Assembly: GCF_039614715.1 (NCBI RefSeq)
Contig: NZ_CP154857.1
Coordinates: 558,001-622,000 of the forward strand
Direction: 5' to 3'
DNA length: 64,000 bases
DNA from: Microbacterium sp. AZCO
Lineage (GTDB): Bacteria > Actinomycetota > Actinomycetes > Actinomycetales > Microbacteriaceae
This document shows, piece after piece, positions 1-64,000 of this stretch; positions within the stretch are counted from its first letter, which is position 1; each line of letters starts with the position of its first letter. Under the pieces are notes generated by a model. That model saw only the letters and a list, made by a program, of their open reading frames with translations. It did not search any database and was not told where the DNA came from. The position numbers were made by a program, and so were the translations under genes.

Positions 1-1346
1 ACTACCGCCGCCTGCGCGTCGCGCTGCTCGGAGCCGGAGCCGTCGGCTCGCAGGTCGCCGATCTGCTGCTGCGCCACGGGTCCGAGCTCGCCGACCGTGC
101 GGGCGCGACGCTCGAGCTCGTCGGGATCGCCGTGCGCGACGTCGACGCCCAGCGCGATGTCGAGCTGCCCCGCGAGCTGTTCACGACCGACGCCGAGCCC
201 CTCATCGTCGGCTCCGACATCGTCATCGAGCTCATGGGCGGCATCGAGCCGGCGCGAGCGCACCTCCTCCAGGCGATCAACTCGGGCGCCGACGTCGTGA
301 CGGCGAACAAGGCCCTCCTCGCGACCCACGGCTCCGAGATCTTCGACGCCGCCGACCAGGTGGGTGCGCAGGTCTACTACGAGGCCGCCGCGGCGGGCGC
401 CATCCCGATCATCCGTCCCCTGCGCGACTCGCTCGCGGGCGACCGCGTGCAGCGCATCATGGGCATCGTCAACGGCACGACCAACTACATCCTCGACCGC
501 ATGGACACCGAGGGCGCCGAGTTCACCGACGTCCTCGCCGACGCGCAGGCACTCGGCTACGCGGAGGCCGACCCCACCGCCGATGTCGAGGGCTATGACG
601 CCGCGCAGAAGGCGGCGATCCTCGCGAGCCTCGCCTTCCACACCACGGTTCCCCTCGAGGCCGTGCACCGCGAGGGCATCACGGGCATCGACAAGGCGAT
701 GATGGATGCCGCGCGCCACGCCGGCTACGTCATCAAGCTCCTCGCGGTCTGCGAGCGCCTGACCGGGGCCGACGGCGCGGAGTCGATCTCGGTGCGCGTC
801 TACCCGGCCCTCGTCAGCCGCGCACACCCCCTAGCGAGCGTGCACGGCGCGAACAACGCCGTCTTCGTTCAGGCGGAGGCGGCCGGCAACCTCATGTTCT
901 ACGGCGCGGGCGCCGGCGGGGTGCAGACCGCGTCGGCCGTGCTCGGCGACGTCGTCTCGGCCGCGCGCCGGCACATCGCGGGCGGCGTCGGCGTGGGGGA
1001 GTCCACGCGCGCCAACCTCCCGATCGTCGAGATCGGCCGCGTGACGACGAGCTACCAGATCACCCTCGAGGTCGACGACGAGCCCGGCGTGCTGGCCAAG
1101 ATCGCCGGCATCCTGAGCGAGGGCCGCGTGTCGATCGCGACGCTCGAGCAGACCGTGATCCACGACCCCTCGACGAGCTCGGGGACAGAGTCGTCGCTCC
1201 GCGACGACAACCTCGGTGGAGTCGCCCGGCTCGTCATCGGAACCCACAAAGCCCTGGAGCAGGACCTGAGCGAGACCGTCGATCGGCTCGCGGCGAGCGG
1301 CGTCGTGGAGCGCGTCGTCTCGGTCCTGCGTGTAGAAGGAGACTGA
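1..1346 (+). CDS. hom: Homoserine dehydrogenase (5' end outside window)
   Basis: NADP-dependent reduction of aspartate semialdehyde to homoserine, the branch step toward threonine and methionine. The reading frame is open from base 3, with the nucleotide-binding glycine loop (GAGAVGSQ) at once visible, so only a few N-terminal residues are missing. The catalytic domain has NGTTNYIL and the [16 protein letters not shown] stretch. The C-terminus is an ACT regulatory domain starting at [13 protein letters not shown], the usual site of threonine feedback. Oddity: the ACT loop after [11 protein letters not shown] carries about 15 extra residues ([15 protein letters not shown]) encoded by a palindromic repeat-like element (positions 1164-1190). 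One base separates the stop from thrC, so the three thr genes form an operon. Confidence 0.96.
1164..1190. repeat. Palindromic dispersed-repeat-like element inside hom
   Basis: A short GC-rich element with CCCC/GGGG ends around TCGACGAGCTC. Read in the hom frame it gives PSTSSG. Dispersed palindromic elements of many high-GC bacteria are known to give the peptides PSTSSG, FDKLR and EPVEG in different frames. The assignment rests on remembered sequence similarity, not on a search. Confidence 0.5.
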
Positions 1347-1347
1347 C

Positions 1348-2433
1348 ATGGCACACGTCTGGCGCGGAGTCCTCCGCGAGTACGCAGATCGCCTCGGCGT
1401 CACGGACGCCTCGACCGTCGTGACGCTCGGCGAGGGCGGCACGCCGCTCCTGCCCGCCCCCGCGCTGTCGCGCCGCACCGGAACCGACGTGTGGGTGAAG
1501 TTCGAGGGCATGAACCCGACCGGCTCGTTCAAGGACCGCGGCATGACCGTCGCGGTCTCGCGCGCGATCGAGCACGGCGCGAAGGCGGTCATCTGCGCCT
1601 CGACCGGCAACACGTCGGCCTCGGCCGCCGCCTACGCGGCGCACGCGGGCATCACGGCCGCCGTGCTCGTGCCCGAGGGCAAGATCGCGATGGGCAAGCT
1701 CAGCCAGGCCGTCGCGCACAACGGCCGCCTCATCCAGATCCGCGGCAACTTCGACGACTGCCTCGAGATCGCGCGCGAGCTCGCCGACCACTACCCGGTG
1801 CATCTCGTCAACTCCGTCAACCCCGATCGCATCGACGGTCAGAAGACGGCGGCGTACGAGATCGTCGAGCAGCTCGGCGACGCGCCCGACTTCCACTTCA
1901 TCCCGGTCGGCAACGCGGGCAACTACACCGCCTACACGCGCGGCTACACCGAGGAGGCCGAGGCCGGCGTCTCGACCCGGGTGCCCCGGATGTTCGGCTT
2001 CCAGGCCGAGGGCTCGGCGCCGCTCGTGACGGGCTCGGTCGTGAAGAACCCCGAGACGGTCGCGAGCGCCATCCGCATCGGCAACCCCGCGTCGTGGCAC
2101 CTCGCCCTCGACGCCCGCGAGGCGACCGACGGCTGGTTCGGAGCCATCGACGACGACCGCATCCTCGCGGCGCAGAAGCTCCTCGCGGGCGAGGTCGGCA
2201 TCTTCGTCGAGCCCGCTTCCGCGATCAGCGTCGCGGGCCTCCTCGACCGCGTCGAGGCCGGTGTCGTGCCGCAGGGCGCGCGCGTCGTGCTGACGGTCAC
2301 GGGCCACGGCCTCAAGGACCCGCAGTGGGCCCTGCGCAACGCCGACGGCTCGAAGGTCGAGCCGACCGTCGTCGACGCCGCGACGTCGGAGGTGGCATCC
2401 GTCCTCGGTCTCGCCGGCGAGGCGACCGCGTGA
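1348..2433 (+). CDS. thrC: Threonine synthase
   Basis: PLP enzyme converting O-phosphohomoserine to threonine; 361 aa, the short bacterial form. The PLP lysine lies in GSFKDRG (Lys about 62). The substrate/phosphate loop STGNTSAS follows at about 83, and the PLP phosphate-binding glycine loop GNAGNYTAY at about 187. The ATG is preceded by a strong AGAAGGAGA ribosome site and sits one base after the hom stop. The stop overlaps the thrB GTG by four bases (GTGA), implying translational coupling. Confidence 0.97.
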
Positions 2434-3377
2434 ACGCAGCCGCGGCCGTCGCCCCCGGGCGGAGCGTCGTGGTCCGCGTCCCCGCGACGAGCGCCAACCT
2501 GGGTCCAGGGTTCGACACGCTCGGCCTCGCGCTGAGCGTGTACGACGAGCTCGTCGTGACGGCGCTGCCGTACGACGGCCTCGAATTCGAGGTCTCGGGG
2601 GAAGGTGCCGAGGATGTGCCCCGGGATGCCTCGAACCTCGTCGTGCGCTCGATCGCGTACGCGTTCGAGGCGGTCGGCCGGCGCCTGCCGGGCCTGCGGC
2701 TCGAGGCGAAGAACGTCATCCCGCACGGCCGCGGCATGGGCTCCTCCGGCGCCGCCGTCGTGTCGGGACTGCTCGCGGCGAAGGGCCTGCTCGAAGGCGA
2801 CGTGACGCTCGGCGACGAGACGCTCCTCTCCCTCGCCACCGAGCTCGAGGGGCACCCCGACAACGTCGCGCCGGCGCTCTTCGGCGGCCTGACGATCGCG
2901 TGGATGGACGAGACGGGTCCGCAGCACAAGAAGCTCCTCGTGCACCGCGGTGTCGCTCCGCTGGTCTTCGTGCCGGGCTTCACGATGTCGACGAAGCTCG
3001 CACGCAGCCTGCAGCCCACGCAGGTGCCGCGCGAGGACGCCGTCTTCAACGTGTCGCGCTCCGCCCTCCTCATCGCGGCCCTCACCCAGAGCCCCGAGCT
3101 GCTGCTCGCCGCGACCGAGGACAAGCTGCACCAGAACTACCGCGCGTCGGCGATGCCCGACACCGACCGGCTCGTCCGCACGCTGCGCGAGCACGGCTTC
3201 GCCGCGGTCGTCTCGGGCGCCGGACCGAGCGTGCTCGTGCTGGCCGACGGCCCCGGACAGCGCCTCGAGGCGGCGGAGGTCGCCCGCACCGCGAGCGACA
3301 CCCCGTGGGAGGCGCTCATGCTCGCCGTCGACTTCAAGGGTGGTACAGTGAGGGAGTACGCGGAGGGTTCCACGTAA
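2430..3377 (+). CDS. thrB: Homoserine kinase
   Basis: GHMP-family kinase phosphorylating homoserine for ThrC; about 315 aa. The N-terminal [12 protein letters not shown] motif and the ATP loop [12 protein letters not shown] (about residues 98-109) are diagnostic. The C-terminal GHMP motif appears as [13 protein letters not shown]. The start is taken as the GTG overlapping the thrC stop, because the conserved N-terminus begins just after it; longer in-frame readings upstream only cover thrC. Last gene of the hom-thrC-thrB operon. Confidence 0.96.
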
Positions 3378-3481
3378 GCACGTGAATCTGGCCTCCGTCG
3401 CAATTCTGCGAAACCCTGGCACATCCCCCGCCCCGTCCGAACGCTGAGCGGCCACACGGCATCTGAGCCGTTCGAAGGGGT

Positions 3482-3508
3482 CGCGCGGGCAGCATCCTGC
3501 CACGCGCG
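3482..3508 (+). promoter_or_regulatory. Stem-loop in the thrB-rho intergenic region
   Basis: Arms 3482-3492 and 3497-3508 pair over 11 bp with one bulged A and a four-base CATC loop. No T-run follows, so it does not look like an intrinsic terminator. It ends about 48 nt before the rho GTG and is probably part of the rho leader, where rho expression is autoregulated in many bacteria; the mechanism here is inference. The rest of 3378-3556 shows no gene. Confidence 0.45.
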
Positions 3509-3556
3509 GTGACTGTGCGTTCGTGCACTTTCCGTTCGTTTCACAAGGGAGAACTC

Positions 3557-5704
3557 GTGGAGTCCATCTCCGAGATCCACACCGACACGCCCGCCGACGA
3601 GCGCACGGAAGCGCTCGAGGGCGGCGAGACGGTCCTCGACGGCGACATCGCCGCCGAGAACGCAGCCGAGGCGTCCGCCGAGGCCGCAGACACATCTGCC
3701 GCCCAGGCGCCTGCCGAAGAGGCGCCGGCCGAGCCTGAGGCGCCGGCCGAGGAGGCCCCGGCGGAGCCCGACGCCGAGGAGCCCGCCGCCGAGGAGCAGC
3801 CCGCCGAGGCCGCACCGGTCGAGGCCGTCGAGGGCGAGCAGCCCGCCGCCGAGGCGGAGCCCGTCGCTGACGCCGCCCCCGTCGCCGACGCTCAGCCCGA
3901 GGCCGCCGAGGCGCAGCCCGAGGTCGCCGAGCAGCCTGCCGCTGAGGCGCAGCCCGAGCCCGCCGCCGAGGAGGCCCCTGCGGCTCCTGCCCGCGCACCG
4001 CGCAAGCGCGCCCCGCGCCGCGCCAAGAGCACCGGCGCCCAGGGCGCAGAGCCCGAGGCCGCCGCCGCCCCGGCCGACGTCGAGGCGCAGCCCGAAGCCG
4101 CCGCCGAGCAGCCCGCCGAGGCCGCGCCGGCCGCCGAGGTCGCGACCGAAGAGGCGCCTGCCGAGGCGACCGCGCCCGCGGTCACCGACGCCGAGCAGCC
4201 CGCCGAGGGCGAGCAGCCCGGGGGGCAGCAGGCCGAGGGCGAGCCCGCCGCCGAGGCCGAGGCATCCACCGAATCCACGGGCGACGAGACCCCGTCGCGC
4301 TCGCGCAGCCGTTCGCGCAGCCGCAACCGCAACCGCGGCGCCAACGGTCAGAACGGCCAGAACGCCCCGCAGCAGGGCGGTCAGCAGCAGAACGCGCCGC
4401 AGGCGAGCCAGCCCGCCGCCGAGCAGGACGACGAGGGCGGTGCCGCGAACAGCCGCAACCGCCAGCGCAACAAGCGCCGCGGTCAGACGACGGGCGACGA
4501 GTTCGAGACCGAGATCGGCGAGGACGACGTCCTGATCCCGATCGCGGGCATCCTCGACGTGCTCGACAACTACGCCTTCGTCCGCACGACCGGCTACCTT
4601 CCCGGCCCGAGTGACGTCTACGTCTCGCTCGGCCAGGTGAAGAAGTACAACCTGCGCAAGGGCGACGCCGTCGTGGGTGCGATCAAGCAGCCGCGCGAGG
4701 GCGAGCAGTCGAGCCGTCAGAAGTACAACGCGCTCGTCAAGGTCGACGCCGTCAACGGCCTCTCGGTCGACGACGCCGCGACGCGCGTCGAGTTCGGCAA
4801 GCTGACGCCGCTCTACCCGCAGGAGCGCCTGCGCCTCGAGACGGCCCCCGAGAAGCTGACGCAGCGCATCATCGACCTCGTCGCGCCGATCGGCAAGGGC
4901 CAGCGCGGTCTCATCGTCGCGCCTCCGAAGGCCGGCAAGACGATCGTCCTGCAGCAGATCGCCAACGCCATCGCGATCAACAACCCCGAGGTCCACCTCA
5001 TGGTCGTGCTGGTCGACGAGCGGCCCGAAGAGGTCACCGACATGCAGCGCACGGTCAAGGGTGAGGTCATCGCCTCCACCTTCGACCGTCCCGCGGAGGA
5101 CCACACGACGGTCGCCGAGCTCGCCATCGAGCGCGCGAAGCGCCTCGTCGAGCTCGGCCGCGACGTCGTCGTGCTTCTCGACTCGATCACACGCCTGGGC
5201 CGCGCCTACAACATCTCTGCACCGACGTCGGGTCGCGTCCTGACCGGCGGTGTGGACGCCTCGGCGCTGTACCCGCCCAAGCGCTTCTTCGGCGCTGCGC
5301 GCAACATCGAGAACGGCGGATCGCTCACGATCCTCGCGACCGCGCTCGTCGAGACGGGCTCCAAGATGGACGACGTCATCTTCGAGGAGTTCAAGGGCAC
5401 GGGCAACAGCGAGCTGCGCCTCAGCCGTCAGCTCGCCGACAAGCGCATCTTCCCGGCGGTCGACGTCAATGCGTCGAGCACCCGCCGCGAGGAGATGCTG
5501 CTCTCGCCCGACGAGGTCAAGATCACCTGGAAGCTCCGTCGCGCGCTCGCGGGCCTCGACCCGCAGCAGGCCCTCGAGGTCGTGCTCGGAAAGCTCAAGG
5601 AGACGCAGTCGAACGTCGAGTTCCTCGTGCAGATGCAGAAGTCGATCCCGACTCCCGCGCACGGCGGCGGCCGCAGCCACGACCACGACAACAGCATCCG
5701 CTGA
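3557..5704 (+). CDS. rho: Transcription termination factor Rho, long actinobacterial form
   Basis: Hexameric RNA helicase terminating transcription; about 715 aa against about 420 in E. coli. The first ~315 residues are a low-complexity Ala/Pro/Glu region followed by an Arg/Asn/Gln/Gly-rich stretch ([18 protein letters not shown]), a known type of actinobacterial Rho insertion that probably contributes RNA binding. The cold-shock RNA-binding fold follows ([20 protein letters not shown]), then Walker A PPKAGKT (about 454) and Walker [13 protein letters not shown]. The GTG at 3557 is preferred over the in-frame GTG at 3509, because AAGGGAGA lies at the right distance and the upstream stretch overlaps the leader hairpin. 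Confidence 0.95.
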
Positions 5705-5721
5705 GCCCGTCGAAGCGCGAC
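5701..5721. repeat. Second copy of the dispersed-repeat-like element
   Basis: CTGAGCCCGTCGAAGCG spans the rho stop and the prfA ribosome-site region. Its complement (CTTCGACGGGCTCAG) matches the remembered core CTTCGACAAGCTCAG of the element class also seen inside hom. Only one arm is present. Confidence 0.4.
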
Positions 5722-5726
5722 CTCAC

Positions 5727-6806
5727 GTGTTCGAGTCCGTCCAGGGCCTGATCGACGAGCACAAGGCGGTCCAGGAGGAGCTCTCCGACCCCGCCGTGCA
5801 CGCCGACGCGGCCCGCGCGAAGCGCGTCAACCGGCGCTACGCCGAGCTGTCGAAGATCGTCGCGGCCCACGACGCGTGGGTCGCGGCGTCGGACGACCTC
5901 GACGCGGCGCGCGAGCTCGCGAAAGAGGACGACGCCTTCGCCGATGAGGTCCCGGCGCTCGAGGAGCAGCTCGCGCAGGCGCAGGAGAAGCTGCGGCGCC
6001 TCCTGATCCCGCGCGACCCCGACGACGCCCGCGACGTGATCATGGAGATCAAGCAGGGCGAGGGCGGCGCCGAGTCGGCGCTGTTCGCGGCCGACCTCCT
6101 GCGGATGTACCTGCAGTACGCCGCGTCGAAGGGCTGGAAGGCCGAGCTCCTCGAGCGCAACGAGTCCGACCTCGGCGGCTATAAGGACGTCCAGGTCGCG
6201 ATCAAGGGCTCGTCCTCCGACCCCGCGCAGGGCGTCTGGGCTCACCTCAAGTATGAGGGCGGCGTGCACCGTGTGCAGCGGGTCCCGGCGACCGAGTCGC
6301 AGGGCCGCATCCACACGTCGACGACCGGCGTGCTCGTCTTCCCCGAGGTCGACGAGCCCGAAGAGATCCAGATCGACCCGAACGACCTGAAGATCGACGT
6401 CTTCCGCTCGTCCGGCCCGGGCGGCCAGTCGGTCAACACGACGGACTCCGCGGTGCGCATCACGCACGTCCCGACCGGCATCGTCGTGTCGATGCAGAAC
6501 GAGAAGTCGCAGCTGCAGAACCGCGAGGCGGGCATGCGCGTGCTGCGCGCCCGGCTCCTCGCGAAGCAGCAGGAGGAGCGGGATGCCGCGGCCTCCGACG
6601 CCCGCAGGTCGCAGATCCGCGGCATGGACCGCTCCGAGCGCATCCGCACCTACAACTTCCCCGAGAACCGCATCGCCGACCACCGCACCGGCTACAAGGC
6701 GTACAACCTCGACCAGGTGATGGACGGCGCGCTCGGCCCCATCGTGGAGTCGGCCATCCACGCCGACGAAGAGGCGCGCCTCGCCGCCCTCGGCTCCGAC
6801 GCCTGA
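5727..6806 (+). CDS. prfA: Peptide chain release factor 1
   Basis: Recognises UAA/UAG stop codons and triggers peptide release; 359 aa, the normal RF1 length. The PAT anticodon-like tripeptide (RVPATESQ), which distinguishes RF1 from RF2, and the catalytic GGQ loop ([10 protein letters not shown], Gln about 234) are both present. GTG start [12 protein letters not shown]. It follows rho by 22 bases without an intervening rpmE, unlike some actinobacteria. Its methylase gene prmC is 3.3 kb downstream, separated by the inserted cysteine cassette. Confidence 0.97.
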
Positions 6807-6856
6807 CTCGACCCCTCGCCCGACCCCTCGCCCGACCGACCCCGTCGGACCCCGAC

Positions 6857-6930
6857 CTCGCCGAGACCGGGGGTCTCGCCGAGCCAGGGGATCGTGTCAC
6901 CCTGCCTCGGCGAGAAGCCATGTCTCGGCG
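6857..6930. repeat. Nested inverted repeat after prfA
   Basis: Four related decamers occur in the order A 6857-6866, B 6874-6883, C 6906-6915, D 6923-6930. B and C form a 16-bp stem (6874-6889 with 6900-6915, one mismatch, ten-base loop) and A and D pair outside it over 8 bp. It could be the prfA terminator, although no T-run follows, or a REP/MITE-like element. No gene was seen in 6807-6978. Confidence 0.6.
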
Positions 6931-6966
6931 TCTGCGCGGCGGCGCGAGCGCCCCCGCGGCGGGCGC

Positions 6967-6972
6967 TAGGGT
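6967..6972 (+). promoter_or_regulatory. -10 box TAGGGT, leaderless start
   Basis: TAGGGT is followed by six bases and then the GTG at 6979, so transcription would begin at or next to the start codon. No Shine-Dalgarno sequence is present and no clear -35 was found. Confidence 0.45.
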
Positions 6973-6978
6973 GAGCGC

Positions 6979-7380
6979 GTGATCAACTTCCTGATCCGCG
7001 CGGTGATCTTCCTCGCCTCCGCGTTCGTCGGCCTCGTCGCGGCCGACCTCCTGCTCGACGGCTTTTACCTGCACTGGGACGACTGGTGGGGCATCCTCGT
7101 CGCCGTCGTGATCTTCGCGGTGCTGCAGAGCATCCTCGCGCCGTGGCTCCTGCGGATCGTCCGCCGCCACGCGCACGCGCTCATCGGCGGCATCGGCATC
7201 GTGTCGACCTTCGTCGCGCTGCTCATCGCGGTGCTGATCCCCGCCGCCGGTATCGGGATCGACGGTCCCGTCGCGTGGATCATCGGCACCTTCGTCGTCT
7301 GGCTCGTGACGGCCCTGGCGACGTGGCTCCTCCCGCCCCTCTTCATAAAGAAGAAGGTCGACGCGCGCCGCTCCGAATGA
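6979..7380 (+). CDS. Phage holin family IV-like small membrane protein
   Basis: 133 aa with four predicted hydrophobic helices (IRAVIFLASAFVGLVAADLLL; WWGILVAVVIFAVLQSIL; GIGIVSTFVALLIAVLI; AWIIGTFVVWLVTALATWLL) and a short basic tail. This four-helix form resembles the small membrane proteins annotated as phage holin family 4 superfamily (YvlD-like) in actinobacteria. No phage genes are nearby, so the holin name should not be read as function. Leaderless GTG start; the gene is convergent with cysE. Confidence 0.75.
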   Translation: MINFLIRAVIFLASAFVGLVAADLLLDGFYLHWDDWWGILVAVVIFAVLQSILAPWLLRIVRRHAHALIGGIGIVSTFVALLIAVLIPAAGIGIDGPVAWIIGTFVVWLVTALATWLLPPLFIKKKVDARRSE

Positions 7381-7404
7381 GGGATGCCGCGCCCGCGGCA
7401 TCCC
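7381..7404. terminator. Hairpin between convergent membrane-protein gene and cysE
   Basis: Perfect 11-bp arms 7381-7391 and 7394-7404 (GGGATGCCGCG and complement) directly after one stop codon and three bases before the other. Its place between convergent genes suggests a bidirectional terminator, without T-runs. Confidence 0.55.
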
Positions 7405-7407
7405 GGA

Positions 7408-7986
7408 TCAGATGAAGTACTCGGGGACCGTCAGCAAGGCACGCGTGTCCTCTCCGACGCGACGGGCTCGCGGCTTCGCCGGGATGCCGACCAGGATGCT
7501 GTCGGCCGGGGCGTCCTTCGTGACGACCGCGTTCGCGCCGATGACGGACCCGTCGCCGATCGTGATAGGACCCAGCACCTTCGCGCCCGCTCCGACGGCG
7601 ACGCCGTCGCCGATCGTGGGGTGGCGCTTGCCGCTGTCGCGCGTGCGGCCGCCGAGCGTGACGCCGTGGTACAGCATGACGTCATCGCCGACCTCGGCGG
7701 TCTCGCCGATCACGACGCCCATGCCGTGGTCGATGAAGAAGCGGCGCCCGATGGTCGCGCCGGGGTGGATCTCGATGCCCGTGAGCCAGCGCACGATCTG
7801 CGATCCCGCGCGCGCGATGAAGCGGTAGCCGCGCTGCCACAGCCAGTGGTCCACACGGTGCGCCCAGATGGCGTGCAGGCCGGGGTAGAGGAGCGCGATC
7901 TCGAGGCCGCTGCGGGCGGCGGGGTCGCGGAGCTTCGCGGCCGCGAGGTCTTCGCGCACGCGGCCGATCGCCGACGAGCCGATCAC
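7408..7986 (-). CDS. cysE: Serine O-acetyltransferase
   Basis: Acetylates serine with acetyl-CoA to give O-acetylserine, the CysK substrate. 192 aa, the short form lacking most of the N-terminal helical extension. The left-handed beta-helix hexapeptides begin at [10 protein letters not shown], with the catalytic DHGMG (His) and the loop YHGVTLGG. The protein ends ...PEYFI; a C-terminal Ile is what CysE inserts into the CysK active site in the cysteine synthase complex, so complex formation is likely. The GTG overlaps the cysK stop (GTGA). Third gene of a cysK-cysK-cysE operon. Confidence 0.95.
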
Positions 7987-8927
7987 GACGCGTCCTCGCG
8001 GAGGTGCTCGTACAGGGCGGTGGAGAGGTAGCGCTCGCCGGCGTCGGGGATGATGACGACGATGCGCTTCCCATCGGCCTCGGGCCGCGCGGCGATCTCC
8101 AGCGCGGCCCACACCGCGGCGCCGGCGGACATCCCGGCGAGGATCCCCTCGTCGGTCGCCAGGGCGCGCGCGACGCGGATGGCGTCGTCGAACTCGACGT
8201 CGAAGATCTCGTCGACGACGCTGCGGTCGAGGACGTCGGGCACGAAGTTGGGGCCGATGCCCTGGATGCGGTGACCGCCGGCACGCCCCTCGGTGAGCAC
8301 GGGGGAGTCCTTCGGCTCGACGAGCGCGATCCTCACGTCGGGGTTGCGCTCCTTGAGCACCTGGCCCACGCCCGTGATCGTGCCGCCCGTGCCCGAGCCG
8401 GCGACGAACCAGTCGACGCGGCCGTCGGTGTCGCGCCAGATCTCCTCCGCCGTCGTGCGGCGGTGGATCTCGGCGTTGGCGGAGTGCTCGAACTGCCGTG
8501 CCAGGACCGCGCCGGGGGTCTCGGCGACGATGCGCTTGGCGGTGTCGACGGCCTCCGTCATGCCCTTGTAGGGGTCGGTCAGCACGAGCTCGGCGCCGTA
8601 GGCCTTGAGGAGCGTCCGACGCTCCTTCGACATCGAGGCGGGCATCGTGAGGATGACCTTGTAGCCGCGGGCCGCGCCGATGAGCGCGAGCGCGATCCCG
8701 GTGTTGCCGCTCGTGGACTCGACGATCGTGCCGCCGGGCTTCAGCTCGCCGGACGCCTCGGCCGCCGCGACGAGCGCGACGCCGAGGCGGTCCTTGACGC
8801 TGGAGCCCGGGTTGTAGAACTCGAGTTTGACGAGGACGTCAGCGCCGAGCCCCTCCGTCAGTCGGTTCAGGCGCACCAGAGGGGTGTCGCCGAATGCCGT
8901 CGTGATGTCGGAATGGATGCGGGGCAC
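7983..8927 (-). CDS. cysK: Cysteine synthase A-type, second copy in operon
   Basis: PLP-dependent O-acetylserine sulfhydrylase, 314 aa. The PLP lysine is in SSVKDRLG (about 44), the substrate loop TSGNTG at about 70 and the phosphate loop GTGGT at about 178. It is clearly paralogous to the gene just upstream (cysK at 8955-9893), sharing the frame MPxIHSDIT and most motifs, but with many scattered substitutions, so the duplication is not recent. The downstream cysE overlap shows tight coupling. It may differ in sulfur donor or substrate, which cannot be decided from sequence. Confidence 0.93.
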
Positions 8928-8954
8928 GAGGCTGCTTTCGGTGTGCGGGGCGGT

Positions 8955-9893
8955 TCAGTCCTGGCGCAGGTCTTCGTAGAGCACGGTGGAGAGGTAGCGC
9001 TCGCCGAAGGAGGGGACCACGACAACGATATTCTTGCCCGCCGCCTCGGGGCGCGCAGCGACCTGGAGAGCGGCCCAGATCGCGGCACCGCTGGAGATGC
9101 CGACGAGGATGCCCTCCTTGGTGCCGACCTCGCGCGCGACGCGCAGCGCGTCGTCGAGCTCGACGTCGACGACCTCGTCGATGACGCCCTGGTCGAGGAT
9201 CTCGGGGATGAAGTTGGGTCCGATGCCCTGGATCTTGTGCGGTCCCGGGGTGCCCTTCGTGAGCAGGGGGGAGTCGGCCGGCTCGACGGCGACGACCTTC
9301 GCGTCGGGCACGCGCTCCTTGAGCACCTGGCCGACGCCGGTGATGGTGCCGCCGGTGCCGATGCCGGCGACGAAGTAGCCGATCTCGCCGTCGGTGTCGC
9401 GGATGATCTCCTCGGCGGTCGTCTTGCGGTGGATCGCGGGGTTGGCCTCGTTCTCGAACTGGCGCGCGAGCACCGCTCCGGGGGTCTCGGCGACGATCTC
9501 CTGCGCCTTGGCGACGGCGCCCTTCATGCCGCCGGCCGGGTCGGTGAGCACGAGCTCGGCGCCGTAGGCGGCCAGGAGCAGGCGACGCTCGATCGACATC
9601 GAGGACGGCATCGCGAGGATGACCTTGTAGCCGCGCGCGGCGCCGACCATCGCGAGCGCGATGCCCGTGTTGCCGCTCGTGGCCTCCACGATCGTGCCGC
9701 CGGGCTTCAGCTCTCCCGACGCCTCCGCGGCGTCCACGATCGCGATGCCGAGGCGGTCCTTGACGCTCGACGCCGGGTTGTAGAACTCGAGCTTCGCGAG
9801 CACCGTGCCGGGAAGCCCTTCGCTCACGCGGTTGAGGCGGACGAGCGGGGTGTTGCCGAACGCGCTCGTGATGTCGGAGTGGATGCCGGGCAT
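8955..9893 (-). CDS. cysK: Cysteine synthase A-type, first copy in operon
   Basis: 312 aa O-acetylserine sulfhydrylase with all catalytic motifs: SSVKDRLG with the PLP lysine, TSGNTG, GTGGT and a late SSGAA serine. The ATG is preceded by GAAAGG. The stop lies 27 bases from the start of the second cysK. As the promoter-proximal gene it is probably the best-expressed copy. All key residues are intact in both copies, so neither is a decaying pseudogene. No promoter was recognised in 9894-10079. Confidence 0.94.
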
Positions 9894-10079
9894 TGGGCGT
9901 GGCCTTTCGGGTCGGGTCGAATCTGCGCGCGTCGTCGCGCCGGATCGGTGCTCAGCCTAGGCGAGCGGCTTCTGAGGATTACGGCATGTGACGCCCGAGG
10001 TCGCGCGGCCCCGGGTGGGCGCTCCCGCGGGCCTCGACGCACCGGCACCCGGCACGTCACGTCCGCCTCGACGTGCACG

Positions 10080-10085
10080 TAGGCT
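10080..10085 (+). promoter_or_regulatory. -10 box TAGGCT upstream of prmC
   Basis: TAGGCT lies ten bases before the prmC ATG, giving a leader of only a few bases. No convincing -35. Confidence 0.4.
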
Positions 10086-10095
10086 GAGTGCGCCC

Positions 10096-10977
10096 ATGTC
10101 GCCCGTCAGCATCCCCCCGATCCCGCTGTCCGCCTTCCTCCGAGCCGCTGCCGAACGGCTGGCTCGCGCCGGCGTGCCCGACCCCGTCGTCGACGCGGAG
10201 CTCCTCGCCGCCCACGTGCTCGGCGAAGGCCGCGGTGAGCTGCAGGCCCGCGCGCTGCGCGGCGACACGATCAGCGAGGCGGATGCCGCGCGAATGGATG
10301 CCCTCGTCACGCGCCGTGCGACCCGCGAGCCGCTGCAGCACCTCACCGGCCGGGCCCCCTTCCGGCATCTCGACCTGCGGGTCGGCCCCGGCGTCTTCGT
10401 GCCGCGCCCCGAGACCGAGATCGTCGCGCAGCTGGCGATCGACGCGCTCCGGGCCGCGGCATCCCCTTCTCCCGTCGCGGTGGACCTCGGAACCGGCAGC
10501 GGCGCGATCGCCCTCGCCCTTGCGACCGAGGTGCCGCACGCGCAGGTGCACGCGGCCGAGAACTCCGTCGACGCCTTCCTGTGGACCGAGGAGAACTTCC
10601 GGGAGGTCGGCGCTCCGAACGCCCGGCTCGCCTTCGTCGACCTCGAGCATGCCTTCCCCGAGCTCGACGGCACCGTGTCGGTGCTCGTGTCGAACCCGCC
10701 GTATGTTCCGGATGCCGCGATCCCGCGCGATCCCGAGGTGCGCTTCTTCGACCCGCCCGCCGCGCTGTACGGCGGCGAGGACGGCCTCGACGTCGTGCGC
10801 ACCCTGAGCCGTGTGGGTCTGCGCCTGCTGCACCCCGGCGGCATGCTCGTCATCGAGCACGGCGAATGGCAGGGAGAGCCCATCCGCGGCCTCCTCGCGG
10901 CGGACGGCTGGCGGAGCGCCGCGACGCACCCCGACCTGACGCTCCGCGACCGCGCCACGACGGCGGTGCGCCCGTAA
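10096..10977 (+). CDS. prmC: Release factor glutamine methyltransferase
   Basis: Methylates the Gln of the GGQ loop in RF1/RF2 using SAM; 293 aa. The N-terminal helical RF-binding domain is followed by the SAM motif VDLGTGSGAIALA (about 131) and the signature NPPY (about 204), which holds the target glutamine. The start at ATG 10096 is chosen over upstream in-frame codons because the conserved helical domain begins there and a TAGGCT box sits just upstream. It belongs functionally with prfA although separated from it by the cys cassette. Confidence 0.94.
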   Translation: MSPVSIPPIPLSAFLRAAAERLARAGVPDPVVDAELLAAHVLGEGRGELQARALRGDTISEADAARMDALVTRRATREPLQHLTGRAPFRHLDLRVGPGVFVPRPETEIVAQLAIDALRAAASPSPVAVDLGTGSGAIALALATEVPHAQVHAAENSVDAFLWTEENFREVGAPNARLAFVDLEHAFPELDGTVSVLVSNPPYVPDAAIPRDPEVRFFDPPAALYGGEDGLDVVRTLSRVGLRLLHPGGMLVIEHGEWQGEPIRGLLAADGWRSAATHPDLTLRDRATTAVRP

Positions 10978-11003
10978 GGCGCTCAGGTCGCGCTGGGTAC
11001 ACT
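10975..11003 (+). promoter_or_regulatory. Promoter of tsaC-wecA-atpI group
   Basis: TAAGGC (10975-10980), 17-bp spacer, TACACT (10998-11003), ten bases before the tsaC ATG. The -10 is good and the -35 weak. It implies a nearly leaderless message. Confidence 0.42.
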
Positions 11004-11013
11004 GGACGGCGTC

Positions 11014-11739
11014 ATGTCCTCCGTCTTCGACTGCCGCGACGAGGCGCAGCTCCTCCCCGGCATGCGCCAGGCCCGCCAGGCGATCGGCCGCGGCGAGCTC
11101 GTCGTCCTCCCCACCGACACCGTCTACGGCGTCGCCGCCGACGCGTTCAGCGCACGCGCCGTGCAGCGCCTGCTCGATGCCAAGGGGCGCGGCCGCCAAT
11201 CGCCGCCGCCCGTGCTGGTCGCGGGTGCCACGACTCTCCGCGCGCTCGTCGCCGAGGTGCCCGAGGCCGTGGAGCGTCTCGTCGAGGCCTTCTGGCCCGG
11301 TGGACTGACGATCGTGCTGCCGTCTCAGCCCTCGCTCTCGTGGGACCTCGGCGACACGCACGGCACGGTCGCGGTGCGCATGCCCGCTCACCGCATCGCG
11401 CTCGAGCTGCTCGAAGAGACCGGCCCCCTCGCCGTGTCCAGCGCCAACCTCACCGGCAAGCCGGCCGCGGTCCGCGTCGAGGACGCCCGCGACATGCTTG
11501 GCGACAGCATCGAGGTGTATCTCGACGACGGGTCGTCCGACACGGGCATCGCCTCGACGATCGTCGACGCGACGACGCTCGTGGGCGGCGCCGAGCCGCG
11601 CGTGCGCATCCTGCGCGAGGGCGCGATCAGCCGTGAACGGCTCCGCGAGGTGCTGGGCGACCTCCTGGAGGACGAGATCCCGGATGCCGCGGCAGCGCCC
11701 GCCGAGGCGTCGGCCGAGGGCGGCGGCGGCACCGAGTGA
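11014..11739 (+). CDS. tsaC: L-threonylcarbamoyladenylate synthase
   Basis: YrdC/Sua5-fold enzyme making threonylcarbamoyl-AMP from threonine, bicarbonate and ATP for tRNA t6A37. 241 aa: longer than a bare YrdC domain because of a C-terminal acidic Ala/Glu/Gly tail, and shorter than two-domain Sua5. Family motifs: PTDTVYGVAADA (about 31), KGRG (about 57), FWPGGLTIVL, and SSANLTGKP (about 147). The stop overlaps the next GTG by four bases. The same order prmC-tsaC-wecA is seen in mycobacteria. Confidence 0.92.
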   Translation: MSSVFDCRDEAQLLPGMRQARQAIGRGELVVLPTDTVYGVAADAFSARAVQRLLDAKGRGRQSPPPVLVAGATTLRALVAEVPEAVERLVEAFWPGGLTIVLPSQPSLSWDLGDTHGTVAVRMPAHRIALELLEETGPLAVSSANLTGKPAAVRVEDARDMLGDSIEVYLDDGSSDTGIASTIVDATTLVGGAEPRVRILREGAISRERLREVLGDLLEDEIPDAAAAPAEASAEGGGGTE

Positions 11740-12887
11740 AGCAGTACCTCTTCACGATCCTCTTCACGGCCATCGTGACGTTCGCGCTGTCGTGGGCCGT
11801 GTGGCGCCTCAGCATGAAGTACAAGCTGTACCCGGGCATCCGCGAGCGCGACGTGCACAAGACGCCGACGCCGCGTCTCGGCGGCATCGCGATGTTCTTC
11901 GGCGTCGTCGCCGCGATCGGGGTCTCGGCCGCGAACGAGTTCTTCGCCATCTTCTGGACCTCGCCCCAGCAGGTCTACGCGATCCTCGCCGCGACGGTCA
12001 TCATCGTCCTCGTCGGCATCGCCGACGACCTGTGGGACCTCGACTGGTTCATCAAGCTCGGCGCGCAGTTCCTCGCCGCGGGCATCATCGCGTGGTTCGG
12101 CGAGCTCCAGATCTACTCCCTGCCGATCGGCGGCCTCACGGTGGGCTCGGGCTGGGTGAGCTTCACGCTGACGGTCTTCGCGATCGTCGTCGTGATGAAC
12201 GCCGTGAACTTCATCGACGGTCTCGACGGCCTCGTGGCAGGCGTCTGCCTCATCACGAACGGCATCTTCTTCGCCTACTCGTACCTGCTCCTGCGCGACA
12301 ACACGGCCAGCAACTTCTCCTTCGCGACGTTCCTCGCCGCGGTCCTGATCGGCGCGTGCCTCGGGTTCCTGCCGATCAACTGGAGCCCCGCGAAGCTGTT
12401 CATGGGCGACGCGGGCGCGCTCATGCTGGGCCTCCTCATGGCCTGCTCGGCCATCGCCATCACGGGCCAGCTCGACCCCACGATGCTCGACCCCGAGGAC
12501 TTCGGGCGCTCGCAGCTGCTCGGAGCCTTCATCCCGATCCTGATCCCCGTCGTCGTGGTGCTGCTGCCGCTCCTCGACTTCGCGATGGCCGTCATCCGGC
12601 GCATGGGGGCGGGCAAGTCGCCCTTCTCGCCCGACCGCAAGCATCTGCACCACCGCATGCTCGACATGGGCCACAGTGATCGCGATGCCGTGCTCATCTT
12701 CTACGCGTGGACGGCGATCATCGGACTCAGCGTCCTCCTCATGTACATCGGCACGACGGCCGGCTGGCCGGGGGACTACCTCATCGGCCTCTGCTACGGC
12801 CTCCTCGGCGCGGCCGCGTGCCTCGTCGTCACTCTGCTTCCCTCGCGCCGTGTGGCGCCCAGACCCGTCTTGGAGCCCGTCGCATGA
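11736..12887 (+). CDS. wecA: Polyprenyl-phosphate GlcNAc-1-phosphate transferase (WecA/TagO type)
   Basis: Multi-pass enzyme of the MraY/WecA/TagO family attaching a sugar-1-phosphate to decaprenyl/undecaprenyl phosphate, the first step of a cell-wall glycopolymer. 383 aa with about eleven hydrophobic helices. Catalytic motifs: DxxxxxTPRLGG near residue 42, GIADDLWDLD (about 93, the DDxxD-like motif), NFIDGLDGL (about 154), FMGDAGAL (about 222), and the cytoplasmic HLHHR after PFSPDRK. Which sugar it uses is not visible. GTG start overlapping tsaC; its stop overlaps the next ATG. Confidence 0.9.
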   Translation: MKQYLFTILFTAIVTFALSWAVWRLSMKYKLYPGIRERDVHKTPTPRLGGIAMFFGVVAAIGVSAANEFFAIFWTSPQQVYAILAATVIIVLVGIADDLWDLDWFIKLGAQFLAAGIIAWFGELQIYSLPIGGLTVGSGWVSFTLTVFAIVVVMNAVNFIDGLDGLVAGVCLITNGIFFAYSYLLLRDNTASNFSFATFLAAVLIGACLGFLPINWSPAKLFMGDAGALMLGLLMACSAIAITGQLDPTMLDPEDFGRSQLLGAFIPILIPVVVVLLPLLDFAMAVIRRMGAGKSPFSPDRKHLHHRMLDMGHSDRDAVLIFYAWTAIIGLSVLLMYIGTTAGWPGDYLIGLCYGLLGAAACLVVTLLPSRRVAPRPVLEPVA

Positions 12888-13366
12888 GCCCCAGCCAGAT
12901 CTCCAGCACCCCGATCCTGCGGACGACCCTGAAGTGGTCCGGCATCGTGACCGGCGTGCTCGCCGTCCTCGCGGCGGTGATCGGGTTCCTCGTCGCCGGC
13001 ACGACCGGTCTGTGGAGCGCTCTGGCCGGCGTCCTCATCGCCGCGGTCTTCCTCGCGATCACGGGCGCCAGCATCCTGATCGCCAACCGATGGTTCGGCG
13101 ACGACCTGTACGTGCCGATCTTCTTCGGGATCGTGCTCGGCGGGTGGATCCTCAAGTTCGTCGTCTTCATCGTCGCGCTGCTGCTGCTGCGCGGCCAGCC
13201 CTGGATCGATCCCACCGTCTTCTTCGTCTCCGTCGTCGTCAGCGTCCTGGCGTCGCTCGTCGTCGACGTCGTCGTGCTGCTGCGCCTGCGTGTCCCGTAC
13301 GCGAGCGACGTCGAGCTGCCGACCGACCCCGACGCGGGGGAGAAGTCAGACCACACGCTCGGCTGA
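12884..13366 (+). CDS. AtpI-like membrane protein preceding the ATP synthase operon
   Basis: 160 aa with four hydrophobic helices (WSGIVTGVLAVLAAVIGFLVAG; LWSALAGVLIAAVFLAI; VPIFFGIVLGGWILKFVVFIVALLLL; PTVFFVSVVVSVLASLVVDVVVLL) and a charged C-terminus. Its position directly before atpB and its four-helix form match the AtpI/Rv1303-like proteins of actinobacteria, thought to assist assembly of the Fo c-ring. Sequence similarity was not tested. The start overlaps the wecA stop (ATGA). Confidence 0.72.
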   Translation: MSPSQISSTPILRTTLKWSGIVTGVLAVLAAVIGFLVAGTTGLWSALAGVLIAAVFLAITGASILIANRWFGDDLYVPIFFGIVLGGWILKFVVFIVALLLLRGQPWIDPTVFFVSVVVSVLASLVVDVVVLLRLRVPYASDVELPTDPDAGEKSDHTLG

Positions 13367-13379
13367 CGCTCAGGGCGGA

Positions 13380-13407
13380 TTCAGGAGCCTCCCGAGTTTG
13401 GTAGGGT
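13380..13407 (+). promoter_or_regulatory. Candidate promoter of the atp operon
   Basis: TTCAGG (13380-13385), 16-bp spacer, TAGGGT (13402-13407), giving a leader of roughly 95 nt before the proposed atpB start. The -35 is poor. Transcription from the upstream gene may also contribute. Confidence 0.4.
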
Positions 13408-13508
13408 GGTTCTGCGCCCGCCCGCTCGCCCTGCGAGCCTGTGCGGAGTGACGCTCACCGACCATCGTCGCAACGGTTCACGCCGATGCCCCGAAGCTGG
13501 AGCCCGCG

Positions 13509-14318
13509 CTGTTTACTCACGCTGCGACCCTGATCGCCAAGACCGCTGAAGACGGCGGCGAATTCCACGCCCCGTCGATCAATGAGTTCTTCCCGGACGT
13601 CGTCACGACCGTCTTCGGGGTTCCGATCACGCGAATCCACATCATCCAGATCCTCGCGACGATCGCCGTCGTGCTCGTCTTCTGGCTCGGCACGCGCAAG
13701 ATGCGCGTCGTCCCGGGGCGCTTCCAGAGCCTCGTCGAGATGGGCCTCGGGTTCGTCCGCACCAACATCGCGTACGACCTGCTCGGCAAGAAGGACGGCG
13801 AGCGGTTCCTGCCGATCCTCACGACGATGTTCTTCATGATCCTGTTCATGAACATCACGGGCGTCATCCCGTTCCTGAACATCGCCGGAACCGCGATCAT
13901 CGCCGTGCCGCTGACGCTCGCCGTCGTGAGCTACGTGACGTTCATCTACGCCGGCATCAAGAAGAGCCCGGGCAACTTCTTCAAGAACTCGCTCTTCCCC
14001 GCGGGCGTGCCGTGGCCGATCTACTTCATCGTGACGCCGATCGAGTTCATCTCGACCTTCATCATCCGGCCCATCACGCTGACGCTCCGACTCCTCATGA
14101 ACATGATGGTCGGCCACCTGCTGCTGGTCCTGTTCTTCTCGGCGACGTCGTTCTTCCTCCTGACGATGGGCGGATGGTGGTCGATCCTCGCGGCCGGCTC
14201 CCTCGCGTTCGGCTTCGCCTTCACCCTCTTCGAGATCCTGGTGGCCGTCCTCCAGGCCTACGTCTTCGCCCTCCTCACCGCGGTCTACATCCAGCTCGCG
14301 GTCGCGGAAGAGCACTGA
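13509..14318 (+). CDS. atpB: ATP synthase Fo subunit a, apparent CTG start
   Basis: Forms the proton half-channels against the c-ring. Homologous sequence begins well before the first in-frame ATG/GTG (13671, inside the first helix): the frame reads TLIAKTAEDGGEFHAPSINEFFPD upstream and is open back to a stop at 13449, with no ATG, GTG or TTG. The best initiator is CTG at 13509, placed six bases after GGAG and giving (M)FTHAATLIAK, 269 aa. The other candidate is CTG 13497. The essential Arg lies in the penultimate helix (ITLTLRLLMNMMVGHLLL). The alternative is a sequence error. First gene of the atp operon. Confidence 0.88.
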   Translation: MFTHAATLIAKTAEDGGEFHAPSINEFFPDVVTTVFGVPITRIHIIQILATIAVVLVFWLGTRKMRVVPGRFQSLVEMGLGFVRTNIAYDLLGKKDGERFLPILTTMFFMILFMNITGVIPFLNIAGTAIIAVPLTLAVVSYVTFIYAGIKKSPGNFFKNSLFPAGVPWPIYFIVTPIEFISTFIIRPITLTLRLLMNMMVGHLLLVLFFSATSFFLLTMGGWWSILAAGSLAFGFAFTLFEILVAVLQAYVFALLTAVYIQLAVAEEH

Positions 14319-14344
14319 GCGGGTCGGCCCAGCGCCGCCCATAA

Positions 14345-14599
<255 letters not shown>

Positions 14600-14626
14600 T
14601 CGATCTTCCCGACGTAAGGAGACAGG

Positions 14627-15205
14627 ATGCTCAGCGCTCTTGTCACACTCGCCGCTGAAGAGGGTGAGACCCCGAATCCGCTCCTCCCGGCGTGGTACGA
14701 CATCATCTGGTCGTCGGTGTGCTTCATCGTCATCCTCTTCATCTTCTGGAAGGTCGCGCTGCCGCGCCTGAAGAAGCTGCTGGACGAGCGAGCCACCGCC
14801 ATCGAGGGCAACATCGCCAAGGCGGACGACGCCCAGCGTCGCGCCGAGGCCGCCCTCGAGGAGTACACGGCCCAGCTCGCCGGTGCCCGCAAGGAGGCCG
14901 GTGAGATCCGCGATGCCGCCCGTGAGGACGGCAAGAAGATCATCGCCGAGGCGAAGGACACCGCATCCGCCGAAGCCGCGCGCATCACGGCGTCCGCCCA
15001 CTCGCAGATCGAGGCGGAGCGCCAGTCGGCGCTCGTGTCGCTCCGCAGCGAGGTCGGCTCGCTCGCGATCGACCTGGCCGGCGGCGTCATCGGCGAGTCG
15101 CTCACCGACGACAAGAAGGCCCAGGGCGTCGTCGACCGCTTCCTCGCGGAGCTCGAGGCGTCCGAGACGGCTGCGGCCGGCTCGGCTGACGGACAGAGGG
15201 CGTAA
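14627..15205 (+). CDS. atpF: ATP synthase Fo subunit b
   Basis: Peripheral stalk subunit, 192 aa: one N-terminal membrane helix (IIWSSVCFIVILFIFWKVAL) and a long charged, Ala-rich coiled coil that dimerises and reaches delta. The first residues MLSALVTLAAEEGETP are a short periplasmic leader typical of Microbacteriaceae b subunits. The stop shares a base with the atpH ATG (TAATG). Confidence 0.95.
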   Translation: MLSALVTLAAEEGETPNPLLPAWYDIIWSSVCFIVILFIFWKVALPRLKKLLDERATAIEGNIAKADDAQRRAEAALEEYTAQLAGARKEAGEIRDAAREDGKKIIAEAKDTASAEAARITASAHSQIEAERQSALVSLRSEVGSLAIDLAGGVIGESLTDDKKAQGVVDRFLAELEASETAAAGSADGQRA

Positions 15206-15996
15206 TGGGAAGCGCGACCACTCAGGCGCTCGCCACGACGACGGCGGCGCTCGACGGCGCCGCCGGCGTCGACCTGGCGGTCGCCGGCGAGCTCTTCGCC
15301 GTGGCACGGGCTCTCGGCGGATCGTCGCAGCTCGCCGGCGCACTCGCCGATTCGGCGGCCTCGACCGCGGCCCGCGCCAAGGTGGTCGCCGACGTCTTCG
15401 GTCGCGCCCTCCAGCCGGCGACGGTCGCGCTCGTCACGACCGCCGTCGAGCAGCGCTGGTCGTCGTCCGATGATCTCATCGAGGCCATCGAGGAGCTCGC
15501 CGTCCGCGCCGCTGCGCGCAGCGCGGCGGGCGCCGACGTCGAAGGGGAGCTCTTCCGCTTCTCGCGCACCGTCGCGGCGAACTCCGAGCTCGAGCTCGCG
15601 CTCGGCAGCCGCCTCGGCGACGACTCCGCGAAGGGCGAGCTCGTCCGCACTCTCCTGCAGGGCCGCGCCAGCGACGCCACGACGCTCATCGTGTCGTCGC
15701 TCGTGCAGCAGCCCCGGGAGCGTCGCGTGCGCCAGCTGCTCAACCGCGCGATGGACCTCGTCGCCGATCAGCGCGGCCGCACGGTCGCGACGGTCGTCTC
15801 GGCCGTCCCGCTGAGCCCGGCTCAGACCGACCGCCTCTCAGCGGCTCTGTCGAAGCGCTACGGCGGAACCGTCTCCCTCAACGCCGTCGTCGACCCGACG
15901 GTCGTCGGGGGCGTGCGCGTGCAGATCGCGGACGACGTCATCGACGCGAGCGTCTCGTCACGCCTCGCCGAACTCCGGCAGCGGATCGCCGGATAA
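15205..15996 (+). CDS. atpH: ATP synthase F1 subunit delta
   Basis: Links F1 to the b stalk. 263 aa, actinobacterial length (E. coli 177). The N-terminal helical bundle carries the OSCP-type pattern, and the conserved C-terminal segment reads VVDPTVVGGVRVQIADDVIDASV. Translationally coupled to atpF by a one-base overlap. The 78-base gap before atpA holds only a GC-rich stretch and the ribosome site. Confidence 0.94.
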   Translation: MGSATTQALATTTAALDGAAGVDLAVAGELFAVARALGGSSQLAGALADSAASTAARAKVVADVFGRALQPATVALVTTAVEQRWSSSDDLIEAIEELAVRAAARSAAGADVEGELFRFSRTVAANSELELALGSRLGDDSAKGELVRTLLQGRASDATTLIVSSLVQQPRERRVRQLLNRAMDLVADQRGRTVATVVSAVPLSPAQTDRLSAALSKRYGGTVSLNAVVDPTVVGGVRVQIADDVIDASVSSRLAELRQRIAG

Positions 15997-16074
15997 CCCA
16001 AGACTTCCCGCCCCGACCCGGGCGGAGGCTTCGGGGCCCGACTCACGGACGGCCTCACTGAACGAAGGAAGACA

Positions 16075-17718
16075 ATGGCAGAACTCTCTATCAGCCCCGA
16101 CGTCATCCGTGACGCGCTGAAGGACTTCGTCGCCGCGTACGAGCCCACGGGGGCGGCGGCCACCGAGGTCGGCACCGTCGTGGACGCCGCCGACGGCATC
16201 GCACACGTCGAGGGCCTGCCCGGCGTCATGGCGAACGAGCTCGTCGTGTTCGCAGACGGCACGCAGGGCCTCGCCCTCAACCTGGACGAGCACGAGATCG
16301 GCGTCGTCGTCCTCGGCGACTTCTCCGGCATCGAGGCCGGCCAGCAGGTCACCCGCACCGGCGAGGTCCTCTCGGTCCCCGTCGGCGACGGCTACCTCGG
16401 CCGCGTCGTCGACCCGCTCGGCAACCCGATCGACGGCCTCGGCCAGATCACGCCCCTGCAGGGCCGCCGCGCCCTCGAGCTGCAGGCGCCCGGCGTCATG
16501 CAGCGCAAGAGCGTCCACGAGCCGATGCAGACCGGCATCAAGGCGATCGACGCGATGATCCCGGTGGGCCGCGGCCAGCGCCAGCTCATCATCGGCGACC
16601 GCCAGACCGGCAAGACCGCGATCGCGATCGACACGATCATCAACCAGCGCGCCAACTGGGAGTCGGGCGACCCGAACAAGCAGGTCCGCTGCATCTATGT
16701 CGCCATCGGCCAGAAGGGCTCGACGATCGCGTCCGTCAAGGGCGCCCTCGAAGACGCCGGCGCGCTCGAGTACACGACGATCGTCGCGGCTCCCGCGTCC
16801 GACCCCGCGGGCTTCAAGTACCTCGCCCCGTACACCGGCTCGGCCATCGGCCAGCACTGGATGTACGACGGCAAGCACGTCCTGATCATCTTCGACGACC
16901 TGTCGAAGCAGGCCGAGGCCTACCGCGCCGTGTCGCTCCTGCTCCGCCGCCCGCCGGGCCGCGAGGCGTACCCCGGCGACGTCTTCTACCTGCACTCCCG
17001 TCTGCTCGAGCGCTGCGCGAAGCTGTCGGACGAGCTCGGAGCGGGGTCGATGACGGGTCTGCCGATCATCGAGACGAAGGCCAACGACGTCTCGGCGTAC
17101 ATCCCGACGAACGTCATCTCGATCACGGACGGCCAGATCTTCCTGCAGTCCGACCTCTTCAACGCCAACCAGCGTCCCGCGGTCGACGTGGGCATCTCGG
17201 TGTCGCGCGTCGGCGGTGACGCCCAGGTGAAGTCGATCAAGAAGGTCTCCGGCACGCTCAAGCTCGAGCTCGCGCAGTACCGCTCGCTCGAGGCGTTCGC
17301 GATGTTCGCGTCCGACCTGGATGCGGCATCCCGTCGCCAGCTCGCCCGCGGTGCGCGCCTGACCGAGCTGCTCAAGCAGCCGCAGTACTCGCCGTACCCC
17401 GTCGAGGAGCAGGTCGTCTCGATCTGGGCCGGCACCAACGGCAAGCTCGACTCGATCGAGGTGGAGGACGTGCTGCGCTTCGAGCGCGAGCTGCTCGACT
17501 ACCTGCGCCGCAACACGACGATCCTCGACACGCTGCGTGACACCAACGTGCTCGACGACGGCACCGCGGCCGAGCTCGCCAAGGTCACCGACACGTTCAT
17601 CCTGGAGTTCCAGTCGGGCAAGGGCGGTCAGCCGATCGCCAAGCCCGGCCACGAGGAGATCGCGGCGGCTGCGGCCGACGACGTGAACCAGGAGCAGATC
17701 GTCAAGGGCCGCCGCTAA
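16075..17718 (+). CDS. atpA: ATP synthase F1 subunit alpha
   Basis: Non-catalytic nucleotide-binding subunit, 547 aa. Walker A GDRQTGKT (about 174), Walker B-like [11 protein letters not shown], and the alpha signature [14 protein letters not shown]. The C-terminus has an extended Gln/Lys-rich tail common in actinobacteria. Good AAGGAAG ribosome site. Confidence 0.97.
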
Positions 17719-17740
17719 GCGGCACGCCTGGACAGGAACC

Positions 17741-18634
17741 ATGGGCGCACAACTCAGGGTCTACAAGCAGAAGATCGCTTCTGCTCAGACGACCAAGAAG
17801 ATCACGAAGGCGATGGAGCTCATCGCGGCTTCGCGCATTCAGAAGGCCATGGCGCGCGTGCGCGCGTCGGCGCCTTTCGCGCGTGCCGTGACGCGGGCCG
17901 TCTCCGCCGTGGCGACGCACTCCAATGTCGACCACCCGTTGACGACCGAGCGCGAGACGATCCGCCGCTCCGCGGTCGTGATCTTCGCCTCGGACCGCGG
18001 CCTCGCCGGCGCGTTCAACTCGCAGATCCTCCGTGAGGGCGTGCAGCTCGCCGAGCTGCTGCGCTCGCAGGGCAAGGAGCCGGTGTTCTACCTCGTCGGT
18101 CGCAAGGCCGTGGGGTACTTCCAGTTCCGCCGGATCCCGAGCGCGGCCGAGTGGACGGGCGACACCGACACGCCCCACTTCCACACGGCCGAGGAGATCG
18201 CCGGCGTCCTGCTGGATGCCTACGACCGCGGCGGGAATGAGGGCGGCGTGGACGAGATCAACCTCGTCTACAACCGCTTCGTCAGCATGATGACGCAGAC
18301 GCCCGAGACGGTCCGCCTCCTCCCGCTGGAGGTCGTGGAGGCGGAGGCGACGAGCGCGCAGGTGTACCCCCTGTACGAGTTCGAGCCCGAGGCCGACGTC
18401 GTGCTGGATGCCCTCCTGCCGGTGTACATCCAGAGCCGCGTCTTCAACGCCCTCCTGCAGTCGTCGGCGGCCAAGCACGCCGCGACGCAGAAGGCGATGA
18501 AGTCCGCGAGCGACAACGCCGACAAGCTCATCACCGACTACACCCGCCTGCGCAACAACGCGCGTCAGGCCGAGATCACGCAGCAGATCGCCGAGATCGT
18601 CGGCGGCGCCGACGCTCTGGCGTCGGGCAAGTAG
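17741..18634 (+). CDS. atpG: ATP synthase F1 subunit gamma
   Basis: Central rotor shaft, 297 aa. Starts with the N-terminal coiled-coil helix ([20 protein letters not shown]) and ends with the matching C-terminal helix ([22 protein letters not shown]), the two strands of the shaft. The conserved [10 protein letters not shown] is at about residue 85. An acidic surface insertion, EGGVDEINL, follows AYDRGGN. Confidence 0.96.
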
Positions 18635-20104
<1,470 letters not shown>

Positions 20105-20105
20105 C

Positions 20106-20366
20106 ATGCCGCTCAGCGTGAGCCTCGTCTCAGCTGAGAACGAGGTCTGGTCGGGGGAGGCGTCGCTCGTCGTCGCCAAGACCGTCCTCGGTGAGATCGG
20201 CTTCATGCCGGGGCACGAGCCCGTGCTCGCGGTCCTCGCCGAGGGCGAGGTGCGCATCACCCAGCCCGACGGGACGAAGATCGTCGCCAACGCGCAGGAC
20301 GGCTTCCTGTCGATGGACGGCGACGAGGTCTCGATCGTGGCCGGCAACGCCGCCCTCATCTCCTGA
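20106..20366 (+). CDS. atpC: ATP synthase F1 subunit epsilon, short form
   Basis: 86 aa: only the N-terminal beta-sandwich is present (LVSAENEVWSGEASLVVAKT; GEIGFMPGHEPVLA). The C-terminal helical hairpin that inhibits ATP hydrolysis in E. coli and Bacillus is absent, so inhibition by that hairpin cannot operate here. Short epsilon subunits are common in high-GC actinobacteria. Last gene of the atp operon, followed by a terminator. Confidence 0.94.
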   Translation: MPLSVSLVSAENEVWSGEASLVVAKTVLGEIGFMPGHEPVLAVLAEGEVRITQPDGTKIVANAQDGFLSMDGDEVSIVAGNAALIS

Positions 20367-20377
20367 CGCCAGTCGTA

Positions 20378-20419
20378 ACGCGCGCCGCTCGGATCCGTCC
20401 GGGCGGCGCGCGTCGTTTT
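20378..20419 (+). terminator. Intrinsic terminator of the atp operon
   Basis: Perfect 11-bp arms 20378-20388 and 20403-20413, a 14-base loop, and a TTTT at 20416-20419. It begins 12 bases after the atpC stop. Confidence 0.8.
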
Positions 20420-20430
20420 CCGGAGCACGC

Positions 20431-21180
20431 ATGCTGATCCTCCTGCCACCGTCCGAGACCAAGCGGGCGGGAGGCTCTCGACGCCCGCTCGATCTCGCCA
20501 CGCTCGCGTTCCCCGAGCTGGCCCCGCAGCGCGAGCAGGTCCTCGCGGCGCTCGAAGAGCTGTCGACGGATGCTGCGACCGCGGCTCGCGTGCTCAAGCT
20601 CGGTGCGACGCAGCTCGGCGAGGTGGATGACAACGCCCGCGTGCGCTCGGCCCCGACGATGCCGGCCGTCGACCGCTACACGGGCGTCCTGTACGACGCG
20701 CTGGATGCGGCATCCCTCGACTCCTCGGCCCGCGGGTGGCTCGGCCGCAACGTCGTCATCCACTCGGCCCCGCTCGGGCCGGTCGGAGCGCTCGACCGCA
20801 TCCCCACCTACCGGCTCGGCGCCGGAACGTCGCTGCCCGGCATCCCGCCGCTCCGCCGGGTATGGGCAGCCGCCGTCGCCGAGGCTTTCGCTGCGGCCTC
20901 GCCCGGCTTCGTCCTCGACCTGCGCTCGGAGGCGTACGCGGCGCTCGGGCCGGTGCCGGCATCCGTCCCCGCCGTCTACGTGCGCGTCGTGTCGGAGGGC
21001 GAGGGCGGTGCCGTGCGCGCGCTCAACCACTTCAACAAGCACGCCAAGGGTGTCCTCGTGCGCCGCCTAGCGACGGACCGGCCGCGCATCGGCTCGCTCG
21101 CCGGATTCGTGCGCTGGGCCGACGCCGCCGGCCTGCGCGTGCGGGACGGCGCGCCCGGCGAGCTCGAGCTCTTCGCCTGA
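20431..21180 (+). CDS. yaaA: YaaA-family protein (peroxide stress/DUF328)
   Basis: 249 aa. Signature N-terminus ILLPPSETKR, then YTGVLYDALDA and the C-terminal LNHFNKHAKG motif of the YaaA/DUF328 family. E. coli YaaA lowers intracellular iron and protects DNA during peroxide stress; the biochemical activity is not settled. The ATG lies just beyond the atp terminator, and no own promoter was recognised. Confidence 0.9.
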   Translation: MLILLPPSETKRAGGSRRPLDLATLAFPELAPQREQVLAALEELSTDAATAARVLKLGATQLGEVDDNARVRSAPTMPAVDRYTGVLYDALDAASLDSSARGWLGRNVVIHSAPLGPVGALDRIPTYRLGAGTSLPGIPPLRRVWAAAVAEAFAAASPGFVLDLRSEAYAALGPVPASVPAVYVRVVSEGEGGAVRALNHFNKHAKGVLVRRLATDRPRIGSLAGFVRWADAAGLRVRDGAPGELELFA

Positions 21181-21189
21181 CGGCCGCGA

Positions 21190-21654
21190 TCAGCGCTCGG
21201 TGTTGTCGGCGGTCTGCTGAGTGTTCTCGGCGATCGCGATGAGGGCCACGACCGCCTCGATGAGGAGGCGGAGCAGCACGATCGCGATGAACGTCACGAG
21301 AGGCACGAGGATGAGCGTCGCGACGAGGAGCGAGACGCCGCCGCCGACGTTGTACGAGATCAGGTTGATCGCCGTCACGATGCCGCGGACGAAGTACACG
21401 AGGAAGCCGATCGCGATCGCGATCAGCCCGACGACGTAGAAGACGCTCGCGAGGCGTCGGGTGATGAAGGTGCGGAACGAGACGTCGAAGAGCGCCCGCA
21501 GGAACCCTCGCCCGACATCGGACGCCTCGCCGACGACGCGCGGGACCCCCGTGTCGTCGGGGTCGCCCGCCGGGTCGAAGGCGCGCGTCGCCGCGGCCTC
21601 CGATGCGGGCTGGTCGGGCAGGGGAGGCGGGGTGGGGGAGGTCGAGTCGCTCAT
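21190..21654 (-). CDS. DUF4282-like membrane protein
   Basis: 154 aa. Proline- and Asp-rich cytoplasmic N-terminus, then FLRALFDVSFRTFITRRLASVFYVVG, which fits the DUF4282 pattern (aromatic-rich amphipathic segment and first helix), and a second long hydrophobic segment VSLLVATLILVPLVTFIAIVLLRLL. The C-terminus is Gln/Thr-rich. Function unknown. Ribosome site GGAAGGA before the ATG. Divergent from the next gene and convergent with yaaA (9-bp gap). Confidence 0.75.
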   Translation of the reverse strand: MSDSTSPTPPPLPDQPASEAAATRAFDPAGDPDDTGVPRVVGEASDVGRGFLRALFDVSFRTFITRRLASVFYVVGLIAIAIGFLVYFVRGIVTAINLISYNVGGGVSLLVATLILVPLVTFIAIVLLRLLIEAVVALIAIAENTQQTADNTER

Positions 21655-21723
21655 GGGATGTCCTTCCGCGGTGCGGGTGCGGTCATCGTCAGGCTAGTGC
21701 GCGGCGAGCCGTGCACGGCATGA

Positions 21724-21753
21724 CTGACACGCGTGCATCGGCATCGCTACGAT
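21724..21753 (+). promoter_or_regulatory. Promoter of the DUF5684-like gene
   Basis: CTGACA (21724-21729), 18-bp spacer, TACGAT (21748-21753): a good sigma-70 type match. It predicts a leader of about 70 nt. Confidence 0.6.
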
Positions 21754-21828
21754 GTGACTCGGCGAGGCCGAGGGCCTCCTGGACGCGAAGGCGATGCGTC
21801 CGTCTTCGACTCTCTAGGAGCTCGTTCC

Positions 21829-22899
21829 ATGGACTACAACGATTATGGCTCTGGGGGCTTGATCGCGTTCTACCTCCTGCTGGTCCCCGTCTTCTTCGTC
21901 TTCGGCATCGCGTTCTACATCCTCAGTTCGTGGTTCCTCATGAAGATCTTCGACAAGGCGGGCGTGCAGGGGCGCTGGCGCGCGTGGATCCCCGTGTACA
22001 ACACGATGGTCTTCACCAAGCTCGGCGACCTGAACCCGTGGCTCATCCTCATCGCCTGGGGTGCCGCGGCGGTGCTCGCCTGGATCCCGCTCATCGGCTG
22101 GATCGTCAGCCTGCTGCCCGCCGTCGTGCTGCTGCTCGCGGCGTGGCGCGTGGGTCTGAAGCTGCAGAAGGAGGCGGTGTGGCTGATCCTCGCCTTCTTC
22201 CTCTGGATCGTGTGGCTCGGCATACTCGGCTTCGACCGCTCGCGCTGGAACACCGCCGTGCCCGCGGCTCCCTGGGCCAACAACGGCTTCTTCGGCGACC
22301 GCACGAACTGGTCGGGGATCCCCGCCCAGACGCCGGCCGTCGGATACGCGGGGCAGGCCGGCTACGCCGCGCCCGGCGCGTACCCCCCGCCCGCCGGCTA
22401 CGCAGCCCCGCCCGCGGGATACGCCGAGCCGCCCGCGGGCTACACGCAGCCGCCGGCCGGGTACACCCAGCCGCCGGCGGGCTACACGCAGCCGCCGGCC
22501 GGCTACGCCGCCCCGCCCGTCGCGTCCGAGCCTCCCGCCGCCGAGCCGCCCGCGGGCTACTCGCCTCCGCCCGCCGCCCCTGAGGCGTCCGCGGGCTACA
22601 CGGCCGCGCCGGCGGCCGCCGCCGCATCGGCACCCGAGCCCCCTGCCGCCCCTGAGCCGCCCGCGGCCCCCGGCGCCCCGGCAGCGCCCGAGCCGCCGTC
22701 GGCGCCCGAGACCCCGGTCTCGCCCGAGCCGCCCGTCCTCCCCGAGCCTCCCGTCGAGCCGGCCCCGCCGGTCACGCCGGAGCCCGCGCCCCCGGTGGCG
22801 CCGGAGCCCCCCGTGACGTCGGAGCCCGGCGCAGCGTCCGAGCCCTCGGTGTCGTTCGGACCCGACGAGCCGGAAGCGCCCGCGGCGCCGAAGGCCTAG
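21829..22899 (+). CDS. DUF5684-like membrane protein with Pro-rich repeat tail
   Basis: 356 aa. Residues 10-150 hold four hydrophobic helices around LMKIFDKAGVQGRWRAWIPVYN, a pattern of DUF5684-type proteins often labelled large exoprotein in this family. The rest is low complexity: seven near-heptads ending PPAG and then a Pro/Ala/Glu tail of about 130 residues, which could span or bind the cell wall. The start at ATG 21829 has AGGAG eight bases upstream, and the upstream in-frame GTG/TTG codons lack this. Function unknown. Confidence 0.78.
   Translation: MDYNDYGSGGLIAFYLLLVPVFFVFGIAFYILSSWFLMKIFDKAGVQGRWRAWIPVYNTMVFTKLGDLNPWLILIAWGAAAVLAWIPLIGWIVSLLPAVVLLLAAWRVGLKLQKEAVWLILAFFLWIVWLGILGFDRSRWNTAVPAAPWANNGFFGDRTNWSGIPAQTPAVGYAGQAGYAAPGAYPPPAGYAAPPAGYAEPPAGYTQPPAGYTQPPAGYTQPPAGYAAPPVASEPPAAEPPAGYSPPPAAPEASAGYTAAPAAAAASAPEPPAAPEPPAAPGAPAAPEPPSAPETPVSPEPPVLPEPPVEPAPPVTPEPAPPVAPEPPVTSEPGAASEPSVSFGPDEPEAPAAPKA
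22381..22521 (+). repeat. 21-bp tandem repeat encoding Y-x-x-P-P-A-G
   Basis: Seven consecutive units of 18-21 bp, encoding YPPPAG, YAAPPAG, YAEPPAG, three copies of YTQPPAG, and YAAPPV. The three central units differ only at third positions, a sign of fairly recent unit duplication. Confidence 0.85.
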
Positions 22900-22909
22900 C
22901 ATCCATCCC

Positions 22910-22941
22910 GTGAACCCCCGTCCTCCCGGACGGGGGTTCAC
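22910..22941 (+). terminator. Perfect hairpin terminator
   Basis: 14-bp perfect arms (22910-22923, 22928-22941) with a four-base loop, 11 bases after the stop. There is no T-run, as is common in high-GC actinobacteria. Confidence 0.72.
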
Positions 22942-22981
22942 GCGTTCGCGCCCCGGGCGCCGGGTCGGACGGGCACGCGGC

Positions 22982-22987
22982 TAGCGT
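22982..22987 (+). promoter_or_regulatory. -10 box TAGCGT, leaderless start
   Basis: Six bases separate TAGCGT from the ATG at 22994. No Shine-Dalgarno sequence. Confidence 0.45.
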
Positions 22988-22993
22988 GGAGTC

Positions 22994-23980
22994 ATGACCA
23001 CGGAATCCGTCCCCCTGCGGCGCGTCGGCGCGTCGGGCCTCCTCGTCTCGGCGATCGGCCTCGGCTGCAACAACTTCGGGCGCAGCGGCACCCGCACCGA
23101 GAGCCTCGAGGGCACGCGCGAGGTACTGGACGCCGCCCTCGACGCGGGGGTGACGTTCCTCGACACGGCCGACATCTACGGCAAGGAGCCCGGGCTCTCG
23201 GAGAGCCTCATGGGCGCCGCCCTCACCGGGCGCCGCGACCGCTTCGTGCTCGCGACGAAGTTCGGTCACGCCGACTTCGCACCCGCCGTGCTGGGCGGGT
23301 CGAAGGCATCCCGCACCCACGTGCGCCGGGCGGTCGAGGCATCCCTCACTCGACTGCGGACGGACTGGATCGACCTCTACCAGCTGCACACCCCCGATCC
23401 CGAGACGCCCATCGAGGAGACCCTCGACGTGCTCGGCGACCTCGTGCGGGAGGGCAAGGTGCGCTACATCGGACACTCGAACCTGTCGGGCTGGCAGATC
23501 GCCGAGGCGCACTTCGTCGCGCGCGAGCGGCACGCCGTGCCGTTCGTCTCGTCGCAGAACCAGTACAGCCTGCTCGCGCGCGGGGCCGAGCGGAACATCC
23601 TCCGCGCCGTCGAGCGCTACGGACTGGGCTTCTTCCCGTTCTTCCCCCTGCAGAACGGGCTGCTCACGGGCAAGTTCACGAGGAATGCCGCGCCCGCCGA
23701 CTCGCGGATCATGCGGCAGCGACCCCACCTCTACGAGAACGCGCCGTGGGATGCCCTCGAGGCCTACCAGGCGTTCTGCGACGAGCGCGGGATCACGATG
23801 CTCGAGGCGACGATGGCCTGGTTCCTCGCCAAGCCCGTCGTCTCGAGCGTCATCGCGGGTGCGACGAGCCCCGAGCAGGTGCGCGCGAACGCCGCCGCCG
23901 CGACCGCCTGGACGCCCGGCGCGGACGACCTCGCCGCGATCGACGGGTTCTTCCCGCCCGCGCCCGCCGCCGACATGTAG
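22994..23980 (+). CDS. Aldo/keto reductase
   Basis: NADPH-dependent oxidoreductase of the AKR superfamily, 328 aa. The catalytic tetrad is visible: Asp in FLDTADIYG, Tyr of that motif, Lys in VLATKFG and His in DLYQLHTPDP. The cofactor-binding end reads SSVIAGATSPEQVRANAAA. It resembles the AKR11/YajO-like general reductases; the substrate cannot be inferred. It stands alone between a terminator and the ABC exporter promoter. Confidence 0.9.
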   Translation: MTTESVPLRRVGASGLLVSAIGLGCNNFGRSGTRTESLEGTREVLDAALDAGVTFLDTADIYGKEPGLSESLMGAALTGRRDRFVLATKFGHADFAPAVLGGSKASRTHVRRAVEASLTRLRTDWIDLYQLHTPDPETPIEETLDVLGDLVREGKVRYIGHSNLSGWQIAEAHFVARERHAVPFVSSQNQYSLLARGAERNILRAVERYGLGFFPFFPLQNGLLTGKFTRNAAPADSRIMRQRPHLYENAPWDALEAYQAFCDERGITMLEATMAWFLAKPVVSSVIAGATSPEQVRANAAAATAWTPGADDLAAIDGFFPPAPAADM

Positions 23981-24053
23981 CGGCCCGCACGCGGCGAGCG
24001 GCGCCGGCTCGCGGCATCCATCGCCTGTTTCGCTGTCAGCGCACGCGACGCGT

Positions 24054-24083
24054 TTGAATCCCGGCGGGCGACAGGCGTAGCGT
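24054..24083 (+). promoter_or_regulatory. Promoter of the ABC exporter operon
   Basis: TTGAAT (24054-24059), 18-bp spacer, TAGCGT (24078-24083). The resulting leader of about 50 nt contains the GAAAGGA ribosome site. Confidence 0.58.
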
Positions 24084-24140
24084 CGTTCGACGTGCGACGC
24101 CGCCTTGGGGGCGGACTTCGCCGTGTTCGAAAGGACCCCC

Positions 24141-25874
24141 GTGCTCGGCAAGCTCCTCGCGCGATACCTGAGCCCCGCCTGGCTGCTCATCATCGCCGTC
24201 ATCGTGTTCCAACTGGCGCAATCGATCGCGTCGCTCATGCTGCCGACGCTCAACGCCGACATCATCGACAACGGCGTCGTCACGGGTGACATCGACTACA
24301 TCTGGCGGACGGGCGGCGTCATGCTGCTCGTGAGCCTCGTGCAGGTCGTGTGCGCGATCGTCGCCGTCTACTTCGGCTCGCGCCTCGCGATGGGCATGGG
24401 CCGCGAGCTGCGCGGCGACCTCTTCCACCGCGTCGTCGCGTTCTCGCAGCGCGAGGTCGGCCAGTTCGGCGCGCCGTCGCTCATCACCCGCAACACCAAC
24501 GACGTGCAGCAGGTGCAGATGCTCGTGCAGGTCTCGGCGACCCTCATGGTGTCGGCGCCGATGCTGGCGATCGGCGGCGTCATCATGGCGGTCCGCCAGG
24601 ATGCGGGCCTGTCGTGGCTCATGGCCGTGGCCATCCCGATCCTCCTCATCATCGTCGGGCTGATCGTGTGGCGCATGGTGCCCGCCTTCACGCAGATGCA
24701 GAAGAAGATCGACCGCGTCAACCAGATCATGCGGGAGCAGCTCACCGGCATCCGGGTCATCCGCGCCTTCGTCCGCGAGCGCGAGGAGCGTGCGCGCTTC
24801 GCGACGGCGAGCGAGGACGTCATGGCGAGCGGCCTCAAGGCCGGAAACCTCATGGCCATCATGTTCCCCGCCGTCATGCTCGTCATGAACGTCTCGAGCG
24901 TCGCGGTCATCTGGTTCGGCGCGTTCCAGGTGCAGGACAACGGCGTGCAGATCGGCACCCTCATCGCGTTCCTCAGCTACCTCATGCAGATCCTCATGGG
25001 CGTCATGATGGCCACCTTCATGTTCGTCATGATCCCGCGCGCCGCCGTCTGCGCGAACCGCATCGGCGAGGTGCTCGACACGGAGCCGTCGGTCGCGCTG
25101 CCGGTCGACCCGCACGCGCCGCCCGCGGAGATCGGACGGGTCCAGTTCGACCACGTCGACTTCGCCTACCCGGGCGCCGACGACGCCGTGCTCCACGACC
25201 TCACCTTCACCGTCGAACCCGGCACGACGACGGCCATCATCGGCTCGACGGGCGCCGGCAAGACGACGCTCGTCGGCCTCGTGCCGCGGCTCTTCGACGT
25301 CACGGCCGGAGTCGTGCGCGTCGACGGCGTCGACGTGCGGGACTACGACCCCGACCTGCTGTGGAAGCGCATCGGCCTCATTCCGCAGCGCGCCTTCCTC
25401 TTCTCGGGCACGATCGCCTCCAACCTCCGCTACGGCGACGAGGAGGCGACCGACGACGAGCTGTGGCGTGCGCTCGAGCTCGCGCAGGCGAAGGACTTCG
25501 TCGAGGCGATGCCCGAGGGACTGGCCGCACCGATTGCTCAAGGCGGCACGAACGTCTCGGGCGGCCAGCGGCAGCGCCTCGCGATCGCGCGGGCACTGAC
25601 CAAGCGCCCGGGCATCTACATCTTCGACGACTCGTTCTCGGCGCTCGACCTGCGGACGGATGCCGAGCTCCGGCGTGCCCTCGACACCCACCTGCCGGAG
25701 GCGACCCGCATCGTCGTCGCGCAGCGCGTCTCGACGATCCAGCACGCCGACCAGATCATCGTGCTCGACCACGGGCGCATGGTCGGCGTCGGAACCCACG
25801 ACGAGCTCGTCGAGTCGAACGAGACCTACCGCGAGATCGTCGATTCGCAGCTCGCGGCGGAGGCGGCGGCATGA
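24141..25874 (+). CDS. ABC exporter half-transporter, degenerate-site subunit
   Basis: 577 aa: six-helix type IV transmembrane domain (residues ~10-310) and an ATPase domain. Walker A STGAGKTT (about 369) and the signature VSGGQRQR (about 470) are canonical. The catalytic Glu after Walker B is Asp (YIFDDSFSALD) and the H-loop His is Gln (VVAQRVST). This is the degenerate half of a heterodimer of the TM287/288-TmrAB kind. GTG at 24141 is chosen for its GAAAGGA site; upstream in-frame TTG 24105 and GTG 24123 lack one. The stop overlaps the partner's ATG. Substrate unknown; multidrug or lipid export is usual for the family. Confidence 0.92.
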   Translation: MLGKLLARYLSPAWLLIIAVIVFQLAQSIASLMLPTLNADIIDNGVVTGDIDYIWRTGGVMLLVSLVQVVCAIVAVYFGSRLAMGMGRELRGDLFHRVVAFSQREVGQFGAPSLITRNTNDVQQVQMLVQVSATLMVSAPMLAIGGVIMAVRQDAGLSWLMAVAIPILLIIVGLIVWRMVPAFTQMQKKIDRVNQIMREQLTGIRVIRAFVREREERARFATASEDVMASGLKAGNLMAIMFPAVMLVMNVSSVAVIWFGAFQVQDNGVQIGTLIAFLSYLMQILMGVMMATFMFVMIPRAAVCANRIGEVLDTEPSVALPVDPHAPPAEIGRVQFDHVDFAYPGADDAVLHDLTFTVEPGTTTAIIGSTGAGKTTLVGLVPRLFDVTAGVVRVDGVDVRDYDPDLLWKRIGLIPQRAFLFSGTIASNLRYGDEEATDDELWRALELAQAKDFVEAMPEGLAAPIAQGGTNVSGGQRQRLAIARALTKRPGIYIFDDSFSALDLRTDAELRRALDTHLPEATRIVVAQRVSTIQHADQIIVLDHGRMVGVGTHDELVESNETYREIVDSQLAAEAAA

Positions 25875-27967
25875 GCGGCTCGCAGACGAATCGCGGCGGC
25901 GGCTCCACCGAGTCGACGCCGACCCAGACACCGCCGCGCCGCATGCCCGCGGGCCGCGGACCGTTCGGCCAGGTCGCCCCCGGCGAGAAGGCGCAGAACT
26001 TCGGCCCGAGCGCGAAGCGCCTCCTCGGCACGCTGCGCAGCGACATGCCGCAGCTCATCGTCGTGCTCGTGCTCGGCATCCTGAGCGTCACCCTCTCGGT
26101 GATCGGCCCGAAGCTCCTCGGCAACGCGACCAATGTCGTCTTCGCGGGCTTCGTGTCGCTGCAGACGCCTGCGGGCATGACGCAGCAGCAGGTGATCGAC
26201 GGGCTCATCGCGCAGGGCGATCAGCAGCAGGCCGACATGCTCTCGACGATGACCTTCGTCCCCGGCGCCGGCATCGACTTCCAGGAGCTCGCCATGATCG
26301 TCATGGCCGTGCTCCTCGTCTACATCTTCGCGAGCATCTTCTCGTGGCTGCAGGCCCGCATCCTGAACGGCGTGGTGCAGCGCGCGATGAACCGGCTGCG
26401 CCTCCAGGTCGAGGCGAAGGTGCACCGCCTGCCGCTGTCCTACTTCGACAAGGTGCAGCGCGGCGAGCTCCTCAGCCGCGTGACGAACGACGTCGACAAC
26501 ATCGGCCAGACGATGCAGCAGACCCTCTCGCAGGTCGTGATCTCGCTGCTGACCGTCATCGGCGTGCTGATCATGATGTTCCTGATCTCGCCGCTGCTGG
26601 CCGTCATCGCCCTCGTGACGATCCCGCTGACGCTCGTCGTGACGGTGCTCGTCGCCAAGCGCTCGCAGAAGCTCTTCGTCGCGCAGTGGGCGGCGACCGG
26701 CAAGCTCAACGCACGCGTCGAGGAGACCTTCTCGGGCCACTCCATCGTCAAGGTCTTCGGCCACCAGAAGGAGGTCGAGGCGTCGTTCCGCGACGAGAAC
26801 GAAGAGGTCTACAAGGCGAGCTTCGGCGCCCAGTTCATCTCCGGCATCATCATGCCCGCCATGATGTTCATCGGGAACCTCGTCTACGTCGCGATCGCCG
26901 TCGTCGGCGGCCTCCAGGTCGCCGCCGGCCTCATGTCGATCGGCGACGTGCAGGCCTTCATCCAGTATTCGCGGCAGTTCACGCAGCCGCTCAGCCAGCT
27001 GGGCTCCATGGCCAACCTGCTGCAGTCGGGCGTCGCGAGCGCCGAGCGCGTGTTCGAGCTGCTCGACGAGGACGAGGAGTCGCTCGACCCGGATCCCGCC
27101 GACACGGCGCCGGAGTCGGCGAGCCACCTCGCGTTCGAGGACGTGTCGTTCCGCTACGCCGCCGACAAGCCGCTCATCGACGGCCTCGCGCTCGAGGCGC
27201 ACCCGGGCAGCACTGTCGCGATCGTCGGCCCGACGGGGGCGGGCAAGACGACGCTCGTGAACCTCATCATGCGGTTCTACGACGTGGATGCCGGCCGGAT
27301 CACGCTCGACGGGGTCGACACCCGCACGATGTCGCGCGACGACCTCCGGGCCCGCACGGGCATGGTGCTGCAGGACACGTGGCTGTTCGCAGGGACGATC
27401 CGCGAGAACATCGCATACGGGCGGCCGGACGCCTCGGACGAGGAGATCGTCGCCGCAGCGAAGGCCGCGTACGTGGACCGGTTCGTGCACGCGCTCCCCG
27501 AGGGCTACGAGACGATGCTCGACGACGAGGCCACCAACCTGAGCGTCGGCGAGCGTCAGCTCGTGACGATCGCGCGCGCGTTCCTCGCCGATCCCCGCAT
27601 CCTGATCCTCGACGAGGCGACGTCGTCCGTCGACACCCGCACCGAGCTCCTCATCCAGCGGGCGATGTCGCGCCTGCGCGCGGATCGGACGGCGTTCGTC
27701 ATCGCGCACCGGCTGTCGACGATCCGGGATGCCGACCTCATCCTCGTGATGGAGAACGGGTCGATCGTGGAGCAGGGCTCGCACGATGAGCTGCTGCGTG
27801 CCCGCGGCGCGTACTGGCGTCTCTACAACGCGCAGTTCGAGGCTGCCATCGACGACGACGAGGCACAGGCGCCGGTGCTCGTGGGCGCGCCTCCGATCCC
27901 CACCGTCGGCGAGCTCATCGCCGACGAGGGCGTCGAGGTGGGCGAGACCGGTTCCACTAGTATGTGA
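25871..27967 (+). CDS. ABC exporter half-transporter, catalytic subunit
   Basis: 698 aa, longer than its partner because of a Gly/Thr/Pro-rich N-terminus (~45 aa), an extracellular loop between helices 1 and 2 with a TPAGMTQQQVIDGL segment, and an acidic C-terminal tail. Walker A PTGAGKTT (about 453), Walker B LILDEATSSVD with the catalytic Glu, and H-loop VIAHRLST are canonical, but the signature is LSVGE instead of LSGGQ. The fault therefore lies in the site shared with the partner's degenerate Walker B, and the other site remains fully competent. Confidence 0.93.
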   Translation: MSGSQTNRGGGSTESTPTQTPPRRMPAGRGPFGQVAPGEKAQNFGPSAKRLLGTLRSDMPQLIVVLVLGILSVTLSVIGPKLLGNATNVVFAGFVSLQTPAGMTQQQVIDGLIAQGDQQQADMLSTMTFVPGAGIDFQELAMIVMAVLLVYIFASIFSWLQARILNGVVQRAMNRLRLQVEAKVHRLPLSYFDKVQRGELLSRVTNDVDNIGQTMQQTLSQVVISLLTVIGVLIMMFLISPLLAVIALVTIPLTLVVTVLVAKRSQKLFVAQWAATGKLNARVEETFSGHSIVKVFGHQKEVEASFRDENEEVYKASFGAQFISGIIMPAMMFIGNLVYVAIAVVGGLQVAAGLMSIGDVQAFIQYSRQFTQPLSQLGSMANLLQSGVASAERVFELLDEDEESLDPDPADTAPESASHLAFEDVSFRYAADKPLIDGLALEAHPGSTVAIVGPTGAGKTTLVNLIMRFYDVDAGRITLDGVDTRTMSRDDLRARTGMVLQDTWLFAGTIRENIAYGRPDASDEEIVAAAKAAYVDRFVHALPEGYETMLDDEATNLSVGERQLVTIARAFLADPRILILDEATSSVDTRTELLIQRAMSRLRADRTAFVIAHRLSTIRDADLILVMENGSIVEQGSHDELLRARGAYWRLYNAQFEAAIDDDEAQAPVLVGAPPIPTVGELIADEGVEVGETGSTSM

Positions 27968-28018
27968 GCACATCCGCGGGCCGGTCGGTCCGCGTCCGGC
28001 TCATGGGAGGATAGCGGC

Positions 28019-28810
28019 GTGTCCGAAGTATCCACCCAGCATCGCTCCGTGCACCTCGGGGGTGCCTCGGACGGCACGATCGAGCTCACGTGGGCGGGTG
28101 CGACCCACACGGGTCGTCGTCGCGAGGTCAATCAGGACGCCCTGCTGACGGCGTTCCCGCTGTACATCGTCGCCGACGGCATGGGCGGTCACCTCGGCGG
28201 CGAGATCGCGAGCTCGTCGACGGTCGAGCGGCTCCAGGGAGTCGTCGACGGCGGATCCGTCACGCCGAAGGCGATCGAGAAGGGGCTCGCGCGCGCCGTC
28301 AAGGACATCGCGTCGCACCCCGATGCGACCGACGACGGCACCGGCACGACCCTGACGGGCGTGTACCTCGACGTGTCCGAGAAGCCTCCGCACTGGGTCA
28401 CCCTCAACATCGGCGATTCGCGGGTGTACCTCCTCCGGGACGGCTCCCTCGCGCAGGTGACGACCGACCACTCCGTCGTCCAGGAGCTCATCGCCGCGGG
28501 GCGGTTGAGCCCCGAGGAGGCCGAGAACCATCCCTACGGCAACGTCATCACGCGTGCCGTGGGCCCGAGCGACAGCGTCACCCCCGACTACGTGCGCCTC
28601 GATGTCGCCGATGGCGACCGGTTCGTCATCTGCTCCGACGGGCTGACGAAAGAGCTGACCGACTACGGCATCCAGCACTTCCTCGACGAGAACGCCGACC
28701 CGGCCGACGCCGTGTCGTCGATGCTCGACGCCGCGCTCGAGAACGGCGGCCGCGACAACATCACGATCATCGTGCTCGACGTCGCCGTCTCCTCCACAGA
28801 GCCGCGCTGA
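28019..28810 (+). CDS. PP2C-family serine/threonine phosphatase
   Basis: 263 aa soluble Mn/Mg-dependent phosphatase. PP2C motifs in order: RREVNQDALL (metal Asp), VADGMGGHLGG, GTGTTLTGV, NIGDSRVYLLRDG, TDHSVVQELI, RAVGPS, ICSDGLTKEL and GGRDNITIIVLD. It lacks the membrane helix and extracellular tail of PstP, so it probably acts on a different kinase or target. GTG start with GGGAGG upstream. No Ser/Thr kinase or FHA gene is nearby; the next gene is an FtsK/EssC-like ATPase. Confidence 0.93.
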   Translation: MSEVSTQHRSVHLGGASDGTIELTWAGATHTGRRREVNQDALLTAFPLYIVADGMGGHLGGEIASSSTVERLQGVVDGGSVTPKAIEKGLARAVKDIASHPDATDDGTGTTLTGVYLDVSEKPPHWVTLNIGDSRVYLLRDGSLAQVTTDHSVVQELIAAGRLSPEEAENHPYGNVITRAVGPSDSVTPDYVRLDVADGDRFVICSDGLTKELTDYGIQHFLDENADPADAVSSMLDAALENGGRDNITIIVLDVAVSSTEPR

Positions 28811-28876
28811 CCCCCGCTCTCCACAGTCGGCGGTCCTCCGGGTTGTCGCCGCGGCCGGGGCCGTTTGACTGACGGG

Positions 28877-31693
28877 ATGCCGCTGCCCGCCCCGTCTTCC
28901 GCTCCCGCTTCCGTCGTGGGGGAGCCCCTCGCCTTCGCCGATGTGCTCGAGGAGCCGCTCGCCCTTCCCCCGGAGCGCACGCCGCCCAGCCGCGCCCCCG
29001 TGCCGATCCTCGCCATGATCGTCCCTCTCGCGGGAGCGGTCGTCCTGTGGCTCGTGACGGGGTCGATGCTCTCCCTGTGGCTCGCGCTGCTCGGCCCTCT
29101 CATCGCGGGCGCGACGCTGCTCGACGGCGTGCGCGCGGGACGCCGCGACCGCCGCAAGGCGTCGGCGGAGACGGAGGCCGCGCTCGACCGCGTCGCTGCG
29201 GCGATCGACGCGCGCCACGAGCGGGAGCGCGACCGGCGGCGGGCGAGACACCCCGATGTCCGGGGGTTCCTCGGGCAGGATGCCGAAGTCTGGCGGCCGA
29301 GCCCGGGTCGGGCCGAGGTGCTCGTCGTCGGCTCCGGGCCCGTTCCGAGCGGACTGCAGATCACGGGCGGGGGAGCAGACGAGCGAAGTATCGCCCTCCG
29401 CCGTCGCGCGAGGACGGTTCCCGATGCCCCGGTCGCGGTGCCCGCCACGGGAGGCGTCGCCGTCGTGGCGGGCCCCGCGCTCGCGGGCGCCGTGTCGCGC
29501 GCCCTCGTCCTGCAGGCGTGTCTCACGGCACCGCCGGGCGAGCTGCGCATCGTGGGGCCGCTGCACCCCGATGACGCGTGGGCCGAGCGGCTCCCGCACC
29601 GGCGCGCGGCAACGGGGACGGCGCTCGCCGTCGTCGCGGTCGGCGAGGCGGTTCCGCCCGAAGCCGAGGTCGCGATCGTGCGGGCGGACCCCGCCGCTCC
29701 GCCACCCCCGAGGTGCTCGGCCGTCCTGACGGTCGCCTCGCCGAGGCGCGGGCGGCTCGATGCCGGCGGCGAGACGTGCGACGTCGCCGTCGAAGGCGTC
29801 TCCGTCGCGCAGGCGATGCTCATCGCGGAGCAGCTGGAGGAACGGGCGGCGAGCACCCTCGGGACGACGTCCGCGGCGCCGTCCGTCGCTCTCGCGGACC
29901 TGCTTCCCGGCGCGCCCTCCACGGGACTTGCTGCCGTCATCGGAGTCGAGCACGGCGCGCCGACCGTCGTGGACCTCGTCGCCGACGGCCCGCACGCGGT
30001 CGTGGCCGGCATGACGGGCACGGGCAAGAGCGAGCTCCTCATCACCTGGGTGCTGTCGCTGTGCGCGACGCGCTCGCCGCGCGAGGTGAGCTTCCTCCTC
30101 GCCGACTTCAAGGGCGGCACGGCCTTCGACGCGCTCGCCGAGCTGCCGCACGTGACCGGCGTCATCACCGACCTCGACGGCGCGGGCGCGCGTCGGGCCC
30201 TCGAGAGCCTGCGGGCCGAGGTCCGGTGGCGTGAGGGCGAGCTCGCCGGCGTCGGCGCGCGTGACATCCTCGATCCGCGCGTAGAGCTGCCCCGGCTCGT
30301 CGTCGTGGTCGACGAGTTCGCCGCGCTGCTCGGCGACCACCCCGAGCTGCACGCCGTGTTCACCGACATCGCCGCGCGGGGCCGCGCTCTCGGCGTGCAC
30401 CTCGTCCTCGGCACACAGCGCGTCTCGGGCGTCGTGCGGGAGGCGCTCCTCGCCAACTGCCCGCTCCGGGTCAGCCTGCGCGTCGCGGACGCCGCCGACA
30501 GCCGCGCCGTCATCGGCTCCGACGAGGCGGCGGCGCTCCCCGGCGGCGAGGCGGGTCGCGGCATCGCGCTCGTCCGCCGCGCGGGGGATGCCGCCGCGCG
30601 GCGAGTGCGCGTGGCTCTGTCCTCGCCCGGTGACGTCGCGAAGGTCATCGCCGTGTCCGACGGACACCGGCCACGGCGGCCCTGGCTGCCCGACCTTCCG
30701 ACCCGGATCGACCTCGCCGACCTCCCGCCCGCCGGGTTCGGCGAACTCGTGCTCGGGCTCGCCGACGAGCCGGACAGGCAGCGGCAGGTGCCCGTCACGG
30801 TGACCGAGGGCGACCGCGGCCTCCTCGTCGTCGGGGCGGCCGGCACCGGCAGATCGACGGCGCTGCGCACGCTCGCCGCGCAGCACGACGCGCGGATCGT
30901 CGTGCCGGCAGACCCGGAGGAGGCCTGGGACGCCGTCGCCCGCCTCTCGGACGAGCCGCCGGGCCGAGGCACGCTCGTCGTCCTCGACGACCTCGACGCG
31001 CTCGCGTCGCGGTATCCGCACGAGTACGCCGCCGAGCTGCACGAGCGGGTGGAGCGCCTCGTGCGGACAGCGGGCGACCACGGCGTGCTGGTCGTCGCGT
31101 CGGCCCAGCGGCTGACGGGTGCCGCGGGGCGGATCGCCGAGCTGCTGCCGCGGCGCCTGCTGCTCGGCGCGTCCACCCGCTCGGAGTATCTCGCCCTGGG
31201 CGGGGACGCGGCTCACTTCGCGCCCGACCAGCCGCCCGGTCGCGGACGCCTCGGCGGGCGCGCCGTGCAGGTCGCGGTCGGGCCGGCGCTTCCCGTCGCG
31301 CCGGAACGCGTCGTCGTCCCGTGGTCTCCGGTGGACGCCGTCACGGGCTTCGTCGCCCGCAGGTCTCCCGCCGCCAGGGCGGCGCTCGCCGCCTGGGAGG
31401 CGGACGGCGTGCGCATCGCGCGCGTCGGCGACGTGAGCGACCTCGACGGCGGCGGGGCCGAGCGCCTCGTGCTGGTGGGCGACGCGGAGGACTGGCAGCG
31501 CCAGTGGCAGACGCTGACCGCCGTCCGAGCGGGCCATTCCCTCGTCATCGACACGTCGGTCGCGGCCGACTTCCGCGCGCTCAGTGCAGATCGCGTGCTG
31601 CCGCCGTACTGCGCGGCGGGCCGCGGCCGTGCGTGGCTGTGCCGCGATGCCCTCCCCGCCGAGCGGATCGCGCTGCCGCAGGCAGCCGTGTGA
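28877..31693 (+). CDS. Orphan EssC/EccC-like FtsK/SpoIIIE ATPase
   Basis: 938 aa. Two hydrophobic helices near residues 45-85 (PVPILAMIVPLAGAVVLWLV; LWLALLGPLIAGATLL), then a basic coiled segment and a WRPSPGRAEVLVVG stretch similar to the post-membrane region of EccC/EssC. The first P-loop domain is intact: GMTGTGKSELL (about 378), FLLADFKGGTAFD, Walker B LVVVVDEFAALL, and GTQRVSG. The second is degenerate: AAGTGRST has Arg in place of the Walker A Lys, with LVVLDDLDAL. Type VII secretion ATPases share this plan, but no WXG100, EccB, EccD or mycosin gene is here. Start ATG 28877; in-frame TTG 28865 is possible. Confidence 0.82.
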   Translation: MPLPAPSSAPASVVGEPLAFADVLEEPLALPPERTPPSRAPVPILAMIVPLAGAVVLWLVTGSMLSLWLALLGPLIAGATLLDGVRAGRRDRRKASAETEAALDRVAAAIDARHERERDRRRARHPDVRGFLGQDAEVWRPSPGRAEVLVVGSGPVPSGLQITGGGADERSIALRRRARTVPDAPVAVPATGGVAVVAGPALAGAVSRALVLQACLTAPPGELRIVGPLHPDDAWAERLPHRRAATGTALAVVAVGEAVPPEAEVAIVRADPAAPPPPRCSAVLTVASPRRGRLDAGGETCDVAVEGVSVAQAMLIAEQLEERAASTLGTTSAAPSVALADLLPGAPSTGLAAVIGVEHGAPTVVDLVADGPHAVVAGMTGTGKSELLITWVLSLCATRSPREVSFLLADFKGGTAFDALAELPHVTGVITDLDGAGARRALESLRAEVRWREGELAGVGARDILDPRVELPRLVVVVDEFAALLGDHPELHAVFTDIAARGRALGVHLVLGTQRVSGVVREALLANCPLRVSLRVADAADSRAVIGSDEAAALPGGEAGRGIALVRRAGDAAARRVRVALSSPGDVAKVIAVSDGHRPRRPWLPDLPTRIDLADLPPAGFGELVLGLADEPDRQRQVPVTVTEGDRGLLVVGAAGTGRSTALRTLAAQHDARIVVPADPEEAWDAVARLSDEPPGRGTLVVLDDLDALASRYPHEYAAELHERVERLVRTAGDHGVLVVASAQRLTGAAGRIAELLPRRLLLGASTRSEYLALGGDAAHFAPDQPPGRGRLGGRAVQVAVGPALPVAPERVVVPWSPVDAVTGFVARRSPAARAALAAWEADGVRIARVGDVSDLDGGGAERLVLVGDAEDWQRQWQTLTAVRAGHSLVIDTSVAADFRALSADRVLPPYCAAGRGRAWLCRDALPAERIALPQAAV

Positions 31694-31766
31694 CATGACG
31701 GTCGCGACGGATCGTCCGGGGGAGTGCCGCTCCCGCGACACCTCGCACCGCCGTGGCCGCTCGCCC

Positions 31767-31796
31767 TTGACCGTTCACGAGGCCGACCCGTACGTT
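31767..31796 (+). promoter_or_regulatory. Strong promoter with leaderless permease start
   Basis: TTGACC (31767-31772), 18-bp spacer, TACGTT (31791-31796), then seven bases to the GTG. Both hexamers are good matches. Confidence 0.7.
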
Positions 31797-31803
31797 TCAC
31801 CAT

Positions 31804-33348
31804 GTGTCAACAACCCCGATAAACCTGGACCGGCCCGACGGCAAGGGACTCAAAGCGGGCGCACTCGGCCTCTGGGGCTCGACCGTCATCGGTCTCGCCT
31901 CGACGGCTCCCGTCTATTCGCTCGTCGCCACCCTCGGCTTCGTCGTGCTCGCGGTCGGTGGGCAGGCGCCCATCGCCTTCGTCATCGCCTTCATCCCGAT
32001 GCTCTTCATCGCCTTCGCGTACCGGGAGCTCAACAACGAAGTGCCCGACTGCGGCACGACCTTCACGTGGGGGACGAAGGCGTTCGGACCGTGGATCGGC
32101 TGGATGGGCGGCTGGGGCGTGGCGGTCGCAGGCATGGTCGTGCTCGCGAACCTCGCCCAGATCGCCGCGATCTACTTCTGGTCGCTGTTCGGCGACGGCT
32201 CGCTCTCCGAGAACTACTTCCTCGTCACGCTGACCGGTGTCGTCTTCATCGCCGCGATGACGTGGGTCAGCTGGCGCGGGGTCGAGATCGGCGAGCGCAT
32301 CCAGAACATCCTGCTCGGCATCCAGTACCTCGCCCTCGCGATCTTCGTGATCGCCGCGCTGTGGCAGTTCTTCGCCGGCACGGCGCCTGACCCGACCCCG
32401 TTCCAGTGGTCGTGGTTCAACCCGTTCGCCTTCACCGACTGGAGCGCCTTCATCGAGGCGATCCTCCTCGCGCTCTTCATCTACTGGGGGTGGGACACGT
32501 GTCTCGCGCTCAACGAGGAGACGAAGGATCCCAAGCGGATCCCGGGTCGCGCGGCGCTGCTGACGACGGTCATCCTGCTCGTCACCTACGTGACCGTGAC
32601 GGTGGCGGCGATGATGTACGCGGGTCTCGGCTCGGAGGGCACGGGCCTCGGCAACGAGGCGAACGCCGACGACTTCTTCCTCGCGATCAAGGACGGCCTG
32701 CTCGGCCCGGTCGGCTGGGTGCTCGTCGTCGCCGTCATGATCTCGGCGATCTCGTCGACGCAGACGACGATCCTCCCCACGGCTCGCGGGACGCTCGCGA
32801 TGGCGGCCTACAAGGCGCTCCCCAAGCGGTTCGCCGACGTGCACCCCGAATACAAGACGCCGTCGTTCTCGACGCTCGTGATGGGCGTCGTGGCGATCAT
32901 CTACTACGTCGGCATGTCGCTCATCAGCGACAACATCCTGCAGGACTCGATCCTCTCGCTCGGCCTCGCGATCGCGTTCTACTACGCCATCACCGGCTTC
33001 GCCTGCATCTGGTACTACCGGCGCACCCTGTTCACGTCGGCACGGAACTTCTTCTACCGGTTCCTCTTCCCGCTGCTGGGCGGGCTCATGCTGACATACG
33101 CATTCGTGCAGTCCGCGATCGACATGTGGGATCCGGACTACGGCTACACCGTGCTCTTCGGCGTCGGGGGCGCCTTCGTCCTGGGTATCGGAGCGCTCCT
33201 CGTCGGCGTGCTCCTGATGTTCCTCTGGTACTTCTTCCCGCGGGCGAAGCCGTTCTTCCGCGGTGAGAGCCTCAACGAGGAGACGCCCGTGCTCGTGCCC
33301 GAGGACCCCGCCGAGTTCAGCCGATCCATCGACGGCGGACTCGTCTGA
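31804..33348 (+). CDS. APC-superfamily amino-acid permease
   Basis: 514 aa with about twelve membrane helices. The first helix carries the glycine-rich GLWGSTVIGLASTAP substrate segment, helix 3 reads GWMGGWGVAVAGMVVLANL, and the amphipathic loop after helix 6 has ALNEETKDPKRIPGRAAL, typical of APC amino-acid/polyamine transporters. Substrate unknown. The GTG at 31804 is required: the overlapping ATG (31802) frame closes within seven codons. The acidic C-terminal tail is cytoplasmic. Confidence 0.88.
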   Translation: MSTTPINLDRPDGKGLKAGALGLWGSTVIGLASTAPVYSLVATLGFVVLAVGGQAPIAFVIAFIPMLFIAFAYRELNNEVPDCGTTFTWGTKAFGPWIGWMGGWGVAVAGMVVLANLAQIAAIYFWSLFGDGSLSENYFLVTLTGVVFIAAMTWVSWRGVEIGERIQNILLGIQYLALAIFVIAALWQFFAGTAPDPTPFQWSWFNPFAFTDWSAFIEAILLALFIYWGWDTCLALNEETKDPKRIPGRAALLTTVILLVTYVTVTVAAMMYAGLGSEGTGLGNEANADDFFLAIKDGLLGPVGWVLVVAVMISAISSTQTTILPTARGTLAMAAYKALPKRFADVHPEYKTPSFSTLVMGVVAIIYYVGMSLISDNILQDSILSLGLAIAFYYAITGFACIWYYRRTLFTSARNFFYRFLFPLLGGLMLTYAFVQSAIDMWDPDYGYTVLFGVGGAFVLGIGALLVGVLLMFLWYFFPRAKPFFRGESLNEETPVLVPEDPAEFSRSIDGGLV

Positions 33349-33362
33349 CACGTCTCACAGGC

Positions 33363-33395
33363 CGCGGCCCCCGCTCCGATGGAGCGGGGGCCGCG
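33363..33395. terminator. Bidirectional terminator hairpin
   Basis: 15-bp perfect arms (33363-33377, 33381-33395) with a GAT loop, between the convergent permease and alanine dehydrogenase genes. Confidence 0.75.
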
Positions 33396-33415
33396 TCGTT
33401 CGTGCGAGGGGAGCG

Positions 33416-34531
33416 TCAGGACAGGGCGTCGGCCAGCGGCGCGAGCTCGAGCCCGTGCGCCGTGGCGACGCCCGGATTGACGATCGTGCCGCCCACCGTG
33501 TTGAGCCCCGCCGCGAGCGCGGCATCGGCGCGCAGCGCGTCCTTCCAGCCCGAGCGGACGATCTGGCGGATGTAGGGGAGCGTCGCGTTCGTGAGTGCCG
33601 ACGTGGAGGTGTTCGGCACCGCGCCGGGCATGTTCGCGACGCAGTAGAAGATGCTCCCGTGCACGGGGAACGTCGGGTCGGCGTGCGTCGTGGGGTGGGT
33701 GTCCTCGAAGCATCCGCCCTGGTCGACCGCGATGTCGACGAGCACGCTGCCCGGGCGCATGCGCCGCACCATGTCGTTCGTCACGAGCTTGGGCGCCTTG
33801 GCGCCGGGAATGAGCACCGACCCGATCACGAGATCCGAGTCGGTGACCGCCCGGTCGAGGTCGAGAGGGTTGGATGCCGCGGTCTTGACGCGACCCTGGA
33901 AGTGGTCGTCGAGGTAGCGCAGCCGCTGGACGTTGGTGTCGAAGACCGTGACGTCGGCGCCCAGGCCCACGGCGATGACCGCGGCGTTGGCGCCCGCGAC
34001 CCCGCCGCCGATCACGGTGACCCGCGCGGAGCGCGTGCCGGGGACCCCCGACATCAGAAGGCCCAGACCCCCGGCCGAGCGCAGGAGGGTCGCGGCGCCG
34101 ACGGTCGGCGCGAGCCGCCCCGCGACCTCGCTCATGGGGGCGAGGAGCGGCAGTCCACCGCCTGCCAGCTGCACCGTCTCGTAGGCGATCGCGGTGACGC
34201 CGTCGGCGACGAGGCGCTCCGTGAGCGGCCGGTCGGCGGCGAGGTGGAGGTAGGTGAAGAGCACGAGGTCGTCGCGGAAGTAGCCGTACTCGCTCGCGAT
34301 CGGCTCCTTGACCTTGAGGAGGAGCTCGGCACGGGCCCACACGTCGGCCGCGTCGTCGAGGAGCGTCGCCCCGGCAGCCTCGTATTCCGAATCCGGCATC
34401 GACGACCCCAGGCCCGCCCCCCGCTGCACGAACACCTCGTGCCCCGAGGCGACGAGATCGTGGACGCCCGCGGGGGTCAGCGCGACGCGATACTCGTTGT
34501 TCTTGATTTCGGTGGGTACGCAGATCCTCAT
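33416..34531 (-). CDS. ald: Alanine dehydrogenase
   Basis: NAD-dependent oxidation of L-alanine to pyruvate and ammonia (or the reverse); 371 aa. N-terminus MRICVPTEIKNNEYRVALTP, catalytic region LLKVKEPI (Lys) and FTYLHLA (His), and the Rossmann motif GGGVAGANAAVIAVGLGADV. An in-frame upstream extension exists, but the family N-terminus and a GAAAGGAG ribosome site fix the start at 34531. It lies 34 bases after the asparaginase gene and is probably cotranscribed with it. Confidence 0.95.
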   Translation of the reverse strand: MRICVPTEIKNNEYRVALTPAGVHDLVASGHEVFVQRGAGLGSSMPDSEYEAAGATLLDDAADVWARAELLLKVKEPIASEYGYFRDDLVLFTYLHLAADRPLTERLVADGVTAIAYETVQLAGGGLPLLAPMSEVAGRLAPTVGAATLLRSAGGLGLLMSGVPGTRSARVTVIGGGVAGANAAVIAVGLGADVTVFDTNVQRLRYLDDHFQGRVKTAASNPLDLDRAVTDSDLVIGSVLIPGAKAPKLVTNDMVRRMRPGSVLVDIAVDQGGCFEDTHPTTHADPTFPVHGSIFYCVANMPGAVPNTSTSALTNATLPYIRQIVRSGWKDALRADAALAAGLNTVGGTIVNPGVATAHGLELAPLADALS

Positions 34532-34565
34532 CGATCGCTCCTTTCGGCTCCTTGTGGGAGCGGTG

Positions 34566-35555
34566 CTAGACGACGGGGCGGATCGCCCCGACATCGCGGC
34601 CGCCGCCGGACACCGACAGCGGAAGTCTCGTCATGGTGTCGGCGACAGCGGCCGACGTGAGAGCGCCGGAGCGCTCGAGCAGCCGGAGCGCGACGGCCAT
34701 CGCGGCGCGACCGCTTCCGTCGAGCATCTTGAGTGCGACGGTCGTGCCGTTCGGCGCGACGACCACGACGACGCCCTCCGCGCCCGTCTTCGCGAAGACT
34801 CCCAGACGCTCGATCGCGACGGTGTCGGGGCGGCCCGGGCCGTCGATGGTCCAGGGGTGCTCGCGGACCGCTCGGACGAGCGTCCCGGCCTGGCGGTGGA
34901 GCGCGAACGGCGACGTCTGCGACGCCGTGCCGACGCGGTGGATCGCCTTCGCGAGGCCGCCCAGACTCATGGCGTACACGGGGGCGCCGCATCCATCCAC
35001 CGCCGTGGCGCGCGCCTTCTCGCCGATGAGGCGCTCCACGACGTCGCGGATGTGGACCTGCAGGGGATGCTCGGGGTCGAGGTAGCCGCGGGGATCCCAG
35101 CCGTTCGCCGTGCAGGTCAGGAGCATCGCGGCGTGCTTGCCGGAGCAGTTCATGCGGATGCGGGCCGGCTCGTAGTGCTCGCGCACCATCTCGTCGCGCG
35201 TCGCCTGGTCGAGAGGCCAGGCCGCGGGGCAGCCCAGGTCCTCTTCGCCGAGGCCCGCGGCCTGCAGGATGTCGCGCACGACCGAGACGTGCCGATCGGT
35301 TCCGCTGTGGCTCGCCGTCGCGAGTCCGAGCATCTCGTTCTCGAGGGGAGCGCCCGCCGTCAGGCACGCGAGCGCCTGCAGCGGCTTGAGGCTCGAGCGG
35401 GGGAGGATCGGCGCCGACACGTCGCCGAGCTGCTCGATCACGAGCCCGTCGGGGGACAGGACGAGGGCGGAACCGGAGTGGCGGGACTCGACGAAGCCGC
35501 TGCGTTCGACGACGGCAAGCTCGACGGCGTCAGCTGCGGCGAAGGTCTGCGGCAC
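34566..35555 (-). CDS. Asparaginase of the type II/Rhizobium etli family
   Basis: 329 aa. Family motifs are SSLKPLQA (Ser-x-x-Lys pair), NCSGKHAAM (Cys and Lys) and DGCGAPVYA (Cys), which correspond to the catalytic Ser/Lys and zinc-liganding Cys residues described for the R. etli ReAII enzyme. It is expected to hydrolyse L-asparagine to aspartate and ammonia, although this family also includes poorly characterised members. GTG start six bases after a TAGGCT box. It forms a nitrogen/carbon-salvage pair with ald. Confidence 0.85.
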   Translation of the reverse strand: MPQTFAAADAVELAVVERSGFVESRHSGSALVLSPDGLVIEQLGDVSAPILPRSSLKPLQALACLTAGAPLENEMLGLATASHSGTDRHVSVVRDILQAAGLGEEDLGCPAAWPLDQATRDEMVREHYEPARIRMNCSGKHAAMLLTCTANGWDPRGYLDPEHPLQVHIRDVVERLIGEKARATAVDGCGAPVYAMSLGGLAKAIHRVGTASQTSPFALHRQAGTLVRAVREHPWTIDGPGRPDTVAIERLGVFAKTGAEGVVVVVAPNGTTVALKMLDGSGRAAMAVALRLLERSGALTSAAVADTMTRLPLSVSGGGRDVGAIRPVV

Positions 35556-35561
35556 CCAGCC

Positions 35562-35567
35562 AGCCTA
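35562..35567 (-). promoter_or_regulatory. -10 box TAGGCT, leaderless asparaginase-ald promoter
   Basis: Minus-strand TAGGCT six bases before the GTG. No -35 recognised. Confidence 0.45.
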
Positions 35568-35606
35568 CCGTCGGGGAGGGGAGGCATCCCGTGACAGACT
35601 GTCCGC

Positions 35607-36083
35607 ATGTTCGGCGAGCACCGGTACCGTCTGCACACGACCTGGACCGGCAACCGCGGCTCGGGAACGAGCGGCTACCGCGAGTACGACCGCTCCACGA
35701 CGATCGAGATCCCCGGCAAGCCCGTGCTCCACGCGTCCAGCGACAAGCCCTTCCGGGGCGACCCCGCCCGGTGGAATCCCGAGGACATGCTCGTCGCTGC
35801 GCTCAGCCAGTGCCACCTGCTGTCGTACCTGCACGCCTGCGTCGAGGCGGGGGTCGTCGTGGTCGGCTATCGGGACGACGCATCCGGCCTGCTCGTCGAG
35901 GACGGGCGCGGCGGCGGCCGCATGACGCAGGTCGTGCTCAGGCCGCACGTGACGATCGCCCACGAGTCGATGAGGGATGCCGCGACCGCCGCCCACGAGC
36001 AGGCTCACGCCTGGTGCTTCATCGCCAATTCCGTGAACTTCCCCGTCCTGCACGAGCCCACGATCGAGGTCGCGGCGCGCTGA
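35607..36083 (+). CDS. OsmC/Ohr-family protein
   Basis: 158 aa. Two redox cysteines lie where OsmC/Ohr proteins have them: ALSQCHLLSYLHAC (the first Cys of this motif) and HAWCFIANS. Expected to be a thiol peroxidase acting on organic hydroperoxides. It begins MFGEHRYRLHTTWTGNRG, as in the OsmC group with the TGNRGSGT motif. Divergent from the asparaginase; only seven bases separate its stop from the convergent acyltransferase. Confidence 0.88.
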   Translation: MFGEHRYRLHTTWTGNRGSGTSGYREYDRSTTIEIPGKPVLHASSDKPFRGDPARWNPEDMLVAALSQCHLLSYLHACVEAGVVVVGYRDDASGLLVEDGRGGGRMTQVVLRPHVTIAHESMRDAATAAHEQAHAWCFIANSVNFPVLHEPTIEVAAR

Positions 36084-36090
36084 CGGGAGC

Positions 36091-36864
36091 TCAGCGGCGC
36101 TCGTGCGGGAGCACCTGCTTGATGCGGTCGATCCCGTGCGCCGGCGCCTCGTTGTAGGCGTTCGCGAGCTCCTGCCCGGAGAGCGCGTGGATCGCGGCCA
36201 TGATCTCGTCGGTCGCGAGGCGACGGGCCTTGCCCGAGTCGGCGGTGCCATGGTGCGAGAGGTCGAGGGGCTCGCCGAAGCGCACCCCGACCTTCTCCGA
36301 CAGGGACGGCATCTTGGCGCCGACGGGCATGACGCGGTCGGTGCCGGTGAGCCCCACCGGCACGACGGGCGCCCCGGTCTGCAGAGCGAGGAAGGCGACG
36401 CCGGTCCGGCCCTTGTACAGGCGCCCGTCGAGCGAGCGCGTGCCCTCGGGGTACAGCGCGACGGCGCGGCCCTCATCGAGGAGCTGACGCTGCTGGTCGA
36501 GGGCGTCGAGCGCCGCCTGGCCGGCGCCGCGCTTGACGGGGATCGCGCCGATCGCCGTGAAGAACTCGCGCGACAGCCAGCCCGAGAAGCCCTTGCCGTC
36601 GAAGTAGCTCTCCTTCGCGAGGAAGTGCACGGGACGCGGCGAGGCGACCGGGATCGCGATCGAGTCGAGGAAGGAGAGGTGGTTGCTCGCGAAGATGACC
36701 GCGCCCGACTTCGGGACATTGGCCCTGCCCTCGACGTGGGGACGGTAGATGAGACGACCGAGCGGGGCGAGGACCATGCGCCCGACGGCGTAGGTGAACC
36801 CGATGCCTCCGGGGGAGGCGTCCTCGGGGACCGAGGAGAGATCGGGGGTCTTCGCAGATGTCAC
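36091..36864 (-). CDS. plsC: 1-acyl-sn-glycerol-3-phosphate acyltransferase family protein
   Basis: 257 aa PlsC-type acyltransferase of phospholipid synthesis. The catalytic NHLSFLD (HX4D) is at about residue 61, followed by the substrate loops KRGAGQ, YPEGTRS and VPVGLTG. One N-terminal hydrophobic segment would anchor it to the membrane. The GTG start follows a minus-strand TACCCT box by six bases. The C-terminal part after ELANAYNEAPAHG matches actinobacterial homologues of unknown specificity. Confidence 0.9.
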   Translation of the reverse strand: MTSAKTPDLSSVPEDASPGGIGFTYAVGRMVLAPLGRLIYRPHVEGRANVPKSGAVIFASNHLSFLDSIAIPVASPRPVHFLAKESYFDGKGFSGWLSREFFTAIGAIPVKRGAGQAALDALDQQRQLLDEGRAVALYPEGTRSLDGRLYKGRTGVAFLALQTGAPVVPVGLTGTDRVMPVGAKMPSLSEKVGVRFGEPLDLSHHGTADSGKARRLATDEIMAAIHALSGQELANAYNEAPAHGIDRIKQVLPHERR

Positions 36865-36870
36865 CGTAAG

Positions 36871-36876
36871 AGGGTA
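36871..36876 (-). promoter_or_regulatory. -10 box TACCCT, leaderless plsC promoter
   Basis: Minus-strand TACCCT six bases before the GTG at 36864. Confidence 0.45.
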
Positions 36877-36977
36877 CTCGGGGACCTATTCCCCCGGTGG
36901 CATGGCAGTTCCCAGCGCAGACTTAGGAAAGTCAGGGCAAGATGGACTGTCCCCTTCCCTATTCAGAGGTCTCTTCT

Positions 36978-37934
36978 GTGCGCACTCGACGTCTCGCTCT
37001 CCTTTCTGCCGCTGCCCTGTCGGCGCTGATCCTCGCCGGCTGCTCGGGTTCTCCGGCAGCCCCGGAGGCCTCGCCCTCCGCGAGCGCATCCGCCGACCTC
37101 TGCAGCGCCAAGGTCGCTCCGGGCGCCGCCTCCGACGCGGTCACGGTGGACGGAAAGGCCGGCACCGAGTCGACCGCGACGTTCACGGCGCCTCTCGAGG
37201 TGACCGAGCTCCAGTCGACGCAGCTCGACGAGGGCTCCGGTGACAAGCTCCAGGCGGGCGACATCGTGCAGTTCGCGCTCTCCGCCTTCGACGCGACGAG
37301 CGGCGAGAAGCTCGGCGCGCAGGGCTACAACAACGACCTCCTGCCGCAGCAGATCTCCCCGGACTCGGCGCTCGGCCAGGTCGTCGGCTGCGCCAAGCCC
37401 GGTTCGCGCTACGCCGTGACCTTCCCCGCCGCCGAGGACCAGGGCACGTCGGCCCAGGTCTACATCATCGACGTCAAGGGCACCGTCCCCGACGCCGCGT
37501 GGGGGGAGCCGCAGGCGCCCGTCGACGGCATGCCCACCGTCGAGCTCGACAAGGACGGCTCGCCCACGGTGACGCTGCCCAAGGGCGACATCCCCACCGA
37601 GTTCAAGAAGTCGACGCTCAAGAAGGGCGACGGCGCCGTCGTCGAGGCCGGCGACTCGGTGCTCGTGCAGTACCACGGCGTCTCGTGGGACACCGGCGAC
37701 GTCTTCGACGAGTCGTGGGGCAAGCAGCCGTTCACCTTCACCGTCGGCAGCGGCGTCGTGCAGGGCTTCTCCGACGCCGTGACCGGTGAGACCGTCGGCT
37801 CGCAGGTCATCGCGGTGCTCCCGCCCTCCGTCGCCTACGGCGAGAAGAGCGAGTCCAACACGAGCCAGCTCGCGGGGCAGACCCTCGTGTTCGTCGTCGA
37901 CATCCTCGCGGCCTCGAAGCCCGCGGCGCAGTAG
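36978..37934 (+). CDS. FKBP-type peptidyl-prolyl isomerase, lipoprotein
   Basis: 318 aa exported lipoprotein. Signal peptide MRTRRLALLSAAALSALI ends in lipobox LAGC (Cys22), then a Ser/Ala/Pro linker. The C-terminal domain (about 215-315) is a full FKBP: VQYHGVSWDTGDVFDESWG, FTVGSGVVQGFSDAV, and VAYGE. The middle part (about 75-180) looks like a second, degenerate FKBP fold with GDIVQFALSAFDATSGEKLG. Start GTG 36978 has AGAGG eight bases upstream; the in-frame ATG 36942 would put charged residues before the signal peptide. It probably helps fold exported proteins at the outer membrane face. Confidence 0.9.
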   Translation: MRTRRLALLSAAALSALILAGCSGSPAAPEASPSASASADLCSAKVAPGAASDAVTVDGKAGTESTATFTAPLEVTELQSTQLDEGSGDKLQAGDIVQFALSAFDATSGEKLGAQGYNNDLLPQQISPDSALGQVVGCAKPGSRYAVTFPAAEDQGTSAQVYIIDVKGTVPDAAWGEPQAPVDGMPTVELDKDGSPTVTLPKGDIPTEFKKSTLKKGDGAVVEAGDSVLVQYHGVSWDTGDVFDESWGKQPFTFTVGSGVVQGFSDAVTGETVGSQVIAVLPPSVAYGEKSESNTSQLAGQTLVFVVDILAASKPAAQ

Positions 37935-37948
37935 CGCCGTCTCGCGTC

Positions 37949-37978
37949 AGAGCCCGTCACCGCTCGGTGGCGGGCTCT
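37949..37978 (+). terminator. Terminator after the FKBP gene
   Basis: 14-bp arms (37949-37962, 37965-37978) with one G-U pair. The apical bases must open to form a loop. It directly abuts the dxr promoter. Confidence 0.65.
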
Positions 37979-37993
37979 TCGCATGCCCGCGGG

Positions 37994-37999
37994 TAGTCT
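37994..37999 (+). promoter_or_regulatory. -10 box TAGTCT, leaderless dxr promoter
   Basis: Six bases separate TAGTCT from the GTG at 38006. The -35 position falls inside the preceding terminator stem. Confidence 0.45.
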
Positions 38000-38005
38000 G
38001 TCGGG

Positions 38006-39091
38006 GTGCGGCGCGTCCTCATCCTCGGCTCCACCGGATCGATCGGCACCCAGGCGCTCGACGTCATCCGGGCCAATCCCGGGCGATTCGAGGTCGTGGG
38101 CCTCGCCGCGGGCTCGAACCGCGAGCTCCTGGCGGCGCAGGCAGACGAGTTCGACGTCGACGACACGGCGATCGGCGCCGTCGCGGCCGAGCAGCTGGTG
38201 CGGGACGTCGAGACCGACGTCGTCCTCAACGGCATCACGGGATCGGTCGGGCTCGGTCCGACGCTCGCGGCGCTGGAGTGCGGGCGGACGCTGGCGCTCG
38301 CCAACAAGGAGTCGCTCATCGTGGGCGGTCACCTCGTCACCGAGCGGGCGAAGCCCGGGCAGATCGTGCCGGTCGACTCCGAGCACTCCGCCATCGCGCA
38401 GGCGCTGCGGGCGGGCGCGCCCGAAGAGGTGCGACGGCTCGTCCTCACGGCATCCGGCGGCCCCTTCCGGGGACGCAGCCGCGAGTCGCTCGCGGAGGTG
38501 ACCCCGATCGAAGCCCTCGCCCACCCGACATGGGACATGGGCCGCGTCGTCACCACCAACTCCGCGACGCTCGTCAACAAGGGCCTCGAGGTCATCGAGG
38601 CGCACCTCCTCTTCGACGTGTCGTTCGACCGCATCGACGTCGTGGTGCATCCGCAGTCGATCGTGCACTCGATGGTCGAGTTCACCGACGGATCGACGAT
38701 CGCGCAGGCCTCGCCGCCCGACATGCGCCTGCCCATCTCGCTCGGCCTCGACTGGCCCCGCAGGGTCGCGGGCGTCGGCCGCCCGCTCGACTGGTCGACC
38801 GCATCGTCGTGGACCTTCGAGCCCCTCGACGAGCACGCTTTCCCGTCCGTGCGGCTCGCGAAGCATGTCGGCCGTGCCGGCGGCACGTACCCCGCCGTCT
38901 TCAACGCGGCGAACGAGCAGGCCGTCGACGCGTTCCACGAGGGCGCCCTGTCGTTCCCGGGCATCGTCGAGACCATCGAGCGTGTCGTCGACGCGCACGA
39001 AGCCCCCGCTCAGCTCACGCGCGAGTCGCTCGCCGCGGCGGAGTCGTGGGCGAGGGATGCCGCGGACCGCGCCATCGCCGCGCGCCGCTGA
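38006..39091 (+). CDS. dxr: 1-deoxy-D-xylulose 5-phosphate reductoisomerase
   Basis: Second step of the MEP isoprenoid pathway, NADPH-dependent; 361 aa. NADPH loop [10 protein letters not shown] at the N-terminus, ALANKESL, the metal/substrate region DSEHSAI and ASGGPFRG, then HPTWDMG and NPQS-like [15 protein letters not shown] start without Shine-Dalgarno. Together with ispG downstream, two MEP genes lie in this backbone, as in other actinobacteria. Confidence 0.96.
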
Positions 39092-39103
39092 CCTGGCGCT
39101 TCA

Positions 39104-39169
39104 GGAGGAGATGGCGGCGGCGGAGGATCGCGCCGGCGCCCGGCATCCTCCCGAGTTGCCATCTCCTCC
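39104..39169. repeat. Long stepped hairpin between dxr and murE
   Basis: Outer arms 39104-39115/39158-39169 (12 bp perfect), a symmetrical six-by-six internal loop, inner arms 39122-39128/39145-39151 (7 bp) and an apical 5-bp stem 39132-39136/39140-39144. It lies between convergent genes and probably terminates both; its three-step form also suggests a REP-like element. The rest of 39092-39232 shows no gene. Confidence 0.65.
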
Positions 39170-39232
39170 CGGACGGGCGCGCGGGAGGGCGGGCGGGCCG
39201 CACCTGAGGGCCGGCCGCACCCGCGGCCGCGC

Positions 39233-40888
39233 TCAGAAGAGCGGGCGCGTCGGGTCGGAGAGCGGTGTCTCGTCCTCCGGGTACGGCACGGGCCAGTGCG
39301 GCTCGGGCACGGGCCAGCCCTCGGCGGCGAGGGCGCGGCGCGCGAGCTCGCGGGCCGAGTAGGGCGTGCGGACGCCCCGCACGTCGCGGTAGTCCTGATG
39401 CCCGGGGCCGGCCCAGAGGATCGCGTCGCCGTCGCCGACGAGTCGCACGGCCTCGATGATGGCCCGCTCGGGCGGTGAGAACTCGAGGATCTCGGCGTCG
39501 GGCCGGGCGATCCGCGCGCCCTCGATCAGCGTCGCGCGGATGGAGTCGGGGTCTTCGAAGCGCGGGTGGTGGTCGGTGATGACGAGGATGTCGCTGCCCT
39601 CGACGGCCGTGCGGCCCATGTCGTGGCGCTTCGTCGCGTCGCGGTCGCCGTCGGCGCCGAAGAGCATGAGCACCTTGCCGGGGGTGACGCGGCGCACCGC
39701 GGCGAGCGTCTTCTCGAACGCATCGGGGGAATGGCCGAAGTCGACGTAGACGGCGGGGCCGCGGTCGCCCGAGACGAGCTGCGTGCGTCCGGGCAGGTAC
39801 GCCTCGATGCGCCCGCCGTCGAGGGCGTCGACGAGGGCGCTCCACTCGTAGCCGCCCTCGAGGATCATGACAATCGCGAGTCCCGCGTTGGCGGCCATGT
39901 GCCGGCCGATGACGGGGACGACCGTCGTGAGCGAGCGGCCGTCCTTTGCCTCGAGGCGGAAGCGCGTTCCGGCCGGGCGCTCGTCGAGGATCTCCACGGT
40001 CCAGTCGGCGGCGGCCGCGGCCTCCGGATCGGCCGCGATCGCGGGCGTGCCGACCGTGACGTACGGCACCTCCGCTCGCTCGACGACCTCGAGGCCGGGA
40101 GTGGAGTCGAGGGAGATGACGGCGCGACGCGACCGGTCGGCCCGGAAGAGGGGGAGCTTCGCCTCGAAGTACTCGCGCATGTCGGCGTAGTCGTCGAGGT
40201 GGTCGTGGCTGAGGTTGGTGAAGCCGGCGACGTCGAAGAGCAGCCCGTCGACGCGATGCCGGCTGAGCGCCTGCGCGCTCACCTCGACGGCGACGGCCTG
40301 GACGCCCCGCTCGCGCATGAGTGCGAGGAGCGCGTGGAACTCGGATGCCTCGGGCGTCGTGAGCCGCGAGACGATGACCTCGCCCGCGATGTGCCGCTCC
40401 GCCGTCGACGAGAGTCCCGTCACGACGCCGAGCTGGCCGAGGATGCCCTCGAGCAGGTGCGACACGCTCGTCTTGCCGTTGGTGCCGGTCGTGCCGAACA
40501 GGAGCGGCAGGTCGTCGTCGGGGCCGGTGCCGTACACCCACGCCGACAGGTCGCCGAGGAGCGCGCGCGGGTCGTCCACCACGAGCACGGGGAGCCCGGA
40601 TGCCTCGGCGATGTCGGCTCCCGCGGCATCCGTCACGATCGCGACGGCGCCCTTCTCGGCCGCCGTCGCCGCGAACTCGGCACCGTGGCGGTTGACGCCG
40701 CGGATCGCCACGAACGCCTCGCCGGGGCGCAGATCGGCGGTCGCGAGGGTGATGCCGCTCACCTCGACCCCCGCGACGTCACCGCGCACCTCGCTCGCGA
40801 ACCGGTCGGCGAGGTCGGCGAGCGGCCGGGCGGGCGGATTCTCGGGGCGGAGGACGGGAGGCAGATTCGAGGGAGCGTCAGTCGGCAT
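39233..40888 (-). CDS. murE: UDP-N-acetylmuramoyl-tripeptide synthetase (MurE-type Mur ligase)
   Basis: 551 aa ATP-dependent ligase adding the third amino acid of the peptidoglycan stem peptide. ATP loop TTGTNGKTS (132-141), the FTNLSHDHLDDY motif, and the C-terminal domain with GADGDRDATKRHDMG. The residue-3 specificity motif, DNPR in diaminopimelate-adding MurE, reads DHHPR here, so the added diamino acid is not obvious; Microbacteriaceae often use Lys or ornithine. No other mur/fts genes are adjacent, so this is outside a dcw cluster and may be a paralogue of a cluster-borne murE. Confidence 0.88.
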   Translation of the reverse strand: MPTDAPSNLPPVLRPENPPARPLADLADRFASEVRGDVAGVEVSGITLATADLRPGEAFVAIRGVNRHGAEFAATAAEKGAVAIVTDAAGADIAEASGLPVLVVDDPRALLGDLSAWVYGTGPDDDLPLLFGTTGTNGKTSVSHLLEGILGQLGVVTGLSSTAERHIAGEVIVSRLTTPEASEFHALLALMRERGVQAVAVEVSAQALSRHRVDGLLFDVAGFTNLSHDHLDDYADMREYFEAKLPLFRADRSRRAVISLDSTPGLEVVERAEVPYVTVGTPAIAADPEAAAAADWTVEILDERPAGTRFRLEAKDGRSLTTVVPVIGRHMAANAGLAIVMILEGGYEWSALVDALDGGRIEAYLPGRTQLVSGDRGPAVYVDFGHSPDAFEKTLAAVRRVTPGKVLMLFGADGDRDATKRHDMGRTAVEGSDILVITDHHPRFEDPDSIRATLIEGARIARPDAEILEFSPPERAIIEAVRLVGDGDAILWAGPGHQDYRDVRGVRTPYSARELARRALAAEGWPVPEPHWPVPYPEDETPLSDPTRPLF

Positions 40889-40949
40889 GGCGCTTCCATC
40901 CTCTCATCGAGGGGCCGCTCCGCCTCCCCGATGTGGACGGCCTCCCTCC

Positions 40950-41011
40950 CGTTCGTCTCCGTCGGATGCGCGCCGGGTGGCGCCATCCGGGTCATCCGAC
41001 GGAGACGAACG
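40950..41011. repeat. 19-bp perfect inverted repeat upstream of murE
   Basis: Arms 40950-40968 and 40993-41011 are perfectly complementary over 19 bp, with a 24-base loop that has its own weak symmetry. It lies between the ycnI stop and the murE start (both minus strand), so it may terminate ycnI or be a mobile palindrome. Confidence 0.75.
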
Positions 41012-41024
41012 CAGGGGGAGTGGG

Positions 41025-41738
41025 TCAGGCCTTCCGGCGCCCGCGCGCGAGCACGACGACGAGCGTCGCGACGGCGACGGCCAGTGCGCCGCCGGCCAGG
41101 AGCCGTGCGACGGAGTCTGCTGCCCCGGAGGATGCGGCGCTCGACGCGTCCGAGGCGGCGGCTGCGTCGGCCGCCGCGACGGGATCGCCGTCATCCTCGG
41201 TCGCGACGGCGTCGCCCACGGCTACCGTCGGCGCGGGTGAGTCGAGCGATTCGGGATCCTCCCCGGCGGCCGCGACCTGCGTCCACGCGGTGGAGCCGTC
41301 GACGCATTCCTGCGTGATCGGGAAGACGGCGGTCGTGTTCGGGGCCTCCTCGGAGAAGGCCACGACGAGGCTCACGGAGGCCTGCAGGCCGGACTCGATC
41401 GGCTGGTCGCTCGTGAAGGTGACGCGCGTGGGCTGGTCGTCGGCGCCGAGGTCGCGCTGGATCGTCCATCCGCCCTCGACGACGGGAGCCGTCGTCGCTA
41501 CTCCGTCGGGGATGTCGATGACGAGCGCCGTCGTCGGCGAGCCGTCGCACCCGTGTGCGAACGAGAACGTGAGCGTCTCGTTCGCACCGGCGGGCGCGGT
41601 GGCGGGGTCGACGTGGACGTGGGCGGATGCCGCGAGCGGTGCCGCGAGGGCGAGCGCGGCGCCCGCGGCGACTCCGGCGAGGGTGAGGACGGTGCGGCGG
41701 CGAGGGGTGTGGCGGCGGGGGGTGCGGGAAGTGGTCAT
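41025..41738 (-). CDS. ycnI: YcnI-family (DUF1775) copper-binding membrane protein
   Basis: 237 aa. Twin-arginine-like basic start, a signal peptide ending APLAASA, and mature protein starting HVHVDP. In B. subtilis YcnI the new N-terminal His, a Glu and a Trp bind Cu(II); here HVHVDP, NETLTFSFAHGC and GGWTIQ are the corresponding stretches. An Ala/Ser/Asp-rich stalk leads to a C-terminal helix (LLAGGALAVAVATLVVVLA) with a basic end, so it is displayed outside the cell. Preceded by a His-rich membrane protein gene; copper handling is the likely theme. Confidence 0.88.
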   Translation of the reverse strand: MTTSRTPRRHTPRRRTVLTLAGVAAGAALALAAPLAASAHVHVDPATAPAGANETLTFSFAHGCDGSPTTALVIDIPDGVATTAPVVEGGWTIQRDLGADDQPTRVTFTSDQPIESGLQASVSLVVAFSEEAPNTTAVFPITQECVDGSTAWTQVAAAGEDPESLDSPAPTVAVGDAVATEDDGDPVAAADAAAASDASSAASSGAADSVARLLAGGALAVAVATLVVVLARGRRKA

Positions 41739-41801
41739 GCGAATGCGTCTTTCTGCATCGGTGCGCGCGACGGCGTCCGCCGATCGCGGCGCGAGAAGGA
41801 G

Positions 41802-41818
41802 CGGCGGCGGAGCCGCCG
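41802..41818. terminator. Small hairpin between two minus-strand genes
   Basis: 7-bp GC-only arms with a three-base loop, about 23 bases after the 41841-42455 stop. No T-run; weak evidence. Confidence 0.3.
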
Positions 41819-41840
41819 GAGGGTGTCGGGATGCGGCGGC

Positions 41841-42455
41841 TCAGGCCGCCGCGAAGGCCCGCGCGGGCGGGCCCCTCCGCGAGATCTCCGATGAGAAGGA
41901 CGCCGTGCGCGCCGCCGCGACGATGACCCGCGCCGGCGCGAGCGAGCGCGGGAGCCACGGGCGCGGGGCTTCGAGGCGCAGGCGGACGAGTCGCAGGATG
42001 CCGCGCGCGAGGGCGCGCAGCATCCGCTCCCCCCGGTAGAGCGCGGCGACCGTCACGGCCGCCGCGACGGCGTGGCCGAGGAGCATGAGGGGGTCGGGCG
42101 GCCACGTCGCGACCGCCGCGGGGGTCAGCTGCAGGAGGTCGGCGTGATGCGCGTGGGCGATCGTCGTGCCCGTCGCGCCGGAGGCGACCGCGAACGAGGC
42201 GTGGAAGAGCACCTGGCTCGCGACAACCGTCAGCGCGAGACGCCACAGCGCGAGGCGACGTCCCGCGAGCAGCACGGCGATGGGTGACGCGAGCAGCGCG
42301 ACAGCGAGCACGAGCAGCGGGGGAGGCGCGCCGCCGCCCGCGAGGGTGTGCGCCGTCGCGGCGACGATGGTGGCGACGGATGCCGCAGCGGCGCCGCGCA
42401 GCGCGCGGACCTGCCGAGCCGCCCGGCGCGATGCAGGGGCGGCGGAGGTCGGCAT
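41841..42455 (-). CDS. His-containing multi-pass membrane protein next to ycnI
   Basis: 204 aa with about five hydrophobic helices, a central extracytoplasmic loop HAHHADLL, and a basic Arg-rich C-terminus. I do not recognise a named family. Its place immediately upstream of ycnI, plus the His cluster, suggests a role in metal (copper) handling; this is inference. ATG start with GAGGA about ten bases upstream. Confidence 0.65.
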   Translation of the reverse strand: MPTSAAPASRRAARQVRALRGAAAASVATIVAATAHTLAGGGAPPPLLVLAVALLASPIAVLLAGRRLALWRLALTVVASQVLFHASFAVASGATGTTIAHAHHADLLQLTPAAVATWPPDPLMLLGHAVAAAVTVAALYRGERMLRALARGILRLVRLRLEAPRPWLPRSLAPARVIVAAARTASFSSEISRRGPPARAFAAA

Positions 42456-42539
42456 GGTGGATTCATCCTCTCACCCGCCTCGGCAACCCGCCCTCCCGGC
42501 TGGGTGCAGCTTGACGGCGAACTCAAAGGCTTGCGCGAG

Positions 42540-42545
42540 TACCGT
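42540..42545 (+). promoter_or_regulatory. -10 box TACCGT, leaderless rip promoter
   Basis: Six bases separate TACCGT from the GTG at 42552. A TTGACG at 42511 is 23 bp upstream, too far for a standard spacer. Confidence 0.42.
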
Positions 42546-42551
42546 TGCCGT

Positions 42552-43847
42552 GTGACCGCCATCGCCTTCGTCATCGGCGTCGTCGTGCTCGTCGTCGGGC
42601 TCGCCGTGTCGATCGCGCTTCATGAACTGGGGCACCTGCTGCCCGCCAAGCGCTTCGGCGTGCGCGTCGGTCAGTACATGATCGGTTTCGGTCCGACCCT
42701 CTGGTCGCGCCGCAAGGGCGAGACCGAGTACGGCTTCAAGGCGATCCCCCTCGGCGGCTACATCTCGATGGCGGGCATGTACCCGCCCTCGCCGAGCGAG
42801 GCGGCGGGCAAGCCGGGACGCGCCGGCGGCGGCTTCTTCGCCACGATGGTGCAGGACGCCCGCACGGCGAACGACGAGACGCTCCACGGTCGGGACGACG
42901 ACCGCGTCTTCTACAAGCTCCCGGTGTGGAAGCGCGTCGTCGTGATGCTCGGCGGGCCGGTCATGAACCTGCTCCTCGCCGTCGTCCTGTTCACCATCGT
43001 CTTCAGCGGCATCGGCGTGCAGACGGCGACGACGACCGTCGCGAGCCTGTCGGATTGCGTGCCGGCCGCCGTCTCGGCCGAGTGCACGGCCGGTGACCCG
43101 CCGGCGCCGGCCGAAGCCGCGGGCATCCAGCCGGGCGACGTCATCGTGTCCGTCGACGGCACTCCGGTCTCGACGTTCGCCGAGGCATCCGCCATCATCC
43201 GGAAGTCGCCCGGGCAGTCGATCCCCATCGTCGTCGAGCGCGACGGCGCGGAGCAGACGATCACCGTCACCCCCGCCACGATCCAGGCGACGAGCCCGTC
43301 GGACGAGAGCGCGACGACCGAGGTCGGCTTCGTCGGCATCAGTCCGAAGGTCGAGTACGTCAGACAGCCCATCTGGACCGGAGCGCAGACCGCGGTCGAG
43401 AACGTGGGCCAGGTCGCCTCGATCATCTGGCAGCTCCCGGTCAAGGTCTATCAGACCGCCGTCGACCTCGTGACGGGCCAGGAGCGCGACCCGAACGGGC
43501 CGCTCAGCGTCGTCGGCGCGGGCATCATCGCGGGCGAGGTCGCCGCGGTCGATGCGCCGATCGTCAACCGCGTCTCGGCGATCCTGGGCCTGCTCGCCTC
43601 GCTCAACATCGCGCTGTTCGTCTTCAACCTCATCCCGCTCCTGCCGCTCGACGGCGGGCACGTCGTCGTTGCCCTGTGGGACGGTCTCAAGCGCGCGTGG
43701 GCGAAGCTGTTCAAGCTGCCCGCGCCGAAGCCGGTCGACGCGACGAAGCTCGTGCCGGTGACGTTCGTCGTCGTGATCGCGCTCGTCGTGATGGGCGCAG
43801 TGCTGATCCTGGCCGACATCTTCAACCCGGTGTCGATCATCCGGTAG
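42552..43847 (+). CDS. rip: Site-2 metalloprotease (RseP/Rip1 type, M50)
   Basis: 431 aa intramembrane zinc protease cleaving membrane-embedded regulators such as anti-sigma factors. Zinc motif HELGH (24-28) in helix 1, an extended loop, a PDZ domain (AGIQPGDVIVSVDGTPVSTF) and the third ligand in LLPLDGGHV (about 372). The long membrane-reentrant region FGVRVGQYMIGFGP is also conserved. The start is set at GTG 42552, just before the first helix; longer frames only cross the divergent gene. Conserved dxr-rip-ispG order, here interrupted. Confidence 0.92.
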   Translation: MTAIAFVIGVVVLVVGLAVSIALHELGHLLPAKRFGVRVGQYMIGFGPTLWSRRKGETEYGFKAIPLGGYISMAGMYPPSPSEAAGKPGRAGGGFFATMVQDARTANDETLHGRDDDRVFYKLPVWKRVVVMLGGPVMNLLLAVVLFTIVFSGIGVQTATTTVASLSDCVPAAVSAECTAGDPPAPAEAAGIQPGDVIVSVDGTPVSTFAEASAIIRKSPGQSIPIVVERDGAEQTITVTPATIQATSPSDESATTEVGFVGISPKVEYVRQPIWTGAQTAVENVGQVASIIWQLPVKVYQTAVDLVTGQERDPNGPLSVVGAGIIAGEVAAVDAPIVNRVSAILGLLASLNIALFVFNLIPLLPLDGGHVVVALWDGLKRAWAKLFKLPAPKPVDATKLVPVTFVVVIALVVMGAVLILADIFNPVSIIR

Positions 43848-43862
43848 CGACTTTGCGGAGGG

Positions 43863-43889
43863 TGTCGAAATCGGGGTTGTCCGTTCGCT
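43863..43889 (+). promoter_or_regulatory. Putative ECF42-type promoter of yciI-ecf
   Basis: TGTCGA (43863-43868) matches the -35 motif reported for ECF42 sigma factors. With a 17-bp spacer, CGCT (43886-43889) stands at the -10; the reported core is CGAC/CGTC-like, so the -10 is imperfect. The leader would be about 35 nt. It suggests that the sigma factor acts on its own operon. Confidence 0.45.
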
Positions 43890-43929
43890 GATGAGGTGAA
43901 ACGGTTCCCCTGAGGAAAGGACCCCGACC

Positions 43930-44298
43930 GTGAAGTACGTCATCATGTTCACCTCGACGCCCGAGCTCGACGCGGCAGTCCCGCCGGAACGCGCCCAGGA
44001 GGTCTACACCCGCGTCTGGGAGTGGTTCCAGCAGCACGACGCCAAGATCGCCGACGGCGGGGCCGAGCTCCAGCCCGTCACGACCGCGACGACGGTGACG
44101 CACGGCGGCGAAGGTCCCGTCGTCGCCGACGGCCCGTTCTCAGAGGCGAAGGAGGTCGTGGGCGGATTCAGCGTCCTCGATGTCGCGGACCTCGACGAGG
44201 CGATCGCGATCGTGCGCACCTGGCCCATGCTCGACCTCCCGGGCAACTCGGTCGAGATCCGCCCGATGGTCACCGACTACAGCCAGTTCGAGCAGTGA
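43930..44298 (+). CDS. YCII-related (DGPF domain) protein
   Basis: 122 aa ferredoxin-fold YCII/DGPF protein: KYVIMFTS start and the signature DGPFSEAKEVVGGF. Members of this class are regularly encoded next to ECF42 sigma factors and are under their control in Streptomyces; the chemistry is unknown. GTG start after AGGAAAGGA. The stop overlaps the sigma-factor start by four bases. Confidence 0.92.
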   Translation: MKYVIMFTSTPELDAAVPPERAQEVYTRVWEWFQQHDAKIADGGAELQPVTTATTVTHGGEGPVVADGPFSEAKEVVGGFSVLDVADLDEAIAIVRTWPMLDLPGNSVEIRPMVTDYSQFEQ

Positions 44299-45533
44299 CA
44301 ACCTGGGATGCCGCGTCCCCGGGCGACCCCGCCCGGGGCGCGGCATCCTCCGATCTCGCCCTCGCGCGGGTCGTCCGCGAGGAGTCGGGCCGCATCGTCG
44401 CTGCGCTCACGGCGTCGCTCGGCAACCTCGACCTCGCGGAGGAGTCGGTCGCCGAGGCCGTCGAGGAGGCGCTGCGGGAGTGGCGGGAGAGAGGCATCCC
44501 GCCCAATCCCGGCGCGTGGCTCACGCAGGCCGCCCGGCACAACGCCCTCGATCGGCTGCGTCGCGACAAGCGATACCGCGAGAAGATCGCGCTCCTCGCC
44601 GAGACGCCGGCCGCGTCGATGGATGCCGAGCCCGACGAGCGACTGCCCTTGCTGTTCGGCTGCTGCCACCCAGCGCTGTCGCCCGACGCGCAGCTCGCGC
44701 TGACCCTGCGGGCGGTGTGCGGCCTCACGACGGCGCAGATCGCGCGGGCGACGCTGTCGGCGCAGGCGTCGGTCAGTCAGCGGATCGTCCGGGCCAAGCG
44801 CAAGATCGGGGCCGCGGGCATCCTGATCCGCATCCCTTCGGGGGCCGACCGCGCGGAGCGGCTCGACGTGGTCCTGACCGTCGTGTCCGTCATGTACAGC
44901 GAGGCGCATCTCGTCGCCGGGGGCGACGCGTCGGCCGATCGCGACCTCGCCGACGACGCGCTCTGGCTCGCGGGCGTCGTCGCCACGGCGCTGCCGCGCG
45001 AGGCCGAGGCGCACGGGCTGCGGTCACTGTTGCTGTTCCACCGTGCGCGCGAGAACGCGCGGGCCGTCGACGGCGAGCTGGTGCTGCTGGGCGATCAGGA
45101 CAGGTCGAGATGGGATGCTGCGCTCCTGGCCGAGGCGCATCGCTCGCTGGAGCGCGCGGCTCGGCTCCGCCGCCCCGGGCGCTGGCAGCTGCACGCCGCG
45201 ATCGCGGCCTGCCATTCGGATGCGGTCACCTCCGCGGACACCGACTGGCTGCAGCTGCTGACGCTGTACGACATGCTGCTCGCGTACGACCGGTCGCCGC
45301 TCGTGCGGCTCAACCGCGCTGTCGCGCTCGCCGAGGTCGAGGGTCCGGCGCTCGCGCTCGCCGAGGTCGACGCCCTCGACCTGCCGGGCTACCACCTGTG
45401 GCACGCCGTGCGCGGACACCTGCTCCGCCGCCTCGGTCGAGACGGCGAGGCGACCGAAGCCGACCTCCGCGCGCTCGAGCTCACCGCGAACGAGGCCGAG
45501 CGCCGGCTCATCTCCGCGCGGCTGGCGCGCTGA
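44295..45533 (+). CDS. ECF42-group RNA polymerase sigma factor with C-terminal TPR-like extension
   Basis: 412 aa, about twice a normal ECF factor. Sigma2 (residues ~20-95: ALTASLGNLDLAEESVAEAV, NPGAWLTQAARHNALDRLRR), sigma4 (~130-180: LALTLRAVCGLTTAQIARATL, RIVRAKRKI), then about 230 residues of helical repeats (DUF6596/TPR-like) typical of ECF42, where the extension is needed for activity and replaces an anti-sigma factor. Residues 4-18 are encoded by a perfect-looking palindrome (44306-44348). No other start lies between the overlap GTG and the sigma2 domain. Confidence 0.9.
   Translation: MTTWDAASPGDPARGAASSDLALARVVREESGRIVAALTASLGNLDLAEESVAEAVEEALREWRERGIPPNPGAWLTQAARHNALDRLRRDKRYREKIALLAETPAASMDAEPDERLPLLFGCCHPALSPDAQLALTLRAVCGLTTAQIARATLSAQASVSQRIVRAKRKIGAAGILIRIPSGADRAERLDVVLTVVSVMYSEAHLVAGGDASADRDLADDALWLAGVVATALPREAEAHGLRSLLLFHRARENARAVDGELVLLGDQDRSRWDAALLAEAHRSLERAARLRRPGRWQLHAAIAACHSDAVTSADTDWLQLLTLYDMLLAYDRSPLVRLNRAVALAEVEGPALALAEVDALDLPGYHLWHAVRGHLLRRLGRDGEATEADLRALELTANEAERRLISARLAR
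44306..44348. repeat. 19-bp inverted repeat inside the ECF42 start region
   Basis: Arms 44306-44325 and 44330-44348 pair over 19 bp with a single bulged T (44316) and a four-base loop. It lies in codons 4-18 of the sigma-factor gene, just behind the yciI stop. Confidence 0.75.
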
Positions 45534-45543
45534 CGGGTCGAGG

Positions 45544-47457
45544 TCAGGCGCCGACCGGAGTGAGCGCGTGCGAGACGAGCCGCTCGAGCGTCGTCATGCC
45601 GTCGCGCGACAGGATCGACTCGAGGTGGCCCTGCACCGACGCGAAGCCCGGGCCGCGCAGTGCGTACACGTCCCCGGTCGCGGGGTCGGCCGAGACCTCG
45701 GCCTCGCCGACCTCGGTCGTGCCCGGCGCCACGCGCGCCGTGAAGGTGTTGTAGAAGCCGATGGATGCCGGCATCCCGAACAAGTCCACCGTCTTCTGCA
45801 GCCCCTGGTGGGGGCGGGCGAGCGGCGCGAGGTCGATGCCGAGCGAGTCGGCGAGGATCTGGTGGCTGAGGCACACCGTCAGGAGCGGCCTTCCCGACGC
45901 GCGGCGCCGCGCCACCACGTCGCGCATGCGCGTGATGCGGGCGCTGGACGGGTCGCGAGGGTCGCCCGGACCGGGGCCGCACACGACGAGCTCAGCGGCG
46001 TCGATCTGATCGTCGGTGACCCTGCTCCACGGCACGATCTCGACGTCGAGGCCGAGGTGGCGCAGCTGGTGCGCGAGCATCGTCGTGAAGCGGTCCTCGA
46101 CATCGACCACGATGGCGGAGCGTCCCGCGATGGGGCCCGAGCCGCCGGCATCCTGAGGGTTCAGCCAGAACGCCGCGAGGCGCGCGTTGCGCGACTCGAG
46201 CAGCGCCGCGATCGACGGGTCGTCCGCGAGGCGAACCGGCTCGACCGCGGGAGCGTCCTCATCGATCGCGGGAACCGGGGCGTCGCGGGGGATCGCGCCG
46301 ATGGCGCCGAGCACGCCCGCCGCCTTGCCGTGCGTCTCGCTGACCTCGCCGTAGGGGTCCGAATGGCGCACGAGCGTCGCGCCGACGGGCACGCGCAGCC
46401 GCCCGTCGACGAGATAGGCCGTGCGGATGAGGATCGGCGCGTCGAGGTCGTGCGTCGCCTCGCCGTCGGCGACCGCATCCGTCCGCGGAGTGAACAGGGC
46501 GGCGACGCCCGAGTAGTAGCCGCGCGCCGTCGCCTCGTGCCGGGTGATGACGGTGCACGCGTTCTGCATCGGCGACCCGGTCACCGTCGGGGCGAACATC
46601 GTCTCGCGCAGGATGTCGCGCGGGTCGAGCCTGCTGCGACCGCGCAGGACGTACTCGGTGTGCGTCAGGCGCGACATCTCCTTGAGGTGCGGACCCGTGA
46701 TGCGGCCGCCGTCGGAGCAGACGGCGCTCATCATCTTGAGCTCCTCGTCGACGACCATGAAGAGCTCCTCGGTCTCCTTCGTCGACTCGAGGAACTCGCT
46801 GAGGGTCTCGGGTGTCGCGCCGCCCGCGGGGTGGCGGAACGTGCCGGAGATCGGGTTCATCGTCACGACGCCGTCCTGCGCGCTGACATGCGCCTCGGGG
46901 CTCGCGCCGACCGCGATGTGCCCGGGCGTCACGATCGCGAAGGTCCAGTAGGCGCCGCGCTCGTACTCGAGGAGCGCCCGGAACCACGTGAGGGCGGCGG
47001 TGCGGGCATCCGCGTCGACCCCCGCCGTGAAGTCGCGGCGGATGACGAAGTTGGCGCCCTCGCCGCGCCCGATCTCGTCGGCGATCACGCGTCGGACGAT
47101 GTCGGCGTAGTCCTCGTCGGCGACGTCGAAGCCGGCATCCTGAAGCGCGATCGGGGCCGACGGCAGCGACGCGAGCGCTTCCTCCCGGGCGAAGGCGACG
47201 TGGTCCGAGACGACGATGCAGCGCAGTGGAGCGCGGTCGTCGTGGCACTCGAAGCCGCGCTCGACGACCTGCCGGAAGGGCACGAGCGCGAGGACTTCGC
47301 GCGGGCCCGAGGCATCCGCCAGCGGAATGTCGCCGAGGCGCTCGACGTCGACGACGTCGCCGGTGAGCAGTTCGACCGTCGCGCCGTCGCGCGCGATGAG
47401 CGCGAACGACTCGGCCGCCGCGAGCGCGTCGGGAAGAGAGGAGGGGCTCGGTGTCAT
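45544..47457 (-). CDS. trpE: Anthranilate synthase, fused TrpE-TrpG (PhzE-like architecture)
   Basis: 637 aa single-chain enzyme: chorismate-binding half (1-~420; NPISGTFRHP, STKETEELFMVVDEELKMM, SRLTHTEYVL, FAPTVTGSP, YYSGVAALF) and a glutamine amidotransferase half (~440-630; GPGPGDPRDP oxyanion loop, nucleophile Cys in TVCLSHQ, and VQGHLES for His/Glu). The same plan is found in PhzE, which makes ADIC for phenazines. No phz genes are near, and a tryptophan attenuator precedes the gene, so tryptophan synthesis is the likely role. The elbow is CLSHQ, not the CLGHQ of standard TrpG. Confidence 0.9.
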   Translation of the reverse strand: MTPSPSSLPDALAAAESFALIARDGATVELLTGDVVDVERLGDIPLADASGPREVLALVPFRQVVERGFECHDDRAPLRCIVVSDHVAFAREEALASLPSAPIALQDAGFDVADEDYADIVRRVIADEIGRGEGANFVIRRDFTAGVDADARTAALTWFRALLEYERGAYWTFAIVTPGHIAVGASPEAHVSAQDGVVTMNPISGTFRHPAGGATPETLSEFLESTKETEELFMVVDEELKMMSAVCSDGGRITGPHLKEMSRLTHTEYVLRGRSRLDPRDILRETMFAPTVTGSPMQNACTVITRHEATARGYYSGVAALFTPRTDAVADGEATHDLDAPILIRTAYLVDGRLRVPVGATLVRHSDPYGEVSETHGKAAGVLGAIGAIPRDAPVPAIDEDAPAVEPVRLADDPSIAALLESRNARLAAFWLNPQDAGGSGPIAGRSAIVVDVEDRFTTMLAHQLRHLGLDVEIVPWSRVTDDQIDAAELVVCGPGPGDPRDPSSARITRMRDVVARRRASGRPLLTVCLSHQILADSLGIDLAPLARPHQGLQKTVDLFGMPASIGFYNTFTARVAPGTTEVGEAEVSADPATGDVYALRGPGFASVQGHLESILSRDGMTTLERLVSHALTPVGA

Positions 47458-47490
47458 CGCCGGCCTTTCATCGGGTCAGGCGGTCGCTGC

Positions 47491-47518
47491 AAAAACAAAG
47501 ACCGCCCTCGGGCGGTCT
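47491..47518 (-). terminator. Attenuator terminator of the trp leader
   Basis: Minus strand: AGACCGCC/GGCGGTCT stem (47499-47507 with 47510-47518) followed by TTTGTTTTT. It ends 34 bases before the structural gene. Confidence 0.9.
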
Positions 47519-47542
47519 GTGATCTTCGGGGAACGCGAACAC

Positions 47543-47560
47543 ACCGCCGTCAGCGGGCGG
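47543..47560 (-). promoter_or_regulatory. Attenuator segments 1 and 2
   Basis: On the minus strand CCGCC (47556-47560, segment 1, right behind the Trp codons) pairs with GGCGG (47544-47548, segment 2). The same GGCGGT (47543-47548) can instead pair with ACCGCC of terminator arm 3 (47511-47516), forming the antiterminator. The alternatives are mutually exclusive, as in classical trp attenuation. Confidence 0.75.
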
Positions 47561-47588
47561 GCCACCAGACGGTGAGATTCGCGGACAT
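47550..47588 (-). CDS. trpL: Tryptophan leader peptide
   Basis: 12-residue ORF MSANLTVWWPAR with tandem Trp codons at positions 8-9, upstream of the anthranilate synthase and ahead of a hairpin terminator. Ribosome stalling at the Trp codons under Trp starvation would mask segment 1, allow 2:3 pairing and let transcription continue. The ATG follows its -10 box by six bases, so the leader message is itself leaderless. Confidence 0.88.
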   Translation of the reverse strand: MSANLTVWWPAR

Positions 47589-47594
47589 GCGGTC

Positions 47595-47600
47595 ACGATA
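47595..47600 (-). promoter_or_regulatory. -10 box TATCGT of the trp operon
   Basis: Minus-strand TATCGT six bases before the leader-peptide ATG; a good TANNNT match. No clear -35. Confidence 0.6.
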
Positions 47601-47608
47601 GCAGACGG

Positions 47609-48841
47609 TCAGACGCCGTTGCGCTCGAGCGCCGCCTCCTGATGCCGGAAGCCGATCGTCTCGTAGCCGACGACGATGACGAAAGGGGATGCCGCGACCA
47701 GGAGCAGCGCCGTGCCGATCGACGCGCCGGCCGCTGCGGCGACGACGCTGAGCACGAGCACGGCCACTCCGCCGAGGAAGAGCCAGACGTGGAACGGGTC
47801 GAACGTGCGGAGCAGGTACGAGTACAGCGAGAAGACGAACACCTCGAAGGCCAGCACGGGGATCGCGACCGTCAGAAGGGCGAAGGATGCATCCACCTCG
47901 GCGTGGTGGGAGATCACCTGAGCCGCGACATGCAGGCCCGTCCCGACGCCGATCAGCGAGGCGAACACGAAGATGTGCCCGTACCCCCACACGAAGCCGC
48001 GCCCCCGGTGGCGGTGGAGGATGCGACCTGACGGCATCATGAAGTACACCCACCACAGGCCGAAGACGAGCGCCGTCCCGGCGAAGGCGACCACTCCCGC
48101 CTCGAGCGACCAGCCCTGCTGCTGCACGACCGCCGAGATCGCGAGGATCGTTCCGAGCACGATCTCGCCGAGCGTGATGATCGTCAGCAGGCCGTAGCGC
48201 TCTGCGATGTGGTGCCCGTGCCAGGGCGTCCGGCCGTACTTCAGCTCTGCGAAGAGCGGGCCCGCGAGCTCGAAGAGGATCAGCACGATGACGATCGCGA
48301 AGGTCGGTGCGACCGGCAGGTTCAGGAAGATCAGGGCGACCCAGAAGACCTGCGCGATCGAGATGTTGACGGCGTAGGCGAGGGCGGTCTTGCGGTGGGC
48401 CGGGTCGTTCTTGGCCGCGCGCAGCCACAGCGCGACGGCGGCCACGCGCATGATGACGTAGCCCGAGACGAGCACGCCGTTGTCGAGGTGCTCGCCCTCG
48501 GCGAGCGATTCGAAGACCGGCGGCACGCCGAGCGCCACGATCAGCACGCCGATCATCTCGACCATCGTGGCGAGGCGGAAGAAGATGTCGTCGTTGTCGT
48601 ACGCCGAGGCGAGCCAGGAGTAGTTGATCCAGGCCCACGTCACGGCGAACGTGCAGAAGAGGAAGCCCGCGAGCGCCGTCGACAGATCGCCCACCTCGAG
48701 GTAGTGCGCGGCCTCCGACGAGATCTGGCTGAACGCGACGACGAAGGTGAGGTCGAAGAGCAGCTCGAGGGGGGTCGACGCCCGGTGCGCCTCGTGCGGA
48801 TCGCGCCCCGTCATTCGTCCGAGGCGATGGCTGAGGCTCAT
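47609..48841 (-). CDS. ltrA: Low temperature requirement protein A (LtrA) family membrane protein
   Basis: 410 aa, about ten membrane helices. Family markers: [17 protein letters not shown] near the N-terminus, [33 protein letters not shown] and [12 protein letters not shown]. LtrA was named for a low-temperature growth phenotype in Listeria; the molecular role is unknown. The ATG at 48841 is preferred over TTG 48850, which overlaps the -10 box TATCTT. Confidence 0.88.
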
Positions 48842-48848
48842 GCGGGGC

Positions 48849-48854
48849 AAGATA
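48849..48854 (-). promoter_or_regulatory. -10 box TATCTT, leaderless ltrA promoter
   Basis: Minus-strand TATCTT with TGG directly upstream, seven bases before the ATG at 48841. Confidence 0.55.
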
Positions 48855-48915
48855 CCAGCGCGGCGCGACGTCCCGTCACCGCCGGGGCTCCCAGCCTCGC
48901 GTCATCGGGTCGGCG

Positions 48916-48921
48916 TAGGCT
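48916..48921 (+). promoter_or_regulatory. -10 box TAGGCT, leaderless ispG promoter
   Basis: Seven bases separate TAGGCT from the GTG at 48929. Confidence 0.48.
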
Positions 48922-48928
48922 GGCAGGC

Positions 48929-50080
<1,152 letters not shown>

Positions 50081-50088
50081 GGCGCGGC

Positions 50089-50646
50089 ATGAGCGCGATC
50101 TTCGAGGCCATCGACGACTCGCTGGCGCGCTGGATCGCGCGGCAGCCGATGTTCTTCGTCGCAACGGCGCCGCTGGCGGCCGATGGGCACGTCAACGTGT
50201 CGCCGCGCGGCCTCGACTGCTTCAGCGTGCTCGACGGCAGCACCGTCGCCTGGGTCGACCTCACCGGCTCAGGGGCCGAGACGATCGCGCACCTGCGCGA
50301 GAACGGCCGCATCTGCGTCATGTTCTCGTCGTTCGGTCCGCAGCCGCGCATCCTCCGTGTCCACGGCCGCGGTCGTGTCGAGACGGCCGGCGAGGTGTTC
50401 GACGACGTCGTGGCGCGGCATCCCTCGCTCATCGGACCGCGCGCGGTCATCGTCGTCGACGTCGACCGCATCGCCGACTCGTGCGGCTGGGGGGTTCCCC
50501 GCATGCAGCTCGTCGACGACGGCGAGCGCGGGATCATGGGCCCGTGGGCCGAGAAGAAGGGCCCTCAGGGTCTCGTGCGCTACCGCACTCAGAAGAACCT
50601 CGAAAGTCTGGACGGCCTCCCCGCGCTGAGCCTCGACGAGGTCTGA
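50089..50646 (+). CDS. PNPOx-like flavin/nucleotide-binding protein
   Basis: 185 aa split-barrel protein: FFVATAPLAADGHVNVSPRGLD, WVDLTGSGAETIAHLRENGRICVMF and the C-terminal SCGWGVPRM match the pyridoxamine 5'-phosphate-oxidase-like group. Such proteins bind FMN or F420; the substrate is unknown. It begins eight bases after the ispG stop and is probably cotranscribed with it. Confidence 0.85.
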   Translation: MSAIFEAIDDSLARWIARQPMFFVATAPLAADGHVNVSPRGLDCFSVLDGSTVAWVDLTGSGAETIAHLRENGRICVMFSSFGPQPRILRVHGRGRVETAGEVFDDVVARHPSLIGPRAVIVVDVDRIADSCGWGVPRMQLVDDGERGIMGPWAEKKGPQGLVRYRTQKNLESLDGLPALSLDEV

Positions 50647-50654
50647 GCCGCTCG

Positions 50655-50924
50655 TCAGCCCCGGCGCCGGCCGACGCGATGCGCGATGGCGCCGTAGAGC
50701 CGGACGAGCTGCGGCACGACGAGGTAGAAGGCGACGGGGACGACGACGGCCGTGAGCACCGCCGTGCGCAGCACGGGATGCCACGAGCCCGAGATCGGCG
50801 CGAGGAGCAGCGAGCCGATCGTGACGAGCGGGAAGATCGCGAGCCACGTCAGCAGGGCGCGCACGTGCTGGGACGGCGCCGGATGCGTCGGGCGGATGAC
50901 CGGAGTGGCGGCGGTGTCGGTCAT
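50655..50924 (-). CDS. Small two-helix membrane protein
   Basis: 89 aa, two hydrophobic helices ([44 protein letters not shown]), Thr/Pro-rich N-terminus and basic C-terminus. The pattern TWLAIFP...P..R.....VVP is seen in short actinobacterial proteins annotated as DUF-type or as the C-terminus of some monooxygenases; no function is known. Divergent from proS with a shared 95-base intergenic region. Confidence 0.7.
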
Positions 50925-50979
50925 GGTCGGCGTCCTTCGATCCGTGCGGCGAGTGCGATGCGGCGTACAAGCGCACGAC

Positions 50980-50999
50980 GGCCGGGAACATTCCCGGCC
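50980..50999. promoter_or_regulatory. Palindrome at the proS promoter
   Basis: Perfect 9-bp arms (50980-50988, 50991-50999) around a two-base centre, immediately upstream of the proS -10 box (51006) and covering the -35 position. A binding site for a dimeric regulator is one reading; the arms could also form a short hairpin. Confidence 0.5.
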
Positions 51000-51005
51000 C
51001 CCACC

Positions 51006-51011
51006 TAGACT
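51006..51011 (+). promoter_or_regulatory. -10 box TAGACT, leaderless proS promoter
   Basis: Eight bases separate TAGACT from the GTG at 51020. Confidence 0.5.
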
Positions 51012-51019
51012 TGTCCCTC

Positions 51020-52816
51020 GTGGTCACCCGTCTGTCGAACTTCTTCCTCCGCACGCTCCGTGAAGACCCCGCCGACGCCGAGGTCACGAGCCACAGGCTG
51101 CTCGTGCGGGCCGGCTACATCCGCCGCGCCGCGCCCGGCGTCTTCACGTGGCTGCCGCTGGGGCTGAGGGTCAAGGCGAAGATCGAGGCGGTCATCCGCG
51201 ACGAGATGACCAAGGCGGGGGCCTTCGAGGTGCACTTCCCCGCCCTGCTTCCCCGCGAGCCCTATGAGGCGTCGGGTCGCTGGACCTCCTACGGCGACGG
51301 CATCTTCCGCCTCCAGGACCGCAAGGGCGCCGACTACCTGCTGGCGCCGACGCACGAGGAGATGTTCACCCTTCTCGTGAAGGACCTCTACTCGTCGTAC
51401 AAGGACCTGCCGCTCACGATCTACCAGATCCAGGACAAGTACCGCGACGAGGCGCGTCCGCGCGCCGGCCTGCTCCGCGGACGCGAGTTCACGATGAAGG
51501 ACGCGTACTCCTTCGACTACACCGACGAGGGTCAGGATGCCTCGTACCAGTCGCAGCGCGACGCCTACGAGCGCATCTTCCAGCGTCTGGGCCTCGAGTA
51601 CGTCATCGTCGCCGCGGACAACGGCCTCATGGGCGGTGCGCGCAGCGAGGAGTTCCTCCACCCGACGCCTGTCGGCGAAGACACGTTCGTCCGCTCGGAC
51701 GGCGGATACGCCGCCAACGTCGAGGCCTTCGTCACGACGGCGCCCGCGCCCATCCCGTTCGAGGGCCTCCCCGCGCCGGTCATCTTCGACTCGCCGAACA
51801 CCCCGACGATCCAGACGCTGGTCGACCACTCGAACGCCCACCTCGAGGCGCCCGCCCCCGGCATCGCGGGGCCGGATACCGACGGGGTCACGGAGTGGAC
51901 TGCCGCGCACACGCTCAAGAACGTCGTCCTCGCGCTCACGCACCTCGACGGCACGCGAGAGCTCGTCATCGTCGGCGTTCCCGGCGACCGTGACGTCGAC
52001 GACAAGCGCGTCGAGGTCGCCTTCGCACCGGCGGCCGTCGAGCCGGCGACGGAGCAGGACTTCGAGGACAACCCGCTCCTCGTCAAGGGCTACATCGGAC
52101 CCTGGTCCGAGACCGGGCCGATCCTCGGCGAAGAGTCGGCGACCGGCATCCGCTTCCTCCTGGACCCCCGCGTCGTCGACGGGACGGCCTGGGTGACGGG
52201 CGCGAACATCGACCAGAAGCACGTGCACTCCCTCGTGGCGGGCCGCGATTTCACCGGCGACGGATTCGTCGAGGTCGCAACGGTCCGCGACGGCGATCTC
52301 GCACCCGACGGCTCCGGCCCGGTGCACCTCGCCCGCGGCATGGAGATCGGCCACGTCTTCCAGCTCGGCCGCTTCTTCGCCGAGACGCTCGGGCTTCAGG
52401 TGCTCGACGAGAACGGCAAGCTCGTGACGGTCACGATGGGCTCGTACGGCATCGGCGTCACGCGCATCCTCGCGATCATCGCCGAGCTCAACAACGACGA
52501 CAAGGGCCTCGTGTGGCCGGCGCCCGTCGCGCCGTTCGACGTGCACGTCGTCGCGACGGGCAAGGACTCCGTGGCCTTCGACCTCGCCGCGTCGGTGTCG
52601 GCCGAGCTCGAGGCATCCGGTCTCGACGTCCTCTACGACGACCGGCCGAAGGTGTCTCCCGGTGTGAAGTTCGCCGATGCGGAGCTCGTCGGCGTCCCGC
52701 GGATCGTCATCGTCGGCCGCGGCGCGGCCGACGGACAGGTCGAGCTCTGGGACCGCCGCAGCGGCGATCGCGAGGTGCTCCCCGTTGGCGAGGCTGTCGC
52801 GCGGCTCACCGCGTAG
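51020..52816 (+). CDS. proS: Prolyl-tRNA synthetase, bacterial type
   Basis: 598 aa class II synthetase charging tRNA-Pro. Motif 2 region [25 protein letters not shown], an inserted YbaK-type editing domain between motifs 2 and 3 (about 225-400; [18 protein letters not shown]), motif 3 [11 protein letters not shown], and the anticodon-binding domain at the end. Start GTG 51020 gives [20 protein letters not shown] 51011 overlaps the -10. Convergent with the channel gene with a four-base gap. Confidence 0.95.
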
Positions 52817-52820
52817 GACG

Positions 52821-53828
52821 TCAGCCGTCGGCGGCGGCCCCGCCCGCGGTGCGCTGAGCCGCACCGACGAGCTCGCGCAACTCTGCCGTGGCCCGCTCGT
52901 ATCGCTCGAGGAGCTCGAGGAGCTGCTCGGTGGACAGCGGTGCGGGCGAGGTTCCGTCGGCGGGCGCCGCGACGTCGGCGGGCGTGGCAACGCGGGCCGG
53001 TGCGGTGGCGCCGGCTGCGCCCGCGGTCACCGCTCCCACCGTTCCGCCCGCCGCGACGCCCGTGGCCGTGTGCTCGGTCGTCACGGGTGGCAGCGACGTC
53101 GACGCCGAGTCGGAAGGGGCCGGAGAAGCCGAGGCCGAGGCATCGGCGTCGTCCGAGGTCTTCGTGCCGGGACCGAGGAACAGGTTCGCGAGGTAGCCGG
53201 TGAAGGTGCCGAAGATGCCGACCCCGACCACGATGATGATCGTGCCGATGATGCGCCCCGCGTTCGTCACGGGGTACTGATCGCCGTAGCCGACGGTCGA
53301 GATCGTGACGACGGTGTACCACAGCGCGTCCGAGGCGGAGGTGATGTTCGCGCCCTCGGCGTCCTCCTCGACGAAGAGGATCCACATGCTCCCGAACTCC
53401 AGCACGAGGATGCCCAGCAGGAGCAGGGTCATCAGGGCGCTGTTCGCTCGGTCGTGGATCAGCGTGCGCCACAGCGTGCGGGGTCCGACCTCTCGCATGA
53501 GGCGCGCGACCCGCCAGAGGCGGAACACGCGAAGCACCTTCAACTGCGGGAACCACAGGCTCGCAAGCAGGTCGGCCCATCCGAAACCGCGGAAGAAGTA
53601 GTGCGACGCCGACGGTGCGGTGACCATCCGGTAGACGAAGTCGCCGAGGAAGATGGCGCTGAACAGCGCGTTCAAGGCGTAGAGGATGAGCTGGATCGCC
53701 TCGCTGCTGTGCATCACGTAGAGCAGCACGAGATTGACGATCGACAGCACCGACAGTGCCCCGATGAAGATCTCGTAGGGGATGTTCTTCAGCTCGGAAC
53801 GTGCTTTCCTGGCGCGTGACCTGGCCAT
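52821..53828 (-). CDS. Potassium channel family protein (ion_trans_2)
   Basis: 335 aa. Residues ~20-220 form a voltage-channel-like module: hydrophobic helices, an Arg-rich segment LKVLRVFRLWRVARLMR comparable to an S4/linker, and the pore loop with filter STVGYGD (about 177). The C-terminal ~110 residues are a Ser/Ala/Pro/Thr-rich tail ending in a short Leu/Glu-rich coiled coil (LLELLERYERATAELREL), which could tetramerise. ATG 53828 with GAGGAGG upstream is chosen over the longer frame from 53879. Confidence 0.86.
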   Translation of the reverse strand: MARSRARKARSELKNIPYEIFIGALSVLSIVNLVLLYVMHSSEAIQLILYALNALFSAIFLGDFVYRMVTAPSASHYFFRGFGWADLLASLWFPQLKVLRVFRLWRVARLMREVGPRTLWRTLIHDRANSALMTLLLLGILVLEFGSMWILFVEEDAEGANITSASDALWYTVVTISTVGYGDQYPVTNAGRIIGTIIIVVGVGIFGTFTGYLANLFLGPGTKTSDDADASASASPAPSDSASTSLPPVTTEHTATGVAAGGTVGAVTAGAAGATAPARVATPADVAAPADGTSPAPLSTEQLLELLERYERATAELRELVGAAQRTAGGAAADG

Positions 53829-53930
53829 CGTCGGCCTCCTCGTGCTCGAGGGTCGCCGGACGGGCGACCGCGGCACCATTGTTCAGCACCGGTCCGCCGT
53901 GCGGCGGATGCCTCACGACTCGAGGGTGAT

Positions 53931-53966
53931 CGCGGCGGTGCGCCGTCCGAGCGGCGCACCGCCGCG
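53931..53966 (-). terminator. Hairpin after the second PNPOx-like gene
   Basis: Perfect 15-bp arms (53931-53945, 53952-53966) with a six-base loop, two bases beyond the stop of the minus-strand gene. Little else is seen in 53829-53968. Confidence 0.72.
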
Positions 53967-53968
53967 CG

Positions 53969-54472
53969 TCAGGGAGTCACGTAGCCGTGCGCCATCGTGT
54001 CCTCGTCGGGCGTATCGCGGGTCACGAGGGCCTTCGCCATCGACGCCGCCATTGCGATCTTGCCCTTCGCGGGCTCCCAGAACTCCGCCTCGACGGGCGT
54101 GACCCGCAGCAGTGCGATGCCGGGCGTATCGAGACCGTCTTCGAACCAGACGTCGAGCGAGGGGCTGTACAGCTCCTCCATCTTCGCCCGATCGTGGATG
54201 ACGCGTGCGGTCCCCGCCACGGAGACGAACCGCATGCCCTTCGCGTCGATGTAGGACAGGCCGACGTCGTGGTCCGCCTCGACCTCCTCGACTTTGCGCG
54301 TGTCGTCGGCGGTGAAGAACCAGATGTCGCCGTTGGCATCCATCTGGCGCGTGCTCATCGGCCTGCCGTGCAGGTTGCCTGCTGGATCCAGCGTCGTCAG
54401 CATCGTGAAGTCGATGTCTTCGACGAGCTCGCGGATGCGGTCGGTCGCTTCGGTTCCCGTGATCTCGGTCAT
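53969..54472 (-). CDS. PNPOx-family general-stress-type protein
   Basis: 167 aa split-barrel FMN-binding protein of the general stress protein 26 group: DFTMLTTLDPAGNLHGRPM, DGDIWF-like GDIWFFTADDTRKVEEV and VGLSYIDAKGMRFVSVAGTA. The role is unknown; a stress link comes only from the family name. Ribosome site GGAAGGGGAAG. Divergent from the lipase gene. Confidence 0.86.
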   Translation of the reverse strand: MTEITGTEATDRIRELVEDIDFTMLTTLDPAGNLHGRPMSTRQMDANGDIWFFTADDTRKVEEVEADHDVGLSYIDAKGMRFVSVAGTARVIHDRAKMEELYSPSLDVWFEDGLDTPGIALLRVTPVEAEFWEPAKGKIAMAASMAKALVTRDTPDEDTMAHGYVTP

Positions 54473-54552
54473 GTTTCGACGCTTCCCCTTCCACGGCTTC
54501 CGCGACAGCCCTTGACAATGCCTCCTCGCGTCCGCCTGAGCGGCGACTCTCG

Positions 54553-54558
54553 TACCAT
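54553..54558 (+). promoter_or_regulatory. -10 box TACCAT, leaderless start of lipase fusion gene
   Basis: Six bases separate TACCAT from the ATG at 54565. A perfect TTGACA at 54512 is too far upstream (35 bp) to serve as its -35. Confidence 0.42.
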
Positions 54559-54564
54559 GACCCG

Positions 54565-56379
54565 ATGAGCGAGTCGGTGGGCGATCGGCGCTGGCGCGGC
54601 TGGAGCGTGCTGCCGCGACTCGTCGCGACGGCGCCGCCGCGGCTGCTGCTCGTCGTGGGAGTGGCGATGGTCGCGCTCGCGATGGTGCTCGTCGCGCGCC
54701 CTCTCACGTCGCTGCTCGTCCTCGGCGTCTACGTCGGCGCGAGCGCGGTCGTGTCGGGCCTGATCGAGCTGCGGACGCCGCGCGGAGGGTGGTGGACGCG
54801 CGCCATCGCGGTCGCCTGGATCGTCTTCGGAATCGTCGTCCTGGTGTGGCTCGGGCGGAGCCTGGACCTGCTGCCCCTCGCGCTGTCGCTCCTCCTCGTG
54901 CTGGGCGGCCTCGCGTCGATCGGCCACGCCCTCTTCGGCGGCCGGCTCAGTGAGCGCGTGCTCGCCGCCACCTGGGGCGTGACCCAGCTCGTGTTCGGCA
55001 TCCTGTCGGTCACCTACCTGGATGTGACGGTGCTCGTCGCGGCGCTGGTCTTCGGAGTGTGGATGCTGGTCTTCGGCGCCGTGCTCTTCGTGCGGGGCCT
55101 GCGCGCGATCCTCGGGCCGCCGCCGGACCGTTCCGAGCGCGCCGAGCGGCGCGCCCGGCGCTGGGCCGATGCGGGACGATGGGCGCTCGCCGTCGTTCTC
55201 GTCGGCGTCACGGCGGCGGGATGGGCGGTCGACGACTGGTTCGCGCGCGGCGCCCCCGTCGTCGACGCCTTCTACGATCCACCGGCCGAGGTGCCGGCCG
55301 ACCACGGGCAGCTCATCCGGTCGGAGGACTACGGCGGGCGGCAGCCCGCCGGGGGCGATGTCATGCGCATCCTCTACACGACGCGAGATGCGACCGGACG
55401 GCCGGCGGTCGGCAGTGCGCTCGTCATCGTCCCGTCGAAGGCCAACCCGGGACCTCGGCCCGTCGTGTCGTGGAACCACGGGACGACGGGCGTCGCGCGC
55501 GCCTGCGCGCCGAGCCTGCGCTCCGACGCGGCGACGAAGTGGGCCATCCCGGCGCTCGAGGACGCGCTCGACCGGGGCTGGGTCGTCGTCGCCTCCGATT
55601 ACTCGGGGCAGGGCGCGCCCGGGGTGTTCCCCTACCTCATCGGCAAGGGCGAGGCGAAGTCGTCGCTCGACGCGATCCTCGCCGCCCGGCAGCTGCAGGG
55701 CCTCTGGCTCTCCCGGGACGTCGTCGTGTGGGGGCACTCGCAGGGCGGCCACGCGGCGCTGTGGACGACCCGGCTCGCGCCCGACTACGCGCCGCTGCTG
55801 CGCGTCAAAGGCACGGCCGTTCTCGCGCCCGTGACCGACCCCATCGCGCTCGCGCGCGAGCTGCGCGGGGGCGATGCGAACGCGCTGCTCTCGGTCCTCA
55901 TCTCGTGGTTGCTCGTGCCGTACGCGGACACCTACCCCGAGGTCGAGCTGGGCGACTACATCGCTCCGGGAGCGCGGGCGATCGTGCGCGAGATGACGCA
56001 GCGCTGCCTGTCCGAGCCGGGCGTCATCGTCTCGGTCGTCTCGGCGCTCGGCGTCTCGGAGGACCGCCCGCTCTACACCGCCGACCTCACGACGGGCGCG
56101 CTCGGCCGCCGGCTCAGCCAGAACGCCGTCCCGCCGGCGTTCGATCAGCCGGTCCTCGTCGGCTGGGGGACTGCGGACGAGGTCATTCCCCCCGAGCTGC
56201 AGCAGAGCTTCATCGGCGATCTCTGCACGAAGGGCGTCTCGGTGCGCTGGGTCGAGATGCAGGGGTACGACCATCTCGGCGTCCTGCTGCCCGGGTCGGG
56301 CTTCCTTCCCACGCTCGTGGGATGGACGGGTGCCCGGTTCACGGGTGCGGAGTACCCGCTCGACGACTGCGGGCGCTGA
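54565..56379 (+). CDS. DUF308/HdeD-like membrane domain fused to a secretory-lipase-type hydrolase
   Basis: 604 aa. Residues ~20-185 hold six hydrophobic helices arranged as repeated pairs (LLLVVGVAMVALAMVLVARP; LLLVLGGLASIGHALFGG), like DUF308/HdeD proteins; a seventh helix follows (~210). The rest is an alpha/beta-hydrolase of the LIP secretory lipase type: VVSWNHGTTG oxyanion region, nucleophile GHSQGGH (Ser about 391), Asp in WGTADEVI, and His in GYDHLGV. The hydrolase domain would sit outside the membrane. Substrate unknown. Confidence 0.82.
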   Translation: MSESVGDRRWRGWSVLPRLVATAPPRLLLVVGVAMVALAMVLVARPLTSLLVLGVYVGASAVVSGLIELRTPRGGWWTRAIAVAWIVFGIVVLVWLGRSLDLLPLALSLLLVLGGLASIGHALFGGRLSERVLAATWGVTQLVFGILSVTYLDVTVLVAALVFGVWMLVFGAVLFVRGLRAILGPPPDRSERAERRARRWADAGRWALAVVLVGVTAAGWAVDDWFARGAPVVDAFYDPPAEVPADHGQLIRSEDYGGRQPAGGDVMRILYTTRDATGRPAVGSALVIVPSKANPGPRPVVSWNHGTTGVARACAPSLRSDAATKWAIPALEDALDRGWVVVASDYSGQGAPGVFPYLIGKGEAKSSLDAILAARQLQGLWLSRDVVVWGHSQGGHAALWTTRLAPDYAPLLRVKGTAVLAPVTDPIALARELRGGDANALLSVLISWLLVPYADTYPEVELGDYIAPGARAIVREMTQRCLSEPGVIVSVVSALGVSEDRPLYTADLTTGALGRRLSQNAVPPAFDQPVLVGWGTADEVIPPELQQSFIGDLCTKGVSVRWVEMQGYDHLGVLLPGSGFLPTLVGWTGARFTGAEYPLDDCGR

Positions 56380-56395
56380 CCGTTGCGCCGGCTCC

Positions 56396-57346
56396 TCACA
56401 GCTTGGCGTAGCGACCGCGGAAGCCGCAGAACACCCCATACGCGATGAAGCCGACGCCCACCGCGGCGGCCAGCCACGAGCCGGCGGGGAGGGACTTCAT
56501 CGCGTCGACGGCGCCGTCGAGTCCGCCTGCCGCCTTCGGATCGATGCGCACCGCCGCGATCAGGAAGATCGCGCCCACGATCACGAGGGCGACCCCCTTC
56601 GCGACGAACCCGAAGACGCCCAGCACGGCCACGGTGATGCCGAGCGCGCCGTCGGGCAGCTCGAGCTTGTCGCGGAAGCTGCGGCGCACCCCCATCACGA
56701 CGAACGCGAGGCCCGCGCCCCCGACGGCGACGCCGAAGACTCCCAGCAGCAGCGGGCCGCCGGGAATCGACAGGATGCCGCGGCTCGCGCCCTCCGCAGC
56801 CGCCTCGCCGTTCGGCCTCGCGCCCAGGGCGACGGATGCCGCGATCCCGCCGAGCGCGAGGAAGACGAGCGCCTGCCCCCATTCGGCGACGCGGCGTCCC
56901 CACTTGGTCGCGATCTTGCGACGGGTGGCGCGCTCGGGCTGGTCGCTGCCGCGCCGCTCGGGATCGCTGCCGCGCCTCGGCTGGTCGTCGCCGCGCCGCG
57001 GCCGGTCGTCGCCGCGCCGCGGCCCGTCGTCGCCGGGCGCGTGCTTCTCGCCGTCACGCCGGGCGAGCAGTCCCTCCGCCGCGTGATAGACGCCGAGCGC
57101 CCACAGCGTCACGGCGAGCACCCAGAGCGCCGCAAAGCCGACGGGCGCGGCGGCGATCGCCTTGAACGCACCGGCCTGGTCGCTCTCGCCGCGGCCGCCG
57201 AACGCGAGCACGAGCACGATGATGCCCACGAGCGCGTGCACGACGCCGTTCGCGAAGTAGCCCGCCCGCGCGAGCACGCGCACGCCGCCGTTCGACTCGG
57301 TCTCGCGTGCGACGTGCTTCGCCTCCGCCTTCGCCTCGCCCTTCAC
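56396..57346 (-). CDS. DUF1206 membrane protein with charged repeat linker
   Basis: 316 aa. Three repeats of a two-helix DUF1206 unit (ARAGYFANGVVHALVGIIVLVL; AEWGQALVFLALGGIAASVAL; VLGVFGFVAKGVALVIVGAIFL). Between units 1 and 2 is a hydrophilic insertion of RRGDD-type repeats, about 40 residues. Function unknown. The GTG at 57346 lies seven bases after a TAGGCT box; the longer frame to 57406 is rejected. Confidence 0.85.
   Translation of the reverse strand: MKGEAKAEAKHVARETESNGGVRVLARAGYFANGVVHALVGIIVLVLAFGGRGESDQAGAFKAIAAAPVGFAALWVLAVTLWALGVYHAAEGLLARRDGEKHAPGDDGPRRGDDRPRRGDDQPRRGSDPERRGSDQPERATRRKIATKWGRRVAEWGQALVFLALGGIAASVALGARPNGEAAAEGASRGILSIPGGPLLLGVFGVAVGGAGLAFVVMGVRRSFRDKLELPDGALGITVAVLGVFGFVAKGVALVIVGAIFLIAAVRIDPKAAGGLDGAVDAMKSLPAGSWLAAAVGVGFIAYGVFCGFRGRYAKL
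56940..57035 (-). repeat. Tandem repeat encoding R-R-G-D-D linker
   Basis: About five imperfect 18-bp units giving DGPRRGD, DRPRRGD, DQPRRGS, DPERRGS and DQPERA in the DUF1206 gene. Confidence 0.75.
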
Positions 57347-57353
57347 GGGCGTC

Positions 57354-57359
57354 AGCCTA
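57354..57359 (-). promoter_or_regulatory. -10 box TAGGCT, leaderless DUF1206 promoter
   Basis: Minus-strand TAGGCT seven bases before the GTG at 57346. Confidence 0.48.
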
Positions 57360-57436
57360 GGAAGCGCGGCCCGGAGCGGGAGAGGGGTTGACGGGCCGGC
57401 ATCCACCCGACTCGGACGACGCCGGTTCGCGAGACC

Positions 57437-58078
57437 TCAGGATTCCGGGTTCGGGTCTCCCGTGATCCACGGCGGCCCGAGCGGCACGACGCGCCGGCCC
57501 ATCGTCCGCCAGTAGAACTTCTCGACGAGCATGTACGCCGCGAGGGCCGCGGCGATGAGGAGGATGACCGACCCCATGCTCGCCGTGCCCTCCGCGTCGG
57601 TGAAGGCCGCGATCGACTGCAGGCCGAGCCCCGCGGAGACGCAGAGGAGAGTCACCGGCAGCACCGTGTTGTGCACCGCGCCCGCCGGGGCGAACAGGAG
57701 CGCGAGGAGGGCGAAGGTCAGCGAGAACAGGCCCCGGGCCTGTGCCGTCACCTCGAAGAATCCCAGCTCCTCGCCGAGCAGGAAGCCCGGGACGACGATC
57801 CAGTACCACCCGAACGCGTTGTAGACGATGAAGTGGAAGTTGTCGCCCGCGAAGTACGACAGCATGCCCGCCGTCACCTGCACGACGCCGCCGAAGACGG
57901 CGCCCACCCAGAACACCGGCGCGTCGTCCTGAAGCCCCAGGTGCGCGAGCTGCGCCGTGAGCGTCGCGAGGACGAACCCGAGGAGCCCGATGAGGCCCGG
58001 GTCGGCGACGCGCAGCCCGCCGCGATGCGGCACGCGGATGGCATCCGTGATGGCGATGTTCGTCGTGCCGTCGGTCAT
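57437..58078 (-). CDS. GPR1/FUN34/YaaH-family acetate uptake transporter
   Basis: 213 aa, six membrane helices: GLIGLLGFVLATLTAQLAHLG; VFWVGAVFGGVVQVTAGMLSYF; AFGWYWIVVPGFLL; and others, with the FGGxxQxxAG motif of the family. The usual N-terminal NPAPLGL motif of acetate/succinate transporters reads DPGLIGL here, so the substrate may differ. AAGGGG ribosome site. No promoter was recognised in the 58079-58211 region. Confidence 0.85.
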   Translation of the reverse strand: MTDGTTNIAITDAIRVPHRGGLRVADPGLIGLLGFVLATLTAQLAHLGLQDDAPVFWVGAVFGGVVQVTAGMLSYFAGDNFHFIVYNAFGWYWIVVPGFLLGEELGFFEVTAQARGLFSLTFALLALLFAPAGAVHNTVLPVTLLCVSAGLGLQSIAAFTDAEGTASMGSVILLIAAALAAYMLVEKFYWRTMGRRVVPLGPPWITGDPNPES

Positions 58079-58211
58079 GTCCCGATGCCCCTTCGGTTCG
58101 TGCCGGCCGTGGAGCCGGCGCCGCTCAGCTGCATCCCCAGTATGGCGAGGGTCCGTTCCGGCCACCATGCGCCGACCAGCGCCCTCCCAGCCCGGCGGAC
58201 CGGGCATCCGG

Positions 58212-58217
58212 TAACGT
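58212..58217 (+). promoter_or_regulatory. Candidate -10 box of the nusA operon
   Basis: TAACGT 56 bases before the nusA GTG, behind a 6-bp hairpin (58190-58205). The leader would be about 50 nt. Confidence 0.35.
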
Positions 58218-58273
58218 ATGGGGGATGCCGGCGGGCGAGACGTGCCGGTGAGAGCTGAATAGGGAGGTTGATC

Positions 58274-59263
58274 GTGGACATCGATCTGGGACTGCTGAGG
58301 ACGATCGAGCGTGAGAAGGAGATCCCCTTCGACGAGCTCGTCCGCATCATCGAGCAGGCGATCCTGACCGCCTACGCCAAGCACAGCTCGCCCACAGGCG
58401 AACTCCCCGAGGGCGCTCGCGCGCAGCTCGACCGCAAGACCGGTCACGTCGCGATCTTCGTCCCCCTCACCGACGACGAGGGCGCCGTGATCGGCGAGGA
58501 GGAGACCACTCCCGACGACTTCGGCCGCATCGCCGCGTTCGCCGCGAAGCAGGTCATCAGCCAGCGCCTGCGCGACATCGCCGACGACGCCGTGCTCGGC
58601 GAGTTCCGCGGCAAGGAGGGCGACATCGTCGCCGGCGTCGTGCAGCAGGGCCCGAACCCGCGCATGGTGCACGTCGACCTGGGCTCCGTCGAGGCGATCC
58701 TGCCCCCCGAGGAGCAGGTGCCGAGCGAGGACTACGCGCACGGCGCGCGCCTGCGTGTCTACGTGACGTCGGTCGCGAAGGGCACGAAGGGCCCCGCGAT
58801 CACCGTCTCCCGCACCCACCCGGGCCTCGTGCGCAAGCTCTTCGCGCTCGAGGTGCCCGAGATCGCGTCGGGACTCGTCGAGATCGTGTCCCTCGCCCGC
58901 GAGGCCGGCCACCGCACGAAGATCGCCGTCAAGGCGAACGACCCGACCATCAATGCCAAGGGCGCCTGCATCGGCGAGCTCGGCCGTCGCGTCCGCGCGG
59001 TGACGGAGGAGCTCGGCGGAGAGAAGATCGACATCGTCGACTACGACCCCGAGCTCGCGAAGTTCGTCGCGAACGCGCTGTCGCCCGCGAAGGTGACGTC
59101 GAGCTTCGTGCTGGATGCCGGCAGCAAGGCCGTGCGCGCGCTCGTCCCGGACTACCAGCTTTCGCTCGCGATCGGCAAGGAGGGCCAGAATGCCCGCCTC
59201 GCCGCGAAGCTCACCGGCGCCAAGATCGACATCCAGCCGGATTCGATCCTGGAAGACGCCTGA
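58274..59263 (+). CDS. nusA: Transcription termination/antitermination protein NusA
   Basis: RNA polymerase-binding pausing and antitermination factor; 329 aa, the short actinobacterial form with the N-terminal domain, S1 domain (GDIVAGVVQQGPNPRMVHVDLGSVEAILPPEEQVPSE region) and two KH domains (INAKGACIGELGRRV; SLAIGKEGQNARLAAKLTG), without C-terminal acidic repeats. GTG 58274 lies six bases after GGGAGG. rimP, normally just upstream of nusA, is absent here. Confidence 0.94.
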   Translation: MDIDLGLLRTIEREKEIPFDELVRIIEQAILTAYAKHSSPTGELPEGARAQLDRKTGHVAIFVPLTDDEGAVIGEEETTPDDFGRIAAFAAKQVISQRLRDIADDAVLGEFRGKEGDIVAGVVQQGPNPRMVHVDLGSVEAILPPEEQVPSEDYAHGARLRVYVTSVAKGTKGPAITVSRTHPGLVRKLFALEVPEIASGLVEIVSLAREAGHRTKIAVKANDPTINAKGACIGELGRRVRAVTEELGGEKIDIVDYDPELAKFVANALSPAKVTSSFVLDAGSKAVRALVPDYQLSLAIGKEGQNARLAAKLTGAKIDIQPDSILEDA

Positions 59264-59319
59264 CCGGATACGGTCCAGCGCGCTCCCGGTCGTCGAGCGA
59301 GCGGAAACGCGGGTGTAGA

Positions 59320-59592
59320 ATGGAACCTGTACGAACGTGCGTCGGATGCCGCACGCGTGCTTCCCGCTCCGCTCTGCTCAGGGTGGTCGCCATCGATTCC
59401 GTCCTCGTCGCAGACGAGCGCGCGGTCATGCCGGGGAGGGGCGCGTGGGTGCACGAGACGAGCGAGTGCATGGATGCCGCCCTTCGGCGCCGCGCCTTCG
59501 TACGGGCACTCCGTGTGTCAGGCCCGCTTGACACGCAGACCATCGAGAAACGGCTGAACGGCTATGGAAACAAAGTGAACGGCTCGAAATGA
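59320..59592 (+). CDS. ylxR: YlxR-family RNA-binding protein
   Basis: 90 aa DUF448 protein. Signature [17 protein letters not shown] and PGRGAWVH, with conserved Cys residues. YlxR is a nucleoid-associated/RNA-binding regulator and binds RNase P RNA in some species. It sits between nusA and infB as in most bacteria. A TAGAAT lies across its ATG, more probably coincidental than a promoter for itself. Confidence 0.9.
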   Translation: MEPVRTCVGCRTRASRSALLRVVAIDSVLVADERAVMPGRGAWVHETSECMDAALRRRAFVRALRVSGPLDTQTIEKRLNGYGNKVNGSK

Positions 59593-59646
59593 GACCCGTC
59601 CGCTAGACGGTCTGCCCTGCCTGGGTAGACCCCAGACAGGAGAATT

Positions 59647-62520
59647 GTGGCAAACGCCAAACCACGCGTACACGAGATCGCTTCGGAACTCGGCGTCGAC
59701 AGCAAGGTCGCTCTGGCCAAGCTGAAGGAGCTCGGAGAGTTCGTCAAGAGCCCCTCGTCGACCATCGAGCCCCCCGTGGCTCGCAAGCTCCGCGCCGCCC
59801 TCGAGGCGGACGGGGCTGCAGCGCCTGCTGCCGCCGAGCAGAAGCCGGCGCATTCGGCGCGCCCGGCCGGTCGTCCCGGCCCCGTGCGCCCCGCCGCCCC
59901 CGCGGCACCGTCCACGTCGGGCCCGCGTCCGTCGGCGCCCGCTCCGGCTCCGGCGCCCGCCCCGGCTGCGCCTGCGAAGCCGGCCGCCGCTGCGGCACCG
60001 GCCGCTCCGGCGCCCGCCGCCGCCGCGCCTGCTCCCGCCGCCGCTGCTGCGCCGCCTCCGGCCCCCGCCGCCCCCAAGGCGCCGGAGGCGCCGGCCGCCT
60101 CGACGCCCGCTCCGGCCGCGCCCGGTGCCCCCAAGCCCGGTGGCGCACCCAAGCCCGGCGGCGCGACGCCGCAGCCGCCGCGCCCCGGCGGCGCTCCGCG
60201 TCCGGGCAACAACCCCTTCGCGTCGTCGCAGGGCATGGGCCAGCGTCCCGCCGGCCCGCGTCCGGGCAACAACCCCTTCGCTTCCGCGCAGGGCATGGGC
60301 CAGCGGCCCACACCCGGCAACATCCCGCGTCCGCAGGCTCCTCGCCCCGGCTCGCCGCGTCCCGGCGCTCCGCGTCCGGGCGGTGCGGGTCGTCCCGGCG
60401 GCGGCGGTCGTCCCGGCGCGCCCTTCCAGCAGCGTCCCGGCGGCCCCGGTCGTCCCGGCGGTGCCGGCGGCGGCTTCCAGCGCCCCGGCGGCGCGCCCGG
60501 CGCGGGTGCGCCCGGCGGCTTCGCGGGCCGTCCCGCAGGTGGTGGCGGCCGCGGCCGTGGCCCCGGCGGCGGCACCGCGGGCGCCTTCGGCAAGGGCGGC
60601 GGCAAGTCGAAGCAGCGCAAGTCGCGTCGCGCGAAGCGGCAGGAATTCGAGATGCGGTCGGCGCCGGTCGTCGGCGGCGTCAACGTCCAGAAGGGCAACG
60701 GCGAGATCATCCGCCTGCGCCGCGGCGCGTCGATCGCCGACTTCGCCGACAAGCTCGAGGCCCTGCGCGGCTACACCGTGCAGCCCGGCACGCTCGTGAC
60801 GATCCTCTTCAACCTGGGCGAGATGGCCACGGCCACCGAGTCGCTCGACGAGGCGACGTTCGAGGTGCTCGGCGCCGAGCTCGGCTACAAGATCCAGATG
60901 GTCTCGCCCGAGGACGAGGACAAGGAGCTCCTCGAGGGCTTCGGTCTCGACCTCGAGGCCGAGCTGGAGGCGGAGAACGAGGAAGACCTCGAGATCCGGC
61001 CTCCGGTCGTGACCGTGATGGGCCACGTCGACCACGGTAAGACGCGACTGCTCGACGCCATCCGCCAGACCAACGTCGTGGCGGGCGAGGCCGGCGGCAT
61101 CACGCAGCACATCGGTGCGTACCAGGTCTGGACCGAGCACGACGGCATCGAGCGTGCGATCACCTTCATCGACACCCCGGGTCACGAGGCGTTCACCGCC
61201 ATGCGTGCTCGTGGTGCGCAGGTGACGGATATCGCGATCCTCGTGGTCGCCGCCGACGACGGCATCATGCCGCAGACGGTGGAGGCCCTGAACCACGCCC
61301 AGGCGGCCGAAGTGCCGATCGTGGTCGCGGTCAACAAGGTCGACAAGCCCGACGCCAACCCGGCCAAGGTGCGCCAGCAGCTCACCGAGTACGGCCTGGT
61401 CGCCGAGGAGTACGGCGGCGACGTCATGTTCGTCGACGTCTCGGCGCGCCAGAACACCGGCATCCAGGAGCTCCTCGACGCGGTCCTGCTGACCGCCGAC
61501 GCGGGTCTCGACCTCACGGCGAACCCGAACAAGGACGCCCGCGGTGTCGCGATCGAAGCCAAGCTCGACAAGGGTCGCGGCTCGGTCGCCACGGTGCTCA
61601 TCCAGTCCGGAACGCTCCGCGTCGGCGACGCGATCGTGGCAGGCACGGCCTACGGTCGCGTCCGCGCGATGATCGACGAGAACGGCGATGCGGTCGAGGA
61701 GGCCTACCCCTCGCGTCCGGTCCAGGTGCAGGGGCTCAACTCGGTCCCGCGCGCCGGCGACACGTTCATCGTGACCGAGGAGGACCGCACGGCCCGCCAG
61801 ATCGCCGAGAAGCGCGAGGCCGCCGAGCGCAACGCCCAGCTGGCCAAGGCCCGCAAGCGCATCTCGCTCGAGGACTTCACCCGCGCTCTCGAAGAGGGCA
61901 AGGTCGAGTCGCTCAACCTCATCATCAAGGGCGACGTGTCGGGTGCCGTCGAGGCGCTCGAGGAGTCGCTCCTCAAGATCGAGGTCGACGAGTCGGTGCA
62001 GCTGCGCATCATCCACCGCGGCGTCGGCGCCATCACGGAGTCCGACATCAACCTCGCGACGATCGACAACGCGATCGTCATCGGCTTCAACGTCCGTCCC
62101 GACACGAAGGCGCGCGAGCGCGCCGCCCGTGAGGGTGTGGATGTCCGGTTCTACTCGGTCATCTACAACGCGATCGACGACGTCGAGCAGTCGCTCAAGG
62201 GCCTGCTCAAGCCGGAGTTCGAAGAGGTCCAGTCGGGTGTGGCCGAGATCCGCGAGGTGTTCCGCTCCTCGAAGTTCGGCAACATCGCGGGTGTCATCGT
62301 CCGTTCGGGCACCATCACCCGCAACGCGAAGGCGCGCGTCATCCGCGACGGCGTCGTCATCGCGGACGGCCTGGCCATCGAGTCGCTGCGTCGGTTCAAG
62401 GACGACGTCACCGAGGTCCGCACGGACTTCGAAGCGGGTATCGGCCTCGGCAAGTACAACGACATCCAGATCGGCGACGAGATCGAGACCACCGAGATGG
62501 TGGAGAAGCCTCGCGGCTGA
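59647..62520 (+). CDS. infB: Translation initiation factor IF-2, long actinobacterial form
   Basis: 957 aa GTPase placing initiator tRNA. N-terminal IF2N module ([25 protein letters not shown]), then about 300 residues of Pro/Ala/Gly/Arg low complexity, with a duplicated 20-residue unit. G domain at about 455: GHVDHGKT (G1), DTPGHE (G3), NKVDKPDA (G4); then domains II-IV, including [15 protein letters not shown] with an AGGAG site. Confidence 0.96.
60198..60305 (+). repeat. 60-bp direct repeat in infB linker
   Basis: Positions 60198-60245 recur at 60258-60305 with an exact 60-base period and few differences, giving two copies of [17 protein letters not shown]. Confidence 0.85.
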
Positions 62521-62543
62521 TCTCGACCCGGCACGGCTCCGGC

Positions 62544-62603
62544 GATGGATGCCGCTCAGACAACAGGACCCCCAAGACCCCGACTGTCTGAGCGGCATCC
62601 ATC
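62544..62603. repeat. 19-bp perfect inverted repeat between infB and rbfA
   Basis: Arms 62544-62562 and 62585-62603 are fully complementary, with a 22-base loop, inside the 133-base infB-rbfA gap. There is no T-run. It could attenuate rbfA, or be a REP-like palindrome. Confidence 0.78.
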
Positions 62604-62653
62604 ACCTCCGCCGCCACTGCATCCGCCGCGCATGGCGAGGAAGTAGAGAAGAT

Positions 62654-63088
62654 ATGGCCAGTGAACGTCAGGCACGCCTCGGGGACCGCATCCGCGTGAT
62701 CCTCGCGGAGCGTCTCGAGAAGGGTCTCCGCGACCCGCGCCTCGGGTTCGTCACGATCACCGACGTGCGTGTCACGGGCGACCTGCAGCACGCGTCGGTC
62801 TTCTACACCGTGCTGGGCTCCGAGGAGGAGCGCGCGGGATCCGCCGAGGCCCTGAAGTCGGCGACCGGGATGCTGCGCTCCGAGGTGGGCAAGCACCTCA
62901 ACGTCCGCCTCACGCCCTCGCTCGAGTTCATCCTCGACGCGATCCCCGAGAACGCGGGACACATCGAAGACCTCCTCCGTGAGGCACGCGAACGGGATGC
63001 CGCGGTCGCCGGCATCGCCGCGTCGGCGAACTACGCCGGCGAGGCCGACCCGTACGTCAAGCCCCGCGAGCTCGACGACGAGGAGTGA
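62654..63088 (+). CDS. rbfA: 30S ribosome-binding factor A
   Basis: 144 aa KH-fold factor for 16S maturation. N-terminus ERQARLGDRIRVILAERLEKGLRDPRLGFVTIT and the segment LRSEVGKHLNVRLTPSLEFILD are typical, with an acidic tail. AGAGAAG upstream of the ATG. Last gene of the nusA-ylxR-infB-rbfA group. Confidence 0.94.
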   Translation: MASERQARLGDRIRVILAERLEKGLRDPRLGFVTITDVRVTGDLQHASVFYTVLGSEEERAGSAEALKSATGMLRSEVGKHLNVRLTPSLEFILDAIPENAGHIEDLLREARERDAAVAGIAASANYAGEADPYVKPRELDDEE

Positions 63089-63117
63089 GACCTCCGCCGA
63101 CACCGCGTCGGCGATCA

Positions 63118-63166
63118 CCGCAGCGCCGGACCGGAAGCCTCTCCCGCCTCCGGCGCTGCGGCTTTC
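63118..63166 (+). terminator. Intrinsic terminator after rbfA
   Basis: Perfect 12-bp arms (63118-63129, 63150-63161) with a 20-base loop and a short TTTCT, between convergent rbfA and the glycosylase gene. Confidence 0.62.
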
Positions 63167-63201
63167 TCCGACGCTGTGGCTCGGCATCGCGGGCGCCGGC
63201 G

Positions 63202-64000
63202 TCAGACGGGCAGCCGCAGCATCCCGTCCGCCGCCTCCGCGAGTCCGTCGGCGATGAGCGAGTCGATCGCCCGGTCGCGCTGCCGGGGGTCCGGCCAGTC
63301 CGCGGCGACGTCGTCGATCGGCACGGCGTGGGCGACGGCATCCCGAAGCGCTTTCAGAACCGCCCCGCGCGCCTGGCGATCGCTGCCCTCGTAGCGCGCC
63401 TGCTTGCGGCGCCCGTCACCCGTATCGGGGCACCCCGCCGCGCGCCAGGCGCAGAGGCGGGCGAGGGGGCAAGCGTCGCAGCGGGGCGAGCGGGCCGTGC
63501 AGACCGTCGCGCCGAGCTCCATTGCGGCGGCGTTGACGACGGCAGCCTCGGCGTCGTCTCGGGGGAGGATCGCGTCCATGGCCTCGAGGTCGCGGCGGGC
63601 GGGTGACCCGGGCTGCGACCGCCCCTCGACGGCGCGCGCGAGCACGCGCCGGGTGTTCGTGTCGACGACGGGATGCCGCATCCCGTACGCGAACACCGAC
63701 ACGGCGCGTGCGGTGTAGTCGCCGACGCCCGTGAGGGCGAGGAGATCGTCGACGTCGCTCGGCACGATGCCTCCGTGCCGGTCGCGGATCTCGACGGCCG
63801 CGCGGTGCAGCCACACGGCCCGTCGCGGGTAGCCGAGGTTGTCCCACTGCCGCACGGCGTCGGCGGGGGAGGCAGCGGCGAGAGCCGCGGGCGTCGGCCA
63901 GCGCTCCAGCCACGCCTCGAGCCGGGGGATCACGCGGCTCACCGGCGTCTGCTGCAGCATGAACTCGCTCACGAGCACGCCCCACGCGTCGAACCCCGGC
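63202..64000 (-). CDS. mutY: A/G-specific adenine glycosylase (5' end outside window)
   Basis: Base-excision enzyme removing A opposite 8-oxoG. Visible part about 265 aa, running off the window end, where the frame stays open (GFDAWGVLVSEFMLQQT). Catalytic Glu in SEFMLQQT, helix-hairpin-helix LLALTGVGDYTARAV, catalytic Asp in VVDTNTRRV, and the 4Fe-4S cluster C-x6-C-x2-C-x5-C (CTARSPRCDACPLARLC). The C-terminal part is short, with no full NUDIX-like 8-oxoG recognition domain, as in many actinobacterial MutY proteins. Confidence 0.92.
   Translation of the reverse strand, partial: PGFDAWGVLVSEFMLQQTPVSRVIPRLEAWLERWPTPAALAAASPADAVRQWDNLGYPRRAVWLHRAAVEIRDRHGGIVPSDVDDLLALTGVGDYTARAVSVFAYGMRHPVVDTNTRRVLARAVEGRSQPGSPARRDLEAMDAILPRDDAEAAVVNAAAMELGATVCTARSPRCDACPLARLCAWRAAGCPDTGDGRRKQARYEGSDRQARGAVLKALRDAVAHAVPIDDVAADWPDPRQRDRAIDSLIADGLAEAADGMLRLPV

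Follow-up and report, generated by a model that had tools for sequence, protein, structure and literature searches.

The window, 64,000 nucleotides of Microbacterium sp. AZCO (contig NZ_CP154857.1, positions 558,001 to 622,000), carries on its minus strand a gene for a large fused enzyme preceded by a short Trp-rich leader. The features, in window coordinates, are as follows.

45544..47457, minus strand: gene for a 637-aa fused enzyme, a PhzE-like TrpEG and putative anthranilate synthase (Pfam, PDB match, tree)
47588-47491, minus strand: complete ribosome-mediated Trp attenuator (letters read directly)
47595..47600, minus strand: TATCGT, a −10-like box beginning 12 nt 5′ of the leader ATG (letters read directly)
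47550..47588, minus strand: leader ORF MSANLTVWWPAR plus stop (ATG 47588-47586, TGA 47552-47550)
47562-47567, minus strand: tandem Trp codons TGGTGG in the leader ORF (letters read directly)
47556..47560, minus strand: arm 1, CCGCC, within the leader ORF directly 3′ of the Trp codons (letters; arm 1:2 swap test)
47543..47548, minus strand: arm 2, GGCGGT, partner of arm 1 or arm 3 (letters; 2:3 pairing in the alignment)
47511..47518, minus strand: arm 3, AGACCGCC, including ACCGCC at 47516-47511 (letters, fold)
47507-47510, minus strand: terminator loop CGAG (letters, fold)
47499..47506, minus strand: arm 4, GGCGGTCT, the 3′ arm of the terminator (letters, fold)
47491..47499, minus strand: T-rich terminator tail TTTGTTTTT (letters read directly)

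Arm 2 is separated from the terminator hairpin by a spacer of 24 nt, and arm 3 is either the antiterminator partner of arm 2 or the 5′ arm of the terminator. An earlier note on this DNA had described the box, the 12-aa peptide with adjacent Trp codons, the competing CCGCC/GGCGG and GGCGGT/ACCGCC pairings and the terminator, all of which can be read directly in the sequence. It also placed a 637-aa TrpE-TrpG fusion 34 bases downstream; the fusion is there, and the distance from the end of TTTGTTTTT to the fusion ATG (47457) is 33 nt by our count. The position of TATCGT implies that the transcript would start at or next to the leader ATG. On the upstream side, the end of an LtrA-family gene (47609) lies some 20 nt 5′ of the leader ATG.

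By analogy and from this anatomy, it is highly probable that the monocistronic, PhzE-like TrpEG fusion is regulated by a leaderless, ribosome-mediated Trp attenuator and that the cell has no other anthranilate synthase. RNA polymerase would start at or near the leader ATG, as the box suggests, and a ribosome would load on the 5′ end of the transcript and translate MSANLTVWWPAR. When charged tRNA-Trp is scarce, the ribosome would stall on UGGUGG and cover arm 1, arm 2 would pair with arm 3, and transcription would continue. When Trp is plentiful, the ribosome would reach the UGA and cover arm 2, and arms 3 and 4 would form the terminator. With no translation at all, arms 1 and 2 would pair and termination would follow.

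The leader is a real, conserved Trp attenuator, beyond what chance would produce. We assembled 110 homologous loci (the best 80 of 580 confirmed loci plus 30 from a family sample of 249 genomes); two of these came without upstream sequence, leaving 108 to score, a set that includes the window's own copy and may count one species twice (L080/L153 and L066/L160 encode identical proteins). A micro-ORF of 6-25 aa with WW, and with TANNNT 12-14 nt 5′ of its start, was found in 104/108 loci vs. 2/3,586 control stretches drawn from those loci. The start codons of these 104 leaders are ATG in 93 and GTG in 11. TANNNT stands 12-14 nt ahead of 49/7,684 other ATGs (0.6%; 77 loci), and an SD-like 4-mer occurs near the start of only 2/104 leaders. 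Because of this box placement and missing SD, the leader mRNA is very likely leaderless. In 98/104 leaders we found a stem of 6 bp or more with three or more T in nine after it; 9 of these 98 terminators have only 3 T in 9, and 6/104 leaders show no terminator by this rule. Homologous leaders therefore keep both the Trp codons (104/108 loci) and the terminator (98/104 leaders), the two features whose absence from relatives the earlier note had named as counting against its reading.

The loci outside the 104 are L080, L113, L121 and L125. L125 does have a WW leader, located farther upstream. L113 (genome G221, which is without TrpE) retains the attenuator with a single Trp codon (VRTSIRSPRWPAS). 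No WW leader was found in the upstream regions of L121 and L080. In L121, from a 1.4-Mb genome (G027) without canonical TrpE, a TAGCAT box starts 13 nt 5′ of the likely gene ATG; given this box and the missing WW leader, the attenuator seems to have been lost and the gene itself to be leaderless.

The closeness of the LtrA-family gene allows another reading, in which the hairpin is just the terminator of that upstream gene and the WW ORF a coincidence. However, ltrA adjoins the leader in only 7/77 leader-bearing loci among the best 80 homologous loci, so that the leader element travels with the enzyme gene, and the low rate of such leaders in the control stretches speaks against coincidence as well. 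We regard this explanation as extremely unlikely.

The folded leader (105 nt) reached −47.4 kcal/mol vs. a shuffle mean of −36.4 kcal/mol (z = −3.4) and was better than 200/200 dinucleotide shuffles, a favourable outcome for the folding check first proposed for this leader; no Rfam family reached its gathering score within the window. In swap tests of the arms, 0/2000 permutations were as good as the native combination for arms 1:2 (67 distinct pairs). The native 3:4 combination also beat all 2000 (34 pairs), a result with some circularity, since complementarity guided the choice of arms, and 111/2000 permutations were as good or better for arms 2:3 (71 pairs), a weak result. Across 49 aligned leaders, 2:3 pairing is possible in 96.9% of 291 cells, a figure that 500/500 shuffles also reach, and sliding one arm by +3 gives 75.3%. 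None of the six 2:3 pairs changed on both sides in these 49 leaders, because the core arms are nearly invariant, and RNAalifold found changes on both sides in 3/16 pairs, all in the terminator. The covariation that had been suggested as a check is thus present in the terminator and missing from 2:3. Altered forms of arm 1 (CCCGCC, CTCACCGC, CCCACCG) still match arm 2 in a shifted register when the listing is compared by eye, and the peptide endings WWPAS and WWPAF are common because RNA arm 1 dictates them.

RNA extending to nt 82, with nt 1-36 masked, folds as the 2:3 antiterminator (−15.4 kcal/mol). In the full-length RNA, the terminator remains the most stable structure even when the Trp codons are masked (−25.5 kcal/mol) and is preferred in 4/4 cases computed. 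Since the complete RNA prefers the terminator and 2:3 forms only while the transcript is still incomplete, the switch must be a kinetic one.

We built a covariance model, R1, from the 49 leaders (the window is one of these 49 training rows) and scanned the 4.23-Mb genome with it, scoring 150 of 8,891 first-look candidates. The window scored 70.6 bits and the next genomic place 22.4 bits. That second match (L175) proved on reading to be a plain hairpin, and the third (22.2 bits) falls at the same place as the first, in antisense. The genome's own amidotransferase region, L094, contains a weak match (17.1 bits, E 0.028). At E up to 0.1, R1 found nothing in the genome's own trp-operon region (L092) or trpD region (L093), nor in the trpE loci L126, L128, L129 and L132; a direct scan of L092, L126, L128, L129 and L132 likewise found no WW micro-ORF with a box. 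Among the candidates scored, we found no leader of this model elsewhere in the genome, and because both searches of the trp-operon region came back empty, leader control seems confined to the entry enzyme.

In the fused enzyme, Pfam places Chorismate_bind at residues 114-378 and GATase at residues 450-627. The best PDB match is 3r74 (513 bits over residues 16-632; next structure, 63 bits), which we take to be Burkholderia PhzE. The domains and the structural match agree with the PhzE-like fused architecture proposed earlier, and a PhzE-like fusion of TrpE and TrpG of about 640 aa is what S. venezuelae-type TrpEG looks like. The fusion reached no NCBIfam anthranilate-synthase cut-off among the 25 of 34 families examined; for TIGR01815 (TrpE-clade3), which has the same domain order, it scored 126.2 against a cut-off of 739.15, far below it. 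No phz genes were seen beside it (neighbours judged by eye, and two by Pfam: LtrA-family and YCII). From 43930 to 45533, a YCII-domain gene and then another gene run convergent with the fusion; the second may encode a sigma-factor-type protein.

Passages of PMC5906492 report residues that differ between PhzE and anthranilate synthase (Ser217/Ser368/Thr369 in PhzE). With an offset of 2 onto 3r74 (our own mapping), the window fusion has the triplet S/A/T, which is identical in nine homologues without a leader (L134-L142), so the active site is no proof of anthranilate release. Ala at the PhzE Ser368 position was tried as a marker and rejected: 109/111 homologues have it, but so do the nine leaderless ones, which are additional to these 111. 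Ser occurs at that position in L080 and L130, both without a WW leader. The amidotransferase elbow CLSHQ, which had been pointed out in the fusion and is indeed present, was likewise rejected as a marker, as it occurs in 105/111 homologues scored, including the paralogue L130 beside secondary-metabolism-type genes.

No canonical TrpE was found in this complete genome, whereas trpA, trpB, trpC and trpD are all present above cut-off, and for this reason we read the fusion as the probable source of anthranilate. The one-contig genome has three chorismate-binding proteins: the fusion, a PabB-like protein (L001) and an isochorismate synthase (245.1 bits; cut-off 224.75). The earlier suggestion that the fusion serves tryptophan synthesis rather than phenazines is strengthened by this search for a separate trpE. 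A competing account is that L001, together with a lone TrpG/PabA-type amidotransferase that the genome also encodes (185.8 bits), makes anthranilate, and that the fusion has an accessory role under Trp control. L001 falls 7.5 bits short of the pabB cut-off (320.9 vs. 328.4) and scores 288.6 bits vs. TrpE, so that a side activity is conceivable. However, pabB is its best family and the TrpE cut-off lies at 517.7, PABA synthesis would need that same protein, and the sole Trp leader found in the genome precedes the fusion. We judge it very unlikely that L001 has this role.

The place where trpE would be expected can be examined directly. At L092:8400-8403, the end of hisI overlaps the start of a membrane-protein-like gene by ATGA. 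In 4/4 TrpE-bearing genomes that were read, one of them the congener G335, trpE follows hisI (his genes named by eye), and in three of the four (L126, L128, L132) a membrane-protein-like gene comes after trpE, these genes again named by eye. The trpE genes themselves were named by models, that of G335 scoring below the cut-offs. Judged by this gene order, the trpE slot is empty in the window genome, and the ATGA overlap is the apparent clean scar of the missing gene.

Presence of the fusion and absence of TrpE extend well beyond this genome. We took 149 genomes as Microbacterium because the nearest named homologous loci are Microbacterium. The fusion was found at E up to 1e-60 in 147/149, and the two exceptions (G290 and G348) have completeness values of 88% and 90% and are split into ~650 and ~480 contigs. 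The TrpE model TIGR00564 matched at E below 1e-100, a threshold of our own, in 1/149 (G335), and its curated cut-off was reached by 0/149. G335 carries TrpE as well as the fusion, and its fusion keeps the leader. In the family sample of 249 genomes, 31 have the fusion (E below 1e-100), of which 14, spanning five genera, are without TrpE (counted by hand). Of the 218 without the fusion, 16 are also without TrpE, several of them incomplete; TrpE loss is therefore not always compensated by the fusion. The association between fusion and TrpE absence gives a Fisher p of 4e-7, a value that ignores kinship. Within genus g49, one member has the fusion without TrpE and three others TrpE without the fusion. 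Eight genomes of g21 and g74, 97-100% complete, are without canonical TrpE and without the fusion; in one of these, G234, a frame of 899 codons gives a distant match (34% identity over residues 111-559) and is a candidate for a further TrpE-TrpG fusion.

Since leader-bearing fusions occur both with and without TrpE, the simplest order of events would put the attenuated fusion first and several losses of TrpE after it. We think it probable that the PhzE-like fusion with its leaderless Trp attenuator took over from canonical TrpE as the one anthranilate synthase across almost all of the genus Microbacterium, and did so independently in several other lineages of Microbacteriaceae, with trpE cut cleanly from the row of his and trp genes. 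In this way a gene of a main pathway would have moved from an operon to a single, attenuated, outlying locus.

We also placed the fusion in a quick tree of 81 rows chosen from 141. A branch with SH-aLRT 99 has 67 leader-bearing rows on one side, joined by L113 and L121 (without WW), and 12 rows (11 distinct) without a leader on the other. The window fusion groups with streptomycete-type leader-bearing fusions, the S. venezuelae protein itself being outside the tree. L130 sits on a long branch and its exact place is unsure. At L130:85-15700, the congener G342 has this second, diverged PhzE-like fusion with no WW leader before it, next to a class-II DAHP synthase, an AMP-binding/PCP/reductase protein, a P450 and an O-methyltransferase, surroundings that are likely a secondary-metabolite cluster. 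By eye, L134-L142 also sit in apparent secondary-metabolism clusters, and in the one case tested by model, PhzF lies beside L137 (L167).

These relatives bear on a further alternative, that the window fusion is a true PhzE, an ADIC synthase serving phenazines or some other secondary product, and that Trp control does no more than spare chorismate. Its closest solved structure is PhzE, its S/A/T triplet is that of the nine leaderless homologues in their apparent clusters, and it reached no anthranilate-synthase cut-off in the NCBIfam families examined. Yet an ADIC synthase would leave trpABCD with no anthranilate source in nearly the whole genus, no phz genes were seen among its neighbours (by eye, and two by Pfam), and the leaderless homologues lie on the opposite side of the tree. 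On balance we find the ADIC explanation highly improbable, and an attenuated anthranilate synthase remains our reading of the locus. Among the rows tested, the Trp leader and tree position agree in separating two kinds of fusion; the active-site residues do not.

In the literature search, which lay mostly outside subscription papers, none of the titles listed dealt with the loss of TrpE or with Trp attenuation in Microbacterium; Korolev et al. 2015, cited in a passage of PMC4833913 for Trp attenuators in Actinobacteria, may cover this. Seliverstov et al. 2005 (PMC1262725) predicted Trp attenuators before the trp operons of Corynebacterium and Streptomyces; as its text passages describe them, these share with the window leader the repeated UGG codons, a GC-rich terminator and a triple of complementary arms. 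The genomes of that study included Leifsonia, for which the text passages give no attenuator.

The switch is of a known type, ordinary for Actinobacteria, with counterparts in S. venezuelae and S. lividans; the exchange of enzymes is out of the ordinary. In S. venezuelae, a Trp attenuator precedes the anthranilate synthase gene (Lin, Paradkar and Vining 1998, as cited in passages of PMC4833913 and PMC1262725), and the fused enzyme, PhzE-like in sequence as in the window, is an anthranilate synthase and not an ADIC synthase (a 2008 paper, as cited in a passage of PMC3111181). The window differs from this case in that no anthranilate synthase besides the fusion was found in its genome. The leaderless layout had been called unusual for an attenuator. 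This is not borne out, and leaderless attenuators are normal in Actinobacteria: the layout is common to 104/108 relatives, and passages of PMC8079986 describe trpL1, trpL2, leuL1, leuL2, thrL and metL of S. lividans as leaderless too. There, trpL1 (before SLIV_27120) resembles the window leader, with a leaderless, Trp-rich leader (MFAHSTRNWWWTAHPAAH), a monocistronic trpE, hairpins and a U-enriched stretch, although it has three Trp codons in 18 aa and the window leader two in 12 aa. Streptomycete-type leaders from the leader-bearing side of the tree match the published trpL1 in up to 17/18 residues, and those of L147, L152 and L156, with 17/18, precede fusions of the window's clade; we infer that SLIV_27120 is itself a fusion.

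PhzE is the other system to which the window fusion must be compared. Domain order and length are alike, as the match to 3r74 indicates, but the window fusion has no phz neighbours that we saw, has a Trp leader, and lies on the opposite side of the tree from its leaderless homologues, 3r74 itself being outside the tree. The gene is close enough to phenazine phzE to be misidentified as such; in a screen with phzE primers, described in a passage of PMC3111181, the authors verified that these primers would miss the S. venezuelae enzyme. That TrpE is lost almost entirely from the genus and replaced by the fusion looks little noticed in print, and it offers a natural case of a phenazine-type fused enzyme carrying primary metabolism.
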